IMG/VR virus record: IMGVR_UViG_3300020385_000019
Coordinates: 1 to 55,979 of that record
DNA length: 55,979 bases
Strand: one strand, 5' to 3'
Source of the DNA: a virus
Shown here: positions 1-55,979 of the stretch, one piece after another
How the letters are laid out: every line of letters begins with the position of its first letter
How positions within the stretch are numbered: position 1 is the first letter of the stretch
Program-made: the position numbers and the translations under genes
The notes under the pieces: model-generated
Databases searched by the model: none
The model's input: only the letters and a program-made list of their open reading frames with translations
What the model was told of the DNA's origin: nothing

Positions 1-77
1 AGATGAAATAAAGGGGGTAAAAGAGGGATAAAAATAAATAGCGGTAGATGACTAAAGGCAATGAATCATTAAGTTTA
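1..77. repeat. 77-bp direct repeat, left copy (attachment region, probably attP-type junction)
   Basis: Bases 1-77 are identical to 55843-55919; the next base differs (a here, g in the right copy). On the minus strand the last 18 bases read TAAACTTAATGATTCATT, matching htpG codons for LNLMIH. The rest of the repeat does not continue as HtpG: an in-frame TAG follows at 52-54. The left copy therefore looks like the phage right arm joined to the phage left arm, not like host htpG. Integrase crossover probably lies within 60-77. Confidence 0.85.
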
Positions 78-135
78 ATAGCTTGCCCGTATCTGAACCA
101 AACTCATGTTTTTCAATGTTTTTTTCTTGTGTCAT
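52..135 (-). CDS. htpG: Phage-carried replacement N-terminus of HtpG (partial)
   Basis: The minus strand from the ATG at 133-135 encodes a 27-residue peptide beginning MTQEKNIEKHEFG and ending in GKLLNLMIHCL before a TAG. The segment LLNLMIH is the conserved start of HtpG (Hsp90 family), where it normally continues as SLYSNKEIF. The first 20 residues differ from the host version at 55894-55974, but both converge on LLNLMIH at the attachment core. I infer that after integration this 5' end is joined in frame to the distal host htpG beyond the left junction. In the sequence shown it runs into phage DNA and stops. The upstream AAGG about 7 bases from the ATG can serve as ribosome binding site. 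Confidence 0.65.
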   Translation of the reverse strand: MTQEKNIEKHEFGSDTGKLLNLMIHCL

Positions 136-155
136 GGTCTTGCCTTTTTCCGTTT

Positions 156-165
156 TGGTACACAA
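156..165. other. Candidate integrase arm-type site, left arm
   Basis: TGGTACACAA occurs here and again at 55743-55752 in the right arm. A further pair, TTGGTACTC at 168-176 and its inverse GAGTACCAA at 55704-55712, flanks the attachment core on both sides. Repeats placed symmetrically around the core fit arm binding sites of a tyrosine integrase. This rests on sequence repetition only. Confidence 0.45.
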
Positions 166-218
166 ATTGGTACTCATTTAGATTTTACAACGAATGTTAT
201 TCAACTAACATGGACTAG

Positions 219-250
219 AATATTGTGATTTAAGAAGTGTAATTCAAGGG
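219..250 (-). promoter_or_regulatory. Candidate promoter for the reconstituted htpG (heat-shock-like -35)
   Basis: On the minus strand CCCTTGAA (250-243) is followed after 15 bases by CACAATATT (227-219). The first element matches the sigma-32 -35 consensus; the second is only a partial match to the sigma-32 -10. Read as sigma-70, TTGAAT-N17-AATATT is also possible. The start codon at 135 would leave a leader of about 75 nt. Heat-shock control is inferred from the gene identity and the -35 box. Confidence 0.4.
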
Positions 251-359
251 CTGGGCGGCAAATTTCTCGTAGACTTAACGATCAACCTACTATAACTTAA
301 TTACGCAATATTAATACAGGTAGTTTTATATTGCTGGTTGATGACTCGATACTCTGTTA

Positions 360-386
360 AAAGCCCTCTTAATTGAGGGCTTTTTG
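360..386 (-). terminator. Terminator after the antirepressor operon
   Basis: A 9-bp stem (360-368 with 375-383) with loop TTAATT and T-rich flanks on both strands lies just past the stop codon at 391. It can end leftward transcription of the antirepressor operon and would insulate the htpG replacement promoter from it. Confidence 0.75.
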
Positions 387-390
387 TTTG

Positions 391-1146
391 TTATGCTGCG
401 TGCTCTTGATCTCGCTCGCTCCAAAGTTTTTGAAGTTTGGCGAGCCCTTTACCTGTAACCAATGCTGTTACTGATTGCTTAAGGCCGTGATCTGGGTGCT
501 CCCAACTTCCAAGCTTAACATCAAGATAGCCTGCTTCAATTTTTGCTTGGTAAGGCTCATTGTGTCTTGTGATCCAGCCTATTTGACGAAGGAACGCAAA
601 TAACCGACGCTGGCCTGTACCAATAATCTTTGCGGCTTGCGCTACACTTATTGCATCAGGCGCGACTTCAACTTGCTTGGCAAAGGCTACGCGCGGTGCT
701 TCCTCTTCAAGTTGATGCTCAAGCTTTAGCTTTTCTTTCTCAAGCCTAATACGATCTTCTTCTGATTGCATGGCCAGTTGCAAAATATCCATGCGCGATA
801 AGTTTTCCGCTGGCGCTTGGCGCTTGTTCAGTTCGTCACGCATTTCAAAGAACGCTTTGATCAGTGCTTTTTTGAATGCTTTAACCGTTTCGTTGTTTCT
901 AAAGTACGTTAATAGCAAGGCTGATTGCTGCTCGTTAAGAATTGCATATTCAACCTTTGAGCCCCCGCCCTGCGGACGCTTCACCACCCGCATTTCAAAT
1001 GCGAGTGGGCCAAACTCTTCAAAATCACTGGCATTCTGCCGAATCAATTGAATAACTGACTTGTGCGTGCCGCCCACACCTTCAGCAATTGCCAGTGAGG
1101 TGGTGATCGGGCAATTTGTATCATTTAAGGTCACGATGCTGTTCAT
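391..1146 (-). CDS. Phage antirepressor, Rha domain plus KilAC (ANT) domain
   Basis: 251 residues. Residues about 15-105 fit the Rha family (typical track HKSVIQLIRQN, FEMRVVKRPQGGG, EYAILNEQQSALLLTYFRN and a KAFKKAL helix). A charged coiled linker (about 115-150) leads to a C-terminal KilAC domain at about 160-250 (ISVAQAAKIIGTGQRRLFAFLRQIGWI). This Rha-ANT fusion is common among antirepressors of temperate phages, which bind and disable the main repressor or its DNA contacts. It is the last gene of a leftward operon behind two Arc-like genes, the order seen in the P22 immI region (arc-ant). It starts 4 bp inside the end of the upstream gene. Role in induction or superinfection is inferred from family and context. 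Confidence 0.85.
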   Translation of the reverse strand: MNSIVTLNDTNCPITTSLAIAEGVGGTHKSVIQLIRQNASDFEEFGPLAFEMRVVKRPQGGGSKVEYAILNEQQSALLLTYFRNNETVKAFKKALIKAFFEMRDELNKRQAPAENLSRMDILQLAMQSEEDRIRLEKEKLKLEHQLEEEAPRVAFAKQVEVAPDAISVAQAAKIIGTGQRRLFAFLRQIGWITRHNEPYQAKIEAGYLDVKLGSWEHPDHGLKQSVTALVTGKGLAKLQKLWSERDQEHAA

Positions 1147-1412
1147 TGGATAGTCCTCATTGGCATTGATTCAAATTTAACTTGCATATCGCCCAGGCGA
1201 TCAGATACAAGCCACAATAAATTAGAAATTTGCTCCATGGAGAACCCCTCCATGTTGTCGTTACCTATCATGAAATCTACGAGCGATTTGGTTTGCGTTA
1301 ACAGACGATCAAAGTCATCGTAACTGTCGTTTGTCATGATGTTTGCTTTTACGAGTAATTCACTTTCATTTACTCGTTGTGCGTTATCTTGGTTTTTTGC
1401 TATATTAGCCAT
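1143..1412 (-). CDS. Hypothetical protein of the immI-like operon
   Basis: 89 residues from the ATG at 1412. I chose this start because AAGGAGAG sits about 5 bases upstream; a longer frame to 1460 has no comparable site. The protein is acidic and probably helical, with no motif I recognise. It lies between the Arc-like gene and the antirepressor, overlapping the latter by 4 bp, so the two are probably translated together. A regulatory partner of the antirepressor is possible but not shown. Confidence 0.7.
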   Translation of the reverse strand: MANIAKNQDNAQRVNESELLVKANIMTNDSYDDFDRLLTQTKSLVDFMIGNDNMEGFSMEQISNLLWLVSDRLGDMQVKFESMPMRTIQ

Positions 1413-1486
1413 GAAGACTCTCCTTACAAATGCTTTGTTGGCTGTTTTCATTGGCCTCAACTGTTCCCGCAGTTGGGGCTTTCATT

Positions 1487-1648
1487 TTATTGCGCGGTTT
1501 TAACTTGCTCATCAGCTTTCCTTTTTTCATCAAGTAAAAAATTAAGCTCGGCTGTAAGTGAGCGGCGGTTCTTTTTGGCCTGCTCTTTTAGCCATTCGTG
1601 GTTAGCCGGTACAACTCTGAATTTAACTTGTGCATATTGGTGTGACAT
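1487..1648 (-). CDS. Arc-like ribbon-helix-helix DNA-binding protein
   Basis: 53 residues starting at the ATG at 1648, which has AGGAG 6 bases upstream; the frame extending to 1717 lacks such a site. The pattern is that of Arc/MetJ ribbon-helix-helix proteins: a short beta strand (QVKFRVVPAN), helix A (WLKEQAKKN), the turn residues RRS, and helix B (LTAELNFLLDEK). Such proteins bind operators as dimers of dimers. In P22, Arc represses the antirepressor promoter. Here the gene lies directly upstream of the antirepressor unit, so repression of the operon promoter at 1873-1900 is the likely role. Two different Arc-like genes in tandem is unusual. Confidence 0.75.
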   Translation of the reverse strand: MSHQYAQVKFRVVPANHEWLKEQAKKNRRSLTAELNFLLDEKRKADEQVKTAQ

Positions 1649-1649
1649 A

Positions 1650-1817
1650 CTACTGCTCCTGTTGATTTGATTGCGCAGCTTCATCGTCGGCTTTAATTTT
1701 TTTAAGCCACATTTCAACTTGCTTGTTACGCGATCGCCCCTCTTCTTTTGCCTTTGCTGTTATGTACGCTTGCATTTCCGGCTCAAAGCGGAATGACATG
1801 GGTTGGTATTGTTTCAT
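1650..1817 (-). CDS. Second Arc-like ribbon-helix-helix protein
   Basis: 55 residues (MKQYQPMSFRF..., ending NQQEQ). It has the same strand-helix-helix plan as its neighbour: MSFRFEPEMQAYITAKAKEEG, then RSRNKQVEMWLKKI. It is the first gene of the leftward immI-like operon. A GGAGAG motif lies about 5 bases before the ATG, and the stop is 1 bp from the start of the next gene. It is a short gene of 168 bp but the family pattern and operon position support it. It probably acts, with the next gene or as a heteromeric partner, on the divergent promoter region. Confidence 0.7.
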   Translation of the reverse strand: MKQYQPMSFRFEPEMQAYITAKAKEEGRSRNKQVEMWLKKIKADDEAAQSNQQEQ

Positions 1818-1846
1818 TTTATCTCTCCAAACTTATTTATGCTTAA

Positions 1847-1940
1847 GTAACACTACATAGTAGTTACACCAAATATTACACCGTGAAACTATACTGTCAA
1901 ACTTTTTTTAACTACACTGTGTAATAATTTGTTCGGAAGA
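1847..1940. promoter_or_regulatory. Divergent promoter and operator region of the immI-like module
   Basis: On the minus strand TTGACA (1900-1895), a 16-bp spacer and TAATAT (1878-1873) form a near-consensus sigma-70 promoter for the Arc-like/antirepressor operon. Around it are repeated elements: an imperfect palindrome at 1847-1867 with outer arms GTAAC/GTTAC and an inner CTAC-ATA-GTAG, and two TACACYGTG copies (near 1878 and 1913). These are plausible Arc- and Mnt-type operators. Rightward transcription of the gene at 1949 would start in the same interval. Confidence 0.6.
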
Positions 1941-1948
1941 AGATAATA

Positions 1949-2713
1949 ATGAGTAGAGATATAGCTCCATTTGGGGTTAGGATGCCTAGCCATTTAAAAG
2001 AAGAACTTCACAAAAAATCTAACCTGAACGGTCGTTCTTTGAATGCAGAGATAGTCTCAAGGCTAGAGAAATCAGTTGATGAAGAAGTAAATAAAATTGA
2101 ACATGTAAATGCCGACTTGTTGGAGCAGTTGCAAACAGCACTAGATCAGCGCCAAGCTCTAGGAAATCAAGTCCACACCATGCAAGAAAGACTGGGCGGA
2201 TTATCTATATTACTATCAAACCTTAACCATCATGTGATACCTGCTTTGTGCCAAACCAAAAACACTCGACTAGCCAGTGCGGGCACAACTTATGGTGACA
2301 AGGATCGCCTTTGTGCATTTATTAATGGCTTTTTTAGCGCATCAGAAATTGTGTTTTACATTCGTGATGGGCACTCCAACCATAGCGCGCTAACCGTTTT
2401 ATTAAAGGGTGATGCAAATAACTTTCTTGCAGACGCTACCCCTATGACCGTTGAACGCCTGCCAAGAGAAAGGGAAGTTTTAGAATTATTCCAAGACCTT
2501 GATGAGCGTGGCTTATTGGATGTTGCCGAGTTTGCTGTTACTCGAGTAAAACAAACACGTGATTTACCTGTAGATCAAGCGATTGAAGAGTTAGAGCAAT
2601 ACGAAACTAAACCTGTACGTTCTAATGTTTACGAATTTTTAAGCCTGTTTTTCCGTGAGCCAGAAAAGGTAAAGCCTGATTGGTTTGTTGACGAATGGAA
2701 AAAGTTGAATTAG
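1949..2713 (+). CDS. Mnt-like regulator with N-terminal Arc-type domain and unknown C-terminal region
   Basis: 254 residues. The first 50 form an Arc/Mnt ribbon-helix-helix domain (FGVRMPSHLKEELHKKS, then NGRSLNAEIVSRLEKS). Residues about 50-90 are a predicted coiled coil that may set the oligomer, and the rest (about 90-254) is unlike anything I recognise. It is transcribed away from the Arc-like/antirepressor operon, as mnt is in P22, so a repressor keeping the antirepressor silent in the lysogen is the natural reading. P22 Mnt is only about 80 residues, so the long C-terminal part is an addition whose job is unknown. Confidence 0.65.
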   Translation: MSRDIAPFGVRMPSHLKEELHKKSNLNGRSLNAEIVSRLEKSVDEEVNKIEHVNADLLEQLQTALDQRQALGNQVHTMQERLGGLSILLSNLNHHVIPALCQTKNTRLASAGTTYGDKDRLCAFINGFFSASEIVFYIRDGHSNHSALTVLLKGDANNFLADATPMTVERLPREREVLELFQDLDERGLLDVAEFAVTRVKQTRDLPVDQAIEELEQYETKPVRSNVYEFLSLFFREPEKVKPDWFVDEWKKLN

Positions 2714-2765
2714 TTTATTGTGCTTACGCAATTAAAAACATAAATAAATAGTAAAGGAGTTACAT

Positions 2766-2975
2766 ATGGGCGGTATAAGTATTTGGCAGATATTAATTTT
2801 AGTGTTCTTTTTTGTAGGTTTTATATTACCTTGCATACTTGCGTTATGCTCTAGCAAAGCCAAAGGACACCATAAATTTATTTGGTTTTTACTTTCATTC
2901 TTATTTTCATGGATAGGTTACGCAGTTTACTATTTCTCAGTAATAAAGAAATTAAACACTGAGAATATCCAATGA
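2766..2975 (+). CDS. Small two-helix membrane protein, possible superinfection immunity protein
   Basis: 69 residues with two hydrophobic helices (about 5-28 and 37-60) separated by a short basic loop (SSKAKGHHK), and a short polar tail. AAAGGAGTTACAT gives a strong ribosome binding site. The layout, including the second helix with SWIGYAVYYF, resembles the small superinfection-immunity membrane proteins of phages and bacteria. The match is by pattern only. It sits in a cargo position between the immI-like module and the end of the late operon, consistent with expression in the lysogen. Confidence 0.5.
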   Translation: MGGISIWQILILVFFFVGFILPCILALCSSKAKGHHKFIWFLLSFLFSWIGYAVYYFSVIKKLNTENIQ

Positions 2976-3021
2976 CAATTCAAAGCGCATTCCCGTTAGC
3001 AGCGCCGCTAAAGGATTTAAA

Positions 3022-3918
3022 ATGAAGCAGCTAATTTTAATATTATTTTTATTTTTCTTTTCCCCTTTATCGCAAGCGTTAACGTTTTCAAAGCTTGGTG
3101 GCACATTTTTAATAAGAGGCGAGATAGAAAAAGGCGACTTTCACGCTTTTTTAAAAAAATTCGCGGAGTGGGAGCGAGCTCCTACGGTGTTTGAAATTGA
3201 TTCGCCTGGCGGCGATCTTAACGAAGCTATAGAGATAGGTAGTTTTATTAGAAAAAGCCAAATCCCTGTTTGGGTTTGGAATGAATGCAGTAGCGCCTGC
3301 GTATTCATATATGCATCTGCTGTAGAAAGGTACGTTAAAGGGAAAATAGGGCTACACAGGCCCTACTTTGATTCAAAGTATTTTTCATCCCTAACCTCTT
3401 CAGAGGCTGAAAGCAAATATAATGAACTAAAGTTAAATGCCAGTTTATATTTAAAGCATGCGGGCGTTAAGCAAAACATAATACATAAGATGTTTAGCAC
3501 AAGCTCAAAAGATATACACTACATTTCAGGTGACGATGCAAATAAAGAGTTTGGTGTTATATCTGACTTTTACGAAGAATGGATAATATCAAAGTGCGGC
3601 GCATACACTACGGCCGAACAAAAAGTAATAACATCGATTGGAGATTTGAATGCAGCAAGAATGACTGCTGTCGCTATGCAAGATCAAAATATAGACAAAG
3701 CGGATGATTTTGGCAGTAACTTAGAAGAACTTTGGAATGGCGCCCAACTTGCCTTAGAACTCGACAGGAATGGCATGTTACAACCCTATGCTGAGAAGCT
3801 AGAAAAGCGAAGTAGATGTATAGATAAATCAACAAATGCTCATATTTTAGAATGGCACTTAGTTCTAAAAGAAAATTTAGTAGAGGTATTGGAAGAGTTA
3901 AATACTCTTTCGCGCTAA
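3022..3918 (+). CDS. Exported ClpP/SppA-fold serine protease-like protein
   Basis: 298 residues with a clear signal peptide (basic start, hydrophobic run to about residue 16, cut near SQA/LT). It then shows the crotonase/ClpP-fold signature of periplasmic COG3904-type proteins: EIDSPGGDL (about 58-66), then NECSSACVFIYASA with a candidate nucleophilic Ser, and GLHRP with a candidate His. The C-terminal 120 residues are helical and of unknown function. It is most likely periplasmic. It lies with the gene at 2766 at the end of the phage, opposite to the late operon, so it looks like lysogeny cargo. Protease activity is not certain, because many members of this family are uncharacterised. Confidence 0.7.
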   Translation: MKQLILILFLFFFSPLSQALTFSKLGGTFLIRGEIEKGDFHAFLKKFAEWERAPTVFEIDSPGGDLNEAIEIGSFIRKSQIPVWVWNECSSACVFIYASAVERYVKGKIGLHRPYFDSKYFSSLTSSEAESKYNELKLNASLYLKHAGVKQNIIHKMFSTSSKDIHYISGDDANKEFGVISDFYEEWIISKCGAYTTAEQKVITSIGDLNAARMTAVAMQDQNIDKADDFGSNLEELWNGAQLALELDRNGMLQPYAEKLEKRSRCIDKSTNAHILEWHLVLKENLVEVLEELNTLSR

Positions 3919-3942
3919 ACCGTTTTAAAGCTTTAAGATATA

Positions 3943-3962
3943 AACCCGCATTAGAGCGGGTT
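3943..3962. terminator. Hairpin between convergent genes
   Basis: AACCCGC (3943-3949) pairs with GCGGGTT (3956-3962) around loop ATTAGA. It lies between the rightward gene ending at 3918 and the leftward giant gene ending at 3980. The T-run is weak on both sides, so it may work poorly as an intrinsic terminator. Confidence 0.5.
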
Positions 3963-3979
3963 ACCCCCCAAACTAACCG

Positions 3980-6900
3980 CTAATCATTTTTGATTATGCG
4001 GTTAAATCGACTTCTTACCTCCCTTGCTGATTCATTGTCCATTATTAACTGCGCTCGCTTCACTGCGCTTTCAAATGAGCGGTCAGATAGATTTACTGGC
4101 GGCACTTGCTCACGCAGTAAAAAGCCAACATTGCGCTTACTAATCCCCGCTAAAAAGAGTATTTGCACAACTTGCCTGCGACTTGCTCCCCCTGTTTGAG
4201 CTGCTTTGATCAAGCGCGACATTTGCTTAAATGCTTGCTCTTGCTTTGTTTTGGCTCGTGCTTTGGCTGCGCTTATTTCTTCGTCAGATACTTTGTTAGG
4301 GTCCCTTAGTACGCCGCTTAGCTCTTTTCGGGCTTCGGCTATGGCACTGTTAAAGTCAAACGTGCGGTAGTATAAGCCGACCTTTGGATCAAAAGTTGAG
4401 CTTCTAAAGCCTGCAAGCGCCAGCATTTCATCTGATAGGCTGTAAGGCTTACCGGTTGATCGCTTAACATCACCTGCCGCCATGCCAATACGCCACGCAT
4501 TATTTACAAAGCCGGGTGCTAAACCTAATGCTAGATGGCTGGCTATATCTGCACTTTTGCGTATGGCGGTATCGCTCTCTTTGTATACTTGCCCACCGCT
4601 GCTTTTTTTATTACTGAGCACTTCAAGTATTTTGCTTGTTGTTATATCAGTGCCTAAAAATGGCGATACCATATCGCTAAGTGATGAGGCTATAGCCTCG
4701 TTAACAGGTTGGTCGCGCATCATGGCCTCTATTGGGCGTTTCCAGTAGGCGTAAGGGTCTAAGAACGACATATCAAAGTAACGTAGATTGTTATCGCTAT
4801 CTCGGCCTGCGTAAACAAAGGTTGAATTTTTTTGCCATGGCGGCGCTAAGTCTCTTAGCGCTTCTTCTTCATCATCGGTCACGCCAAACATGGCGGCGCT
4901 TAATGCAGATAGAGCAAACATGCCGCCACTGGCTAAGCTCATGCCTACAATTCGTTTTGCGCCCATTGCGCGTATCTCTGGGTTGTCCGACTTAATTTCG
5001 CTTGCAGCAAGCTTCATCATGTTGCCTGTGGTTCTAATGATTTCAGCCGGAAACGACACAAACGTACCCGCTAGCGGGAACCGTGACAGCCAAACACCTG
5101 CTTTGCCTACTCGGCTGTATGTTGGGTAGGTATCTTGTATGCGCTCAGCGGCCACTACCTCTGCATCACTTTCTTCCATACCAGTACGTATTAGTGCTGC
5201 TTTTTCATTTTCAAATCCGACTATTTTCCAAAAGTCATCGCCAAAGCGATAAAACCCTGTGGCCTTTGCAGTTAACCAGCGCAAGTTCTCCGTTGTTTTG
5301 TCGGCTAGTTTATTTAACCCATCAAAGCCTGTGTTGCTTCTGCCTTCAAGCATTTGGTTTATTTTGCCATCAGTCATCACCTTGACTATATCGCCTGCAT
5401 TAGCTGAGTCATAAAGCACGCCTAATTTAATTAAGCGTTTTATGTAATCAGATTCGCCATCGGTTACTTTTTCTTTAACTTGTGCGTTAAATGCTGCCAC
5501 GGCTTGCTTCATGTATTTTTGGTTAAAGTGCCCGTTGGCAACGGTGAAAAAGTACGCCGACATCACATTACGCATGGCTGTTGTGGGTGACAGCACAGTT
5601 TTGCCGTATTTAATAAGCCCGTTTAGTCGTATGGCTTTTTCTAGCCACCCCTCACCACGCTCACCGCCCATCGCATCTTCAAACGCTTCTTTTATTTCTG
5701 GCGTTGTCCACATGCCGTTTAACGGCGCGTACACTTCGGATTTTTCACCCGCCAGTTGTACTGTCGCATTAGGTGGGCGGCTGTCTTTTTCAAAAATGAA
5801 ATTGTTAATGCCCATATCGCGTATTGTGCTTAGTAGCTTATCATTAGCGATCATAGCTGACATTTTTGATACTGATTTAGCATAATTAACACGCGGATCA
5901 ATGTACTCACCTAGTAAAGCTCTGATCTCAGGTGATATATCTTTACGTGGTATTAGTGTAGATAAGTCTTTAGAGCCAAGCTTACTTTCAGCAATAAACG
6001 ATCCCAAGCTGTCGTAAGCGGTGCTGGTTTTAACCATTTCGTTCATGGTTACTTGGGCTTTTTGCTGTGCTTCTTTTGCTGTTGCGCCGTCTTTTTCATA
6101 TTGCTTCATTAAGTATGCACGGGCATCATCAATTACCTTGGTGGGTATTTTTTCAAACCACTTAGGATCATCGAACGCTTTATAGCTGCGGTTTAAATAT
6201 TTGCCCATGTTACCTAGCATTTTTTCAAGGCGTGCCGACTCTTTAGGGTCAAGAGTGCCATCCTCTGCAAATCGCTGATGAAGCTTGTTATTGACGCTTG
6301 CTACGTAGTCTTTTGTTAGCCCATCGATATGCTCGCGCATCAGTATAAGCGTGTCTCGCTCGCTTTTATTAAGCGCCTTGCCATCATTTTCACCCGTTAA
6401 AAACTCGTGGTATTTGGACCATTGCGCATCGGTTAATCTGTCAGGGTTTATTTTAGCGCTTTTCATTGCTGAATTTAGCTTCCCTACCAGCATAGACACA
6501 TCAAACTCATGCACCGCCACATCGCGATCACGGCCTCTCTTAGCTTGCTGGACGGTTTCAGGTAAATTGCCACCTGGCATAAACCAGCGTGAAAGCTGGC
6601 GTTTTATTTTTTCGCCTGCTGTTTTATCGGTTTCGCGTAGTTGTGCGTTTAGCGCCTCCCACTCTGGCACGCTTGATTTTTCAAAGCGGTCGCGGGTAAA
6701 CGCTTTTTTTACTGATCCCGCTATTTTGTTTGGCGCTGGGCTAGTGTCGTTATTGGCTGTGCGGCTGAAGCTTATGTCAGGGTTTTCCTTGACAATGTCC
6801 TCTTTAGTAAGTACATTTTTACTCAGACCCTGTGATGGTGAACCACTTCTGGACAATTGGAGTCCAACAAGTCGTACCAAAGCAGGGTTTTTGCCTTCAT

Positions 6901-9900
6901 TTAAGTATTCAAGCTCAAAACCTTTCAGTGCACTATCCGCGTTATCCTTTCCATACACACTCGCTATATTATTAATTTGAAGGTTACGTCCTGCTTTTTT
7001 CTCGAAGTGAACAGCTGCAATTATCGGATTGTTATTATTATCAACCGCGTCAATAAGCAATACCTTGCCGTGTGTTTTCGATTTGAAAACAGCTATTGGA
7101 TCAGATAAATGCTCTGGTAGGTTTGCAATTACATCCATGCCAACAGCGTGTTTAATGCCGTTGGTCGCTTTTTTAATGGTATCTCTCGATATTTGTAAAG
7201 ATAAGTCCGGAGCGCCAAGAAGCCTTAACACTTTTGGGGTTTTTCCTAGCGTGATCATTTGAGGATTAGATCGAAGTGAGCGCATCGCCTTAGCTAAATC
7301 TTTTCGGTATTGCTCGCTTTCGTTTGAGTCGCCATTGTCGCTTGGCTTATTTTTCTTTGAGCTTAAAGCTATACCGCCTTGTTGCTGCTCTGCTGTTTCG
7401 CGCTGCGCTTTGAATCCTTTAACTATACTTTCGAGCATGTCACGCATTGCGGTTACTTCGTCATCTTCACGATAAACAACACCAAGCTTATCTAGCTGCT
7501 TACGAATAAAGCGTTTTAATGCGTTCCACCAATATTTAACTTCGCCTTTGCTTGGTTCGTTTTCTACAAAGCGTGCAAAAATTTCTTCCGCTTTTACATT
7601 GTCGTCCATATCCCAATAGTCGTTATTGGCATCTTTCCAATACTGTTCAAACGCTTTACGGCCTTTGGTCTTTTTAATACGATCAATAAATTCTTGTTTT
7701 GCTTCTTTACCAATAACGGTATCAAGTCCACCATGCGCGATAGTTTCATGTGCTAGCGTTTGCTTTAAGTCTGTTTCGCTATCAATGTTTTCAGCAATAA
7801 CATAAACAGTATTGGACATTTCGCTATAGGCACCCTTAACAGTTGCGCCGTCAAGGCTCATGCGCCATAGTTTTTCTGCTGTGGCGGTATCATCAAGAAT
7901 ACTAACAGTGATCCCGTTAGCGCCTTTTAAGTCTTTAACAAACTTATCAGCAATACGCTGCGCTTGCTCAGTGCTGATTGATTTGCCGCTAGTTGGCTTT
8001 TTAGATTTTGAGAATAAACGTATTCCCTGACTGGTGTTTTCGCTTTCAACAGTATCAAACAATGTTTGATAAGCAGGGTTTATTTTCTCTTGTTCTTCTT
8101 TGTTGGGGTATGGGTAGGTGTTGTCAGACTCAAAACCCATCGACTCTGCTGCTGCCCATGCCTCACTGCCCACTACGTTAGCAAGGTAGTCGTTAGTTAT
8201 ACCTTGCTGATTAAGCTTATCAATAATGTAAGTTTCAAATGAACGCGCCGTCATTTCTACTGGTGTTGCCCAATATGCTTTAGACCGTCTTGTATCAAGT
8301 TCTCTTGAACGCTCAGGTAAACCACTTTGAGCAATAGCACTTTTTACATGTTTAAATGCACTTGCCATTTCTGGGCGTATTTCATCGCTACCCATAGAGT
8401 GCGGCGATTCTGTTATAAATTCGCCTTTTGTTTTTTGCTTACCAAAATAGTTGTCTAAGGCGTGCCACCACTCATGCGCAAGCGATCCTGAACCTGCCTT
8501 TTTAGTAAGGTTAATAACAACGCTGTTTGGTTCGTAATGTGCAGCTGCAGGATTTTTTCCACCTTTACCTCGCGCACCAAATGCGAGCCCTAGCTTACCG
8601 TTTAAACTTAATGCTTTTGGTGGTAAGTCTAATGCTTCAGCTAAATCCATTAATCCATCGTAAGCTTGGTTTAGATTCTTTTGGCGCTTAGCTTGTTCTA
8701 CCCAATTACCAAATTCTACACCTCTAAAACCAAACGTTTCACCAAACGTATCAGGCGTTACATTTTCAGCATAGCGTTCTGGTCCTATGCGCTCAGCATT
8801 AACCGGCTTACGCATACTAGGTGTTTCTTTTATTTTCTGTAGCGTTTGCTCGACTTCTTCGCGATTATTTTTAAGGTAATCTCTGGCTGCACCTAAATCA
8901 TCAAATGACTTTATTTTTAAAACACCGCCTGCACCTTTCCAGCCTAGATAAATATCTTTGGTGTAACGATCACGATAAACGCTTATTTTGCTTTTTTTGC
9001 CACTTGTAGCATTAGCGTTGTCAGTCTGTTCGGCTTTGATTACTTTAGTTAGCAGTGCCTGTACGTCACTTAATGTTTCGCTAGCGCCATCATAAACAGG
9101 GCGACCATTGCGCTCTATAAAGTAAAACACTTTACTAGGTGAATATGTTTTACCGCCAAAAATAGAAAAGCTACCAGAAGAAATTCGGTAATCTGCAACG
9201 TTTTTCAAGGTGTCAATATCAGCCTTTGCAATGGAAGGTATAGCGTCAACAACAGCGGCTAGCTTTGAGCTATGATTACGCATTCTTTGCATAACGCTTG
9301 CTACGTTACGATCACCATTCATTAAGTCTGCGGCAAATGACTTTAACGTATTAACTTTTTCAGCCCATCTTGCAACTTTTCTAGCCACTCTTGGCTTTGA
9401 TGGTATTTCACTTCTCATTGCAGCAATTAGCGCTGCTGACTCCGCATTAGCTCCTTTTTCTACAAGCTCTTTGTAGTTAGGCTCAGGCCATGCTTTGCTT
9501 AATGGTAACTCAGTCGTGCTTTTCTGATCTTGGATGGCTTCACTAAAGCCACTCCAAACATCTTTACGTGCACCGCCTAGCTTCTCTCCAAAGTCATCAA
9601 TATTCTCTTGCTTGACCGTTGCTTGATTGGTGCTTGATTTATTATTGGCAGGCTTCTCGCTCACTTTATCTTTCTGCTTTGCAACTTTTAACAGTTCAGA
9701 AAATGTCATTCCTATATCTGCGACTTTACTTAACCCATACCGTAGTGATGTATCATGATCAAAGCCCGCGCTTCTCGCTTTGCCATACGCTGATTTTGCT
9801 ATGCTATTATCATTAAATGTTGCGATAGCATCGTCATAGTCAGCTTTATTAACGTCCTCAAGCTTACCTATTGGGTTCAAGTATGACTTTTCGCCTTGCA

Positions 9901-12900
9901 ATGATGAATCACGCATACCGCCCATAACCATGCCGCCAGTACGCTTACCCTGTCCTCTCAGATTGCCCCAATCTTCTGTTTTTGTGTTGGCCAATTCGTT
10001 TTTTGTTTTATTGATAACTGCCTCTATTTCATCGGCGGTCATGCCATCCGCATTCAGTGTTTCAGGCAAAGAAAAACCGCTCTTAGGCGGCTCTGTTTTT
10101 TTAATTTGCTGATTTGAACTATCTGGAATTTCCGGATTGTTGGATTGAGCTGTAGGATCTTGGTTAAATAGAGGGGGCTCGCTATCACCAAACATATCAG
10201 GGCCGTTGTTTTGCTCTGTGCTTTCTGGCTCGGCTTCTGTTTCTGTAATAGGTGCGGTACTAGGTGCGGACTTTCCATCTTTAGGTGCGGATATTGAATC
10301 GCGTATTTGTTGAGCTGGTTTTTCTGCTTGTAATGTATCATCAATGCCAAACTCTTTACGCAATTCGTTATACGCCATGCGGTTAATGCTTTCTGGCGTA
10401 TCACTATTAAACTCTTGATATGTTTCAAACGATGATTCAGCGAGCGCTTTATCAATAGCCGGTTCATAACTTTCTTCTATTTTAGCCATGGCAACATCAA
10501 AGCCAGGTGAGCCTTTTTTAAGGCCCTGCTCTTTGGCTTGGCTCTGTAACCATTTGCGTTTAGTGGCTTTTAGTATCGGTGGTAGTTCGGCTGATTGTTC
10601 AGGATTAACAGCGTCTTGTTCACTATTTTCAAGTTTTTGCTCTGGAATAACACTGTTTTGTTCATTCGTAACAGTCTGGCTACCCTGCGTTTCGGTGCTG
10701 GGCATTTCTTTGGCTAATGGCACTAGCTGTTCAATAGGCGCATTTAAGCGGGTTACTTTTACAGTTTCGCCTTTTTCGCGTGCGGCTAACCATTGGTGAT
10801 GCCCGTCTAATATATAGTTGTCATTCGATACCAGTATAGAGCGGCTGCCGCCTTCAAACTCTTTCGCTTGCTTTACTTTTGCTGGCGAAAATTCTTGCTG
10901 TGTTGGTTTTAATGAGCTTGCTTGCACCTCATCTTTTTCATTGCCAATATCACGCGCTTTCATAAAATTAACCATAGCGCCGCGATTTTCAGCTTTGATT
11001 TGTGGCATTTCTGAACGCGGTATATTTTTGGTGCCGCTCTCCTTGGTAAATGATTGCCATTCATCATCAATCATTTCACCTGCAATATTCTTATTTTCTT
11101 CGCTATTCACTTTTTCCGTGTCAACGTTTAACGATAACGCTTCACCTTCTTGTTGGGCTGGCTGCGCTTGATCACCCTGTTCATTTTGCGCAACTGTATC
11201 AGACTCAGGACTTTGCTCCGCTGCTGCCTGCTCTGAATCTTGCTTGGTGCCGTCATCACCTTTAATCGTCCAGCCAAAGCCGTTATCAAAACTAACCGCT
11301 TTTGTTTTGTGGCCGGCTCTGCGTGCTGCGCGTGCTTCTTTACTTAGTAGCGCATCGCGTTTCGTTTTAAATGCTTCACCATTTTTAGCCACGTTAACGC
11401 CGCTTTCGTTACCGGCAAACACAATATCTTTTTGCGGCAATAAATTTTGCGAGTCTTTACCGGCTTGTTTTACACGCTCTGCTGCGCGTTGCTGTGGTCG
11501 GCCATCTTCACCAAAAATAATATCTTTTTGTGCAATGCCTTTAGGCTGTGACTCAAGATCCGCTTGTGCTTGCTCGCGCATTTCACGGTTTTTAGTTTGC
11601 TCAGTTGTTGGCAGCTTGCCTTGCTCGGGTACTGTCTGACCATCAATAGGGGCTTTTTCAATACCTGGCGCGTTCGGCGCTTCTGCTCTTATCAACTCGC
11701 CTTCGTGCTGATACTTTATAGGACTAAAGCGATCCTCTGGCGTTGGTGACTTGTCAAACGCTGCCGCTTTTACGCGTTCGTCTACAGTAGGTGCGTTGTT
11801 GCCTGCTTCTAAATCTTTTAACGATTGCTGTGCGGGGCTGGTAAGCATATCACCATACTGGCCGGCTGCTTTTGCTGTTTGATCAAAGCCTGCCTGCCTT
11901 GCGGCTGTTGGCGCATCGTAATCAATATCATCATTTTTAAATACAGGCGTTTGCGTATCTTCTGGTATTGTTTGCGCTTGCTCAACTTGCCGCGCTTCAT
12001 TCGTTACCCCTTCATCAATACCAAATTGATCTCGCACTGTCTTAGAAACTATTTCTTGCGCTTCTTGTTCGTTAAATCCTTTTTTTATAGCCGCTTCATA
12101 CTGCTGAGATTTAATTTTATCCATAGCTTCTTCTGGTGATATTCCAGCTTCAACCATTTGTTCGTAACCATCCTTTACAACCTGCTCAGATTTTTCCTTA
12201 AAGCTTTCAGCTCTGCGGTTGGCAATACCGCCTATTGCGCCTGCTGCCCCACCAAAGGCACCGCCAGCAATGCCTTCATTTAATCCTGCGGCTACAACTC
12301 CTTTCATTGAATCTCTATTATCAATAGGTTGCAAGGCTTCATTTATACCATACTGCTGAGCGCCAGCTTGAATAGACTCTGTTGTTCCTTCCGTTACAGT
12401 TCCAGCCAAAGCGCTCTTTAGCGCTCCACTTTTGGCTATTCTTGCACCCGTTAACGCCTTGCCTATAATCGGGTCGCCTATTGCGCTTGCCGCAAAATTC
12501 GCAACTAACACCTTGGGGTCTGTTCTTACATCTTGAGCAACACGACTAGCAATTTCATCTTTTGCCAAGTCCCATTTTTCAGCACCGCTAAGGCTTGGGT
12601 TTTTTGAGTGTATATCTTTTAGCACGCCTACAAACATTGGTGAATCGGCAAGCATATCATCAGGCATGTTTTGAATTTCCTGCCTTGCTTGCTCCATGCC
12701 TTGACCAGTGCCAGCCGCGCCACCTGTAGCGCCCATGCCTATAGCGCCTGCAACCTTGCTCCCTTTACTGCCTAAGCTCGCCACCTTTGTTACTGCTCTT
12801 GCTGCTGCGCCACCTGGAACCACTGTTCCTGCGAATTGGCCTGCAACATTGGCCATTGTTAAGATCCACGTATCAATATCCTTCATACCCTCACCAATAG

Positions 12901-13183
12901 CCATATCGCCATTAGCATCTTCGGTTATGAATTGTTTGTTTAGTGACTCTCTACCGCTTTCTGACATTGTTTTTTGCTGGTCATCCGACCAAGCATAAAG
13001 CGACTTAGCCACCCCCTCCGCGCCAACAAAGTCAAACATGCCGCCCATACCGCTAAGCGCCCCAGCTTGGAATGAGTCTGCAACATCACCGGCAAGCCCA
13101 TCGTTAAGGGTCGTGTTTTGACTTTCCTTTTCAATTGTCGGGGCTGCTTCTACGGGTGATTTTTCAAAATAATTATAGGCCAT
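3980..13183 (-). CDS. Giant polyvalent internal virion protein (3067 aa) with ParB-like, two zincin-type and MuF-C-like domains
   Basis: The last and longest gene of the late operon. Visible parts: glycine-rich, membrane-active-looking segments (about 138-160 and 298-322); a Gln/Glu-rich low-complexity linker; an LPD-type region ending FDNGFGWTIKGDD (about 624); a ParB/Srx-like segment with NDNYILDGHHQWLA (about 780); a first zincin motif HEWWHALD (about 1569); a second, HETIAHGG (about 1810); a MuF C-terminal-like domain (about 1976-2135, LGKTPKVLRLLGAPDL); then a long helical region with LSPTTAMRN (about 2524) and a hydrophobic stretch (about 2741-2768). Proteins of this kind in podoviruses are packaged and injected with the DNA. 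The domains suggest proteolysis and nucleic-acid or protein modification on entry. Domain names come from motif recognition; exact family borders would need a profile search. Confidence 0.8.
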   Translation of the reverse strand: MAYNYFEKSPVEAAPTIEKESQNTTLNDGLAGDVADSFQAGALSGMGGMFDFVGAEGVAKSLYAWSDDQQKTMSESGRESLNKQFITEDANGDMAIGEGMKDIDTWILTMANVAGQFAGTVVPGGAAARAVTKVASLGSKGSKVAGAIGMGATGGAAGTGQGMEQARQEIQNMPDDMLADSPMFVGVLKDIHSKNPSLSGAEKWDLAKDEIASRVAQDVRTDPKVLVANFAASAIGDPIIGKALTGARIAKSGALKSALAGTVTEGTTESIQAGAQQYGINEALQPIDNRDSMKGVVAAGLNEGIAGGAFGGAAGAIGGIANRRAESFKEKSEQVVKDGYEQMVEAGISPEEAMDKIKSQQYEAAIKKGFNEQEAQEIVSKTVRDQFGIDEGVTNEARQVEQAQTIPEDTQTPVFKNDDIDYDAPTAARQAGFDQTAKAAGQYGDMLTSPAQQSLKDLEAGNNAPTVDERVKAAAFDKSPTPEDRFSPIKYQHEGELIRAEAPNAPGIEKAPIDGQTVPEQGKLPTTEQTKNREMREQAQADLESQPKGIAQKDIIFGEDGRPQQRAAERVKQAGKDSQNLLPQKDIVFAGNESGVNVAKNGEAFKTKRDALLSKEARAARRAGHKTKAVSFDNGFGWTIKGDDGTKQDSEQAAAEQSPESDTVAQNEQGDQAQPAQQEGEALSLNVDTEKVNSEENKNIAGEMIDDEWQSFTKESGTKNIPRSEMPQIKAENRGAMVNFMKARDIGNEKDEVQASSLKPTQQEFSPAKVKQAKEFEGGSRSILVSNDNYILDGHHQWLAAREKGETVKVTRLNAPIEQLVPLAKEMPSTETQGSQTVTNEQNSVIPEQKLENSEQDAVNPEQSAELPPILKATKRKWLQSQAKEQGLKKGSPGFDVAMAKIEESYEPAIDKALAESSFETYQEFNSDTPESINRMAYNELRKEFGIDDTLQAEKPAQQIRDSISAPKDGKSAPSTAPITETEAEPESTEQNNGPDMFGDSEPPLFNQDPTAQSNNPEIPDSSNQQIKKTEPPKSGFSLPETLNADGMTADEIEAVINKTKNELANTKTEDWGNLRGQGKRTGGMVMGGMRDSSLQGEKSYLNPIGKLEDVNKADYDDAIATFNDNSIAKSAYGKARSAGFDHDTSLRYGLSKVADIGMTFSELLKVAKQKDKVSEKPANNKSSTNQATVKQENIDDFGEKLGGARKDVWSGFSEAIQDQKSTTELPLSKAWPEPNYKELVEKGANAESAALIAAMRSEIPSKPRVARKVARWAEKVNTLKSFAADLMNGDRNVASVMQRMRNHSSKLAAVVDAIPSIAKADIDTLKNVADYRISSGSFSIFGGKTYSPSKVFYFIERNGRPVYDGASETLSDVQALLTKVIKAEQTDNANATSGKKSKISVYRDRYTKDIYLGWKGAGGVLKIKSFDDLGAARDYLKNNREEVEQTLQKIKETPSMRKPVNAERIGPERYAENVTPDTFGETFGFRGVEFGNWVEQAKRQKNLNQAYDGLMDLAEALDLPPKALSLNGKLGLAFGARGKGGKNPAAAHYEPNSVVINLTKKAGSGSLAHEWWHALDNYFGKQKTKGEFITESPHSMGSDEIRPEMASAFKHVKSAIAQSGLPERSRELDTRRSKAYWATPVEMTARSFETYIIDKLNQQGITNDYLANVVGSEAWAAAESMGFESDNTYPYPNKEEQEKINPAYQTLFDTVESENTSQGIRLFSKSKKPTSGKSISTEQAQRIADKFVKDLKGANGITVSILDDTATAEKLWRMSLDGATVKGAYSEMSNTVYVIAENIDSETDLKQTLAHETIAHGGLDTVIGKEAKQEFIDRIKKTKGRKAFEQYWKDANNDYWDMDDNVKAEEIFARFVENEPSKGEVKYWWNALKRFIRKQLDKLGVVYREDDEVTAMRDMLESIVKGFKAQRETAEQQQGGIALSSKKNKPSDNGDSNESEQYRKDLAKAMRSLRSNPQMITLGKTPKVLRLLGAPDLSLQISRDTIKKATNGIKHAVGMDVIANLPEHLSDPIAVFKSKTHGKVLLIDAVDNNNNPIIAAVHFEKKAGRNLQINNIASVYGKDNADSALKGFELEYLNEGKNPALVRLVGLQLSRSGSPSQGLSKNVLTKEDIVKENPDISFSRTANNDTSPAPNKIAGSVKKAFTRDRFEKSSVPEWEALNAQLRETDKTAGEKIKRQLSRWFMPGGNLPETVQQAKRGRDRDVAVHEFDVSMLVGKLNSAMKSAKINPDRLTDAQWSKYHEFLTGENDGKALNKSERDTLILMREHIDGLTKDYVASVNNKLHQRFAEDGTLDPKESARLEKMLGNMGKYLNRSYKAFDDPKWFEKIPTKVIDDARAYLMKQYEKDGATAKEAQQKAQVTMNEMVKTSTAYDSLGSFIAESKLGSKDLSTLIPRKDISPEIRALLGEYIDPRVNYAKSVSKMSAMIANDKLLSTIRDMGINNFIFEKDSRPPNATVQLAGEKSEVYAPLNGMWTTPEIKEAFEDAMGGERGEGWLEKAIRLNGLIKYGKTVLSPTTAMRNVMSAYFFTVANGHFNQKYMKQAVAAFNAQVKEKVTDGESDYIKRLIKLGVLYDSANAGDIVKVMTDGKINQMLEGRSNTGFDGLNKLADKTTENLRWLTAKATGFYRFGDDFWKIVGFENEKAALIRTGMEESDAEVVAAERIQDTYPTYSRVGKAGVWLSRFPLAGTFVSFPAEIIRTTGNMMKLAASEIKSDNPEIRAMGAKRIVGMSLASGGMFALSALSAAMFGVTDDEEEALRDLAPPWQKNSTFVYAGRDSDNNLRYFDMSFLDPYAYWKRPIEAMMRDQPVNEAIASSLSDMVSPFLGTDITTSKILEVLSNKKSSGGQVYKESDTAIRKSADIASHLALGLAPGFVNNAWRIGMAAGDVKRSTGKPYSLSDEMLALAGFRSSTFDPKVGLYYRTFDFNSAIAEARKELSGVLRDPNKVSDEEISAAKARAKTKQEQAFKQMSRLIKAAQTGGASRRQVVQILFLAGISKRNVGFLLREQVPPVNLSDRSFESAVKRAQLIMDNESAREVRSRFNRIIKND

Positions 13184-13193
13184 TTCGTTCTCT

Positions 13194-14666
13194 TTATTTT
13201 TTCTCAGAAGGTTTTTTGGTTAGCCAGTCTAGCGCAGGCGAAATAGCTTCATCGCCTATATACTCGCCAATATCGCCAAGCGTGCCAGGCACCGAGCCAA
13301 GGGTTTGGCCTGTCTGCGTTAATACGCTGTCTAGGTGAGACATATCCGAATAATCAATTGGCTTTGCTTCGTTCTTATATTTGCCGCCGATACCATCTCT
13401 AAGGCCGTTAAAAAACCCCGGCTCAGCTAGCTTACTGTTAGAATTGCTAGAGGGTGCCGGAGTGCCGCTTGATGTTCCATTCAAAATTGAGTTTGCGAGA
13501 TCTTCTTTTACCTTTGCTCTTTCCGCGTTGCCATTATTGCCGCTTGCCTCGCCTGCTTTGGGCTCATCTCCTTTTTGCTCACCTTCGCTTTTAATGCCGT
13601 AAGCCTTGTTGAGCTGGTCTATTCTTTGTAGGTATATGTTTTTCACTCGCTCTACGGCTTGCTGTCTTTCTTCATCGCTTGCGCCTAAACTGCTATCAGA
13701 CTGTATTTTTGCAAATGCTTTGGTCATATCATCCTGAAGTGCGCCAAGCTTTTTCTGGTAGTCAGCTTTAGACTCTCCGCCCTTTCCACCAAATCGCGCG
13801 CCTATCTGCGCGCCTATCTGCGCACCCATTTTATCCCAATACTCAGGGCGCTCCATCATATCGGCCATCATTGCGCGAGTTTTTATAGTGGCAAAAAGCT
13901 CTTTGGGCGTATAGGTCATTACTGGATCATCAGGTTCAGATGTTCTGCCTTTTGTCATAGACTTTCTTTCTTTCATGCCATTTTCATAAGTAATCTCTAA
14001 CTCAAAACCAAACCTTACTGGCTCGCCTGGTTCACTCAGCGGCACATAGTTAACAATTCTATTATTTGCCACCTTTGACTTAACACTCTCGTCGTACTGT
14101 CCAATGGTTGAATTTAGCTTGTCGGAAAAAGCAGCGTTTGTTAGCTCCAATGCTCTTGGTGAGTTCATTTCTGAAATTTTCCCAGTCTTCGCCACGTCAC
14201 CAAGGAATGAGTCAAACATTTTTATGTTTTCTCTGACTTCAGGCTTCGTGTACGTGCGAGGGTCCATAGCCTTGTTACGCTGCATTACTTCTTCTAGTTC
14301 TTTCGGTATAGTCCCCGTATCTCTGTATGTTTGCCACGCCATTGCTATTGCTGGCTGGTCTTTTTTCCAATTCGCTTGCTGTGTTTGGTAGTTTTGCTGC
14401 CACGTTCTTTGCAGCTGGTTCGCTTCAAGCGTGCTTTTGCGGTAATCCGCGGTTGCTTTAGCCTGATCTTTACGATAAGTAACGTCCTGCTCGCGATTGT
14501 CTTTTCGTTCTTTATCTAACTGCGCTTGTCGATCTAAACCATCTTGATAGCGTTGCTCATTTCGCTTATCCATATCAGCTAACCGGGCTTTATTATCTTG
14601 GTTTGATTGATAACGCTCCATCATTTCAAAGCCTTTCAATGCACCGTCTACAAATGCGCCTGCCAT
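13194..14666 (-). CDS. Putative internal virion/ejection protein
   Basis: 490 residues. Residues about 20-110 are a long highly charged helix rich in Gln, Arg, Asp and Lys; the middle is mixed alpha/beta; the C-terminal 130 residues are Ser/Asn/Gly-rich and end in GEYIGDEAISPALDWLTKKPSEKK. I recognise no catalytic motif. It lies between a glycine-zipper protein and the giant polyvalent protein, 10 bp before the latter in transcription order. This position and the coiled-coil character point to an ejected internal virion protein. Function is inferred from context. Confidence 0.6.
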   Translation of the reverse strand: MAGAFVDGALKGFEMMERYQSNQDNKARLADMDKRNEQRYQDGLDRQAQLDKERKDNREQDVTYRKDQAKATADYRKSTLEANQLQRTWQQNYQTQQANWKKDQPAIAMAWQTYRDTGTIPKELEEVMQRNKAMDPRTYTKPEVRENIKMFDSFLGDVAKTGKISEMNSPRALELTNAAFSDKLNSTIGQYDESVKSKVANNRIVNYVPLSEPGEPVRFGFELEITYENGMKERKSMTKGRTSEPDDPVMTYTPKELFATIKTRAMMADMMERPEYWDKMGAQIGAQIGARFGGKGGESKADYQKKLGALQDDMTKAFAKIQSDSSLGASDEERQQAVERVKNIYLQRIDQLNKAYGIKSEGEQKGDEPKAGEASGNNGNAERAKVKEDLANSILNGTSSGTPAPSSNSNSKLAEPGFFNGLRDGIGGKYKNEAKPIDYSDMSHLDSVLTQTGQTLGSVPGTLGDIGEYIGDEAISPALDWLTKKPSEKK

Positions 14667-14676
14667 ACATTACCCC

Positions 14677-14934
14677 TTAAAGTGAACCCGCAGCTAAGCC
14701 AATTGCTGCGCCAATTGCTGCGCCCCACGGACCGCCAACTGAACCAGCTTGCGCTCCTGCCATAGCTCCTGCCATAGCACCTGTTCCGGCAGCGCTAATT
14801 TGTGCTGACTTCTTTTGTTGCTTTAGGTTTTCATTGGTCATATCGCGATTTTGTTCCATATCCGACAATGTTTTAAGTGAGCCAGTAGCCTTGTTTTTGG
14901 TACTCTGGCCAGCTTGCATGATTGAATAAGCCAT
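14677..14934 (-). CDS. Small glycine-zipper protein, putative ejection protein
   Basis: 85 residues. The C-terminal half is an Ala/Gly zipper (GTGAMAGAMAGAQAGS, then GAAIGAAIGLAAGS), typical of helices that pack closely in membranes. The N-terminal half is polar and helical. It overlaps its upstream neighbour by 1 bp. In short-tailed phages such proteins are often packaged in the head and help to form a channel across the cell envelope during injection. That role is an inference from composition and neighbourhood. Confidence 0.6.
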   Translation of the reverse strand: MAYSIMQAGQSTKNKATGSLKTLSDMEQNRDMTNENLKQQKKSAQISAAGTGAMAGAMAGAQAGSVGGPWGAAIGAAIGLAAGSL

Positions 14935-15368
14935 TATTTACCACCTATATCAGCTAGGGATTTAGGCGCACCGCCTTGCCCCGTTAGTATTGAATTTTGT
15001 AAGTCATCTACTGACTCGCGTGTTTCGTTGTTTACAGAGGCCGTTGTAAGGCTTTTTAATAAGCCTGTATTGGCGCTGCTTTGCTTTGTTTCGTCCGGTG
15101 TTAAACCGTATCGACCTAAGCGCTGAGATTCAGCTACCTTGGACTGATTGAAAGAGGTATTTATATTTGTTTCATTACGGGCCATTTGCTCATTTAAAAG
15201 CTTGTCGCTAGTCGCTAAGCCAAACAATTCTTCCTGTACCGGTAAAAAGCGCGTTTTATAATCTTCAAATTGCTGGCGAGTTAGATCCGCTAATGCGTCT
15301 TTATAACTGGCTGTTCTGATATTGGTGGTATCAACATCGTAAATGTCGTATTCAAAATCATCGTCCAT
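14934..15368 (-). CDS. Putative internal virion protein
   Basis: 144 residues, mostly helical, with an acidic N-terminus (MDDDFEYDIYDVDTTN), a central segment TRQQFEDYKTRFLPVQEELFGLAT and a Ser/Asn-rich second half. A similar block (ending QDSIVPFENMVID) is seen in the next upstream protein, so the two may be distant paralogues. No enzymatic motif is visible. It lies in the cluster of putative ejection proteins and shares a 1-bp overlap with the glycine-zipper gene. Confidence 0.55.
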   Translation of the reverse strand: MDDDFEYDIYDVDTTNIRTASYKDALADLTRQQFEDYKTRFLPVQEELFGLATSDKLLNEQMARNETNINTSFNQSKVAESQRLGRYGLTPDETKQSSANTGLLKSLTTASVNNETRESVDDLQNSILTGQGGAPKSLADIGGK

Positions 15369-15376
15369 ATATCCCC

Positions 15377-16003
15377 CTAAGCTGGTTGGTCGCCATTGTA
15401 ATTGGAAGGTGTGCCAGCAATAATGCTTGCATCATTAACATCAACTTCTGGCAAGTTTTTGTAGTAACTTCCAGCCGCGCCAGCAAGCGCACCAGCTGCG
15501 CCTAAAACTGAGTCAGTATTTTTTCTGCTGTTGCTAGCATCGTTAATGGCTTTTCGTTGCGAGCTGACGGCTATATCACTAAGCGTTGCTGTTGCTTCTT
15601 GTGACTGCCCTTGCCCCATAGCCATTACATTACTCATCTTGCCAGCGTAACGCTCCTGCCCTGCAACCTGTGAGCGTGATTTTGCATCGCTTGTTACTGT
15701 CGCTTCATTGTCAGCCATGTTGCCAACAACACTTTTAAACTTGCCGCTGTTTGGGTTTATGCCGTTCGCTTCCATGTTTGAAAGTGTATTGTTGCTGGCT
15801 TCTGAAAACGATTTTTTATAACCAATATTGGTGCTCTCGGCTATGTCATCGTAAACGCTTGCGTCATTGGCTTGCTTGGCATCGTCAATAACCATGTTTT
15901 CAAACGGTACAATGCTGTCTTGGTAGTAGCCCCATTCCTCGGCATATACTTTTGCTAGCTCTTTTTCGTACGATGTTTCTTTGACTTCGTTGGACTTACC
16001 CAT
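15377..16003 (-). CDS. Putative internal virion protein with C-terminal glycine-zipper
   Basis: 208 residues from the ATG at 16003; starting at 16033 would overlap the upstream gene by 25 bp and I prefer the shorter form, which follows AGGGGATT. The N-terminal part (EWGYYQDSIVPFENMVIDDAKQ) is similar in plan to the next gene's TRQQFEDYKTRFLPVQ block. The middle is helical and Ser/Asn-rich. Residues about 165-180 are a short Ala/Gly zipper (VLGAAGALAGAAGSYY) that could enter a membrane. It is probably one of the ejected head proteins. Confidence 0.6.
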   Translation of the reverse strand: MGKSNEVKETSYEKELAKVYAEEWGYYQDSIVPFENMVIDDAKQANDASVYDDIAESTNIGYKKSFSEASNNTLSNMEANGINPNSGKFKSVVGNMADNEATVTSDAKSRSQVAGQERYAGKMSNVMAMGQGQSQEATATLSDIAVSSQRKAINDASNSRKNTDSVLGAAGALAGAAGSYYKNLPEVDVNDASIIAGTPSNYNGDQPA

Positions 16004-16008
16004 GAATC

Positions 16009-16425
16009 TTAATCCCCTAAAAAGTGTCGCCACACGGTTAAACCATCACGCACGCCAGCGTGAGCCCAGCCATGCGAGGGAGCTACTTTGTTAAACCCGC
16101 GTCTAGCGGTTGCAAATTCGATAAATTGAGCCTTGCCGCATTTAGCAAGTCTAATGATGTGATGCAGGTAACGCTGCGTAGCATTCCCGCCGTGGCATGA
16201 CGCTACTGTTATCTCGATAAAGGTTTTGCTTTCAATATGACGAGGCCGCAAAATAAAAAAGCCATCTGGCACCAAAAACAAAAAAGCCCACTCGTTTGAG
16301 CAGGCTTTGTCGATTTCTTGGTATAGGTGTGGGTCGTTTGCAATATTACCTATTCGAGTTATTGGCTCTTTAAGCCGATCACGGTGTTTATCCCATGATA
16401 CGCATTGCAGATAAGACTTTTCCAT
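16009..16425 (-). CDS. T7 gp13-like protein with acetyltransferase-like fold
   Basis: 138 residues. The pattern WAFLFLVPDGFFILRP, TFIEITVASCHGG and the final ARRGFNKVAPSHGW resembles the gp13-like family of podovirus proteins that adopt a GNAT N-acetyltransferase-like fold. In T7, gp13 is needed for virion morphogenesis though not a major component. The gene lies directly between the large fibre gene and the internal virion proteins, the expected place. I see no proof that it binds acetyl-CoA; the usual RxxGxG/A loop is not obvious, so it may be structural only. Confidence 0.6.
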   Translation of the reverse strand: MEKSYLQCVSWDKHRDRLKEPITRIGNIANDPHLYQEIDKACSNEWAFLFLVPDGFFILRPRHIESKTFIEITVASCHGGNATQRYLHHIIRLAKCGKAQFIEFATARRGFNKVAPSHGWAHAGVRDGLTVWRHFLGD

Positions 16426-16463
16426 TATGTAGAAATACTAACCTATATTGGGGGGTTTATCCA

Positions 16464-19400
16464 TTATGATATTGTAGAGCCGGCTTTAAACGCCTCAAAT
16501 CTCACGGGGCCAGATGCAGCACCCTGGTTCCCTGCGCCAAGGCGAATATAATATGTTCGCGCTGTATTTGCTGGAATGGTCGTAGTAAAGCTAGGGATCA
16601 GCCCTTCTCCATATGTTGTATGGTTTTGAATAATTGAAGATGTGTGGCTAGCATATAGGCTAACTGACTTAAATCTGCTATTCATCCCGCCCCAATCTGA
16701 AACCCTAATCCCTGAGATAACAACATAACGAGCAAATGGCAATGCGGCCACTGTAAAACTAACAAGCTCGCCATTGCTGCTGCCAGAGTTAACAGGCGAT
16801 GGCGACTTAATTATCGAGTCGTAAACATCGCCCTCCAGGTTTTCTGCATATACAGTACCGTAAAAGCTCGCATTTTGGCCGAACAATTGGTTTATGTAAG
16901 CTTGGTTTATTTGAGCAGAGCCAATAGCGCCGTTAGCAATATACGTAGTCACATTCGAACTCAAGATTTTACTAAGTCCTGCAAATGGGCCAAGTGAAGG
17001 CTTGCCCGTTATGCTGTCATATGCAAGTGAGTCTTTAGAGGCTAAGTTTCCTAGCCCTGTAACTTTAGAGGACGGTATTGCGCCGGTCGATGACATTACA
17101 ACGTTGCCGTTGTTGTCTTTAATGGTTACAGATTGAAGCGTGGCACTTTTAGCAAGCATGTTACCGTTCGGATCAATCGAAAAATTACCACTTCTTGCGC
17201 CGTTGCTTGGGTTGTAATTAATTGACGGCGTTGTCAGTCTTGAGCCAACAAGCAACCTATTGGCAAGCAGGTCATCAGTAACCAGGCTTTTTATAAATGC
17301 CTCGTCAATAATCGCCGTATTTATAACCGTTTTACCGCCTGAAACTGCAAAAACAGGCGTCAAGTTAGTAGGATCTTGATCTGTTATAACGGCAAGCTTA
17401 GCGCCTTTAACTGCGAATATAGGCTCAACACCATCATTCACCAAGCCAACACTTGATTGCAGGCCGTTAACGCTGGTCTTTACACCCCACAAGGCTGAGA
17501 AGTCCCCCTCGTTAGATGCAACTGTTTGGCTCAGAGTTTGCAGACTAGCGCCCACACTATTACCGTTTGCATCCTCAATGGTGGCCTTTAGTATCTGATT
17601 TGCGCTACTTATTGCGCCGTCCGCATCTGTTTTGGTGTAAAAGTTATTGTATAAATCAGCACCTATGCTTGAGCCGTTCGGATCTTCAATGGTACTTTTT
17701 AGCTGCGTAGTTGCTGAACTTATCGCGCTATCGGCTTGCGTCTTTGTGTAATAGTTAGTTTGAAGTAATGAGTTTACATTGCTTAATTCAGTATCAAGCT
17801 CAGATCCTAGAGTTGTTACAGCTGAGCTTATAGCGCTATCTGTATCGGTTTTGGTGTAGTAATTCGTTTCAAGCTGAGATTTGTTGCCATCAATATTCGA
17901 TTGTAACGCCGTTCTTGCAGAGCTAATTGCCTGGTTTACTTCTGCTGTGGTTGAGTAATTAACGTATAAATCCGCACCAACACTATCACCGTTAGGATCC
18001 TCGATGGCGCTTTTCAATTGCGTAGTTGCTGAGCTGATCGCACTATCTGCTGCCGCTTTAGTGTAATAATTGGTTTGCAAATCAGCACCAATACTATCAC
18101 CACTTGGATCTTCTATAGCCGCACGTAAAGCAGTATCAGCACTAGCAATAGCCTCGTTTACCTTGGCGCTCGTAAAGTAATTATTTACTAGGTCGGCTTT
18201 TACATTGCCAACGTCACTATCAAGCTTTAATAAGTCTTGAGCGGTTGCCTGCGTTTTGGTGGCAAAAGTGGTTTGCAGTTGGTATAAACCTGCTTTGCTT
18301 TCATCAATTGACGCATTTAAAGCAAAAACACTTTCTGCCAATGCTGTTTGCTCGTTGGCTAACACGCGCTGGTTTAATATCAAGTCCGCTTCTGCAAAAG
18401 TCCTTCTCTCACCTTCTAAGTCATTCGCTAACGCGTTTTCAATAATCGCTTGTGCGCTTGGCATAAACTCTGCTCGCAACTGCTGGCTAGAGCTTGCGGT
18501 TGCTTCTTCTGCGTCCGCTTTAGTTTGAAAATCGTTAAACAAGGTTGCGCCAATGCTGCCACCCTCAGGATCTTCAATTTCACTTTTTAGTGCGGTGGCT
18601 GCCTGGCTTATTGCTGTGTTTGTTTCTGCCGTCGTCGAGTAGTTTACCTGTAGGTCTGCGTTTATTTCATCTTTAACGCCTTGATCACCATCTGTAATAT
18701 CGCTATCAATAGTTGACTTTAAAGCGGTGGTAGCAGTGCTTATCGCTGATTCAGTGTCGGTTTTCGTTGAAAAGTTTTGATATATGTCAGCTGCTAAGCT
18801 ATCGCCTTCGGGATCTTCAATCGCTGATTTTAGTTGTTGCGTTGCCTGTGATATTGCAAGCCCAGTCTCTGCTGTGGTTGAATAATTTTGCTGTAAATCA
18901 GCGCCAATGCTTGAACCGTTAGGATCTTCAATGGTTGCTTGCATTGCGTTTACAGCTTCGCTTATGGCGCTATCTGTATTCGCTTTGGTGTAGTAGGCAT
19001 TAAACAGCGTTGCGCCAAGGCTATCGCCGCTCGGATCTTCTATGGCCGCTTTTAATAAGGTTGTCGCATTACTAATTGCGCTGTCCGCTTCGGTTTGCGT
19101 GTAGTAATTTGTTTGAAGATCGGCGGTAATAGTTTGCAACGCATTGGCATCACCATCATCTATCGCTTGCAAAAGCTCTGTTTTAAGCGCGGTAACACTG
19201 CCCGCTATAGCGCTGTCTGTATTCGCTTTTGTGTAAACGTTTTCATATACATCAGATTTTAGATCGTCAATATTGGCATTTAGCTGTGTAGTGGCCTGCG
19301 CTATTGCTTCTTCTACTTGCGTTGTAGTCGAGTAATCATTAAATAGCACTGCGCCAATGCTGCTACCTTGCGCATCCTCGATTTCAGATTTCAGCAATTG

Positions 19401-22181
19401 CGTTGCTTGGCTAATTGCCGTATCTGTCGCAGATTTAGTAAAATAGTTATTTTGTAAATCTGCTGTCACTTCACCAATTTCACCATCAATAACAGACTTT
19501 AACGCGGTGGTTTCTTGACTGATCGCACTATCGGCTTGCGCTTTGGTATAAACGTTTTCGTATATATCAGCTTTGGCCTCGTCAATGTTTGAATTTAATT
19601 GCGTGGTTGCTTCACTGATTGATTGGTTTACGTCCGCTTTAGTCGAGTAATCATTAAAGAGTATTGCGCCAACACTATTGCCATCAGGATCTTCTATTGT
19701 TGCCTTTAGCAATTGTGTTGCCTGGCTAATAGCGCTATCTGTCTCGGTAGTCGTGTAAAAGTTAGTGTGTAGATCAGCACTCACACCTTCAATGCTAGAT
19801 TGTAGCTGCGTGCTTGCTTGTGTTATTGCGCTGTCAGTATCCGCACTGGTGTAGTAATCATTTGTTAGTACCGATTGAAAACCGCTCTCTACCTCAGATT
19901 TTAAACTGGTGGTTGCTTCACTTATGGCGCTTTGCGTATCAACCTTTGTAAGATAATTTACCTCTAAGTAAGTTTTATTACTTTCGACCTTACTATCTAG
20001 CTGAAATATTTTCTCAGCACTTGACGAAATACTATTAGATACCGCTTTATCAAGCGCGGTAATGCGCGCGCTGCTGTCATTAAATTGCGTTTCAATAAGC
20101 GACAGCGATTGCGCTAACGCGTTTGATTCATCCGTGATAGCTTCTTGTGTTCGTAGTATGTTCGCAGTGATAACTTGCTGGCGTTCGTTCGCTATATCGT
20201 TTGCCAACGCGTTTTCAATGACTGACTCGGCCAATGGATCAAATTGACTGTTTAACTCAAATACAGCGCGGGCAATCGCTTTTTCAGTATCTACCGTGGT
20301 TGAGTAGTCGTTAAATAAAGTCGCGCCTAAGCTTGTACCCTGCGGATTTTCTATTTGTGATTTTAAAAACTGTGAAGCAACGGCTATAGCCTGGTCAGTA
20401 TCCGCGCTAGTGTAGTAATCACTTGTAAGCGTTGAATTAACAGTGTTTATACGCTGCTCAATATCATTAGAAAGGTCACTGTCTAATTGCTCGATAGTGG
20501 TTTCTATTTGCGAGTTGAGCTGTGTAGTGGCTTGGCTAATCGCATTATCTGCTTGTGCGCTTGTGTAATAGCTTTCATCAAGTAACGCTGTTATCTCGCC
20601 CTTTGCATCGTTATCACCTGCCTCAATAACTGAACTTAAATTTGTTACCGCTTGGCTAAGCGCATTATCGACTTGTGATGATGTGTAATAATTCGTTTGA
20701 AGCGTAGCGCCAATGCTATCGCCGTTAGGGTTTTCAATGTCACTTTTTAGCTGCACGCCATACGCTGCGATTGCATTATTAGTTTCAACGCTGGTGTAGT
20801 AATCACTATGTATCAACGCCCCTAAACTGCCGCCTGTAGGGTTCTCTATCTCAGATTTTAACTGCTCTGCTGAAAAACTTATCGCGGTGTCCGTTTCTAC
20901 TTTTGTGTAGTGCTGTGACTGTAATAACGCCCCAATGCTATCGCCGTCAGCGTCCTCTATTTGCGATTTAATTAATTGCGTAGCTTCGGCTATGGCTTGA
21001 TCTGTGGTTGCTTTCGTATAGTAAGTGCTTTCAATATCACTCGACAACGCCAAGCCAGTCGCTTCTATTTCAACCCTGATAGTTTCCGCAGCTGCCGCTA
21101 TCGCTTCGTTTGCTTCTGATTTTGTTAAGAACTCAGCTTCTATGCGTGCGTTAACGTCTTTAAGTGATGATTCAAATTCATATAGCTTGGTTGTATTAGA
21201 CTGCCAGTTAGTATCATTTATAGATGCGCTTTCAATTAATTGTCTCGCCAGTGAATCGCTGCTAATTTCAACGGCCTCAACTCTGGCTTTAGCAGTATCG
21301 GCGGTTTGCTTTGCTTCACTCGTTTCACCTGTAAGGTCAATTAAGTTTTGACGCAACTCTGGTATGTCGTCATTAAATACGGCGATCTGCTGCTGAATAT
21401 CAGGTATATCAATAAGCGTTTGATCAACGCTCTCTTTGATTAAAGGGATCTCAACTAAGTTTTTATCAACGTCCTCTCTTAACGAGTCAATATCTATGCC
21501 GTAGTCATCAACTTTTACTTTTAGTGCGGGGATTTCTAAATCGGCTATGTCGCCAACTAAAAAATCGAGCGCAGGGATCTTGCTAATTTCAGACGTTAAA
21601 AAAGTACCAAGGTGCGACTTTTCGATCTGTCCGCCAATTTCATTGAGTATAAGCTCTGCTGATTGCTGCGTTTCTGCAAAAACACCTGCTGCGCCTTGTG
21701 TTGGCCCTTTCATATCGGCAATGTTTACAAAGCGCACCCAATAGTAAAACTCAGCACCCATGTTTACCGAGTCGCTAAATACGTCCGCCACTTCGGTTGC
21801 TATAAGCGTTGCACTGCCAAATGAATCTGTTTCACTGCGCCATATTTCAGCATAAGCATGGCCTCTGTAAGTAGGGTGATCCCAGCTCACAGCAATAAAT
21901 GTAAATCCACCTACGGCGGTTAGATTGACAGGCGCGTGTGGCCTTTCTATGCCGCCTGTTGTAATTGGCAACCCACCATCATTCGTCCCGCCGCCCGCGT
22001 TATTAATCAGCGCTTTTCGTTTCATATCATCCAGGTCAACAAGGTCACTTAATAATAAAGCTCGGTTGTTGCCGCGTTGGCCTGTTAATATTTCTATGTT
22101 TTCGGTAATAGCGCTACTGGTGGGATCTTGTCGGCCTTTTCTTACTATGCCTGGGAACATGCCTTTTTTTAATTTTGCCAT
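16464..22181 (-). CDS. Large tail fibre with fibronectin-type domain and about 28 coiled repeats (1905 aa)
   Basis: An N-terminal region (about 1-60) is followed by a fibronectin type III-like domain (about 80-165, VAGGFTFIAVSWDH-like strand pattern with EFYYWVRFVN). Then comes a very long helical, coiled-coil array (about 300-1560) of about 28 imperfect repeats of 32-44 residues with the frame YYTKxxxDSAISxATTxLKSxIEDPxGxSIGAxL. The C-terminal 330 residues are beta-rich (VEPIFAVKGAKLAV; SINYNPSNG; LGNLASKDSLAYDSITGKPS) and end in a probable receptor-binding head. C-terminal parts of this type also occur in J-like host-specificity proteins. In a short-tailed phage this should be a trimeric fibre for adsorption. 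It has no similarity to the DGR variable repeat, so it is a second, constant adhesin. Confidence 0.75.
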   Translation of the reverse strand: MAKLKKGMFPGIVRKGRQDPTSSAITENIEILTGQRGNNRALLLSDLVDLDDMKRKALINNAGGGTNDGGLPITTGGIERPHAPVNLTAVGGFTFIAVSWDHPTYRGHAYAEIWRSETDSFGSATLIATEVADVFSDSVNMGAEFYYWVRFVNIADMKGPTQGAAGVFAETQQSAELILNEIGGQIEKSHLGTFLTSEISKIPALDFLVGDIADLEIPALKVKVDDYGIDIDSLREDVDKNLVEIPLIKESVDQTLIDIPDIQQQIAVFNDDIPELRQNLIDLTGETSEAKQTADTAKARVEAVEISSDSLARQLIESASINDTNWQSNTTKLYEFESSLKDVNARIEAEFLTKSEANEAIAAAAETIRVEIEATGLALSSDIESTYYTKATTDQAIAEATQLIKSQIEDADGDSIGALLQSQHYTKVETDTAISFSAEQLKSEIENPTGGSLGALIHSDYYTSVETNNAIAAYGVQLKSDIENPNGDSIGATLQTNYYTSSQVDNALSQAVTNLSSVIEAGDNDAKGEITALLDESYYTSAQADNAISQATTQLNSQIETTIEQLDSDLSNDIEQRINTVNSTLTSDYYTSADTDQAIAVASQFLKSQIENPQGTSLGATLFNDYSTTVDTEKAIARAVFELNSQFDPLAESVIENALANDIANERQQVITANILRTQEAITDESNALAQSLSLIETQFNDSSARITALDKAVSNSISSSAEKIFQLDSKVESNKTYLEVNYLTKVDTQSAISEATTSLKSEVESGFQSVLTNDYYTSADTDSAITQASTQLQSSIEGVSADLHTNFYTTTETDSAISQATQLLKATIEDPDGNSVGAILFNDYSTKADVNQSISEATTQLNSNIDEAKADIYENVYTKAQADSAISQETTALKSVIDGEIGEVTADLQNNYFTKSATDTAISQATQLLKSEIEDAQGSSIGAVLFNDYSTTTQVEEAIAQATTQLNANIDDLKSDVYENVYTKANTDSAIAGSVTALKTELLQAIDDGDANALQTITADLQTNYYTQTEADSAISNATTLLKAAIEDPSGDSLGATLFNAYYTKANTDSAISEAVNAMQATIEDPNGSSIGADLQQNYSTTAETGLAISQATQQLKSAIEDPEGDSLAADIYQNFSTKTDTESAISTATTALKSTIDSDITDGDQGVKDEINADLQVNYSTTAETNTAISQAATALKSEIEDPEGGSIGATLFNDFQTKADAEEATASSSQQLRAEFMPSAQAIIENALANDLEGERRTFAEADLILNQRVLANEQTALAESVFALNASIDESKAGLYQLQTTFATKTQATAQDLLKLDSDVGNVKADLVNNYFTSAKVNEAIASADTALRAAIEDPSGDSIGADLQTNYYTKAAADSAISSATTQLKSAIEDPNGDSVGADLYVNYSTTAEVNQAISSARTALQSNIDGNKSQLETNYYTKTDTDSAISSAVTTLGSELDTELSNVNSLLQTNYYTKTQADSAISSATTQLKSTIEDPNGSSIGADLYNNFYTKTDADGAISSANQILKATIEDANGNSVGASLQTLSQTVASNEGDFSALWGVKTSVNGLQSSVGLVNDGVEPIFAVKGAKLAVITDQDPTNLTPVFAVSGGKTVINTAIIDEAFIKSLVTDDLLANRLLVGSRLTTPSINYNPSNGARSGNFSIDPNGNMLAKSATLQSVTIKDNNGNVVMSSTGAIPSSKVTGLGNLASKDSLAYDSITGKPSLGPFAGLSKILSSNVTTYIANGAIGSAQINQAYINQLFGQNASFYGTVYAENLEGDVYDSIIKSPSPVNSGSSNGELVSFTVAALPFARYVVISGIRVSDWGGMNSRFKSVSLYASHTSSIIQNHTTYGEGLIPSFTTTIPANTARTYYIRLGAGNQGAASGPVRFEAFKAGSTIS

Positions 22182-23791
22182 TAGGCTGCTACCTCTCTCA
22201 TAGTCGTTGCAATAGATATACTGTGAATGGTCGCTTGCCCATAAACCTCAAAGGACCATGAATTACCGCGCGTGTTAGGCAACCTAAATGCTGATTTAGG
22301 TATTTGCCCTGGCGCTAAATGCAATACTTCAACTTCATCAGCGTAAATGCGCAGCCCTGAAAGCTCCGTGTCTACGCCTTTCACCATTGCACATGCAAAG
22401 CTTAGATCGTTAGCTATAAACGCCTTAGACTTCCATTCGTAGCTCATAACTTCGGGTCCAGCCTCCCACTTGCTAAGGTTTTTACCTTGGCAAATGTAAA
22501 GCGCATCATCAACCAAGCTATTAAAGCCGCAATTGGCCGTCGCTGTAAAATGCCTAAAATCGCCATTCGTAGGATCAAATATAAATGCCTTATCTAAATT
22601 GGCACCGTAAAAAGCCAGGTAACGCCCTTCCTGGTGGTACGCTTCAATCGTGCTTGGCTCATATTCCTGCCACTGCTCGCGAGTAATTATTTGCCCGGTA
22701 AGCATGGATAGCCCACCACCGTTAAGACCTATTAAACCATCAGGACTTGCGTAAATAAGTGAGCCGTTAACAATAACCGCTGATCGCGCGCTGGTGCACG
22801 ACTGATTAGATTCAAGCTTTTGCCCAGCCATTGAGTCTGGGTTAATGCCACTAAATAAATACGGGTAGCCCTCTGTGAGTACCGCCAGTGTATTGCCAAG
22901 TGCTGCACACGTTACTATTTTATGTTCGGTTGTTAGCTGGTAACCGGTAGGCCAGGCATATGGTAGGTAGGATTCACTAAAGCAAACGGTACTATCAAAA
23001 AAGCCCGCAAGTATCCCGTTAGCCATTGACGTTAAGCCAATCATGTTTTCGTTTGGCATTTCATAATCGTAAGTATCAAGTGATGAGCCTAGCTCGTCCG
23101 TTGGAATATCATCAACAAATTGATTTTGAGAAATAGGGATTTCAGCAACAAACAGGTAATCAGCTATGCCGCCGCCGGTTGCTGTTCGGTAGATTCGTCG
23201 GTGCGTGATATTCGACGCGTTCACGTTAGGCGGTGAAAACGATAGCTTTACATGCGTACCTTCTTCATCGGGGTATCTAATATCAATACGCTGAGATGCT
23301 TCTCCCGGCGGGCCTTCTTCACCCTGTTCAGTGACAAACGTGTGCGTGTAATAACGCGTTTCATCATCATTTGGATCAACTTCATCGGTAGCCGCATCGT
23401 TAACAATAGCGATTATCGGCACTTCTGGCGATTGTACGCCCAGCCGATAGGCGCTAGCTGGCATGATGGAACCGCTAAAAATCGCGTTGTTCGTTACCTT
23501 CGGGTAGCCGTCGCCAGTAAAGTAAACACGTTGCCATGGATCATCTGCTACAGGACTCGCCACCGCGTTAACAACTTTATTCCATGAAAACCAATGCTCA
23601 TTTAAGTGCTTGTAAATGGTTTTTGCATCAGAGATAACGGTATCGCCGGTAAGTGCCGGACGCTTTAAAGGTGATAAGTTGCCATTGTCAAAGTGGCAGC
23701 CATAGGATCTAGCGGCTGATTCGTTAGGTAGCAAGCGCGGATCAACTTTAGGCCGTTCACCGGCAAATGTTTTAACGGATATGGCAGGCAT
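22181..23791 (-). CDS. Tail nozzle/hub-type protein (beta-propeller-like)
   Basis: 536 residues, beta-rich throughout. It opens with MPAISVKTFAGERPKVDPRLLP and LSPLKRPALTG, as in proteins that close the tail tube of short-tailed phages (T7 gp12-like and P22 gp10-like roles). Repeated short blades, for example MANGILAGFFDSTVCFSE, ALGNTLAVLTEGYPYLFSG and VNGSLIYASPDGLIGL, suggest a propeller. It lies directly before the large fibre gene in transcription order and overlaps it by 1 bp. Assignment to nozzle or DNA-stabilisation role rests on pattern and gene order; no sequence-level hallmark separates the two. Confidence 0.6.
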   Translation of the reverse strand: MPAISVKTFAGERPKVDPRLLPNESAARSYGCHFDNGNLSPLKRPALTGDTVISDAKTIYKHLNEHWFSWNKVVNAVASPVADDPWQRVYFTGDGYPKVTNNAIFSGSIMPASAYRLGVQSPEVPIIAIVNDAATDEVDPNDDETRYYTHTFVTEQGEEGPPGEASQRIDIRYPDEEGTHVKLSFSPPNVNASNITHRRIYRTATGGGIADYLFVAEIPISQNQFVDDIPTDELGSSLDTYDYEMPNENMIGLTSMANGILAGFFDSTVCFSESYLPYAWPTGYQLTTEHKIVTCAALGNTLAVLTEGYPYLFSGINPDSMAGQKLESNQSCTSARSAVIVNGSLIYASPDGLIGLNGGGLSMLTGQIITREQWQEYEPSTIEAYHQEGRYLAFYGANLDKAFIFDPTNGDFRHFTATANCGFNSLVDDALYICQGKNLSKWEAGPEVMSYEWKSKAFIANDLSFACAMVKGVDTELSGLRIYADEVEVLHLAPGQIPKSAFRLPNTRGNSWSFEVYGQATIHSISIATTMREVAA

Positions 23792-23921
23792 AGTATTCGC
23801 TTATAGTTAGATTAAATGTTTAATTGCTGCTTTGGGGCGGGTTATCTGAGTTTAATTACTTTGCTTTCCCATTTGTGCGCGCTTGCAGTGGCTGTCCCCG
23901 TCAAACGGCTTTGCTAAAAAA

Positions 23922-24341
23922 TCAATAATTAGCATTTGATATTGCCCACATTGCTGCAAAATTATCTGTTGCAAGCTCATGCGCCTCTACTATTTCGGCT
24001 TTGGTGCACTCAATCATTACACCGGTATCTACGTCAGCCGTAGACCATGGCACTATATGACTGTCGGGCTTATCCATTATCTTAATAACTGCGTTTCCAA
24101 GGCGTATAATGCTGCGCTCGTTTGCATCAAACGACTTGCCCGATGCGATAACGACTGTTGCAGCATCTATCGACGCCTGGCGCTTAGCTTTAAATGACGC
24201 TACATGCGGCGGCTCTTGCGATTCTTCGTATGCTTTTTGACTCAGAACGGCTTCGATCGCGTCGCCATCTAAACCTAATTTGCTCATGTATTCAGTGCTT
24301 GTATCTGTGTGATACTCACCATTATGTAAATATTTAAACAT
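23922..24341 (-). CDS. DUF4376-type tail-associated protein
   Basis: 139 residues from the ATG at 24341, which has GAGG about 6 bases upstream; it begins 8 bp inside the end of the reverse transcriptase gene, so translation is probably coupled. The pattern KAKRQASIDAATVVIASGKSFDANERSIIRLGNAV, then VPWSTADV and ECTKAEIVEAHELATDN, is that of DUF4376, a family found next to tail fibre genes. Its role is unknown; assembly help for fibres or fibre capping are common guesses. Its position as last gene of the DGR block suggests a link with the variable tail protein. Confidence 0.65.
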   Translation of the reverse strand: MFKYLHNGEYHTDTSTEYMSKLGLDGDAIEAVLSQKAYEESQEPPHVASFKAKRQASIDAATVVIASGKSFDANERSIIRLGNAVIKIMDKPDSHIVPWSTADVDTGVMIECTKAEIVEAHELATDNFAAMWAISNANY

Positions 24342-25611
24342 AGTCGCCTCTTTTAAATGATTGGTTAAGTAGCTTTTTGCGCAGGTTATAACTATTTGCG
24401 TGACTTGCATGGCCTATCCATGACTGTACGGATTGATTTATTTCGGGTAAATTTACCTGCCCAAGCTCGTACTTTATATGAAAAATTTTTAGCTTTCGCT
24501 TTATGCTTTTTACACTGCTTTTGCGTAACAGGCGGTGGGTTGAGTAAATTCTATAGCCTAAAAAATCGAGCGCACGACCGCCTTTTTTGGCGATTGGAAA
24601 AACTTGTGTTTTGCTGTTGGTTTTTAGTTTTAAATGCTGCTGTAAAAAATTTTGTATCGCTATGCGCTGGGTGTGTAAGTAGTTTTTATTTTGATGAATA
24701 ATTACAAAATCATCCATATAACGCGTATAGTTTTTTGCTTTTAGCGTGTGTTTTACATACCAGTCCAGCTCATGAAGGTACACGTTGGCAAATATTTGAC
24801 TCGTTAGATTACCCAGCGGCATACCAACGCCTGGGCTGTCACTTGGGCTTGCGTCAATAATGTAATGCAGTAACGTTAATGTCATTTCGCATTTTATTTT
24901 ATTGCTCAATAGTCGCTTTAATATTGCATGATCAACGCTTGAGAAGTATTTGCTTATATCCGCTTTTAGCGCGTAGGCCACTCCATGCTTGCGCTCTATT
25001 TGTTGAATTTGCCTTTGCGCCACATCGGCCCCTCTGTGCGCGCCTTTGTTGTTTCGGCACGCATATGAGTGATGAATAAATGTTTTATCGAATAGTGGCT
25101 CTATAACATTAAAGATGGCGCGATGCACAACACGATCGCGAAAGTTGGGCGCTGATATTAGCCGGCGCTTGGGTTCAAATACATAGAAATGGTGGTAGTT
25201 CGATAGCTCATACGTTCCCCAGTTTAGTTCGTTATATAGGTTGATAACGTTTTCTTCGAGGTTGTTAAAAAAATTGAGGGTTGCCGGTGAGTTTGCCTTG
25301 CCTTTTCTGCACTGGTACGCTGAGTTTAATATATTCTCATAGCTGACTATTAAACTAAAAGTGCAGCCGGTTGACGCATCAACCGGCTTGTTCAGTGTTT
25401 CAGCAAGCGCTGAGGTTGCAGCATCCTTTTCAAGGTTGCACTGGCACAGCCCCGTGAGGTCGGTACTTCTGGCGTTATCAAGAGCTGGACGGAAACCAAT
25501 ATTGCTGTTCGCATTCGTGCGCGAGTTGTTGAAGTTGAGTGCTCCAAGCCCAGCATTGGACGTGTTGTTCCAATTGCCACCGCGATACGGCATACGCTCC
25601 CGCGTAATCAT
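24334..25611 (-). CDS. DGR reverse transcriptase with template repeat inside its reading frame
   Basis: 425-residue frame. The polymerase has the group II-like/DGR order of motifs: FEPKRRLISAPNFRDRVVH, LKADISKYFSSVDH (first Asp), GMPLGNLTSQIFANVYL (about 260-276, the DGR-typical GNLTSQ), and the catalytic YMDDF (about 297-301). The C-terminal part is a thumb-like basic region. The ATG at 25611 overlaps the avd stop as ATGA, so translation from it is likely. However, residues about 4-43 are encoded by the template repeat, and no other Met occurs before the polymerase, so the N-terminus may be a translated template plus spacer, or a non-ATG start may be used. The enzyme makes adenine-mutagenised cDNA from the template RNA for transfer into the variable repeat. 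Confidence 0.95.
   Translation of the reverse strand: MITRERMPYRGGNWNNTSNAGLGALNFNNSRTNANSNIGFRPALDNARSTDLTGLCQCNLEKDAATSALAETLNKPVDASTGCTFSLIVSYENILNSAYQCRKGKANSPATLNFFNNLEENVINLYNELNWGTYELSNYHHFYVFEPKRRLISAPNFRDRVVHRAIFNVIEPLFDKTFIHHSYACRNNKGAHRGADVAQRQIQQIERKHGVAYALKADISKYFSSVDHAILKRLLSNKIKCEMTLTLLHYIIDASPSDSPGVGMPLGNLTSQIFANVYLHELDWYVKHTLKAKNYTRYMDDFVIIHQNKNYLHTQRIAIQNFLQQHLKLKTNSKTQVFPIAKKGGRALDFLGYRIYSTHRLLRKSSVKSIKRKLKIFHIKYELGQVNLPEINQSVQSWIGHASHANSYNLRKKLLNQSFKRGDYV
25366..25387 (-). other. Perfect 9-bp hairpin in the DGR spacer RNA
   Basis: GCCGGTTGA and TCAACCGGC form a perfect stem around a 4-base loop (TGCG on the transcribed strand). It lies about 95 nt downstream of the template repeat, inside the start of the reverse transcriptase frame. 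There is no T-run, so it is not an intrinsic terminator. In the Bordetella phage DGR, RNA downstream of the template folds and is needed for cDNA priming; this hairpin is in the equivalent place. Confidence 0.55.
25483..25601 (-). repeat. DGR template repeat (TR)
   Basis: 119 bp that align without gaps to 26045-26163 (offset 562). The two differ at 16 positions, and at all 16 the template coding strand has A (T on the plus strand). The template holds 30 such adenines; none of the other 89 positions differ. Bases 25483-25501, at the 3' end on the coding strand, are identical in both copies and serve as the mutagenesis-homing boundary. Most variable adenines lie in AAC/AAT codons, as is usual in DGR templates. 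Confidence 0.97.
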
Positions 25612-25964
25612 AATGCTGCATCCTTGTTTTTCATCTTAACAGATTTTACCCACCCACCAAGCATCTTGCCTATTTCAATGAGCTTTTCGCTCCATATTTT
25701 ATATTTTTTAGTGTCTAGGTAGCGCATATCCTTGGCTGTGCGTATCATTCTTTTGAGCATGGTTAGTTCTATATCCATATCGGTTAACGTGGTCTTTTTG
25801 TGGTATCGCTTAAATGCAGTAATAATAAGGCGCTGCAGTGCAAGCATGCTGCGGCGTATTTCTGCGCCCATAACGTGCGTTTCGTGCTTTGGGAATTGCT
25901 TTAATGCTAAATAGCCGTAAACCATCATTTCTCGTGTTTTTTCTTCTATTGATAATGCGTACAT
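25608..25964 (-). CDS. avd: Avd-family DGR accessory protein
   Basis: 118 residues, all helical and basic. The second half, TTLTDMDIELTMLKRMIR followed by YLDTKKYKIWSEKLIEIG and MLGGWVKS, is the hallmark of Avd proteins, which form a pentameric four-helix-bundle barrel, bind the reverse transcriptase and the template RNA and are needed for mutagenic homing. It lies between the variable gene and the reverse transcriptase, with its stop overlapping the reverse transcriptase ATG as ATGA. The net positive charge fits RNA binding. Confidence 0.93.
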   Translation of the reverse strand: MYALSIEEKTREMMVYGYLALKQFPKHETHVMGAEIRRSMLALQRLIITAFKRYHKKTTLTDMDIELTMLKRMIRTAKDMRYLDTKKYKIWSEKLIEIGKMLGGWVKSVKMKNKDAAL

Positions 25965-25994
25965 TTACCTAATCTTAAAAGTGAAGTTGATTGT

Positions 25995-26012
25995 GCTGCG
26001 CTATCGCGCAGC
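25995..26012 (-). other. DGR target hairpin with GRNA-type loop
   Basis: On the coding strand GCTGCGC-GATA-GCGCAGC forms a perfect 7-bp stem with tetraloop GATA. It starts 18 nt after the stop codon of the variable protein and about 32 nt after the end of the variable repeat. Known DGRs carry a hairpin or cruciform here with 7-10 bp stems and a conserved GRNA loop, which raises homing efficiency. There is no T-run, so it is not a classical terminator. Confidence 0.75.
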
Positions 26013-26029
26013 GTTCAAAGTTGCTAAAT

Positions 26030-27580
26030 TCAAGACTCAAATAAAGCTGGACGGAAACCAATAATGCTGCTCGCAGCCGTGCGCGAGAGGTGGAAGAGGA
26101 GTGCTCCAAGCCCAGCACCGGACGTGTTGTACCAAGCGCCACCGCGAGACGGCAAACGCTCCCCAAAATTTCGACTGTAGATGCTACCATTTAAAATAGC
26201 GCCGGTTGGCGGCTCAATACCCATTTGTCGCATTAGCAGGTTTTCAACGTAAGACGGGTCTTTGCTTGTAGTACGCCAAGTGTTTGAGTTTGTATTTCCA
26301 GAGTTTTGACTATCACCCAGCGTGCCTAGTCGATTCTCAATCATGCTATTTAAAATAACGCTTCCACTGGTTGCACCGCTTGAATCAAAATAGCATTCGT
26401 GGGCTGGCCAGTCCCCTTCAAGCATGTCAGGGTTATTATCAATCGGTGCAAATATCTGGCCTTCTTGCAGTTTGAGCTGATCTTGCCACTCCCACACGTT
26501 ACCAACCATATCGAATACGCCAAATTGCGTGCCGTCGTGGCTCCACGTTGCAGGGCCTGTGCCTGTGTAGCTCGATGCTGAATGACCAGTGTCGCCAGGC
26601 GCATGAGCTGCCGATGCGCGGGTTGCAACTTCGTGCTTTGCATCGTGTGCGCGTCCGTAGTTTGTATCGCCGCGTGGTTGCTCGCCAAATGCAAGGCCAT
26701 AAAATGCCACCGCAAGCCATTCAATATTTGCAGATAAATGCCAGCCTGTGCCTTTGTTTGTGCACAGTGATTTTGCGGTGTCGTAATTAACTGACGTGCG
26801 GGGCTGCACGCCTGCAACAACGCTGCATCCACCATTCTCGCCAGCGCTGGCAATGTATTTTGCATACCAAAAACCACGCATTTGCACACCGTTTTTAATA
26901 AACGCAGGAAACACGCCTGTTCCTAGCTGTAAATCAACACCGTGGCGCGCTAGAATTGCAGCGTTAACGTCCTCGCTGTTGAACTTAGGTATCCACACCA
27001 TGATGTTAGGGTTGCCTTGTGCGTCATATTTTACCGTGTTTTTGCCGCTACTCGCCGCCTCCACGGCCTCACGGTAAGCGGTTTGAGCGCGAGTTTCTAC
27101 TGCATCTCGCGCCGCATTCCATTCCGATCTTGCAGTGCTGGCGGCCTGCTCTGCATCATCAATCATTTGGTGCGGTGTTTTTATTGACTGCTTCAAGCCA
27201 TGGCTGTCGGTTAATTCTTCTGTCGCATTGCTAGAGTTTAACCAAGTGCGCAATTCATCTAAGAACAATTGCTTTTGGTTAAATTGAACTGACACTTGGC
27301 CCGCAATTCGTGTAAGTATTGTGCCGGAAGTGTTACGTAAAATTGCGTATGATTTATCTGGGCCTGTGCTGCCCTCAAAGCCACGATCAAGTGTAATGCT
27401 TGTATCACTATTAACTGCTATTACTTCATACCAGGTCTTTGCATCTAGCGTGAAAACATCACCAATAGCAATAGCAATTACATCGCTTTGCCAATTTGTA
27501 TCCACGCCAACGACTGATTGGCTACCACCAACTACGTTTACTTTACCTACGCGATACCACGCGCCTGCGCTTGCTGTCAT
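26030..27580 (-). CDS. DGR-variable tail protein with formylglycine-generating-enzyme/C-type-lectin fold
   Basis: 516 residues. The N-terminus (about 1-110) is beta-rich (MTASAGAWYRVGKVNVVGGS...GVDTNW...GDVFTL) and looks like a tail-attachment domain; a helical linker follows (about 115-180). Residues about 190-516 are an FGE-sulfatase-type domain: MRGFWYAKY, SLCTNKGTGWHLSANIEWLAVA, FGVFDMVGNVWEW, and the final GGAWYNTS...SRTAASSIIGFRPAL. This is the C-type-lectin fold used by most DGR targets. The variable repeat codes for the last 40 residues; 11 residues differ from those coded by the template, nine of them replacing Asn. The protein should be the receptor-binding adhesin whose ligand site is diversified. 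Confidence 0.93.
   Translation of the reverse strand: MTASAGAWYRVGKVNVVGGSQSVVGVDTNWQSDVIAIAIGDVFTLDAKTWYEVIAVNSDTSITLDRGFEGSTGPDKSYAILRNTSGTILTRIAGQVSVQFNQKQLFLDELRTWLNSSNATEELTDSHGLKQSIKTPHQMIDDAEQAASTARSEWNAARDAVETRAQTAYREAVEAASSGKNTVKYDAQGNPNIMVWIPKFNSEDVNAAILARHGVDLQLGTGVFPAFIKNGVQMRGFWYAKYIASAGENGGCSVVAGVQPRTSVNYDTAKSLCTNKGTGWHLSANIEWLAVAFYGLAFGEQPRGDTNYGRAHDAKHEVATRASAAHAPGDTGHSASSYTGTGPATWSHDGTQFGVFDMVGNVWEWQDQLKLQEGQIFAPIDNNPDMLEGDWPAHECYFDSSGATSGSVILNSMIENRLGTLGDSQNSGNTNSNTWRTTSKDPSYVENLLMRQMGIEPPTGAILNGSIYSRNFGERLPSRGGAWYNTSGAGLGALLFHLSRTAASSIIGFRPALFES
26045..26163 (-). repeat. DGR variable repeat (VR)
   Basis: Partner of the template at 25483-25601. The 16 changes relative to the template, on the coding strand, are A to T (5), A to G (5) and A to C (6), with no change at C, G or T. 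It codes for the C-terminal ligand-binding surface of the lectin-fold protein. The unbiased spectrum and the large number of changes show that this DGR has been active in the lineage. Confidence 0.97.
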
Positions 27581-27581
27581 T

Positions 27582-28235
27582 TTACTGCCCCTTCTCTTGC
27601 GCCATCATTGCAACGTCTGCTTGGCTTTTTTCGCCTAGCTGACTTCTAAATGCGTTCATGTGCATTTGGCTCTTATTAGGGTTGGCCGCATATTCAGCAT
27701 CTTTCATGTATGAGCGGTATAAAATCCACTCAATAATCGCGTTCACATATACATCATCAAGCGCAATTACTTCGCCTGATTCATTGGCTGCGGCGTCAAT
27801 CGCCGGCGGCGCTTTAGAGTAAACAAGGGTTAAATTAATACCAGTAACAACACCAGGATAAACGTAGAATGTTTTAGGGTTGCGCTCGTCATAAATGTAA
27901 AGCTCTACTTCTATCGCTGTTTTACCCGCGTACCACGTATCGTAGTTATCATCGAGCACTTGGCGGTTATAAGGACCGCGTATTGCTTTGCCTGATTCAT
28001 TGCGAGTCACATCAATGAGCTTTAAAGCATCTGCGGGCAATGACTGCTTTGTGCCTTCTACGCACACAAAGTTATCAATATCGGCTGTGTATGAGTCAGG
28101 ACGGCGCAATACAATAGCGCGCTGAGCATCGTTTAAGTAATTTAAAAGCTCCTCTTTAGGCCAGCGTGTGTAGCCGGGATCGTTAAGCAGTTTATTTACT
28201 CGCGTTAAAATTTCGTTTGATGTAACAATAGCCAT
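27582..28235 (-). CDS. Tail adaptor/tubular-type structural protein
   Basis: 217 residues. The start SNEILTRVNKLLNDPGYTRWPKEELLNYLNDAQRAIV, later LVYSKAPPAIDAA and ALDDVYVNAIIEWILYRSY, is common in podovirus proteins that sit between head and tail. It abuts the DGR variable gene (1 bp apart from its start) and overlaps the next gene by 1 bp. Its N-terminal helix pattern is similar to that of the neighbour at 28235-28795, so both may form stacked rings. Exact ring is not assigned. Confidence 0.6.
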   Translation of the reverse strand: MAIVTSNEILTRVNKLLNDPGYTRWPKEELLNYLNDAQRAIVLRRPDSYTADIDNFVCVEGTKQSLPADALKLIDVTRNESGKAIRGPYNRQVLDDNYDTWYAGKTAIEVELYIYDERNPKTFYVYPGVVTGINLTLVYSKAPPAIDAAANESGEVIALDDVYVNAIIEWILYRSYMKDAEYAANPNKSQMHMNAFRSQLGEKSQADVAMMAQEKGQ

Positions 28236-28795
28236 TAGTAAAACACTCTTGGTTGTGAAGGTCTTTGCTCATCCAGGGCGTTAACCGCCACCTTAAAAGC
28301 ATCGCGGTAGCCATCTGTAAAACGGCGCTTGTAGTAATCAGACTTTGCCAGATCAGTCCATGCGGTATTAGGTATCATTAATAAATTTGCTGCCGCTCCA
28401 TCGGCAATCGCATCAGCCCAGCGGTTAACAATGGTGCTGTCCGCTTCAAAGTCATTAGGTAGTAGGAATTGCGGGGCGATATGGTAAAACACGCGCACCT
28501 TTGGCGTTGTGTTTATAACCGTAACGGTGCCATTAGGTGACACGGTGTAATCATCTGAGCTTTTAAGCTCTCTACCATTGGCATCTAAAACAAAATCAAC
28601 ACTGACAAATACGTGATCATCATCAATGTTAAGCTCCCCGCTTTGGCCTTTCTCAATTTCTTGAGTGCGAGCTAAAAAACGAGACTCATAACAAAACTTT
28701 TGGTAGGCGCGACCTAGCTGGTCTTTCGCCATTTGATCAAGAACGCCCCCGCAGCGCTCACGAACTAACGGGATCAAGCTAGATAATTGCGCCAT
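28235..28795 (-). CDS. Head-tail adaptor-type protein
   Basis: 186 residues. It begins with a helical segment (LIPLVRERCGGVLDQMAKDQLGRAYQKFCYESRFLAR) and has a beta-rich centre (NGRELKSSDDYTVSPNGTVTVIN; VRVFYHIAPQ), ending with ADAIADGAAANLLMIPNTAWTD and DAFKVAVNAL. The order after capsid and before tail genes and the fold pattern fit a connector ring. It overlaps the following adaptor-like gene by 1 bp and follows the 151-residue gene by 2 bp, so the three are co-translated. Confidence 0.55.
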   Translation of the reverse strand: MAQLSSLIPLVRERCGGVLDQMAKDQLGRAYQKFCYESRFLARTQEIEKGQSGELNIDDDHVFVSVDFVLDANGRELKSSDDYTVSPNGTVTVINTTPKVRVFYHIAPQFLLPNDFEADSTIVNRWADAIADGAAANLLMIPNTAWTDLAKSDYYKRRFTDGYRDAFKVAVNALDEQRPSQPRVFY

Positions 28796-28797
28796 GA

Positions 28798-29253
28798 TTA
28801 TTCGCCCTGGTCTGTATTTTCGTCAGCAACAGAAGCGCGGAACGCATCACGTACTTTCTTGCAGTATGCTGGCACTGGCTTTTTAGCACCTTCAATAGTT
28901 AAGTCGTGCGCTTCAACGAATGTACTAAGTTGATTTGAGCTGTACTTGCCTAAGTCAATTTCTTCGCCATCAACGATGATTAACATGCTTGCATCAAGCG
29001 CTTCTTGCTTTTCAGCTTCTTCGCGTGCAATGCGTGCGGCTTCGGCTTCTTCTTCTCGTAGTTTTTGGCGCTCGATATAAGCTTTAGCATCTTTTTCAGC
29101 AACCCAAACTTCGTTAAAGTCTAAAAAACGCTGAACAAGCTCAGACGGTACAGCCGTTGGCTCGCCTTGCTTGAAAATAGTGCGGGTATTACATACGGTG
29201 TCTTTTTTAAAAGGCTTCTTACCGATGTAAACGATATTCGTTGTATTGCTCAT
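28798..29253 (-). CDS. Hypothetical virion or morphogenesis protein
   Basis: 151 residues: a beta-rich N-terminus (NIVYIGKKPFKKDTVCNTRTIF), a very charged helix rich in Glu/Ala/Arg (about 60-90), and a small C-terminal domain (GKYSSNQLSTFVEAHDLTIEGAKKPVPAYCKKVRDAF) resembling a SAP/Rho-N-like helix-extended-helix fold. It lies after a terminator that follows the decoration-type gene. Function unknown; a small head-completion protein is possible. Confidence 0.55.
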   Translation of the reverse strand: MSNTTNIVYIGKKPFKKDTVCNTRTIFKQGEPTAVPSELVQRFLDFNEVWVAEKDAKAYIERQKLREEEAEAARIAREEAEKQEALDASMLIIVDGEEIDLGKYSSNQLSTFVEAHDLTIEGAKKPVPAYCKKVRDAFRASVADENTDQGE

Positions 29254-29267
29254 GGATATTCCCCAAT

Positions 29268-29292
29268 AAAAAAGCCCCGCAATTAGCGAGGC
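29268..29292 (-). terminator. Terminator downstream of capsid genes
   Basis: On the minus strand GCCTCGC (29292-29286), loop TAATT and GCGGGGC (29280-29274) form a 7-bp stem with one G-T pair, followed by six T (29273-29268). It lies after the 29319-29699 gene and probably lowers expression of the tail genes relative to the capsid genes. Confidence 0.8.
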
Positions 29293-29318
29293 TTGATTTA
29301 AACGTGTATCGAAAAGGC

Positions 29319-29699
29319 TTAGTAACCTTTGTAGCGGTACTCTAGTTGAAGTACAACTTTGCCGGTTGCCGCAGCCGATCCCGTATTTTTAACAACTAAA
29401 TCACTTGGACCTTCATCGCCAATATATACAGGCTTAACAAATGCGCCTGCATTGCCAGCACTTGCAGTATCAAAAGCGGTTAAGTCCTTTTTACCACCTG
29501 AATGATCAACAACCTGAACTGTTAGCTCAGTGTCAGCGCCTAGCGCATCGTTAATAATACGAACGCCAGTGATTTGCGTGCCGATTGGCAAGCTCTCAGA
29601 CGCAATAGTTGTAGCATTAGCCGCTAAAGCAGCAATCGAAAGTGTTGCCAGGTGTAGCGATAGATTACCGGCGGCACCTTTATAAAATGTTTCTTTCAT
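29319..29699 (-). CDS. Putative capsid decoration protein
   Basis: 126 residues from the ATG at 29699, which has GGAT about 8 bases upstream. It is beta-rich with many Ala, Thr, Gly and Val (LPIGTQITGVRIINDALGADTELTVQVVDHSGGKK) and ends in LEYRYKGY. It lies directly after the major capsid gene between two terminators, the usual position and arrangement of a head decoration or stabilising protein made in large amounts. No direct family match is claimed. Confidence 0.55.
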   Translation of the reverse strand: MKETFYKGAAGNLSLHLATLSIAALAANATTIASESLPIGTQITGVRIINDALGADTELTVQVVDHSGGKKDLTAFDTASAGNAGAFVKPVYIGDEGPSDLVVKNTGSAAATGKVVLQLEYRYKGY

Positions 29700-29733
29700 A
29701 ATTTTATCCAATTATTAAAAGTTAAAATGAAAA

Positions 29734-29754
29734 GCCGGATAGCTCCGGCATAAA
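29734..29754 (-). terminator. Terminator directly after the major capsid gene
   Basis: GCCGGA and TCCGGC (29734-29739, 29744-29749) pair around a 4-base loop, with TTTT following on the minus strand (29733-29731). It lies between the capsid gene and the decoration-type gene. Confidence 0.7.
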
Positions 29755-29758
29755 GGGC

Positions 29759-30973
29759 TTACTGTAGAGATACAGCCGTATCAATTACCATCGTGCCGTA
29801 ATCGTTTACGCGACCTGTTTTGTCAGAGAAACGTACTTTCTTACAACCATTCATCCATACGATAGCTGTTTCGTTTGCGTTATCGTGGTCGGTTTTCTTC
29901 GTTGACATAGAGAAGTGCGAGCCTGAATCAGACTTACCGTAAGCATTCGCAAGCGCTTGACCACCAAGTAAGATAGCGCGGTCAATGGTAGTGCCGGCTG
30001 TTACTTGTTTTGTTGTTGCTAACTTGTCGTTGTTAGATACCGTTACAGTATCGCCAGCATAGAAACGTACAGGCTTGCGGTATTGACGAACAAGAATGTT
30101 GCGCCACATGATAATGTCACCTTTGAATACAGGGTGATTGAAGCCTTGGCCGCGTTTCATAGCGCGTGATTGAAGCTCTTGTAACTTTTTATCAGTCGCA
30201 GAAGCATAAAGGTCACGCCATTGGCGCGGACTAACGAACAACAAGAAGAATGGCGACTCGTTAGCCATTTGGTCAGCTTCAAAGCTAATGTGCTTCATTG
30301 GATTAGCTTGCTCTTCCAAAATAAGCGCTAAGTCGTCCAGCTTTTCAAGCGTCATAATATCCGCAGCATCAATTGCTTCAAAGCTTGTCGCATCACCGCC
30401 AAACTGGTGACGGTCATACGTTGGTGCCATCACATCGTTAACCATGATTTCTTTAAATTCTTCATGGTTTTCAAGTGGAATGATGATGTCATCAGGAGCA
30501 AATGAGCCGCGCGCACCGGCCAGGTGATACATAGCAACTTCATCTTTAAGGTCGTTGTAGTAGTTACCAAGCAACGTTTTAGCTGTGCTAAGCAAGTTGT
30601 GCTTAGTACGCTTTTGCGACATTTTACCGCCGCTATCAACCATCTTACGGCCTTGGTCAATACGCAATTCAAATACTGTTTTGCTCAAGCTTTCGCCACG
30701 GCCTTCCAGTTTTTTATCGCCCATTGTTGGTAAACCGCTTAGGTTGTGGAATAAATCCATTTCAACCGAATCACCGGCTTGGCTTTGCAAGTCGTTGATC
30801 ATAACCACTGGCGCGCCCTTTTCAGTTTGCTTTTTTCCGTGGGCCATATCAGCTTTAGCCGCTTTTGGTGCAGAGCCGGTTAACATGTTCACGAACGTAT
30901 TTTGACGGCGTGTATGTGTAAACAGGGCAGCGCCAAACGCTTTAGCCGCTTGTGCTTTTGTAATTGTGCTCAT
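29759..30973 (-). CDS. Major capsid protein, N4-gp56 family
   Basis: 404 residues. Hallmarks of the N4-gp56/P22-coat-like major capsid family are visible: LQSQAGDSVEMDLFHNLSGLP (about 60), a DKKLEGRGESLSK loop, FELRIDQGRKMVDSGGKMSQKR, LGNYYNDLKDEVAMYHLAG, then PFFLLFVSPRQWRDLY and the C-terminal AILLGGQALANAYGKS...ETAIVWMNGCKKVRF. It forms the icosahedral shell with the HK97 fold. The gene follows the scaffold gene by 9 bp and is followed by a terminator and a decoration-type gene, as in many podoviruses. Confidence 0.92.
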   Translation of the reverse strand: MSTITKAQAAKAFGAALFTHTRRQNTFVNMLTGSAPKAAKADMAHGKKQTEKGAPVVMINDLQSQAGDSVEMDLFHNLSGLPTMGDKKLEGRGESLSKTVFELRIDQGRKMVDSGGKMSQKRTKHNLLSTAKTLLGNYYNDLKDEVAMYHLAGARGSFAPDDIIIPLENHEEFKEIMVNDVMAPTYDRHQFGGDATSFEAIDAADIMTLEKLDDLALILEEQANPMKHISFEADQMANESPFFLLFVSPRQWRDLYASATDKKLQELQSRAMKRGQGFNHPVFKGDIIMWRNILVRQYRKPVRFYAGDTVTVSNNDKLATTKQVTAGTTIDRAILLGGQALANAYGKSDSGSHFSMSTKKTDHDNANETAIVWMNGCKKVRFSDKTGRVNDYGTMVIDTAVSLQ

Positions 30974-30982
30974 TTTAATTTC

Positions 30983-31990
30983 CTAGAGAAAATCTGACGC
31001 GCTTTCAAGCATCGCTTCAATTTGCGCTTCGGTCATACCTTCCATTTCTGCTGTGATAGTCGCAGCATCTTTGTCCAGTAAGTTTGCGTTAGCGCTCATA
31101 TCGCTGGCTTGTGTGCCTACGTCAGTGGGGGTATTTGGGATTGGTGCAGAGTTTGCGTTGCTTGGCTTAGGCTTGTGCTGTTCACCAAAGGCGCTTTGTA
31201 CGCGCTTTTCAACTTCTTTAAATCGCTCTGCTACAGATTTGTTTGCAAACGATGGGTCTTTTGCGAGCTTGTCATCAATAACCTTTGCCATATCCCACTT
31301 ATCAACATCGTTTTGCTGCCACTGCTTTAAATGCTGTGAGTTAGCAAACGCGTCTTGCACCTCGTTTTGAGTCGGTGCCGATTGCGGTTGGCTCTGGTTG
31401 TTGCTGCCATATTGTTGAATTTGATTAGCTAATTCGCTAACTAACTCACCTAGCTCTGGATATTCGTCTTTAATACGCTCCATTAGCTCAGGATCTTTTA
31501 GCATTTCGCCTGGCAGTTTGCGCGGGTCCATTCCAGCCTCTTTTAACTGGCTGCTGTGTAACTCTGCTACACGTTTGGTTTCCTCAAACTGACTTTCAAG
31601 TTCTGCTTTTTCTCTGGCTAGTGCTTCACGTTCAGCTTCGGCTGCTGCGGCACGCTCACGCGCTTGTGCAAGTACATCATAAGGCAAGCTGTGTTGCCCG
31701 TTCTTGCTGCTTACGTCCGTTGCTTCTACGTAATACTTACCATCAATTTCAACATAACCTTCTGGCGCTTCACCCTCTTTGGTTGACGACTCCGCTTCTA
31801 CGTCTGTTTTAGTTGGTGTTTCGCTATCGTCCTGCGCTGGTTGTTCTGGTGCTTTTTCTTTAGCGTCTACTGCAGGCTTTTCGCCATCTTCATCGCCAAA
31901 TAATGTATCACCATCAATGTCGAGCTCAGCAAGTGCTGCCTCAATCTCTTCATCAGTACCAGTTGCTAATATTTCGTCTAAATCATCCAC
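30983..31990 (-). CDS. Capsid scaffolding protein
   Basis: 335 residues from the GTG at 31990, which follows GGGG by 7 bases; an upstream ATG at 32071 would begin almost in the terminator at 32077 and adds a basic, atypical N-terminus. The protein is acidic (DDLDEILATGTDEEIEAALAELDIDGDTLFGDEDGE), with a long central coiled coil (about 110-165) and a Gln/Asn-rich region, ending in AEMEGMTEAQIEAMLESASDFL. Scaffolds of this type lie immediately before the major capsid gene and leave or are degraded on packaging. No protease domain is seen. Confidence 0.85.
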   Translation of the reverse strand: MDDLDEILATGTDEEIEAALAELDIDGDTLFGDEDGEKPAVDAKEKAPEQPAQDDSETPTKTDVEAESSTKEGEAPEGYVEIDGKYYVEATDVSSKNGQHSLPYDVLAQARERAAAAEAEREALAREKAELESQFEETKRVAELHSSQLKEAGMDPRKLPGEMLKDPELMERIKDEYPELGELVSELANQIQQYGSNNQSQPQSAPTQNEVQDAFANSQHLKQWQQNDVDKWDMAKVIDDKLAKDPSFANKSVAERFKEVEKRVQSAFGEQHKPKPSNANSAPIPNTPTDVGTQASDMSANANLLDKDAATITAEMEGMTEAQIEAMLESASDFL

Positions 31991-32076
31991 TTTATTACCC
32001 CATCGACCATTTAACGTATGGTTACGAAAATTAAAATTTAGGCGTATCGCTGCCCTTGCGAATTTGTGCATCGCAC

Positions 32077-32106
32077 AAAAAAGCCGCCTTGATTTCTCAA
32101 AGCGGC
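32077..32106 (-). terminator. Terminator upstream of the scaffold-capsid genes
   Basis: On the minus strand a 10-bp stem with one G-T pair (32106-32097 with 32092-32083), loop GAAA, and six T including 32082-32079. It lies between the small gene ending at 32134 and the scaffold gene. A read-through (antiterminated) transcript or a separate promoter in 31990-32076 is needed for capsid expression. Confidence 0.8.
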
Positions 32107-32133
32107 TTCATTTCTGCGTAGTACCTTTGTGTC

Positions 32134-32334
32134 CTATTGATTCGCCCATATTCTGCTTGACAGTGTTTCGGCGTAGGCTTCCATAAATCCAGCCTGCTTA
32201 ATCATTCTTGCCTGCTCTATATCACCGAGCGTTTTAAACTTTTCATTTCCATGAATGAAGGAGTTAAGCGCCTTAATTTTCACTGCAAGCTGCTTGTGTT
32301 CATCTTTCATTCTTTCTACATAGTTATTGCTCAT
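32134..32334 (-). CDS. Small conserved-type phage protein
   Basis: 66 residues, wholly helical: YVERMKDEHKQLAVKIKALNSFIHGNEKFKTLGDIEQARMIKQAGFMEAYAETLSSRI. Small proteins with this pattern (E-H-x-E/Q-L ... L-x-x-F-I ... F-x-x-L ... Q-x-x-x-M-x-x-Y-x-x-L-x-x-R-I) are widespread in phages without known function. It sits between a 57-residue gene and the terminator before the scaffold gene. Confidence 0.65.
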   Translation of the reverse strand: MSNNYVERMKDEHKQLAVKIKALNSFIHGNEKFKTLGDIEQARMIKQAGFMEAYAETLSSRIWANQ

Positions 32335-32348
32335 TTTAATTCGCCTTA

Positions 32349-32522
32349 TTATCTGTATGGTTTGCGGAGCTTTACATTGAAACCTCCCCAGCTTATTGCC
32401 GTTACTCGCCGACCATTTTTTAAATGAGACGCAGGCCGTACCGCGCCATTTGATTTTTCTACGTTAGCCGGCTCAAACGCTGGCATTATGTATTTTAAAA
32501 ACCAGTGCTTGAGTACGTTCAT
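32349..32522 (-). CDS. Small basic hypothetical protein
   Basis: 57 residues (MNVLKHWFLKYIMPAFEPAN..., ending GGFNVKLRKPYR). CGCGGGG lies 6 bases before the ATG, and the start is 3 bp from the stop of the RyR-domain gene, so it fits the operon. It is basic and may be membrane-associated at its N-terminus. No family is recognised. Confidence 0.55.
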   Translation of the reverse strand: MNVLKHWFLKYIMPAFEPANVEKSNGAVRPASHLKNGRRVTAISWGGFNVKLRKPYR

Positions 32523-32524
32523 GT

Positions 32525-32914
32525 TTACCCCGCGTGAATGGCTTGTTTAACTACGCTATGGAATAGCGCATCTTTGACTTGCTGTTTTTCAGGCAAGTGA
32601 TGAAATGGCTTCAGATGCTCATGCGTTTTGTTTTTTATTGAGCGCTTAGGGCCATACTTCCAGCCGGCAACAATCATTTTTGCAACCCAAGCGTCATGCC
32701 ATGCTTTAGCGTCAGCATCAATGTTGATAATTAAAAACGCCACATGCTCAATAACACCGTCTTTTTCTGGCTGCTCTAGCTCATGCCAATGCTTTAATGG
32801 CTCACGAATTACCGCTGTGTAAGCTTGATTAACTTCGTGACACATTTTTGCAATGGCTTGTATTTGTTCAATGTGATCTTCTGGTATGTGGTCTATGCTC
32901 TCTAGCTGCTTCAT
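32525..32914 (-). CDS. RyR-domain protein
   Basis: 129 residues. AKMCHEVNQAYTAVI, then DAKAWHDAWVAKMIVAGWKYGPKRSIKNKTHEHLKPFHHLPEKQQVKDALF, is the RyR domain known from ryanodine receptors and also found in bacteria and phages (hallmarks: H-E-x-N, H-x-x-W, GW-x-YG, H-x-x-L-x-P-[FY]-x-x-L-P-x-x-x-K-x-K-D). In phages its role is unknown; a nucleotide-ligand role has been suggested for some bacterial members. It lies 2 bp after the portal gene, in a structural block, which is odd for such a domain. Confidence 0.8.
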   Translation of the reverse strand: MKQLESIDHIPEDHIEQIQAIAKMCHEVNQAYTAVIREPLKHWHELEQPEKDGVIEHVAFLIINIDADAKAWHDAWVAKMIVAGWKYGPKRSIKNKTHEHLKPFHHLPEKQQVKDALFHSVVKQAIHAG

Positions 32915-32916
32915 TG

Positions 32917-35013
32917 CTACACCTGTATTGCGTCTAGTTGCTGTTGAATGTTTGCTTGTACGTTTGATTTCATTGCCGCTATTTCAGCATTGCTTCTGCG
33001 TACTTCACTTAAAATCTTTTCAGTTTCAGCTATCAACTTGTCGTCTTTAACTTCTTCTGTTTCAGTTTTCTTCTGTAATTCAAGTATTTTGACTTTTAGC
33101 TGTTCGCGCTCAAGTGCAAGCTTTTCCATATTGCCTTGGATTTCTTGCATTTGTAGTTGCTCCATAGCCTGCGCTTTTTCAGCTTGTGCTTGTGCTTGTG
33201 CAAGCTCTTCTTCGCTCATATCTTCTTGAGACTTAGGAATGTTTAACGCCTGGCGTAACGTTGCCAAAAACTCCTCTTTATTCGGCAGGTCCATTAGTTC
33301 AACGAACATAGGCATAGTTGCTGCTTGTGCTTCTGGCGGTATCTGTGCCATTACATTACTTAGGAGTGTTGCTTGCTGCTGTCGATACGTTGGCGTTGCT
33401 TTAACTGGCGCTAATGCTAAGTGACCCTTCCAGCGCGCTACATCGTTATCACGCTTGCCGCTTTCATTCGGTTGGTTAAGTACAATCTGCTTGCGCTTAG
33501 CTTTGTCATTGCGATTAGCGGTTACCTGTATATTGTTTTGCGGCTTCAACTCTTCAATAATGTACGCAAGTAGTAGGTCGCCTACGCGGTTACGTGAAAA
33601 GTGAAAGTTATCGTTTAACTCAGCAAGTGTTGTTGTACCTTGCTCAACCAAGTTAGATATAGCTACACCACTTGTTGCGTTGCTGTCCTGGCCTAGCATC
33701 GAGTTATAAACGCCGGCAGTGTCCTGGATAAGCTTCATATCATTTTGCATTAAGTTAAACTGCTGCGCCGCAATGCCTACATCGTTTTGAATGCTTAACG
33801 CATCTGACGCCTTTAACTTGCTTTTACGGTCCGGGTTGAGTGGTATGTAACCGTCCGGCTTTTCGATTTCTTCTTTTAATCTGTCATTACTTAACTGCGT
33901 CGCATCTTCATCGGCTATTACTCTTCGCGCTTGCAGCAAATAGTTAAGACGTATAACGCGCGCATTAATACCGTCTTGCGCTGGCACCATTCGACTAATA
34001 AGGCCGTAAGGTTCACCGCTTGCGTCTTTTTGGTAACCAATAAACGGCACTAGGTTATACATGCCATTAGGCGCTTCACTGGCTCTGTCAATAATACGGT
34101 GAGGACCAATAAACCACGCTTCACGAACATTAGGAAACGCAGCGTATTCAAGAGTAACCTTTCCGCTCTGTACTGCCGCTTGATGAATTTGATTGTTTTT
34201 ATCGTATTCAATTACGCGGCCATCGCTCATTTTAATAACATGCGCGCGTTTCCATACTTTGTAGTAAATAACTTGCAGTAATACGCGGTTGCGAGTTTGG
34301 TCTAGCCATTCGCTTTGCCCCCGGTTCCAGCTTTGGCTATCGTGCCATGCAGAGTGAAGAGCATGATCATCTACATGTTCTTTATCAATCGTATTGTAAA
34401 AATCTTCCCACAAGTTGACTGAGTTTTTTAAAATCTCTTTATGATCTGGAAAGGTTGCAAGCGCTTCATCTAAGTCCATCCATTTTTTACGTAGCATCCA
34501 GCGTGCATCGCTGCGATCTGCTTCTTGTGCGTTCCAATCCCACCACACCTCGCGGCGGTGAATAAACTTAACACGGTAAGGCGCAGCAAAAGGAATAGGG
34601 TTTTTAGTCACTTCAACCCAGCCAATGCCCGCTTTCAATTGACTAGCATACGCATCTGAACAAGCACGATCAGCATGTGATAAGCGCCACGCATCCTTAA
34701 ACTTTTCATTTAGCCCGCTTGCTAGTTCATCGCCGTTTTCATCATCGGCAACAATCATTAAATCAGACCGTGAACGCGCTTCTAAGCCAAGTACGCCGTC
34801 AATAGTAGGACCAATCATATTGTGTACTATTTCTGGCTGGCCGCGATCACGCAAAACCTTTCTGATTTCTTCACTTAATTGGTCGCCATCATAATAAGCG
34901 CACGCTTTGGTTGCAGGTGTGCGCCAGTCCGGCTGACTATCTATGTCGCCTAGTAGCGTTAACAGCTTATCTAGCGTAAAGCCGTCTTTATTTGATTTTA
35001 CGTGATCAGCCAT
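32917..35013 (-). CDS. Portal protein, P22-like
   Basis: 698 residues, the usual length of P22-type portals. Features: ACAYYDGDQLSEEIRKVLRDRGQPEIVHNMIGPTIDGVLGLEARSRSDL near the N-terminus; the wing region with GWVEVTKNP and VWWDWNAQEADRSDARWMLRKKW; a stem region NLMQNDMKLIQDTAGVYNSMLGQDSNATSGVAISNLVEQG; and a long Gln/Glu-rich C-terminal coiled coil (about 590-698). It forms the dodecameric ring through which DNA enters. It lies between large terminase (3 bp apart) and the RyR-domain gene. Confidence 0.92.
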   Translation of the reverse strand: MADHVKSNKDGFTLDKLLTLLGDIDSQPDWRTPATKACAYYDGDQLSEEIRKVLRDRGQPEIVHNMIGPTIDGVLGLEARSRSDLMIVADDENGDELASGLNEKFKDAWRLSHADRACSDAYASQLKAGIGWVEVTKNPIPFAAPYRVKFIHRREVWWDWNAQEADRSDARWMLRKKWMDLDEALATFPDHKEILKNSVNLWEDFYNTIDKEHVDDHALHSAWHDSQSWNRGQSEWLDQTRNRVLLQVIYYKVWKRAHVIKMSDGRVIEYDKNNQIHQAAVQSGKVTLEYAAFPNVREAWFIGPHRIIDRASEAPNGMYNLVPFIGYQKDASGEPYGLISRMVPAQDGINARVIRLNYLLQARRVIADEDATQLSNDRLKEEIEKPDGYIPLNPDRKSKLKASDALSIQNDVGIAAQQFNLMQNDMKLIQDTAGVYNSMLGQDSNATSGVAISNLVEQGTTTLAELNDNFHFSRNRVGDLLLAYIIEELKPQNNIQVTANRNDKAKRKQIVLNQPNESGKRDNDVARWKGHLALAPVKATPTYRQQQATLLSNVMAQIPPEAQAATMPMFVELMDLPNKEEFLATLRQALNIPKSQEDMSEEELAQAQAQAEKAQAMEQLQMQEIQGNMEKLALEREQLKVKILELQKKTETEEVKDDKLIAETEKILSEVRRSNAEIAAMKSNVQANIQQQLDAIQV

Positions 35014-35016
35014 CTG

Positions 35017-36750
35017 TTATCTTGCCATCCAATGATTAGTGTTGTGTGGGGCGGGTGTATTATCTTTAATTAGTCGCTTAGGCATTCTTACTCGCATCTC
35101 TTGTGCAATTGCATAGCTCATTACTTGATCATCAAAGCCGCCTGGTTGTGCGCCCATGCGGCCTTTTTTGTCGTAAACAAACGTATTGAGCTCGCTAACT
35201 GTACCGCGCCAAACAATGCCGTCTTTGTCGTGAGTAAGCAGTTCATCAAGGCCACTCGTTAAAATTGGCTTTGATTGTGCGCTTGTGTGCCAGCCTACCT
35301 TGCGCGTTTCTTCGTCCGTATCTTCACGATCAATGTGTTCTTCCGTGTAAATCCGGCTCGTTGGGTAAATCTCAACAAGCTCTTGAAGTGTTGCGTGACC
35401 GTGATTGTTTCGCTCAACGCCGATATAAGCCTTGTTATACATAAGTCCGATATGCTTATTTATGTGTGCAAAGCGCTTGGGGTCTATATGACCAAACCAA
35501 TGCGCCACTTGTCGCCCGTCCGACTTGGCAACAACGTCTAATGAGCTGCGATCGCCATGTTCAAGTCCTTCTGCAACATCGCTACCGATCGCATAATCTT
35601 CGTTTTCGTCGGGTAATTCCCAAATAAGTAGATAGCCTAACGTTGATTGGGCCAGTTTATCGCCACCTTTAGCGCTTAAATCAACTTTACCGTTCATTTT
35701 TTTACGCTTGCCGGTGTAAGGCTCAAGATCATAAACAATCAACGGCTTAACGCATCGCCCTTCAACGCGCATTAAATCATCACTATCAAACACTTTACGG
35801 CCTGACGTTAAAAAAGCCTCCATCGGTGTAGATGGGTATTCCTGCTTCATCTTGCCTTTTTGGTTGCGCTCTTTGCCTATGTACCAGCTAATTTGCTCGT
35901 CTGTGAGCTCAACACCGTTTGCTTCTTCAACGGCCTTGAAGTATTTGGCCTTTTCCTTTGATAGTTTTAAACCCCCTGGCGGTACTGCGGCTACGTACTT
36001 GGGATCTTCAAACCAAGGATAAAAATGAAATTTGAAGTCTTGAAAGCCTAGCTCAATGCCGGATGCTAATAGCTCCATTGCATCGACTGACATATCAAAG
36101 AAATTGCCGCTTGCGCCTTCCGCTGTTGACTCGATAAAAATATAAGAGCCTTCATGGACCGCATTTAACGAGCCCGATTGAACCTCGTCTGCTCGTAATG
36201 GGTAGTTAGCGCATATTTTGCCGTATTCAGATACATGCAAAACCTGCAGTGTTCCCGAGCGAAAAGAAACGGCAACGCGTACCCATGAGTCATTATTAAA
36301 CTTAATGCCAGTGCCGGTTTTACTTTTAACTGAGCGCTTGCCCGTTTTAAGCCAACTTGGTAGCCGCTCGTAGGGATAAAGTATCTTAGATGAAAATATG
36401 GCACTGGCTTCTTCTTTACCCTGAGCGATTACTCCACACTGCCTGTTATCGTTAAACATGGCATGGTCTAGGATAAAAACTTGTATTGCTGTGCTAAAGC
36501 CAAGCTGGCGCGCTTTTAAGATGATGTTTAAAAACCACATCGTTACAAAAAGTACGGTTTGCGCTATACGACAACGAAACAACACTTCGCGACCTTTCTC
36601 GTCCGCTATGATGTATAAGTTGTTTAAACGCCACCACCAACAATCAATGTAAGGCTCGCAGCGCTCTAATAGCTCAACTTCGTCTAGTTCAAAGCGTTCT
36701 TCTGGCGTTAACCACGTGCTTTTTGGGTATTTAGCGAGTTTAGGTTGCAT
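35017..36750 (-). CDS. Terminase large subunit
   Basis: 577 residues. The ATPase has a Walker A-like KARQLGFST (about 78-86) and FIESTAEGASGNFFD as the Walker B/coupling region. The nuclease part shows IGSDVAEGLEHGDRSSLDVV (first acidic residues), YIGVERNNHGHAT and, near the end, GGFDDQVMSYAIA with the last acidic pair. It cuts and pumps phage DNA through the portal. It overlaps the small subunit gene by 1 bp. Headful or cos packaging cannot be decided from this sequence alone. Confidence 0.93.
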   Translation of the reverse strand: MQPKLAKYPKSTWLTPEERFELDEVELLERCEPYIDCWWWRLNNLYIIADEKGREVLFRCRIAQTVLFVTMWFLNIILKARQLGFSTAIQVFILDHAMFNDNRQCGVIAQGKEEASAIFSSKILYPYERLPSWLKTGKRSVKSKTGTGIKFNNDSWVRVAVSFRSGTLQVLHVSEYGKICANYPLRADEVQSGSLNAVHEGSYIFIESTAEGASGNFFDMSVDAMELLASGIELGFQDFKFHFYPWFEDPKYVAAVPPGGLKLSKEKAKYFKAVEEANGVELTDEQISWYIGKERNQKGKMKQEYPSTPMEAFLTSGRKVFDSDDLMRVEGRCVKPLIVYDLEPYTGKRKKMNGKVDLSAKGGDKLAQSTLGYLLIWELPDENEDYAIGSDVAEGLEHGDRSSLDVVAKSDGRQVAHWFGHIDPKRFAHINKHIGLMYNKAYIGVERNNHGHATLQELVEIYPTSRIYTEEHIDREDTDEETRKVGWHTSAQSKPILTSGLDELLTHDKDGIVWRGTVSELNTFVYDKKGRMGAQPGGFDDQVMSYAIAQEMRVRMPKRLIKDNTPAPHNTNHWMAR

Positions 36751-37424
36751 TATTGACTGACCACCGTATCTAAACCGCCTGTGCGCTTATCAATGAAATC
36801 ATCAAGCTTACTAGTGCCGCCGGCCTCTTTACGCGCTTTGGCTGCTTCATGCTCTGCTATTTCTGCCTGATGCTTACCGCGCTTAGTCGCGCTAACCAGT
36901 GCTTTGGTCTGCTGCGTAATACGTGCGGTTTCAGCAACTAACTTGCCGCGTGTTAATGAGTCGGTCTTAATGTTTGATAGCGTTTTAGTTATCGACTCAG
37001 CACGTATGACATTTCTATCAAGTGACATTTCAGCTTTAAATAACGACTCATAAAGCATCACTTTCGATTCGTTTGTAGTATCCGCATCATCTAATAGCTT
37101 TTGGATGCCCTCAATCGAGTCCATAACCATGTGAATGCGAGCGCGACATAAATCAAGCTCATCTTCTAGCGTTGTTGCTTCAACTAACTGATTAACGCCT
37201 TGCTTAAAATACTTTGTATAACCACCGTGTTTAAAGTTCGGCGCTCTTTTTAGCTTTTGCCCTTCGTCTTTAGCTACTTTGCGCGGCGCTTTTCTTGATG
37301 TTTTTATGTGTTTTCGCGCAGTGCTGTAGCTTAAACCGTGGCTGTCGCAAAATTCCCGCAGCGAAATCTTAGTTTCAGCGTGCTGCTTTTGGAAAAGCTC
37401 GTTTAAGTCTTTCCATTTTGACAC
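36750..37424 (-). CDS. Terminase small subunit
   Basis: 224 residues. An N-terminal helix-turn-helix (ISLREFCDSHGLSYSTARKHIKTS) fits recognition of the packaging site, followed by a basic stretch and helical segments (about 80-190) for oligomer formation, and a C-terminal tail for contact with the large subunit. It overlaps the large subunit gene by 1 bp and the holin gene by 22 bp. Confidence 0.82.
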   Translation of the reverse strand: MSKWKDLNELFQKQHAETKISLREFCDSHGLSYSTARKHIKTSRKAPRKVAKDEGQKLKRAPNFKHGGYTKYFKQGVNQLVEATTLEDELDLCRARIHMVMDSIEGIQKLLDDADTTNESKVMLYESLFKAEMSLDRNVIRAESITKTLSNIKTDSLTRGKLVAETARITQQTKALVSATKRGKHQAEIAEHEAAKARKEAGGTSKLDDFIDKRTGGLDTVVSQ

Positions 37425-37696
37425 CTGCGGCCATCCTCACCAACCCGCTTATCGAATGGGCTGCTCTCTTTGTCGCTCAATAACTCTGCCATTCGTGCAC
37501 GATGAAATTCAGCATCTTCGGCGCGCTTTTGTAGCTCTAGCTCATGCCGCTTGTGTTGACTGCGCCAATTAATGAAAAACGTAGCCGCAGTAAATGCGAT
37601 GCCAAGAATAAGAGCGATCGAGTTTAACGATAATAAACCAGCCCCAGCGGTGCCAATGCTTGCTGTATAACTAGCAACTGTTGTTGATTTATCCAT
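37403..37696 (-). CDS. Holin
   Basis: 97 residues from the ATG at 37696 (MDKSTTVASYTASIGTAGAGLL); an upstream in-frame ATG at 37738 lies inside the Rz1 gene. There are one or two hydrophobic segments (about 8-24 and 27-45, ALILGIAFTAATFFINW) and a long charged tail (RSQHKRHELELQKRAEDAEF). This layout matches small phage holins of the HP1/Rz-neighbour type with an N-out, C-in arrangement. It lies with spanins and an endolysin, which supports the lysis role. Confidence 0.75.
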   Translation of the reverse strand: MDKSTTVASYTASIGTAGAGLLSLNSIALILGIAFTAATFFINWRSQHKRHELELQKRAEDAEFHRARMAELLSDKESSPFDKRVGEDGRRCQNGKT

Positions 37697-37970
37697 TGTT
37701 CTCACTGGCCCACTGTTTGATTCGGTTAATGTTTTCATTGCATTGGTCTACTAATGCCTCTAAAAGTTGTGCATAGCTAAGCAAGTCCGCATTGTCTGCT
37801 ATGACTGTTTGATTGACTTCGCAAGGGGATAAATATTCGCTTGGTGGCGTAACATACTTGTACTGAGTTTGAACAATAATCTCAGTTACAGTTTGCGGTT
37901 CTTGTGTACTTGAGCAAGCTGATAGCATCACAAGGAATACTGTTATTAGCCCATTTTTTAACAGTTTCAT
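37689..37970 (-). CDS. Outer-membrane spanin lipoprotein (Rz1-like)
   Basis: 93 residues with a lipoprotein signal: MKLLKNGLITVFLVMLSACSS, where Cys19 follows the lipobox LSA. The mature part is short and polar, with VTPPSEYLSPCEVNQ, typical of Rz1-type o-spanins. The gene starts inside the 3' end of the Rz-like gene (89-bp overlap in another frame), the classic spanin arrangement. It bridges the periplasm with the i-spanin to fuse the membranes at lysis. Confidence 0.85.
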   Translation of the reverse strand: MKLLKNGLITVFLVMLSACSSTQEPQTVTEIIVQTQYKYVTPPSEYLSPCEVNQTVIADNADLLSYAQLLEALVDQCNENINRIKQWASENNG

Positions 37971-38316
37971 TGTGCGACTCCCTCAAGCTGTCGATTTCAA
38001 ATTGTGTTACTGCGAGTTCAGACGTAATTATTTCTATTCTGCGCTCGTATTCGCTGTTGATGCGTGAGATTGAATCACGTTCACGAATTAGTTTTTGGTT
38101 CTGCTGCTCTGATAGCTTGACGCTTTGAGATAGGTACTCCGCTTGAATTGATAGCGTTTCGAGTTGAGCGTCTTTTGTTTTGATTGTTGTGTGCGCTGCG
38201 TTTAAATCACTTTCTGACTGCGCAAGCTGGTACGTTGCGTAAGCTAGTGCGAGCAATAACGCGAGTATCAATGCTCTTTCAATGCTGCTGAATAGTGTCG
38301 TTATCATTTTTAGCAC
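37882..38316 (-). CDS. Inner-membrane spanin (Rz-like)
   Basis: About 144 residues. I chose the GTG at 38316 because GAGGG lies 8 bases before it; an ATG at 38307 is the alternative. One N-terminal membrane helix (ERALILALLLALAYATYQLA) is followed by a long periplasmic coiled coil (about 30-125) and a C-terminal ANNSIPCDAISLLKYTRT that resembles the terminal motif of Rz proteins. It overlaps the endolysin gene by about 38 bp and contains the start of the Rz1-like gene. Confidence 0.85.
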   Translation of the reverse strand: MLKMITTLFSSIERALILALLLALAYATYQLAQSESDLNAAHTTIKTKDAQLETLSIQAEYLSQSVKLSEQQNQKLIRERDSISRINSEYERRIEIITSELAVTQFEIDSLRESHNETVKKWANNSIPCDAISLLKYTRTANCN

Positions 38317-38782
38317 TGTTAACACCCTCTAAACACATTTTACGCTCTTGCTCTCTACGGTTAATTAAGCCTGGTAACTTTTGTCCTTTTGCATAAACCC
38401 AGCGAGACAATTCATCGCAAGCGCGCAGGCGTTGCCCTTCATTTAAGTAACGTAGTAATGAGCTGCGGCGAAAGTTACCCGCGCCCACGTTATAAATAAA
38501 AGAAAGGTAAGCCATGTGCTCACCCCTAGAAAGTGGGACGGCAACAACGCTCATTAGTTGTTTGTTATGCTCTGCTAGGTCTTGCGCTAACAAGTTTAAG
38601 CATTCATCTTCTGAGTATCGCTTACCTACCTGTGCTGTTTTGGTGTGGCCGTAGCACGTTGTTTCAATACCAACGGGATCAACATAACCAACCAGCTCTT
38701 TGCCCTCAAAATTAGCAACCGTTACGCCAGCGGCAGCAAGCACACCAGACAAACCAAGTGCGATTAACTTTCCTGCTTTCAT
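38279..38782 (-). CDS. SAR-type endolysin, GH24 lysozyme
   Basis: 167 residues from the ATG at 38782 (AAGG about 7 bases upstream); a longer frame would begin within a terminator. The N-terminus (LIALGLSGVLAAAGVTVA, residues 6-23) is a weakly hydrophobic Ala/Gly-rich signal-anchor-release helix. The GH24 catalytic triad follows: Glu26 (FEG), Asp35 (YVDPVG) and Thr41 (ETTCYGHT). Further family marks are LSFIYNVGAGNFRRSSLL and GLINRREQERKMC. It cuts peptidoglycan after release from the membrane by holin action. It is the first gene of the late operon. Confidence 0.9.
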   Translation of the reverse strand: MKAGKLIALGLSGVLAAAGVTVANFEGKELVGYVDPVGIETTCYGHTKTAQVGKRYSEDECLNLLAQDLAEHNKQLMSVVAVPLSRGEHMAYLSFIYNVGAGNFRRSSLLRYLNEGQRLRACDELSRWVYAKGQKLPGLINRREQERKMCLEGVNSAKNDNDTIQQH

Positions 38783-38805
38783 AGTGGGCCTTTTGTTTCG
38801 CGCAT

Positions 38806-38831
38806 AAAAAAGCCCGGCTGTTAAACCGGGC
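38806..38831 (-). terminator. Terminator just before the endolysin gene
   Basis: GCCCGG (38812-38817) pairs with CCGGGC (38826-38831); a run of six T follows on the minus strand (38811-38806). It is the second of two tandem terminators that a leftward transcript meets before the late genes, like tR' in lambda. Confidence 0.85.
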
Positions 38832-38850
38832 AAAGCAAGTAGCATAGAGC

Positions 38851-38886
38851 AAAAAAAATCCGCTCAGTCATAAACTAAGCGGATTT
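38851..38886 (-). terminator. First of the tandem terminators before the late operon
   Basis: A 9-bp stem (38856-38864 with 38878-38886, AAATCCGCT / AGCGGATTT) with a run of T on the minus strand down to 38851. Together with 38806-38831 it should stop leftward transcription unless an antiterminator acts. Confidence 0.85.
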
Positions 38887-38962
38887 CTTCAACATGTGAA
38901 AAGATATATCAATCTTGGGGGGTTTGCAAGGCGATGTTTGATTTTTACTCTCAGCGCTTCAA

Positions 38963-38992
38963 ATTCTATAGCGCAAAAAGGAACATTGACTC
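38963..38992 (-). promoter_or_regulatory. Candidate late promoter (PR'-like)
   Basis: On the minus strand GAGTCA (38992-38987), a 16-bp spacer and TATAGAAT (38970-38963). The -10 is good, the -35 weak. A transcript from here would meet the two tandem terminators after about 70-150 nt, as in the lambda Q-dependent late promoter. Supported only by position and a partial consensus. Confidence 0.35.
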
Positions 38993-39028
38993 GATAAACA
39001 GGACAAATCGTTATATTTCCCCTTCAAT

Positions 39029-39204
39029 TGTTCCGCTTAAAGCGAACATCAATTAAATATCAACAACTTACATTTTCAATTGTTCCGCCATTTGTTCCGC
39101 GTTGTTCCGCTAAAACTTTGCTTTAGACAATAAAAAACGCCCTTAATTTAATTAAGAGCGCTATTTTGTTCCGGTGTTGTTCCGTTTTGTTCTTTAATGT
39201 TCCG
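39029..39204. repeat. TGTTCCG repeat array in the intergenic region
   Basis: TGTTCCG occurs seven times on the plus strand (starting 39029, 39081, 39093, 39103, 39167, 39178, 39198), usually as TTGTTCCGC, with a near copy at 39187. Inverted half-copies occur at 38980 (GGAACA) and 39042 (GCGAACA, making GTTC-c-GCTT/AAGCGAAC with the first copy). Apart from terminators and a candidate promoter, this is the only content of 38891-39351. Spacings of 10-12 bp between several copies suggest protein binding on one face of the helix. Confidence 0.7.
39132..39160 (-). terminator. Terminator of the leftward early operon
   Basis: A 10-bp stem with G-T pairs (39160-39151 with 39147-39138), loop of 3, and six T (39137-39132) on the minus strand. 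It lies about 190 bp after the last early gene. Confidence 0.75.
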
Positions 39205-39351
39205 TTAGTTACTTGTCTATGAGTATTGGATACTTAATCATTATCGCTGTTAGTATCCTGTTGGGCTTTATTAGCATGCTATCGGCCTCTCATAATATTG
39301 CCGTTTATTGTTATCTTATTCATGCTTATCTCGCTCTTGCTTTAAATATAC

Positions 39352-39582
39352 TTATCTGTGTGCGTTGTTTATATCCATGCTTTCTACAATCCACGTATCA
39401 ATGCCGAATATACTGCGCTTAACAAACGTTACAGTGCTTTGCTCTAAGCAAGTGGTTTTGCCCTTGTAGCTTGCTGCTGGCTCAAGCACGTTATGAAGCA
39501 TTATTTGAATGCTGTTATATCTAAACGTTTCGGGGTCTGGCAGTCGTGTGGTTGCGTTTGCAAGTTCGGCGGCTGTTATCAT
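39352..39582 (-). CDS. Hypothetical protein after the Q-like gene
   Basis: 76 residues (MITAAELANATTRLPDPETFRYNSIQIMLHNVLEPAASYKG...). Its ATG overlaps the stop of the Q-like gene by 4 bp (ATGA), so it belongs to the same unit. No family recognised. It is the last gene of the leftward early operon. Confidence 0.6.
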   Translation of the reverse strand: MITAAELANATTRLPDPETFRYNSIQIMLHNVLEPAASYKGKTTCLEQSTVTFVKRSIFGIDTWIVESMDINNAHR

Positions 39583-40139
39583 GCTACGTCACCCATTTTT
39601 ACGTGTATATTTTTAAATATATCGCGCTCCCACTCAGCTATAAGCCTAAGCAACTCCTTTGTTACTTCATCGTGTGCGCTGGTATAGCTTTTATGTCCGA
39701 TACCGATAATTTTACATCGACTGCGGTTTGATATTGGCTTGCGTCCTCGTCCGTGGCACTTAACGCATATATCAGCTTCTAAGTTAGTAGCCTTTTGCCC
39801 CGGTGCTAAGCCGCTCCCATCACATTCACCACATACCGGCTGAACGTGCTCATACACTGCTGACATTACCAGGCCGTTTAATGTGTCTGGCTTTATCTTG
39901 TACTGCCGTATCTTGATAAAAAGCGTTGCATGCATAGTTAGCGAGCGTACAACACGATTAAGTCTTGTTTCCTCACCCGCATAGCGAAAGTAAGCCCAAT
40001 TGGTTTGGCACTGCGGTAAACCTGCTAAAGCATGTGCCGCCGTCCGCCAATCAATAACGTCTTGCCCACCACCACCAAACGTACCAGTGAGATTTAGCGT
40101 TTTAGTTGTAAGCTTTGCAAGTAGCTTTATTGGTTGCAT
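39579..40139 (-). CDS. Q-like late antiterminator with zinc-finger motif
   Basis: 186 residues. An N-terminal helical region (WRTAAHALAGLPQCQTNWAYFRYAGE) is followed by a DnaJ-like double zinc knuckle, CGECDGSG and CVKCHGRG (about 110-140), then ISNRSRCKIIGIGHKSYTSAHDEV and a helical end. Q-type antitermination proteins of lambdoid phages share such CxxC pairs. Its place, last but one in the early operon and directly before terminators and lysis genes, is exactly where Q lies. It should allow RNA polymerase to pass the tandem terminators at 38806-38886. Confidence 0.65.
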   Translation of the reverse strand: MQPIKLLAKLTTKTLNLTGTFGGGGQDVIDWRTAAHALAGLPQCQTNWAYFRYAGEETRLNRVVRSLTMHATLFIKIRQYKIKPDTLNGLVMSAVYEHVQPVCGECDGSGLAPGQKATNLEADICVKCHGRGRKPISNRSRCKIIGIGHKSYTSAHDEVTKELLRLIAEWERDIFKNIHVKMGDVA

Positions 40140-40140
40140 A

Positions 40141-40335
40141 TTATCTCACTCCCATACGTTTAAATATAGCGGTAACTTCTCTATGTGCTGCTAGCTCTTC
40201 ATCTGTCGCAACTGGGGGCGTTGCTGTTAAACACGGCCAAGACAAATCAAACGTTTTAATCAAACCCTGCTTTATCATCCAGCCATAAATATGCTGCTCT
40301 TGCGTCATTTTTAGTTTTAACGGCTCATCATCCAT
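40141..40335 (-). CDS. Hypothetical protein (nin-like region)
   Basis: 64 residues from the ATG at 40335 (MDDEPLKLKMTQEQHIYGWMIKQGLIKTF...), with GGTGG about 7 bases upstream. It overlaps the resolvase gene by 8 bp. It looks like a small helical protein, no family recognised. Confidence 0.6.
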   Translation of the reverse strand: MDDEPLKLKMTQEQHIYGWMIKQGLIKTFDLSWPCLTATPPVATDEELAAHREVTAIFKRMGVR

Positions 40336-40768
40336 AAAGCGCCACCAAAGCGGCATCGCGCTTATCTTCGTTGCTTCTACCCTTCCAGCCTGTGATCTGG
40401 TTAAAGTATTTGTCGCTGCTTTTTGCCATGCGCTTAACTGAGCCCTTTAGCGGTGTAACTAACTTCACTTTATAGCCCTGACTCTCTAGCACTTGCTGTA
40501 TTAGCGAGCCTGTCGCTTTACACTTGCCTACGTCCTGGCAAATTTTTTCACGTACAGCGCGTTTGTTTTTAACCTTGGCGCCAAAAAGTGGCTTTATCGC
40601 GCTTGGGTTTTCAAGCTTTATCAATACTTCTTCTTTTGGACCCGCCGCCGCTATGTACTCGAACATATCGACAAAGCTTAGCGACTCAAGATGAATGATT
40701 GTTTTGCCATGGATAACAGCAACACCGCTTTTAACAAAATCTGGATCAATACCAATCGTTATGTTCAT
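40328..40768 (-). CDS. RuvC-like Holliday junction resolvase
   Basis: 146 residues with RNase H-like fold marks: GIDPDFVKSGVAVI at the N-terminus (first catalytic Asp at position 8), LIKLENPS (catalytic Glu), then GSLIQQVLESQGYKV, and the C-terminal NEDKRDAALVAL with the last acidic residues. It resolves branched recombination or replication intermediates before packaging. It lies in the nin-like region, where lambdoid phages carry Rap or RusA. Confidence 0.85.
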   Translation of the reverse strand: MNITIGIDPDFVKSGVAVIHGKTIIHLESLSFVDMFEYIAAAGPKEEVLIKLENPSAIKPLFGAKVKNKRAVREKICQDVGKCKATGSLIQQVLESQGYKVKLVTPLKGSVKRMAKSSDKYFNQITGWKGRSNEDKRDAALVALYG

Positions 40769-41067
40769 TTAGCCACCTGTATCAATTCTTGCTCGAGTAA
40801 AAGCTTTTGCGTTCTAACCATGCCCTCATAGGCATAAACCATTACTTCGTTAGCGCTTCCTTGACGTACTCGTCTATCAATTACATCGTGACAAGCAGAG
40901 CATGCGTAAGTGGCATGTATATCGTCACACTTCTGGCCCATACCAGCACCACCGCCAACGTGAGCAAGTATTACGGTTTCAGAGTTATGGTTGCATACAC
41001 CAGGTATGCGCACTTGGCACTGCTGGCCGCGTGCGCTATTTCTTATTTTTTTACTAATGAGCGACAT
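40765..41067 (-). CDS. YbcO-like (DUF1364) HNH-type nuclease
   Basis: 100 residues from the ATG at 41067, which has GGAGAG 7 bases before it. RNSARGQQCQVRIPGVCNHNSETVILAHVGGGAGMGQKCDDIHATYACSACHDVIDRR is close to the YbcO pattern, with Cys and His residues that hold zinc and an HNH-like centre. The product probably is a nuclease acting on recombination or replication intermediates. It overlaps NinB (14 bp) and the resolvase gene (4 bp). Confidence 0.85.
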   Translation of the reverse strand: MSLISKKIRNSARGQQCQVRIPGVCNHNSETVILAHVGGGAGMGQKCDDIHATYACSACHDVIDRRVRQGSANEVMVYAYEGMVRTQKLLLEQELIQVAK

Positions 41068-41506
41068 TGTTTGACTCTCCATACATAGCCAAGTGATAAA
41101 GATCGTCCGGCTGTGGCAGTAAAAGCTCTAAATACTCAGCGCAGTATTGCTCTAACCAATTTAGATACTCGCAAAACTCTTTTGTGTTTAGCTTGCGGGT
41201 CCGCTTGCGCACGATGATTGGTTCCTCGTTGCCAGCTTGGATAACCCTCACCCCAAACTTCCTACGCACAAATACTTCGTGTACGTCCTCTGAACTATTC
41301 TCTTGTCCATAGTGCTCGCGAAAATAATCAGCAATTATCTGGTTCCACAGCCAAAGCAAACGGTTTTGAGCTAAAGAGCGCTCAGCTTTGTACTCTTTAA
41401 ACTCAATGACAACGTTTTTGCCTTGCTTTAAAAGCGCCCTTACCGCCTGCCCTATTTGGGGCATGAGGTATTGGGCGTTAGTAGTGGTTACTACTTTCTT
41501 TGCCAT
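41054..41506 (-). CDS. ninB: NinB-like recombination protein
   Basis: 150 residues. VVIEFKEYKAERSLAQNRLLWLWNQIIADYF, then FVRRKFGVRVI and TKEFCEYLNWLEQYCAEY..LLLPQPDDLYHLA, is the NinB (lambda Orf) pattern. NinB is a single-strand DNA-binding recombination mediator that supplies the function of host RecFOR in phage recombination. Here it is next to YbcO and a resolvase and acts alongside the Rad52-like annealase of the rightward operon. Confidence 0.88.
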   Translation of the reverse strand: MAKKVVTTTNAQYLMPQIGQAVRALLKQGKNVVIEFKEYKAERSLAQNRLLWLWNQIIADYFREHYGQENSSEDVHEVFVRRKFGVRVIQAGNEEPIIVRKRTRKLNTKEFCEYLNWLEQYCAEYLELLLPQPDDLYHLAMYGESNNVAH

Positions 41507-41823
41507 TACGCGGCCTTATCTTGTTTTTTACTTGACTCCGACTTTGCCTCGTTCGCCTGGACTGCCACCGCTTCTTTTTGCGCTTGCACTAAAATGTAAG
41601 CGCCAATTGCTATAAAAGAGTCGCGTTGCTCTCTGTCTAATCCGTTTTTTTCGGCGGAAACAGCAAATAACTTTGTAAAATTGGCAAATACTGCATCGTG
41701 GCTCACCTGTGAACCATCCTGTATAATTTTTGCTGCTTGCGGCTTCGCGTTAGAGATAAAGCCATCGCAAAGAACTTCGCCGGCTGGTGATAACTGAGTA
41801 AGTGTGCTTTTTTTAGTAGTCAT
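41506..41823 (-). CDS. Hypothetical protein of the early operon
   Basis: 105 residues, Ala/Lys/Gln-rich with a disordered C-terminus (QANEAKSESSKKQDKAA) and a helical centre (FANFTKLFAVSAEKNGLDREQRDSFIAIGAYILVQAQKE). It overlaps NinB by 1 bp. No family recognised. Confidence 0.6.
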   Translation of the reverse strand: MTTKKSTLTQLSPAGEVLCDGFISNAKPQAAKIIQDGSQVSHDAVFANFTKLFAVSAEKNGLDREQRDSFIAIGAYILVQAQKEAVAVQANEAKSESSKKQDKAA

Positions 41824-41832
41824 AATTAGCTC

Positions 41833-42261
41833 CTAAGCTGTTTTTCTTGCGTTTTGATATGTTTTTTCTAGCTGCTCGTTAAGCGAGTAGCCTTGATTTG
41901 CCGGCACCTTCTTTGATGTAAAGTTGCCAGGGCTTGCTTTAACGTCTTGCATACGATTAGCCGCTTGCCTGTTTTTGCTGTGCGACTTATTACGGTTTGC
42001 ATGTTTGTTTTTAGCGGCCTCTTTTTGGTCCTTGATATACTGCGGCACGCTATCAACCCCATGCGCTTTAGCTGCTCTTGCCATTGCGCGGTTAGCTTCT
42101 GCCGTAGCAAAGCCAATCTGTTTTGGTGTTGGGTTACTTATCCCATCAAGTGCTGCCGCCTTAGCTGCTTTTGCGTCAACCAATGCCGCTTGGTAATCGC
42201 TACCTAAAATCTGCTTAAGCGCACGAATAAACTCTTTTTGGTCCTGTTCGTATGATTTCAT
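41833..42261 (-). CDS. Hypothetical basic protein of the early operon
   Basis: 142 residues, basic, helical in the first 70 residues (DQKEFIRALKQILGSDYQAALVDAKAAKAAALDGI) and probably disordered afterwards (KNKHANRNKSHSKNRQAANRMQD). It overlaps the P-like gene by 4 bp (ATGA). The high Lys/Arg content would fit nucleic-acid contact, but no family is recognised. Confidence 0.6.
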   Translation of the reverse strand: MKSYEQDQKEFIRALKQILGSDYQAALVDAKAAKAAALDGISNPTPKQIGFATAEANRAMARAAKAHGVDSVPQYIKDQKEAAKNKHANRNKSHSKNRQAANRMQDVKASPGNFTSKKVPANQGYSLNEQLEKTYQNARKTA

Positions 42262-42737
42262 CGCCCTGATCTCCGTTTTAGTTGCTCACGCAAAGCTGTA
42301 AGTTTTTGCTCTGTACTTTCGCTGCGCGGTCCTTTTGCAAGCTGCGGTAACAAAAAATCGCGATTAATTTCTTTGTGTGCTGCATGCTGCTTAGGCTTTT
42401 GACAAAGCGACAAAAGTTTAGGGATTGACGGTGGATGCTCTGCCCCACTCTCAAGCAATTTAATGCTCGCGGCGGCAACATCATCGGGGCTTTTAAACTT
42501 TTCAGTGAGCAAACCAAGTAAGTATTTAAAATCATCACTCCCCAGCCCCCCATGTTCCCGCGTCCACCGGCCCGTAAACATTTGGTCCAGACGAGTCCAC
42601 AGGGCCACTACCGCTTTCTCTAGGTCCGGCGAGTCCGCGTGATTCCAAGTACGCTTGTGCGTCGCTGTACCGGGTATTAGGATTCGACCGCAATTGTCGA
42701 TGTGATTGGCTTGTAAGATTGTGCTGACTGCTTTCAT
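42258..42737 (-). CDS. Replication protein P-like (helicase loader)
   Basis: 159 residues from the ATG at 42737 (GGGG 8 bases before). VVALWTRLDQMFTGRWTREHG, then SDDFKYLLGLLTEKFKSPDDVAAASIKLLE and HPPSIPKLLSLCQKP, fits lambda P-type proteins, which bind the host DnaB helicase and bring it to O at the origin. It follows the O-like gene and overlaps its 3' end by about 200 bp in another frame, which is much more than the few bases seen in lambda. Confidence 0.7.
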   Translation of the reverse strand: MKAVSTILQANHIDNCGRILIPGTATHKRTWNHADSPDLEKAVVALWTRLDQMFTGRWTREHGGLGSDDFKYLLGLLTEKFKSPDDVAAASIKLLESGAEHPPSIPKLLSLCQKPKQHAAHKEINRDFLLPQLAKGPRSESTEQKLTALREQLKRRSGR

Positions 42738-43632
42738 GGTTTGCCCCCGTTGTGTATTCATCGTTCCAGCGCTCTTGATTCAAAAAAGTGGCCGGCATCG
42801 GGATAAATTGCCCGCTGTCTTTGGTCCACTGCGGATCGTCAAGTTTGCGTTTTTCAACATGGCTAATAATTTCGCCAACCAAGGTTTTAAATTCATCAGG
42901 CTTGGTTTTGAATTTTGCTGCGATTTTTTCAAACGCCTTGCGACCAGTGGGTTTTGATTTTTTGCTTGGGTACGATTTCCAAAACGTATCAAACAACGCA
43001 GTCACCCCCTGGGGGGTTAGGGGGGTTATTAGATCTTTATTATTAATATCATTCTTATTTAGTGGGTCACTTCGTGGGTCACTTCGTGATTCAGCGCGTG
43101 GGTCGCAACTACTCGCAACACCTTTGTTTTCGCGGCTTTCGCGTGGGTCATTACGTGGGTCATTGCGTGGGTCATTACGTGGGTCGCTTTTTTGGTTAAA
43201 TTTTGAGTAATTTGGCATAGTAATTACAGTACATTGCGTCACCGTTTTACCAATAGATTTACGTGTTAAAAAACCATCTTTCTCAAGTTTAACTAACGCT
43301 CTTTTTGTCGCTGTATAAGCTGAATCCTCAGTTTTATACAGTGAGTTTATAGCCGCTTTAGCCGCAAGCTCTCTAACGGTCGTCACAAACTGCCCAGCGC
43401 TTAATTTAAGCCTGTTGCTGCGGTACTCAATACTTATCGCCTTAAACGCCGCGTTACGTATTAAATACTGCGCTATAAGCATGCACACGCCGTCACTACT
43501 CCACGGTTGCTGATCAATGCTTCTGTACGTACTAGCAAAGCCGCCTTTGTCGCTCATAAACTTTCGCCGCTCTTTTTCGTTCAATCCCCCCTCTTTGCCA
43601 GGGAACTTGTAAACTTCTGCTAAATTGGTCAT
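42535..43632 (-). CDS. Replication initiator O-like protein
   Basis: 365 residues. The N-terminal part has a winged-helix pattern (FVTTVRELAAKAAINSLYKTEDSAYTATKRALVKLEKDGFLTRKSIGKTV). Its middle (about 150-195) contains the repeats NDPR/SDPR, which are the translation of the 12-bp iterons of the origin. The second half (VTALFDTFWKSYPSKKSKPTGRKAFEKI...PMPATFLNQERW) matches the C-terminal domain of many phage O-type initiators. It should bind the iterons inside its own gene and recruit P and DnaB. Confidence 0.85.
   Translation of the reverse strand: MTNLAEVYKFPGKEGGLNEKERRKFMSDKGGFASTYRSIDQQPWSSDGVCMLIAQYLIRNAAFKAISIEYRSNRLKLSAGQFVTTVRELAAKAAINSLYKTEDSAYTATKRALVKLEKDGFLTRKSIGKTVTQCTVITMPNYSKFNQKSDPRNDPRNDPRNDPRESRENKGVASSCDPRAESRSDPRSDPLNKNDINNKDLITPLTPQGVTALFDTFWKSYPSKKSKPTGRKAFEKIAAKFKTKPDEFKTLVGEIISHVEKRKLDDPQWTKDSGQFIPMPATFLNQERWNDEYTTGANHESSQHNLTSQSHRQLRSNPNTRYSDAQAYLESRGLAGPRESGSGPVDSSGPNVYGPVDAGTWGAGE
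43025..43185. other. Replication origin with 12-bp iterons and AT-rich element inside the O gene
   Basis: GTGGGTC occurs at 43062, 43074, 43098, 43143, 43155, 43167 and 43179, with a degenerate copy GTGATTC at 43086. Within each block the spacing is exactly 12 bp. An AT-rich stretch (43025-43060, with TTATTATTAATATC) lies next to the first block and is a candidate unwinding element. This is the architecture of the lambda origin inside gene O. The 12-bp unit equals four codons, which explains the NDPR repeats. Confidence 0.85.
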
Positions 43633-43691
43633 AATTACCTCGTTGAATTGAACCCCGCTATCGTGCCCTCTAAGCTGATGCGGGTTTTGTT

Positions 43692-43913
43692 TTACCTGCG
43701 AGTTACATCAGCCTTTGCTGTAACTCGCGCCTTAATTCTTTTTTCTAGAAAATTGAGCGCAAACATTAAAAACGCGTATAGAAATTCAATAAAATAAAGG
43801 GATTCTCTAATGCGCTGGTTTTCTAGGCTTAAACTAAAAAATCCCATAACAAGAAAAATAAGAACCCAATACTTCAAGTTGATACGCCATAAAAAATTCA
43901 AGCTCGCTGTCAT
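43692..43913 (-). CDS. Small membrane protein (candidate)
   Basis: 73 residues from the ATG at 43913 (GGAG about 11 bases upstream), with two hydrophobic segments (LKYWVLIFLVMGFFSLS; LYFIEFLYAFLMFALNFL) and a basic tail. It has the same direction as the surrounding early operon. It overlaps, on the other strand, the candidate gene at 43810-44109, so one of them may be spurious or the starts may be shorter. Confidence 0.45.
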   Translation of the reverse strand: MTASLNFLWRINLKYWVLIFLVMGFFSLSLENQRIRESLYFIEFLYAFLMFALNFLEKRIKARVTAKADVTRR

Positions 43914-44109
43914 GTTTGAAAACTCCTGCATACTGCTGTTTTTAACGCCTGCTGCCATCTATGGCGCCCACATAAAAGCTGCATCTATATCTGCCAATAC
44001 CGAGCTAGTGTTTCTTGTTTATGCTGCATCGCTATTCATCCCATTAAACTTTTTAGTAAACTGCTACTACGGGTATAAAAGGTTAAAAACACGCTTTGAA
44101 CGATATTAA
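43810..44109 (+). CDS. Small membrane protein on the opposite strand (candidate)
   Basis: 99 residues; AAGGGA lies 7 bases before the ATG. A very basic N-terminus is followed by two hydrophobic helices (CILLFLTPAAIYGAHI; LVFLVYAASLFIPLNFLVNCYY). The C-terminal two thirds cover DNA that has no other gene, and the stop abuts the end of the leftward gene at 44110. An ATG at 43912 would remove the overlap with the leftward candidate. Function unknown. Confidence 0.45.
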   Translation: MRWFSRLKLKNPITRKIRTQYFKLIRHKKFKLAVMFENSCILLFLTPAAIYGAHIKAASISANTELVFLVYAASLFIPLNFLVNCYYGYKRLKTRFERY

Positions 44110-44319
44110 TTAACGCCTAAACTGCTTTCGTTTGATTTCTTGCATTTCTGCACAACCAATACATAAATTGGTATTCACTGCCTTGCGGCGTTCTTCTGGT
44201 ATTTCGTTACCGCATTCAATGCAATCGTCTGTAGGCTCAACGTCTTGTTGTTTTAAATTGGCAATTTGCCGCGCTTGTTCGCGCTCTATTTCTATTTGTG
44301 CACTATCTGCTGTATCCAT
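44110..44319 (-). CDS. TraR/DksA-type zinc-finger protein
   Basis: 69 residues from the ATG at 44319. The C-terminal half is a four-Cys finger of DksA/TraR type: CIECGNEIPEERRKAV...NLCIGCAEMQE. The N-terminal half is a helix (IEIEREQARQIANLKQQ), as in phage and plasmid TraR-like proteins that enter the secondary channel of RNA polymerase and change promoter choice without ppGpp. It lies in the early operon between CII-region genes and O. Confidence 0.8.
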   Translation of the reverse strand: MDTADSAQIEIEREQARQIANLKQQDVEPTDDCIECGNEIPEERRKAVNTNLCIGCAEMQEIKRKQFRR

Positions 44320-44342
44320 AAACAAAACCTAAAATTAAAACT

Positions 44343-44409
44343 GATTAAAAAGCGCCCTTTTGTCTGCTAGCATGCAAGTGCGAATTACTAAACCAACAAA
44401 CAAAAGGAC
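44343..44409 (+). promoter_or_regulatory. Duplicated leader/promoter, copy 1
   Basis: 67 bp repeated at 45175-45241 with 5 differences, all in the first 23 bases; the last 44 bp are identical. It contains TGCTAGCAT, an extended -10 element, and ends with the ribosome binding site AAAAGGAC of the gene at 44416. Only the leader is duplicated; the genes behind it are unrelated. Confidence 0.7.
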
Positions 44410-44415
44410 AACAAC

Positions 44416-44739
44416 ATGAAATTCGATATTTCTTCTTTCAATGAAATTGCAAAGCCACTTTTAAATACCCTTGCAGAGCAATTTCCATTGCCACTTCAGA
44501 TCGATACAAAAAGATACGAAGTGCTTAATTTGGAACTCAAAACCGAGACCGAATTATTAAAAGCAACGCTTCACTTTTTAGTTCAAAATAATTACCTCTC
44601 CGTTCAAGTTCCAACATCAGGAGGAGTAATAGTTGATCACTACCTAACATCAAAAGGCTTAGCCCTACTTAACATCAACCTTGAAACAGAGTTCAACAAA
44701 ACCTCTTCTGTTTACGAGCAAGGCAAAGTGGGTTGCTAA
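44416..44739 (+). CDS. Hypothetical winged-helix-like small protein
   Basis: 107 residues (MKFDISSFNEIAKPLLNTLAEQFPLPLQIDTKRY...). ELLKATLHFLVQNNYLSVQVPTSGGVIVDHYLTSKGLALLN has the helix-helix-wing-TSKGLALL pattern of small winged-helix proteins. It is transcribed against the surrounding leftward operon from the duplicated leader at 44343-44409, so it may be expressed in the lysogen. Function unknown. Confidence 0.65.
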   Translation: MKFDISSFNEIAKPLLNTLAEQFPLPLQIDTKRYEVLNLELKTETELLKATLHFLVQNNYLSVQVPTSGGVIVDHYLTSKGLALLNINLETEFNKTSSVYEQGKVGC

Positions 44740-44751
44740 CTCCCCACCCAT

Positions 44752-45153
44752 TTACCGGCTTACGAATCCTTTTTGTAAGCCTTCCACATAATTGGCAACA
44801 TCAAGAACAAACCCATCACGCGCGCAACCATGAAAACCTAACTCATCTGCCTTTTGGCTTATCATCTCGGCTAAAGCCTCTGCCGCGTTGTAATATTTGT
44901 TAACGCTGTCTCTTTTTTGCTCAGCTGATAAGCGAACTTCATCATTAGCTTTAGGTAAATCACCCTCGCTATACAAAGGCTTGATTTGCTCAGCATCAGC
45001 TAATGAGCAAACAGCTTTACCGTTACAATAAAAGCCAGATCCTTCGTCTGTATCTTCAATAAGCGCCGCTACAAAAACGCCATAACAGGTGTTCCCACCA
45101 AATGAAAACGAATAAAACTTGCCATCAACCAGATTTAAATTGTTATCGCTCAT
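44752..45153 (-). CDS. Hypothetical protein of the early operon
   Basis: 133 residues: a beta-rich first half (GKFYSFSFGGNTCYGVFVAALIEDTDEGSGFYCNGKAV) and a helical second half (SAEQKRDSVNKYYNAAEALAEMISQKADELG). No family recognised. It is flanked by the two rightward genes with duplicated leaders, and its start lies just before the second leader copy. Confidence 0.6.
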   Translation of the reverse strand: MSDNNLNLVDGKFYSFSFGGNTCYGVFVAALIEDTDEGSGFYCNGKAVCSLADAEQIKPLYSEGDLPKANDEVRLSAEQKRDSVNKYYNAAEALAEMISQKADELGFHGCARDGFVLDVANYVEGLQKGFVSR

Positions 45154-45174
45154 ATCAAACCGCCTTCATATATT

Positions 45175-45241
45175 GATTAAAAAGTGTCCCTTCGTTTGCT
45201 AGCATGCAAGTGCGAATTACTAAACCAACAAACAAAAGGAC
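45175..45241 (+). promoter_or_regulatory. Duplicated leader/promoter, copy 2
   Basis: Second copy of the leader at 44343-44409, 832 bp away; bases 45198-45241 are identical to 44366-44409. It includes TTGATT (45173-45178) and the extended -10 TGCTAGCAT (45197-45205), and provides AAAAGGAC as ribosome binding site for the gene at 45247. Confidence 0.7.
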
Positions 45242-45246
45242 TAAAC

Positions 45247-45438
45247 ATGTCAAACAACGAACACCTACCGCCCGTGCTCTGCCCTGTGTGCAAAGCAAAA
45301 TTCAATAAACCGCCGAGTTGGTTTCATGACCAATCGGTGTACATTTGCCCCTGTGGGTATGAAATCCCAATAGATAAGACGATCAGGGCGCACTTTGCCG
45401 GACTCGCAAAAGAGATCTCTAAATTCCGCCATTTTTGA
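45247..45438 (+). CDS. Small zinc-ribbon protein
   Basis: 63 residues. CPVCKAKF (Cys12, Cys15) and YICPCGYEI form a four-Cys (CxxC...CxC) zinc ribbon. The C-terminal part is short and helical (AHFAGLAKEISKFRHF). The start follows AAAAGGAC of the duplicated leader. It overlaps the leftward gene at 45265-45549 tail to tail by 174 bp. A role in the lysogen is suggested only by the leader. Confidence 0.6.
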   Translation: MSNNEHLPPVLCPVCKAKFNKPPSWFHDQSVYICPCGYEIPIDKTIRAHFAGLAKEISKFRHF

Positions 45439-45549
45439 TTCAGAAAACTGATCCCATTTAAGCTCTGTCATGAAAATGGGCTCATCAACTAAATGTAACC
45501 AAGGTGGCGGAGTGTCCTCATTGATGTAATTTAAAAGTTCGCCGCTCAT
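45265..45549 (-). CDS. Hypothetical protein overlapping the zinc-ribbon gene
   Basis: 94 residues (MSGELLNYINEDTPPPWLHLVDEPIFMTELKWDQFSESKMAEF...). GGTGG lies about 7 bases before the ATG, and the start is 1 bp after the CII-like stop, which fits the leftward operon. The last 58 codons overlap the rightward zinc-ribbon gene. I keep both because each has its own ribosome binding site and plausible sequence. Confidence 0.5.
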   Translation of the reverse strand: MSGELLNYINEDTPPPWLHLVDEPIFMTELKWDQFSESKMAEFRDLFCESGKVRPDRLIYWDFIPTGANVHRLVMKPTRRFIEFCFAHRAEHGR

Positions 45550-45550
45550 A

Positions 45551-46078
45551 TCACGCCACCTTTAACGATGCAGGATTAACAACAGCCGGTTCATTAGGAT
45601 CAGGCCTAACCATTTGCTCAAGCTCTGCTGTAATATGCAAAACAGCGACTATGGTTTCTAATGCGCGCTTTTGAATACCGTCAAATTCAGTTTGCGTGAT
45701 AATCCCGTCCTCTCTGGCAAGTCTTACTGATTTAGCAAAATCGCCGGCAGCTTCCTGCAAATGCAAAACCTGATCAGCTAACTCCTCGTCAGATAAGCTC
45801 ACTTCTGGTAAATCAATAACCGTTTTACCTTCGCTATAAGCCCAGGCATTTAAAATGCGACAATCTTCAGTTATATGCTGAATGGCAATTGCTTCTTGCA
45901 GTGTTAATACATGCGAATCAATATTTGTATTTAGCTTATTGCTAAGTGTTGTTGGTGACTTAGCCATAGCACGCGCTATATCAGACACATTAAAGTCGCC
46001 CGCAATACTTGCCGCTGCTTCAAGTGGGCATCGAGCGCTTGGTTTTGCGTTTCTCGTACTCTTTTTAGATAAAAGCAT
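45551..46078 (-). CDS. CII-like phage regulatory protein (CP76 family)
   Basis: 175 residues. LEAAASIAGDFNVSDIARAMAKSPTTLSNKLNTNIDSHVLTLQEAIAIQHITEDCRILNAWA is the pattern of the CII family of phage regulators with an N-terminal helix-turn-helix; the rest is helical and may give the tetramer. It lies second in the leftward early operon, directly after cro, as cII does in lambda and P22. It should drive transcription that favours lysogeny. Confidence 0.8.
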   Translation of the reverse strand: MLLSKKSTRNAKPSARCPLEAAASIAGDFNVSDIARAMAKSPTTLSNKLNTNIDSHVLTLQEAIAIQHITEDCRILNAWAYSEGKTVIDLPEVSLSDEELADQVLHLQEAAGDFAKSVRLAREDGIITQTEFDGIQKRALETIVAVLHITAELEQMVRPDPNEPAVVNPASLKVA

Positions 46079-46089
46079 CTATAGTTCTC

Positions 46090-46302
46090 CTATGCTGCTG
46101 ATTTGGGTTGATCACTTTCATAAAGAGAAAGGTCAACTTTTAGTGCGCCCTTAGTGATCATTTGCAATTCAAATGCACGACCACGCGGGACACGTCCGTC
46201 ATTCGACCAATGAGTTATTGAGCCCTTGGTTAGTGGCGGCGTAAAAGCTTGAGCTAACTTCGACTTCCCACCAAAATATGAAACTGCGTCACTAGTTTTC
46301 AT
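46090..46302 (-). CDS. Cro-like repressor (P22 Cro/DicB type)
   Basis: 70 residues. MKTSDAVSYFGGKSKLAQAFTPPLTKGSITHWSNDGRVPRGRAFELQMITKGALKVDLSLY is a Cro-type helix-turn-helix (KSKLAQAF as helix 2, KGSITHWSN as recognition helix). It is divergent to cI and first gene of the leftward operon, with AGGAGG before the ATG. It should bind the operators at 46331-46403 and 48096-48171 and shift the phage to lytic growth. Confidence 0.85.
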   Translation of the reverse strand: MKTSDAVSYFGGKSKLAQAFTPPLTKGSITHWSNDGRVPRGRAFELQMITKGALKVDLSLYESDQPKSAA

Positions 46303-46330
46303 GTGATCCTCCTAATTAATTTAACTGGGA

Positions 46331-46403
46331 GTATAGTTTTATGAACCCTGCGGAGTCAAGACAAATGAACCATTTAAATAGTAAGATATTTAGATAACTA
46401 TAC
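46331..46403. promoter_or_regulatory. cI-cro operator region with three 16-bp operators
   Basis: Three sites: 46331-46346 (GTATAGTTTTATGAAC), 46355-46370 (GTCAAGACAAATGAAC) and, inverted and weaker, 46388-46403 (ATTTAGATAACTATAC). They share the frame GTNTA-N6-TGAAC. The cro promoter on the minus strand (TTGACT, 18-bp spacer, TATACT) overlaps the first two; cI has a -10 TATACT at 46399-46404 on the plus strand with a poor -35, as expected for an activated maintenance promoter. Confidence 0.75.
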
Positions 46404-46418
46404 TTTTAGGTTGTAAAT

Positions 46419-47060
46419 ATGACATTTCAAGATCGCTTAAGTGAGCAGATGGCCGCTGCTGACATAAAGGCAGTTGAGATAGCAAGGAAGCTAAAAATAT
46501 CTAAAGGAACAGTTAGCCAGTGGTGTACTGGGCTAAACAAGCCACGTGGCGAGAATGCAGTTAAATTGGCTAAAGCTTTAAGATGTAACGTCTCATGGCT
46601 TATGGAAGGCAAGGGGTCACCTAATAAAAATGTAGAATTAGAGCTAGGCCCCGACTTAAGAGGTCAAGCGCCTTTAATTTCATGGGTGCAAGCAGGTAAA
46701 TGGAAAGAAATAGATATGGAAAGCTTGCACCAAGCAGATACTACGTTTTATCAGCATACCGCCAACGTGAGTGATGAAGCGTTTGCCTTGCGCGTAAAGG
46801 GTGACAGCATGACCAGTCTAACAGGGGGTAAATCCATTCCTGAAGGATCTGTGATAATAGTTGATCCAAATATGCAGGCCGAGCACAGTAAAGTGGTTGT
46901 GGCCATGCTAGACGACAGTGAAGAAGCCACACTAAAGCAGCTTGTTATAGATGGCGGAGCAAAGTATTTAAAACCATTTAATAACAGCTACCCCACTATG
47001 CCAATTAACGGTAACTGCACTATCATTGGCGTAGTTAAACAGGTGATACAGGATTTTTAA
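46419..47060 (+). CDS. CI-type repressor, XRE helix-turn-helix plus LexA/S24 domain
   Basis: 213 residues. Helix-turn-helix at about 18-40 (VEIARKLKISKGTVSQWCTGLNKP). Autocleavage site Ala92-Gly93 (WVQAGKW), catalytic Ser130 (KGDSM) and Lys173 (EATLKQL), with the usual IPEGSVIIVDP between. The spacing is that of LexA-like phage repressors, so the prophage should be inducible through RecA. It keeps both early operons off by binding two clusters of three operators. The antirepressor module at 391-2713 gives a second route to induction. Confidence 0.92.
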   Translation: MTFQDRLSEQMAAADIKAVEIARKLKISKGTVSQWCTGLNKPRGENAVKLAKALRCNVSWLMEGKGSPNKNVELELGPDLRGQAPLISWVQAGKWKEIDMESLHQADTTFYQHTANVSDEAFALRVKGDSMTSLTGGKSIPEGSVIIVDPNMQAEHSKVVVAMLDDSEEATLKQLVIDGGAKYLKPFNNSYPTMPINGNCTIIGVVKQVIQDF

Positions 47061-47077
47061 TATAAGGATATCTAGTA

Positions 47078-47461
47078 ATGTTTAGTTTTTTCAAAAAGAA
47101 AGAAAACTCAAACCGCACAGCTTTCTGCCAAAAGTTCGATAGAGCTGTCAAGGAACTTCACGCTGCTGATCATAATATACAAGTAGCTGTTGGCTCGGCC
47201 ATAAACATGGCAGACGCTATTTTTCAGAAATCGTATGAAACACCTCAAAACTTTCGGAATGCAGCAAGCTCAGAACAGCTCGCATACATTGACAAGCTTA
47301 CGGTGGTTGAGGATGAGTTGCGCAATAAGCAAGGGGATCACTATGCGGCTCTTGGTTTTAGTTTGTACAAAATGTGGCTTGGGGTTATAGCTTCCAAAGA
47401 CAAAGAACTGTTTGATAGGTTTTACTCTGAGATTGCATATTTTAGCAATAAAGGGGTTTAA
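47078..47461 (+). CDS. Hypothetical protein co-transcribed with cI
   Basis: 127 residues, helical, with a basic start (MFSFFKKKENSNRTAFCQKFDRAVKEL) and no recognised family. It begins 17 bp after cI and so is probably expressed in the lysogen from the cI promoter. This is the position of rexAB in lambda, where lysogen-protecting genes often sit. A defence role is only a contextual guess. Confidence 0.65.
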   Translation: MFSFFKKKENSNRTAFCQKFDRAVKELHAADHNIQVAVGSAINMADAIFQKSYETPQNFRNAASSEQLAYIDKLTVVEDELRNKQGDHYAALGFSLYKMWLGVIASKDKELFDRFYSEIAYFSNKGV

Positions 47462-47473
47462 TTTTATAAAATT

Positions 47474-47504
47474 TGGGAACAAGTTAAACTGCTAATTGTT
47501 CCCA
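47474..47504. terminator. Hairpin between convergent genes after the cI operon
   Basis: TGGGAACAA (47474-47482) and TTGTTCCCA (47496-47504) form a perfect 9-bp stem with a 13-base loop. The T-run is poor, so termination may be weak or factor-dependent. It separates the cI operon from the leftward gene at 47553. Confidence 0.5.
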
Positions 47505-47552
47505 GTACACTCTAAGCGCCGGTAACCCTTATCTGGGTTGCGAAAATATTAG

Positions 47553-47981
47553 TTAATAACAATTTCCTAGTGAGTCACAAATAACCGTTTTAATCTTTCC
47601 TGTATCCGCATTGTAAGAGTCATGTGTTGTGTTGCCTGAAGAATCGGTAAAGCTATTCCAAGTGCTACCATTACTGCTAGACCCAAATGTCTGGCTACTA
47701 CCACCTAAATCGTAAGTACTCGAGTTCCAGTAAGCACCCTTGCTACTAGATCCAAATGTTTGGCTTGTATTGCCGCTTCTAAACGTGTTACTCCCCCACA
47801 CTGTGCCTGTATTGCTATTGTATCCACTTGTAACTGATGATGTTCCATAATCGGACGTAGAATAACTATTGCCACTATCATAGTCATAGCAGTAAGTTGT
47901 ATCGCCCACAGTTGTACATTGAGCGGAAACCGCAGCTGTAAACGCTATCGATGCCACTAAGGTTAACGATTTTAAAAACAT
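47553..47981 (-). CDS. Secreted Ser/Thr/Gly-rich repeat protein
   Basis: 142 residues from the ATG at 47981 (AAGGGA 6 bases upstream). A signal peptide (MFLKSLTLVASIAFTAAVSA) is cut before QCTT. The mature part is low in charge and rich in Ser, Thr, Gly, Tyr and Asn, with at least two repeats of the form TSQTFGSSSKGAYWNSSTYD and SSQTFGSSSNGSTWNSFTD, and Cys pairs near each end (QCTT..YCYD; VICDSLGNCY). Probably exported to the periplasm or surface. It stands alone against its neighbours within the immunity region, a typical lysogenic-conversion position. Confidence 0.65.
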   Translation of the reverse strand: MFLKSLTLVASIAFTAAVSAQCTTVGDTTYCYDYDSGNSYSTSDYGTSSVTSGYNSNTGTVWGSNTFRSGNTSQTFGSSSKGAYWNSSTYDLGGSSQTFGSSSNGSTWNSFTDSSGNTTHDSYNADTGKIKTVICDSLGNCY

Positions 47982-48095
47982 AATTGCATCCCTTTTCTGA
48001 TTTATTTCCAATCTAAATAATAAACGCTACAGAATATATATCAAGCTGAAACAGGCGCAACTAGAGCTTTTGTCATTTTAAATCAAAATAAAAAG

Positions 48096-48171
48096 TTTAG
48101 TTTTATGAACTTTTTATTTGACAACTTAGTTTAGTTGTATAAACTAAATTCAAAGTTTAGAAAAACGAACC
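48096..48171 (+). promoter_or_regulatory. Rightward early promoter with three CI/Cro operators (PL/OL-like)
   Basis: Operators GTTTAGTTTTATGAAC (48096-48111), GTTTAGTTGTATAAAC (48130-48145) and GTTTAGAAAAACGAAC (48156-48171) share GTTTA-N6-TGAAC with the sites by cI. A promoter TTGACA (48119-48124), 16-bp spacer, TAAACT (48141-48146) is overlapped by the middle operator. Repression here silences the recombination and excision operon in the lysogen. Confidence 0.8.
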
Positions 48172-48185
48172 TTGAGGTTTTAAAA

Positions 48186-48482
48186 ATGACTATCAACACT
48201 AAAACACACCCAGCGGTCACGCTAGAAATAAAAGGGCTAGTTGCAGCACTGGCTATTGAATCATTCAACTTTCGCGAGAATGTTGCGGTAAACGTAGTCA
48301 CCAACGCGCAAGAGCCGTTTATTAACGTGTATGTGTATATCAATGGCGTATCAGCTGAATCATTCATGATCACGCTAACTGACGATGACGCAGAAGCGCA
48401 ACTTAAACACACACTCGATCAAGTTCTTCACTACAAAAAGCAAGACAAGCTTTTTGGCCAAAATATCAAGTTAGCGAGCTAA
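48186..48482 (+). CDS. Hypothetical first protein of the rightward early operon
   Basis: 98 residues from the ATG at 48186 (GAGG 8 bases before); an upstream ATG at 48135 lies within the promoter and operators and is excluded. Alpha/beta pattern (VTLEIKGLVAALAIESFNFRENVAVNVV; PFINVYVYINGVSAESFMITLTDDDAEAQLKHTLDQVL). It is followed after 4 bp by the Rad52-like gene and may assist recombination. No family recognised. Confidence 0.65.
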   Translation: MTINTKTHPAVTLEIKGLVAALAIESFNFRENVAVNVVTNAQEPFINVYVYINGVSAESFMITLTDDDAEAQLKHTLDQVLHYKKQDKLFGQNIKLAS

Positions 48483-48486
48483 GACG

Positions 48487-49413
48487 ATGGATATTAAAAA
48501 AATTCAACGCTTATTAGCCGACCCATTTGAAGCGCATGACATTGAATGGCGCGTTCAACAAAGCGGCGTATCTGGCTCAAGCAAGCCGTGGGCAATGGTT
48601 ATTCCTTACATTACTAACCGCGCTATTCAGCAACGACTAGATGATGTGGTGGGTATTGATGGCTGGAAAAACGAATTTAAAGAAGCAACCAGTGGCAAAG
48701 GTTACCTATGTGGTTTAAGTATTCGCTTTGGCGATAGCTGGGTAACTAAATGGGATGGCTCAGAGTACACGCAAGTAGAAGCGTTAAAAGGCGCGCTATC
48801 TGGTGCCATGAAACGCACAGCAGTGCAATTTGGCATTGGTCGTTACTTGTATTCACTTGATACTGAATTTGCAACATGCAACCCAGTTGAGAGCCGCTTT
48901 AAAGCTAATGGTGAGTTTATCAGCATACCACTTAATAAAAGCAACAAAGGTGGTCCGCGCATGAACGCAGAATGGTTCCCGCCCACTTTACCTGATTGGG
49001 CCTTACCCTCTGCCAAGTTTGATAGCTACCTAACCGCCATTGAACAAGCTTCAAGCTTAGAAGCACTGCGCGAGCATTACGAGCAAGCTTATAAGTTTGC
49101 AATGGCTGTTAACCGCATTGATATACGTGATAAAGCCATTGAAATAAAAGACCACAAAAAAGCAGAACTTGAAGCAAAAGCGCAAGAAAACACCCTAGCG
49201 GCTAATCAAAAGTTTATTACCTGGTTAAACACGGCCATTAAAGACCGCATAACCACCGCTGAAAACGAATCAGTATTAAACATGAACCATAAGCACTTAT
49301 TGCAAGAGCTTAAAGGTCATTGTCGAGCCAACAAAGTAGACAGCAGTAACTTTGTAGCTCAAGTAAACAAAGCGCATACAGAGGCGCTTAACAACCTAAG
49401 AAACGGAGTATAA
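48487..49413 (+). CDS. Rad52-family single-strand annealing protein
   Basis: 308 residues. The N-terminal half is the Rad52/22 fold: WRVQQSGVSGSSKPWAMVIPYITNRAIQQRLDDVVGIDGWKNEF (about 22-65), LCGLSIRFGDSWVTKWDGSEYT, ALKGALSGAMKRTAVQFGIGRYLY. The C-terminal half is helical and charged. Such proteins anneal single strands in phage recombination, the job of Bet or Erf. It is in one operon with a DUF1351 protein and SSB, a common recombination set. Confidence 0.88.
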   Translation: MDIKKIQRLLADPFEAHDIEWRVQQSGVSGSSKPWAMVIPYITNRAIQQRLDDVVGIDGWKNEFKEATSGKGYLCGLSIRFGDSWVTKWDGSEYTQVEALKGALSGAMKRTAVQFGIGRYLYSLDTEFATCNPVESRFKANGEFISIPLNKSNKGGPRMNAEWFPPTLPDWALPSAKFDSYLTAIEQASSLEALREHYEQAYKFAMAVNRIDIRDKAIEIKDHKKAELEAKAQENTLAANQKFITWLNTAIKDRITTAENESVLNMNHKHLLQELKGHCRANKVDSSNFVAQVNKAHTEALNNLRNGV

Positions 49414-49417
49414 GAGC

Positions 49418-50668
49418 ATGACTACTAATCAAAACACAGCCACCAACTTGGTAGAAGTTGTTTACCAAGAAGATTTAACCAAGCAAGGGCTTGCTAATTT
49501 ACGCAAGCAATACCCTAAGTCGTTTTCACTTGATATGGCAAAAGACGACGAGTTTAAGCAAGGCCGTAAAATTCGCACCGAACGAAACAAGCTGGTTAAA
49601 TCTATTAACGATCGCCGCATTGGATTTACTAACGAGCTTAAAGCCTACGGTGATGAATTAATTTCAAAAGTAGATGTAATTTACGATCCAATCATTAGCG
49701 CATTTGAAATAGAAGATAAACGCCGCAAAGAAGAAGCCGCACGCATAGCTAAAGAACGTGAAGAGTTTTTGAGTAAGCAGCGCGATGAAATTGCACAAAT
49801 GGGGTACTTTACCGAGCAATGTAAAGGCCAAAACTCACAGTTTATTGCTGACACAATTGAAGCAGTAGACCTGGTAGATACAGAAGCGTTTGACAAAGAG
49901 CTCATACACGAAGCTATCGACACCAAGAAAAACATTCTTGAAGCGCTTAACAACATGTACCAAGCAGCAAAAGCCGCCGAAGCGGTAGAGGCAGAGCGCG
50001 AACAATTACGCATCCAGCAAGAAGCCATTGCACAGCAAGAACGCCTACAAAAACAAGCGCAAGAAATCGAACAGCGCATTAATAATCTGCGCAATGATCC
50101 AATGAACTACTTTGGCAAATCGAGCCAAGAGGTTATGGCGCGCATTCAACAGCTTGAAAACTTTACACCAAGCGAAGAAAAGTTTGGTGATCGCACCAAC
50201 GAAGTAACGCAAGTGCTAGCACAAGTTATCCAGCAATTAACCATGATGCACACGCAGCAATCACAAGTTGAGCAAGCGCAGCAAGCAGCTAATCAAGCAC
50301 AAGCGCAACAAATAGAGCAATTGCAAGCCGACTTAAACACACAGCGCAACGCAGAGCATCAAGCTATTGAAGTTGAGCAAGCACCGGTTGAGCAACAAGA
50401 GCATGAAGCGCTAACCGAAGTAAATCGCATGCTAGACCAAGACGAACCGTTACTTGGTAGCAACTTTAAATCGCCAGTGTTTGAAAGCACAAACGCGCCT
50501 ACAGATTACACGCCGCTGGATATATGGCCGAGCAGCCAGGACCGCGCAGAAAATGACGAGCTAGACCGTGTTTGTAACCAGCTATGCGTAGCTGAATGTC
50601 ATATCGCAGATCAGAACGTTCTTATAAAAGATTTAGAGCAGCGACTAAACAAAGCGCTAGCAGCATAA
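49418..50668 (+). CDS. DUF1351-type coiled-coil recombination-associated protein
   Basis: 416 residues. The N-terminal 140 residues (NLRKQYPKSFSLDMAKDDEFKQGRKIRTERNKLVKSINDRRIGFTNELKAYGDELISKV) match the DUF1351 pattern seen next to annealases and SSBs in phages. The middle is a long Gln/Glu/Ala-rich coiled coil (about 160-350). The end is polar and of low complexity. Likely an architectural partner for the annealase. It follows the Rad52-like gene by 4 bp. Confidence 0.75.
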   Translation: MTTNQNTATNLVEVVYQEDLTKQGLANLRKQYPKSFSLDMAKDDEFKQGRKIRTERNKLVKSINDRRIGFTNELKAYGDELISKVDVIYDPIISAFEIEDKRRKEEAARIAKEREEFLSKQRDEIAQMGYFTEQCKGQNSQFIADTIEAVDLVDTEAFDKELIHEAIDTKKNILEALNNMYQAAKAAEAVEAEREQLRIQQEAIAQQERLQKQAQEIEQRINNLRNDPMNYFGKSSQEVMARIQQLENFTPSEEKFGDRTNEVTQVLAQVIQQLTMMHTQQSQVEQAQQAANQAQAQQIEQLQADLNTQRNAEHQAIEVEQAPVEQQEHEALTEVNRMLDQDEPLLGSNFKSPVFESTNAPTDYTPLDIWPSSQDRAENDELDRVCNQLCVAECHIADQNVLIKDLEQRLNKALAA

Positions 50669-50728
50669 GTTTCCAACTCCAACCGAGCCAAGCGCCTACG
50701 GGCGCAGCTCTTTACAAAGGTGAACAGT

Positions 50729-50965
50729 ATGTCTTTACGTATTCCACAACTGCGCATGGTTGAGCACTTAAACCGCGAAGATATAAACGTAGGTGAAGCA
50801 ACAATAGTAGCAACAAAGAAAGGTGGCTTGTCAGGTTGGGCATTGCCTGGGGGCAAATTCACTACACAGCTAACAATAGCAACAAAAGCCTGTAGAGAAG
50901 TTGCAAATCTAATTAAACAAAACGGTGGCCTATCTATACCTCCGAAACGCAGCCAGGCAGCTTAA
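50729..50965 (+). CDS. Hypothetical protein between DUF1351 and SSB genes
   Basis: 78 residues from the ATG at 50729 (AAAGGTG 7 bases upstream): MSLRIPQLRMVEHLNREDINVGEATIVATKKGGLSGWALPGGKFTTQLTIATKACREV. It looks like a small mixed alpha/beta protein. No family recognised. Two bp separate it from the next small gene. Confidence 0.6.
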   Translation: MSLRIPQLRMVEHLNREDINVGEATIVATKKGGLSGWALPGGKFTTQLTIATKACREVANLIKQNGGLSIPPKRSQAA

Positions 50966-50967
50966 TT

Positions 50968-51126
50968 ATGCACGATTACATGGCAATCAAAGGAAACAGC
51001 TCAAGCGCTTTAGAAAAGCAAAAGCGCAGAGATTTTTTAAAGATGGTAGCAGTAAATACAGTACGCGTTTTAGTGCTAGCCGCCATCATTTTTTTAACGA
51101 CCAAGCAAGGAGTAAGTAATGGCTAA
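50968..51126 (+). CDS. Small single-helix membrane protein overlapping the ssb start
   Basis: 52 residues (MHDYMAIKGNSSSALEKQKRRDFLKMVAVNTVRVLVLAAIIFLTTKQGVSNG). It has a basic stretch followed by one hydrophobic helix (about 26-44). It follows the previous gene by 2 bp and overlaps the ssb gene by 8 bp, so the frame carries the ssb ribosome binding site. The gene is short and lacks a recognised family. A competing frame at 50925-51119 has no ribosome binding site or sensible composition. Confidence 0.55.
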   Translation: MHDYMAIKGNSSSALEKQKRRDFLKMVAVNTVRVLVLAAIIFLTTKQGVSNG

Positions 51127-51856
51127 CGATCTAAATCAAGCTAACTTTATCGGTAGATTAGGTAAAGACCCTGAAATTCGCTACACCCAATCAGGGCAAG
51201 CAGCGGCATCATTTTCTATTGCTGTTGGTAGCAAATGGAAAGATAAAAACACAGGTCAGCAAAAGGAAAATACCGAATGGGTAAATCTTGTTGCGTTCGG
51301 TAAGCTAGCCGAAATAATGGGCGAATACCTGCGCAAAGGCTCACAGATTTTTGTTACAGCAAAATTCAGAACCAGAAAATGGCAAGACCAAAGCGGCGCA
51401 GATCGTTATACGTCAGAGTTTGTAGTAGAAAATATGCAAATGCTCGATTCGCGGCAAGATAATCAACATCAGGGCAACCAAGGTAATAATAATTACCAAG
51501 GCCAACAAAACAACCACGCACAAGGCAGTAACCAAGGCCAACAAAACAACCACGCACAAGGCAATAACCAAGGACAAGCGCAGGGTAATAATTCTTACGG
51601 TAATGGTAATAATAATCACCAAGGCAATAGCCAAGCGCAGCGCCAAGGTAGCGGGCAAGCTCAGCGCCAAAATAACCAAGGCCAACAGCAAGGAGGTCAA
51701 GCGCAGCAAGGCGTATCAAATAGCCAATACATGAGCGGCGGGCAACAGCAAGGCACAGCAGGTAACCCAATGGGCCCGAATGACAATTTTGAAATGGATG
51801 ATATTCCGTTCGCGCCAATCGGCTTGCAATACCCAGCACTCTTAATGTGCATGTAA
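51119..51856 (+). CDS. ssb: Single-stranded DNA-binding protein with Gln/Asn/Gly-rich linker
   Basis: 245 residues. The OB-fold is typical (NQANFIGRLGKDPEIRYTQSGQAAASFSIAVG, TEWVNLVAFGKLAEIMGEYLRKGSQIFV). A long linker (about 108-220) consists of QGNN-type repeats, including a near-identical direct repeat of about 40 bp. The acidic tip MDDIPF is present but is followed by 14 more residues (APIGLQYPALLMCM), whereas in classical SSB the DIPF residues are at the very end. A strong AAGGAG precedes the start. It protects single strands in phage replication and recombination. Confidence 0.93.
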   Translation: MANDLNQANFIGRLGKDPEIRYTQSGQAAASFSIAVGSKWKDKNTGQQKENTEWVNLVAFGKLAEIMGEYLRKGSQIFVTAKFRTRKWQDQSGADRYTSEFVVENMQMLDSRQDNQHQGNQGNNNYQGQQNNHAQGSNQGQQNNHAQGNNQGQAQGNNSYGNGNNNHQGNSQAQRQGSGQAQRQNNQGQQQGGQAQQGVSNSQYMSGGQQQGTAGNPMGPNDNFEMDDIPFAPIGLQYPALLMCM

Positions 51857-51866
51857 GGAGCGCCCC

Positions 51867-52499
51867 ATGTTTGAACAATTTAACGGCCAAAAATTTAACC
51901 TGATATACGCAGATCCTGCTTGGCAATTCAGCAATAAAAAGACCGGCGGCAGTATGAAAAGCGGTGCAGCACATCACTACAAATCAACAATGAGCGTAGA
52001 CGAGCTAAAAGCGATGCCTATTGATGATATTGCCGCTGACGATTGCATATTGGTTATGTGGTACGTGGGTTCAATGCCACAAGAAGCCTTAGACGTTGTT
52101 AAAGCATGGGGCTTCACCCTTAAAAATATGAATGGTTTTGTTTGGAACAAGCTAACTGTAAACAACAACCCGCTGTTCGGCATGGGATTTTGGACCCGCG
52201 CCGGTAGCGAGTCGGCCATTATTGCCATCAAGGGCAAACCAAAAGTTGCAAGCCGTTCAGTGCGTGCGGTTGGATTTTACGAGCCGGAAAGTTTAGATGA
52301 AATTTTAAAGCACACCATTTTTAGCGGCACTTTTAAAATAGGCCAACACAGCGAAAAGCCTAACGAGTTTAGAGAAGCCTGCGTTGAATTAGCCGGTGAC
52401 GTACCGCGCATCGAGTTATTTTCACGTAAGCGCACAAAAGGCTGGGCTGTTTGGGGTAATGAAGTAGGTAAGTTAAACAAAAAGGCGACAGCAGCATGA
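51867..52499 (+). CDS. MT-A70-type DNA adenine N6-methyltransferase
   Basis: 210 residues. FNLIYADPAWQFSN contains the catalytic motif DPAW (Asp16-Trp19), and DDCILVMWYVGSMPQEALDVVKAWGFTLKNMNGFVWNKL and RAGSESAIIAIKG follow the MT-A70 order. It ends with IFSGTFKIGQHSEKPNEFREACVELAGDVPRIELFSRKRTKGWAVWGNEVG. Such phage methylases modify adenine in DNA and may protect from host restriction. AAGGAG precedes the ATG. The target sequence cannot be read from the protein. Confidence 0.92.
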   Translation: MFEQFNGQKFNLIYADPAWQFSNKKTGGSMKSGAAHHYKSTMSVDELKAMPIDDIAADDCILVMWYVGSMPQEALDVVKAWGFTLKNMNGFVWNKLTVNNNPLFGMGFWTRAGSESAIIAIKGKPKVASRSVRAVGFYEPESLDEILKHTIFSGTFKIGQHSEKPNEFREACVELAGDVPRIELFSRKRTKGWAVWGNEVGKLNKKATAA

Positions 52500-52732
52500 G
52501 TGCAGCAAGAGAGATTGCAGCTAACGCTGTAGATAACATTGAAGAACTGCTAACAGATATGTTCGATGGAGATTATGCCGACAATGAAGTCTCTTTAGGT
52601 GTTCTTCTAAGCGGAAAAGAAGAGATTCAAGTTCAACTTAAAGTGACACGAAGCCCAGCTGAGTTTATTGACACAGATTACTCAAATTGGGATGAAAGCG
52701 TCAAGCGAATTGACGTTAAGGCGGGAGGGTAA
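52496..52732 (+). CDS. Hypothetical acidic protein
   Basis: 78 residues (MSAAREIAANAVDNIEELLTDMFDGDYADNEVSLGVLLSGKEEIQVQLKVTRSPAEF...). Helix then beta strands. Its ATG overlaps the methylase stop (ATGA), so translation is coupled. No family recognised. Confidence 0.65.
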   Translation: MSAAREIAANAVDNIEELLTDMFDGDYADNEVSLGVLLSGKEEIQVQLKVTRSPAEFIDTDYSNWDESVKRIDVKAGG

Positions 52733-52734
52733 CC

Positions 52735-53151
52735 ATGGCTACAGGAAAGGTAAAAACGGGCGATGTATTCAACAATTGGACCGTTTTAAGTGAGAGTGAA
52801 CGGGATAATAAACGAGCTCAGCAATTTTTATGTAAGTGTATTTGTGGAACTCAGCGCGTTGTTAAGAAATATAATCTAGGCAAAATTAAAGGTTGCGGTT
52901 GCGACAGGGCTGCGCCAAAGCCTTATAAAAAAAGGCACTCAAAATCAGCCAATAAAGCAGCATCAGTAAAAACTGTTTTTGAGCCGACGATGCAAACAGG
53001 GCCGCGCATTAAAGGTGAGCGTTTAGAGAAGCCACCAGAAAACAATGCGGCAAGACCTGAATACATCGAGCGCAAAAAAACAAAGCGTGAATTAATAGAG
53101 CTTCGCTTGGAAGAAATGAAGTTAGAAAAAGAGTTAAGTGAAGCATGGTGA
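52735..53151 (+). CDS. Zinc-finger protein resembling the N-terminal module of phage HNH/AP2 proteins
   Basis: 138 residues. TGDVFNNWTVLSESERDNKRAQQFLCKCICGTQRVVKKYNLGKIKGCGCDR is the small CxCxCG...L..G..KxCGC module that precedes HNH or AP2 domains in phage homing endonucleases. Here neither domain follows: residues 60-100 are basic and unstructured, and 105-138 a charged helix. It is probably a stand-alone DNA-binding remnant or regulator. Confidence 0.6.
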   Translation: MATGKVKTGDVFNNWTVLSESERDNKRAQQFLCKCICGTQRVVKKYNLGKIKGCGCDRAAPKPYKKRHSKSANKAASVKTVFEPTMQTGPRIKGERLEKPPENNAARPEYIERKKTKRELIELRLEEMKLEKELSEAW

Positions 53152-53154
53152 GTA

Positions 53155-53253
53155 ATGAAACCACAAGTTAAACGCAGAGCGCATAACTGGTATGCGCTTA
53201 AACCTAAAAAGGCGGTAAAGCCTGAGAATAAAGAACATAAGGTGAGCCCATGA
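53155..53253 (+). CDS. Small basic peptide gene
   Basis: 32 residues (MKPQVKRRAHNWYALKPKKA...HKVSP), strongly basic. Its stop overlaps the ATG of the next gene (ATGA), and GGTGAG lies 4 bases before its start. It fills the gap between neighbours in the operon exactly. Too short for family assignment. Confidence 0.5.
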   Translation: MKPQVKRRAHNWYALKPKKAVKPENKEHKVSP

Positions 53254-53666
53254 ATAAAGCAAAAATAAAAGCCCTAGCCCTACAGCATGGCTTTAAATTA
53301 AAAGAGCAAAAAGGCGGTGAAATGGATTTAGACGACAACTTTTATTCATTCGCCTGGGAGCTACTGCAAAGCGGACAGCCAAATGTATCGCATAAAGCGT
53401 ACTTAGCTGACTTGTTAAAAGATGCGGCTGATTGCATCCCCGAAAAAAGCGGCGGTTACCGCGTTAATATTTACGCTAACGATATATGTAAAGACGAACC
53501 ACGCATGCAATGGGACTTTTACAACGGAGTAAAACGCGACGCTTTTGAGGTGGAAATACCAGACACCCGCGAAGATTTTAACAAGCGCCTTAACAACGCC
53601 AAAGGCTGTATGAAGTCTGCGTGTTATAGAGCAATGAACCCTGATTATGCCAAAAAATTAGCATAG
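53250..53666 (+). CDS. Hypothetical protein
   Basis: 138 residues. MNKAKIKALALQHGFKLKEQKGGEMDLDDNFYSFAWELLQSG is an N-terminal helix pattern common in phage early proteins; the C-terminal part contains two Cys (GCMKSACYRAMNPDYAKK). Several aromatic residues fit a small globular fold. Function unknown; it lies in the accessory part of the rightward early operon. Confidence 0.6.
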   Translation: MNKAKIKALALQHGFKLKEQKGGEMDLDDNFYSFAWELLQSGQPNVSHKAYLADLLKDAADCIPEKSGGYRVNIYANDICKDEPRMQWDFYNGVKRDAFEVEIPDTREDFNKRLNNAKGCMKSACYRAMNPDYAKKLA

Positions 53667-53673
53667 GTGATTT

Positions 53674-54126
53674 ATGAAAAAAAATTCTATAGCCATTAGA
53701 AAGCTAAACGAACTGATGAACAGCTACAGATTTAACAAAATAGTCTCAATTGATGGTAATGGTACAGTGAATCTAGAATTTGATAACAAGCTTTGCTCAG
53801 TTGATTGCTATGGGCGCTGCGAATGGGGGCCGTCTAAGGAAATCGATCATATGAAAGATATAGCAAAAAACATCTGTAATATTGCACCTGAATTTAGAGA
53901 TGAATTTATGGACAACGAGCTTGTTAATTCAGCAAAGAAAGCAATGGAAGAAAAATTAAAAGCAGCAAGGAATAAAGGTCGTGGTGGTTGGTGGTCAGAT
54001 GATTGTAAGGCTGAGTCACTAAAAGAAATGCTAAAAGAACATGTTGAAAAAGGTGACATGCGCGATGTGATGAACATTGCTGCAATGATTTACTATCGAG
54101 AATATGCGGGGATAGGTGAACAATGA
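53674..54126 (+). CDS. Hypothetical early protein with a GRGGWW...C motif
   Basis: 150 residues. The C-terminal third (NKGRGGWWSDDCKAESLKEMLKEHVEKGDMRDVMNIAAMIYYR) is a module shared by many phage early proteins of the Ea22-like type, of unknown function. The N-terminal part is mixed. It overlaps the following gene by 4 bp (ATGA). Confidence 0.65.
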   Translation: MKKNSIAIRKLNELMNSYRFNKIVSIDGNGTVNLEFDNKLCSVDCYGRCEWGPSKEIDHMKDIAKNICNIAPEFRDEFMDNELVNSAKKAMEEKLKAARNKGRGGWWSDDCKAESLKEMLKEHVEKGDMRDVMNIAAMIYYREYAGIGEQ

Positions 54127-54308
54127 GAAAAACCTACGATCCTGAATTTCACTTTAACCATAAAAAACCTTGGCTAACAACTGAAATTCAATATTTAAAA
54201 GAAATGCGCGGCTATAAATCACTTCAAGACATTAGCTTAGCGCTTGGGCGAACATACAAAACCGTGGCTGATATGGTTTATAGATTAAAAAAGGCAGGTG
54301 ACTTATGA
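54123..54308 (+). CDS. Small helix-turn-helix protein
   Basis: 61 residues. WLTTEIQYLKEMRGYKSLQDISLALGRTYKTVADMVYRLKKAG is a Myb/SANT- or resolvase-like helix-turn-helix, with the recognition helix at TYKTVADMVYRLKK. It overlaps both neighbours by 4 bp. It may regulate or assist excision together with the next gene. Confidence 0.65.
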   Translation: MRKTYDPEFHFNHKKPWLTTEIQYLKEMRGYKSLQDISLALGRTYKTVADMVYRLKKAGDL

Positions 54309-54508
54309 GTTTACCAACTAGCAAATACTTAGTAACAAAAGATGTAGCCGCCCTATTCGGCGTTAAGCCAAATACTATTTTGGAATGGGAAAAAGAGGGT
54401 AAATTCCCGCCGGCTACAATTGTTGGAAAGCCTAAGCGCTGGGATGCTCAAGTAGTTGATCAGCATTGCCAAGCGCTTAGGGATCAAGCTACCCGCCTTT
54501 CAGCATGA
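54305..54508 (+). CDS. Excisionase/AlpA-like recombination directionality factor
   Basis: 67 residues with a MerR/AlpA-type winged helix: LVTKDVAALFGVKPNTILEWEKEGKFPPATIVGKPKRWDAQVVDQHC. It is the last gene of the rightward early operon and overlaps the convergent integrase gene by 20 bp, the usual place of an excisionase. It would bind attachment arms and turn the integrase towards excision after induction. Confidence 0.8.
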   Translation: MSLPTSKYLVTKDVAALFGVKPNTILEWEKEGKFPPATIVGKPKRWDAQVVDQHCQALRDQATRLSA

Positions 54509-55688
54509 GAACCCAACGGTTAACCCACTCAGTTAAGCCATCAAGCATTGGCGATTTATTGTATATCGCCAATACGCCTTTCATCTTATGCCCTAGCAAC
54601 TTCTCAGTGAATTGCAAAGGGCATCCCGCATCCGTTAAGTGCGTTGATATAGTCCGCCTAAAGTCGTGCATCCTAAACGGTCCAACACCTTCAATCGCTT
54701 CATAACACGATTTAGATATTTGGCTCACGCTTGAGCCGCTAGCGGGATGATCCCCATCACGGTTAGGAAACATATAGCTATACGATGGCGATTGCGCTTT
54801 TATATATTTTAGGTCCTCAATTAACTCGCTTGGTATAGGCCGAACGATAGAATGCAAAGCGCCCTTTGTGTTTTCTCTTTGAGTTGTAAAAAGTTGGTTA
54901 TCTAAATCAAAATCATCTTTTTTAGCTTTGCATAACTCACTTATACGACAACCAAACACCATGGCGCAGCGAAGTATCACTTTGTTTCTATCCGTCATGT
55001 TTATTTCATCTAAATTAGCCCAAATTAACTGGCACTCTTTTAGTGTTAAATAATGCTCACGGGAATCATAATCTGTTGCAAAATCGCTTGGCCTTAACGC
55101 TTCAAATTGCGTGTTGCTAATAAAGCCCTGGCGAATGCAAAACCTAAATACAGATCTGATCTCTATAATGGCATTAAAAGCAAAGCCTTTGCCTCTGCCC
55201 TTCTCAATAGATACATCACCCATCGACTTAAAAAACGCGGTAAAGTGCGTTTTATCCATTAGTGAAATATATTGATTGCCCCACGTATCATTTATACATG
55301 ACACCATACGGCTCTTTATACCTGCAGGATTATCGCGCTTTTTTAGGCAGTAATTTATATACCAATAATCAATGCAATCTCTGATGGTAGGATTTTCTAT
55401 TACCTCCGACTCAACCGCGTTGACGGCCTCCATATTTCGAGGATCTAAGTTTTGATTTACCAGTGCCATTTGCGCCGCACATTCAGTACGTGCTTGTGCA
55501 AGTGTCATTGCTGGATAGGTTCCTAATTTATATCGAACCTGCTTACCATTAATTCGATAGCGTATTTGAAATGAGATCTTACCCTTTGGCGAGATCCTTA
55601 ACGATAGGTTATCGCCGTCCGTTATTTCAGGCTTGCCGGCATACTCTTTACCGTTCAAGCTCTTTAGTTTGGCTGCTGTAATGTTCAT
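54489..55688 (-). CDS. int: Tyrosine integrase (P4-type, DUF4102)
   Basis: 399 residues from the ATG at 55688, which has GGAGAG 5 bases before it. The N-terminal arm-binding domain is of DUF4102 type (GDNLSLRISPKGKISFQIRYRINGKQVRYKLGTYPAMTLAQAR). The core-binding domain lies at about 90-190. The catalytic domain has Arg (FGCRISELCKAK, about 247), His-x-x-Arg (MHDFRRTIST, about 338), LLGH (about 365) and the nucleophile Tyr (AIYNKS, about 375). It acts at the attachment site 155 bp away, next to the right end. Confidence 0.95.
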   Translation of the reverse strand: MNITAAKLKSLNGKEYAGKPEITDGDNLSLRISPKGKISFQIRYRINGKQVRYKLGTYPAMTLAQARTECAAQMALVNQNLDPRNMEAVNAVESEVIENPTIRDCIDYWYINYCLKKRDNPAGIKSRMVSCINDTWGNQYISLMDKTHFTAFFKSMGDVSIEKGRGKGFAFNAIIEIRSVFRFCIRQGFISNTQFEALRPSDFATDYDSREHYLTLKECQLIWANLDEINMTDRNKVILRCAMVFGCRISELCKAKKDDFDLDNQLFTTQRENTKGALHSIVRPIPSELIEDLKYIKAQSPSYSYMFPNRDGDHPASGSSVSQISKSCYEAIEGVGPFRMHDFRRTISTHLTDAGCPLQFTEKLLGHKMKGVLAIYNKSPMLDGLTEWVNRWVLMLKGG

Positions 55689-55742
55689 TGACTCTCCGAC
55701 TCTGAGTACCAAATGTGACCAAAAATAGAGTCACAAATAAAA

Positions 55743-55752
55743 TGGTACACAA
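55743..55752. other. Candidate integrase arm-type site, right arm
   Basis: TGGTACACAA, identical to 156-165. The interval 55713-55842 holds no gene; besides this site it contains GTCAC-type short repeats (55730, 55767) that may be further arm or excisionase sites. Confidence 0.45.
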
Positions 55753-55842
55753 GTTAGGACACAAAAGTCACCAATAACAGCGTTAAAAGTCAGTGCATAA
55801 CCGTAGATAGGAGTGTTAACTATACATTTAAGTTATTGTTTT

Positions 55843-55919
55843 AGATGAAATAAAGGGGGTAAAAGAGGGATAAAAATAAATAGCGGTAGATGACTAAAGG
55901 CAATGAATCATTAAGTTTA
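55843..55919. repeat. 77-bp direct repeat, right copy (attR region)
   Basis: Identical to 1-77. Here it continues to the right into host htpG, so this copy is the phage-host junction attR. The host-shared part is probably only the last 18 bases (55902-55919); the rest is the phage right arm. Confidence 0.85.
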
Positions 55920-55974
55920 GTAATTGTTTTACTTCTGTTTGAAAGCCTAATGTTTCTTTTTGTGCTGCAGTCAT
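55894..55974 (-). pseudogene. htpG: Host htpG 5' fragment cut off by the prophage
   Basis: From the ATG at 55974 the minus strand encodes MTAAQKETLGFQTEVKQLLN followed by LMIH, the typical start of gammaproteobacterial HtpG (Hsp90 chaperone). After LMIH the frame enters phage DNA and ends at a TAG (55894-55896) as a 26-residue peptide. The rest of htpG should lie beyond the left junction, joined to the phage-supplied N-terminus at 52-135. Confidence 0.85.
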
Positions 55975-55979
55975 TTATG

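Follow-up and report, generated by a model that had tools for sequence, protein, structure and literature searches.

The DNA analyzed here carries an integration module that very probably replaces the 5' end and the promoter of htpG, the gene of the Hsp90 chaperone HtpG, and leaves a chimera that is read in frame. In this explanation, a module combining attP with a tyrosine integrase and a small MerR-like protein, the probable excisionase, would target htpG codons 19 to 25 (LLNLMIH), inside helix 1 of the Hsp90 N-domain, and recombination would detach the host heat-shock promoter together with the first 24 codons of htpG. The element would provide its own promoter, a leader, and a 25-codon start reading in frame into the remaining host htpG, and the lysogen would keep a single HtpG, chimeric in that its N-terminal strand is foreign, with an element-borne promoter. 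The host heat-shock promoter and a stub of 24 to 26 codons would end up directly upstream of int. Most likely, the main purpose of the donor start is to keep the host htpG working after insertion. This explanation is built on direct observation of the anatomy of the site, of junctions in relatives, of a single gene copy, of coding constraint, and of modular spread.

Attachment site and content of the phage genome

The window, i.e., the whole stretch of 55,979 bases that was analyzed, is an IMG/VR virus record with an 80-bp direct repeat at its two ends (positions 1–80 and 55843–55922, 99% identity, spacing 55842). This terminal repeat implies that the window consists of one full phage circle of 55,842 bp, followed on its right by 57 bp of host sequence. 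Since bases 1–80 recur at 55843–55922, the left end is attP sequence and not a host junction, the right copy being on the attR side. The same attP lies mid-contig in two related viral contigs (L002 and L003). A search of the window's own record for the HSP90 family gave no match, the record being viral.

The donor start is a 27-codon ORF on the minus strand at positions 135–52 (MTQEKNIEKHEFGSDTGKLLNLMIHCL), which reads MTQEKNIEKHEFGSDTGK followed by LLNLMIHCL and terminates after CL; its assignment as an HtpG N-terminus relies on its translation, on fused homologs, and on purifying selection. The end of this ORF is the attachment core, whose left form (CTATTAAACTTAATGATTCATT, positions 60–81, minus strand) has 22 bp identical to the empty host site (L031 and L072). 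At the right end, positions 55974–55894 of the minus strand encode another start (MTAAQKETLGFQTEVKQLLNLMIHCL), which differs from the donor start and matches the native Pseudoalteromonas HtpG start in a comparison of 48 host loci. This host stub, in which MTAAQKETLGFQTEVKQ is followed by LLNLMIHCL and a stop codon, was recognized by translation, by intact host versions, and by the same stub in relatives, and the DNA to the right of the attachment core is host. Both ORFs converge on one sequence at LLNLMIH. A second, different HtpG N-terminus merging with the host gene at LLNLMIH had been proposed for the left arm by the sequence-only reading, and the ORF at 52–135 and a promoter element at 248–220, both on the minus strand, are indeed present. 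Comparison of junction sites maps the exchange point inside htpG codons 19–25: in contig L158, the T of donor AATCTAATG lies on one side of it and the C of host CACTC on the other, and at the left junction of genome G108, it lies between TTAATG and the next C.

The predicted donor promoter, CTTGAA-N15-CACAATAT (220–248, minus strand), combines a heat-shock-like −35 with a nonconsensus −10 and can also be read as TTGAAT-N17-AATATT. Between it and the donor ORF, a pair of GTACCA repeats with a 12-bp pitch (156–173, minus strand) is found at −38 and −26 from the ORF. At the other end of the phage, the tyrosine integrase (54489–55688, minus strand; phrog_1 match, E 3e-62) is encoded about 208 bp downstream of the stub stop codon, on the same strand as the stub, and a 67-aa MerR/HTH_17-type protein (54305–54508, plus strand) is the candidate excisionase.

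The window phage is a temperate tailed phage with an integrase, a terminase large subunit, a portal, a CII-like activator, and an anti-repressor. It also harbors a diversity-generating retroelement (regions 24334–25611 and 26030–27580, minus strand) with a reverse transcriptase (PF00078). The template repeat (25483–25601) and variable repeat (26045–26163) are 119 nt long and show 16 mismatches, all at template adenines, and a gene encoding an FGE-sulfatase domain carries the variable repeat at its 3' end. Positions 3980–13183 (minus strand) encode a 3067-aa large polyvalent protein with LPD5, LPD1, and MuF_C domains, outside of which a Pfam search of this protein gave no match. Furthermore, a 68-bp direct repeat (44342–44409 and 45174–45241, 93% identical, spacing 832 bp) lies between early genes and is possibly a duplicated regulatory sequence.

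Junctions and spread of the integration module

The sequence-only reading had also suggested looking for prophages at this site, and among the 108 Pseudoalteromonas genomes of the genus search, the integrase profile (threshold E<1e-70) matches five, all of which contain the donor start. In these five genomes (G044, G108, G063, G065, and G095), the sole htpG is a chimera, in which the donor promoter and N-terminus are followed in frame by host SLYSNKEIFLREL, while the original htpG promoter and start are left upstream of int as a stub of 24 to 26 aa, the same host stub in each. The donor promoter and MTNQKDITKHEFGTDAGKILNLMIH continue directly into SLYSNKEIFLREL and the complete htpG in G044 and G108; in both, the original start ends in MIHCI and a stop codon, followed by int, about 55–57 kb from the chimera. 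The same arrangement is seen in G063, G065, and G095, with integrases 67–69% identical, the two junctions of G095 sitting on separate contigs. In-frame junctions of the donor start with SLYSNKEIF were found at loci L093/L146 (G044), L147 (G108), L094 (G063), L097 (G065), L098/L140 (G095), and L139 (G076, a sixth genome), as well as in L158 and L156. Furthermore, metagenome contigs from IMG/VR show attP, attL, and attR: L157 is the attP and L158 the htpG junction (attL) of the same element, with 430/430 donor upstream bases identical, and L159 is the attR (stub and int side) of a sister element.

The junctions in several genomes and the attP, attL, and attR contigs support the earlier proposal that integration exchanges the promoter along with the first 24 codons, while the remainder of htpG stays in frame. 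The expectation that the frame from position 135 runs into SLYSNKEIF holds at the junctions of relatives, the window itself being devoid of a left host junction. In these relatives, the junction is htpG and is in frame, and each of the six genomes with the donor start has one full-length HtpG gene and no second htpG. Chance is an implausible source, because the chimera is present, as the single HtpG gene, in all five integrase-bearing genomes. The sixth genome, G076, has the donor start without a close integrase and without the host stub, and translations reveal transposase-like ORFs upstream of its donor-type htpG start (L139, G076:C15:40001-47614). It is likely a relic whose swap has become fixed, although the contig stops 3 kb upstream.

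The elements found at this site are diverse. Those of G044 and G063 are related to the window phage and that of G095 is a different tailed phage, while that of G065 is not a phage but a mannan-utilization island (L166 and L167; G065:C11:55300-95299) encoding a TonB receptor, a GH26 mannanase, a GH130 (mannooligosaccharide phosphorylase), an epimerase, an SSF transporter, and sulfatases. Of 42 window proteins compared with this island, just two are in common, the integrase and the MerR-type protein of 67 aa, and therefore the mobile unit is the integration module, which occurs in marine phages as well as in at least one island that is not a phage. In wider sampling, the donor-start pattern matches only G044 and G095 among 397 genomes of the family and the integrase only G044 among 395 genomes of the order; the module was not found outside Pseudoalteromonas in these genomes and looks confined to this genus at this sampling depth. 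Among INPHARED phages, the att region gave no match and the integrase matches are all below 60% identity, so the window phage has no close named relative there. A search of viral contigs with the integrase of the G065 island found none, and a looser stop-after-LMIH pattern retrieved 23 stretches from viral contigs.

The donor N-terminus and the exchanged promoters

Over eleven donor sequences, pN/pS is 0.97 for codons 2–8, 0.17 for codons 9–18, and 0.09 for codons 19–25, values that are rough given few and related sequences (about eight independent) and 25 codons. The ratio is 0.26 in the +0 frame and 0.69 and 4.39 in the other two frames. These ratios indicate that the donor peptide is under purifying selection. 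Indeed, silent sites vary freely, which is unexpected if only attachment-site DNA were kept, and the donor start thus appears to be selected as a protein.

The swapped segment corresponds to the Hsp90 N-terminal strand and half of helix 1. In Hsp90, the N-terminal strand and the first helix form a dimer-swap switch: as ATP drives closing, they shift and are exchanged between the protomers (PMC4879513). AlphaFold2 predicts strand 1 and helix 1 at corresponding residues in both forms, namely, E8-11 and H14-27 for the donor chimera and E7-10 and H13-26 for the host form, with modest confidence in the swapped part (pLDDT 56-61 over the first 20 residues, 19-row alignment). The chimeric HtpG is predicted to be functional. 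A partial loss of HtpG function is possible because the donor FG(S/T)D replaces the FQxE (FQTE or FQAE) of all aligned native HtpG starts.

The host htpG promoter reads CTTGAA-N14-CCCCAT, the standard heat-shock promoter form, in 48/48 host loci. Because these loci were fetched with a pattern already requiring QTEVKQLLNLMIH, conservation at QTEVKQLLNLMIH is partly by construction; the promoter and the first residues are not within this pattern. While the host form is CTTGAA-N14-CCCCATAT, the donors share CTTGAA-N14/15-(C)ACAATAT, as CTTGAA-N15-CACAATAT in all donor sequences with an N14-CTCAATAT variant in G095. The sigma32 −35 CTTGAA is therefore present in all donors and a −10 of the CCCCAT type is absent from them. 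The donor upstream regions align poorly save for CTTGAA, CACAATAT, and the two GTACCA repeats, and the start codon, leader, and promoter-like elements stand at fixed distances across donor sequences. The donor promoter pattern has one match in the window versus 0.1 expected. It is plausible that the donor promoter is vegetative or mixed, its spacing fitting TTGAAw-N17-AATATT, and it would be weaker or less heat-dependent than that of the host. The earlier claim that the phage takes over Hsp90 expression is correct as to which promoter sits before htpG.

On the int side, int begins 201–211 bp below the stub stop codon, on the same strand, at seven junctions. The host CTTGAA-N14-CCCCAT is intact ahead of the stub and int in L006, G044, G063, G065, G095, and L159, with N13 in G108, and a scan of the interval between stub and int in the window found no terminator-like site. 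Heat-driven int transcription is possible, since the host promoter is retained ahead of int with no terminator-like site in between, and heat would presumably raise int transcription. The GTACCA repeats, which the int-side arm of each lineage also contains, are probably integrase arm sites. The motif TGTACCAA was considered as a phage-wide operator and dropped, as it shows no enrichment over the window and all lineages have it in their att arms, even the island that is not a phage.

Alternative readings and known 5'-replacing elements

Several readings go beyond or against the integration-module explanation. The exchange of promoters may have consequences of its own, htpG passing to a mainly vegetative promoter and int to the host heat-shock promoter, with a prophage that retunes Hsp90 and senses heat for excision. 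We regard this as a tentative possibility with well under an even chance: the donor −10 lacking the CCCC of the host promoter, the 17-bp spacing, the intact host promoter before stub and int in relatives, and the stub–int interval free of a terminator-like site in the window argue for it, but the donor −35 keeps the heat-shock form CTTGAA, and a promoter of its own, translation, or repression may restrict int. Doubtful as well is a control swap in one stroke, in which the sole Hsp90 gene would quit strict heat-shock control and gain a foreign ATPase-switch strand while the host promoter drives int and heat feeds excision. An adaptive change of the chaperone, the donor strand altering HtpG dimer closing and ATPase rate and, e.g., favoring phage proteins or weakening HtpG-dependent defense, is improbable. 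The position of the strand and first helix in the dimer-swap switch (PMC4879513), the contrast between native FQTE/FQAE and donor FG(S/T)D, the constraint on donor codons 9–18, and the support of Cas3 stability by HtpG in E. coli (PMC4782391) are consistent with it; however, the constraint is equally expected if a working HtpG is the sole need, and any adaptive benefit cannot be phage-specific because a donor start of this kind is also present in the mannan-utilization island.

That the fusion is accidental, the donor ORF being mere attachment-site DNA and lysogens being htpG mutants, is very unlikely. While the ORF of the free phage is a 27-codon stub with a stop, synonymous sites vary freely where the amino acids of codons 9–25 are kept, the full-length chimeric frames have no internal stops in six genomes, and a start codon, leader, and promoter-like elements stand at fixed distances. 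The least credible reading is an assembly artifact of the window record, which has a terminal repeat and no left host junction; the same attP, attL, and attR recur in independent genomes and in metagenome contigs, and these junctions refute an artifact for the system, if not for the exact left end of this record.

Replacement of the htpG 5' end by an integration module can be compared with known systems. Some elements restore a tRNA or protein gene at its 3' end: they carry the missing end, and the host gene survives. Such a case of 3'-end rebuilding is stated in PMC3715440. Likewise, the htpG module carries the missing gene end and the host gene survives, but it is the 5' end and promoter that htpG loses, so that sequence and control both change.

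The sequence-only reading took a swap at the 5' end to be unusual, but it has precedents: replacement of the 5' end and promoter is already known from SXT in prfC and from dusA islands (PMC4482086, PMC8409611). IMEVchUSA3 gives dusA a new promoter and an altered N-terminus, with dusA still expressed at a lower level (PMC8409611), and the promoter and replacement beta strand of dusA islands were described by Farrugia et al. 2015 (PMC4482086). As far as the account in PMC8409611 goes, SXT makes the same kind of swap in prfC, with a new promoter and N-terminus; for SXT/R391 ICEs in prfC, Hochhut and Waldor 1999 is the work cited in PMC8409611 and PMC2791158. What the altered N-terminus does is stated to be unknown for both dusA and prfC (PMC8409611).

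Like dusA islands and prophages, the htpG module has a tyrosine integrase, inserts in the 5' end of a conserved gene, brings a predicted promoter and an in-frame altered N-terminus that includes a replacement beta strand, and is common to islands and phages. Unlike them, it targets an Hsp90 chaperone with a heat-shock promoter and not a tRNA-modifying enzyme, its donor promoter retains a heat-shock-type −35, and one relic (G076) retains the donor start alone. With SXT/R391 in prfC, as far as described in those sources, it has in common 5'-end integration with a new promoter, here a predicted one, and a new N-terminus, a likeness that concerns the mechanism, whereas SXT/R391 is a conjugative element with another target gene. 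Several hallmarks of 5'-replacing elements are found here, namely, an adjoining tyrosine recombinase, a site in the 5' coding part, and an in-frame new N-terminus, with the conserved promoter-like CTTGAA-N14/15-(C)ACAATAT upstream of the donor start. A search of the open-access literature turned up no paper that describes htpG as an attachment site, and three features appear to be new: htpG as the target, the change in its heat-shock promoter, and the promoter exchange between htpG and int.

The mechanism is thus that of known 5' swaps, with an unusually consequential target: a widely conserved chaperone receives a new promoter and a new N-terminal switch from a mobile element, apparently without being inactivated. 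Hsp90 is a target in which the effect of an altered N-terminus can be assayed well. These natural N-terminal swaps could serve to test which residues set the ATPase cycle, and the natural promoter swaps to test the value of heat-shock control.
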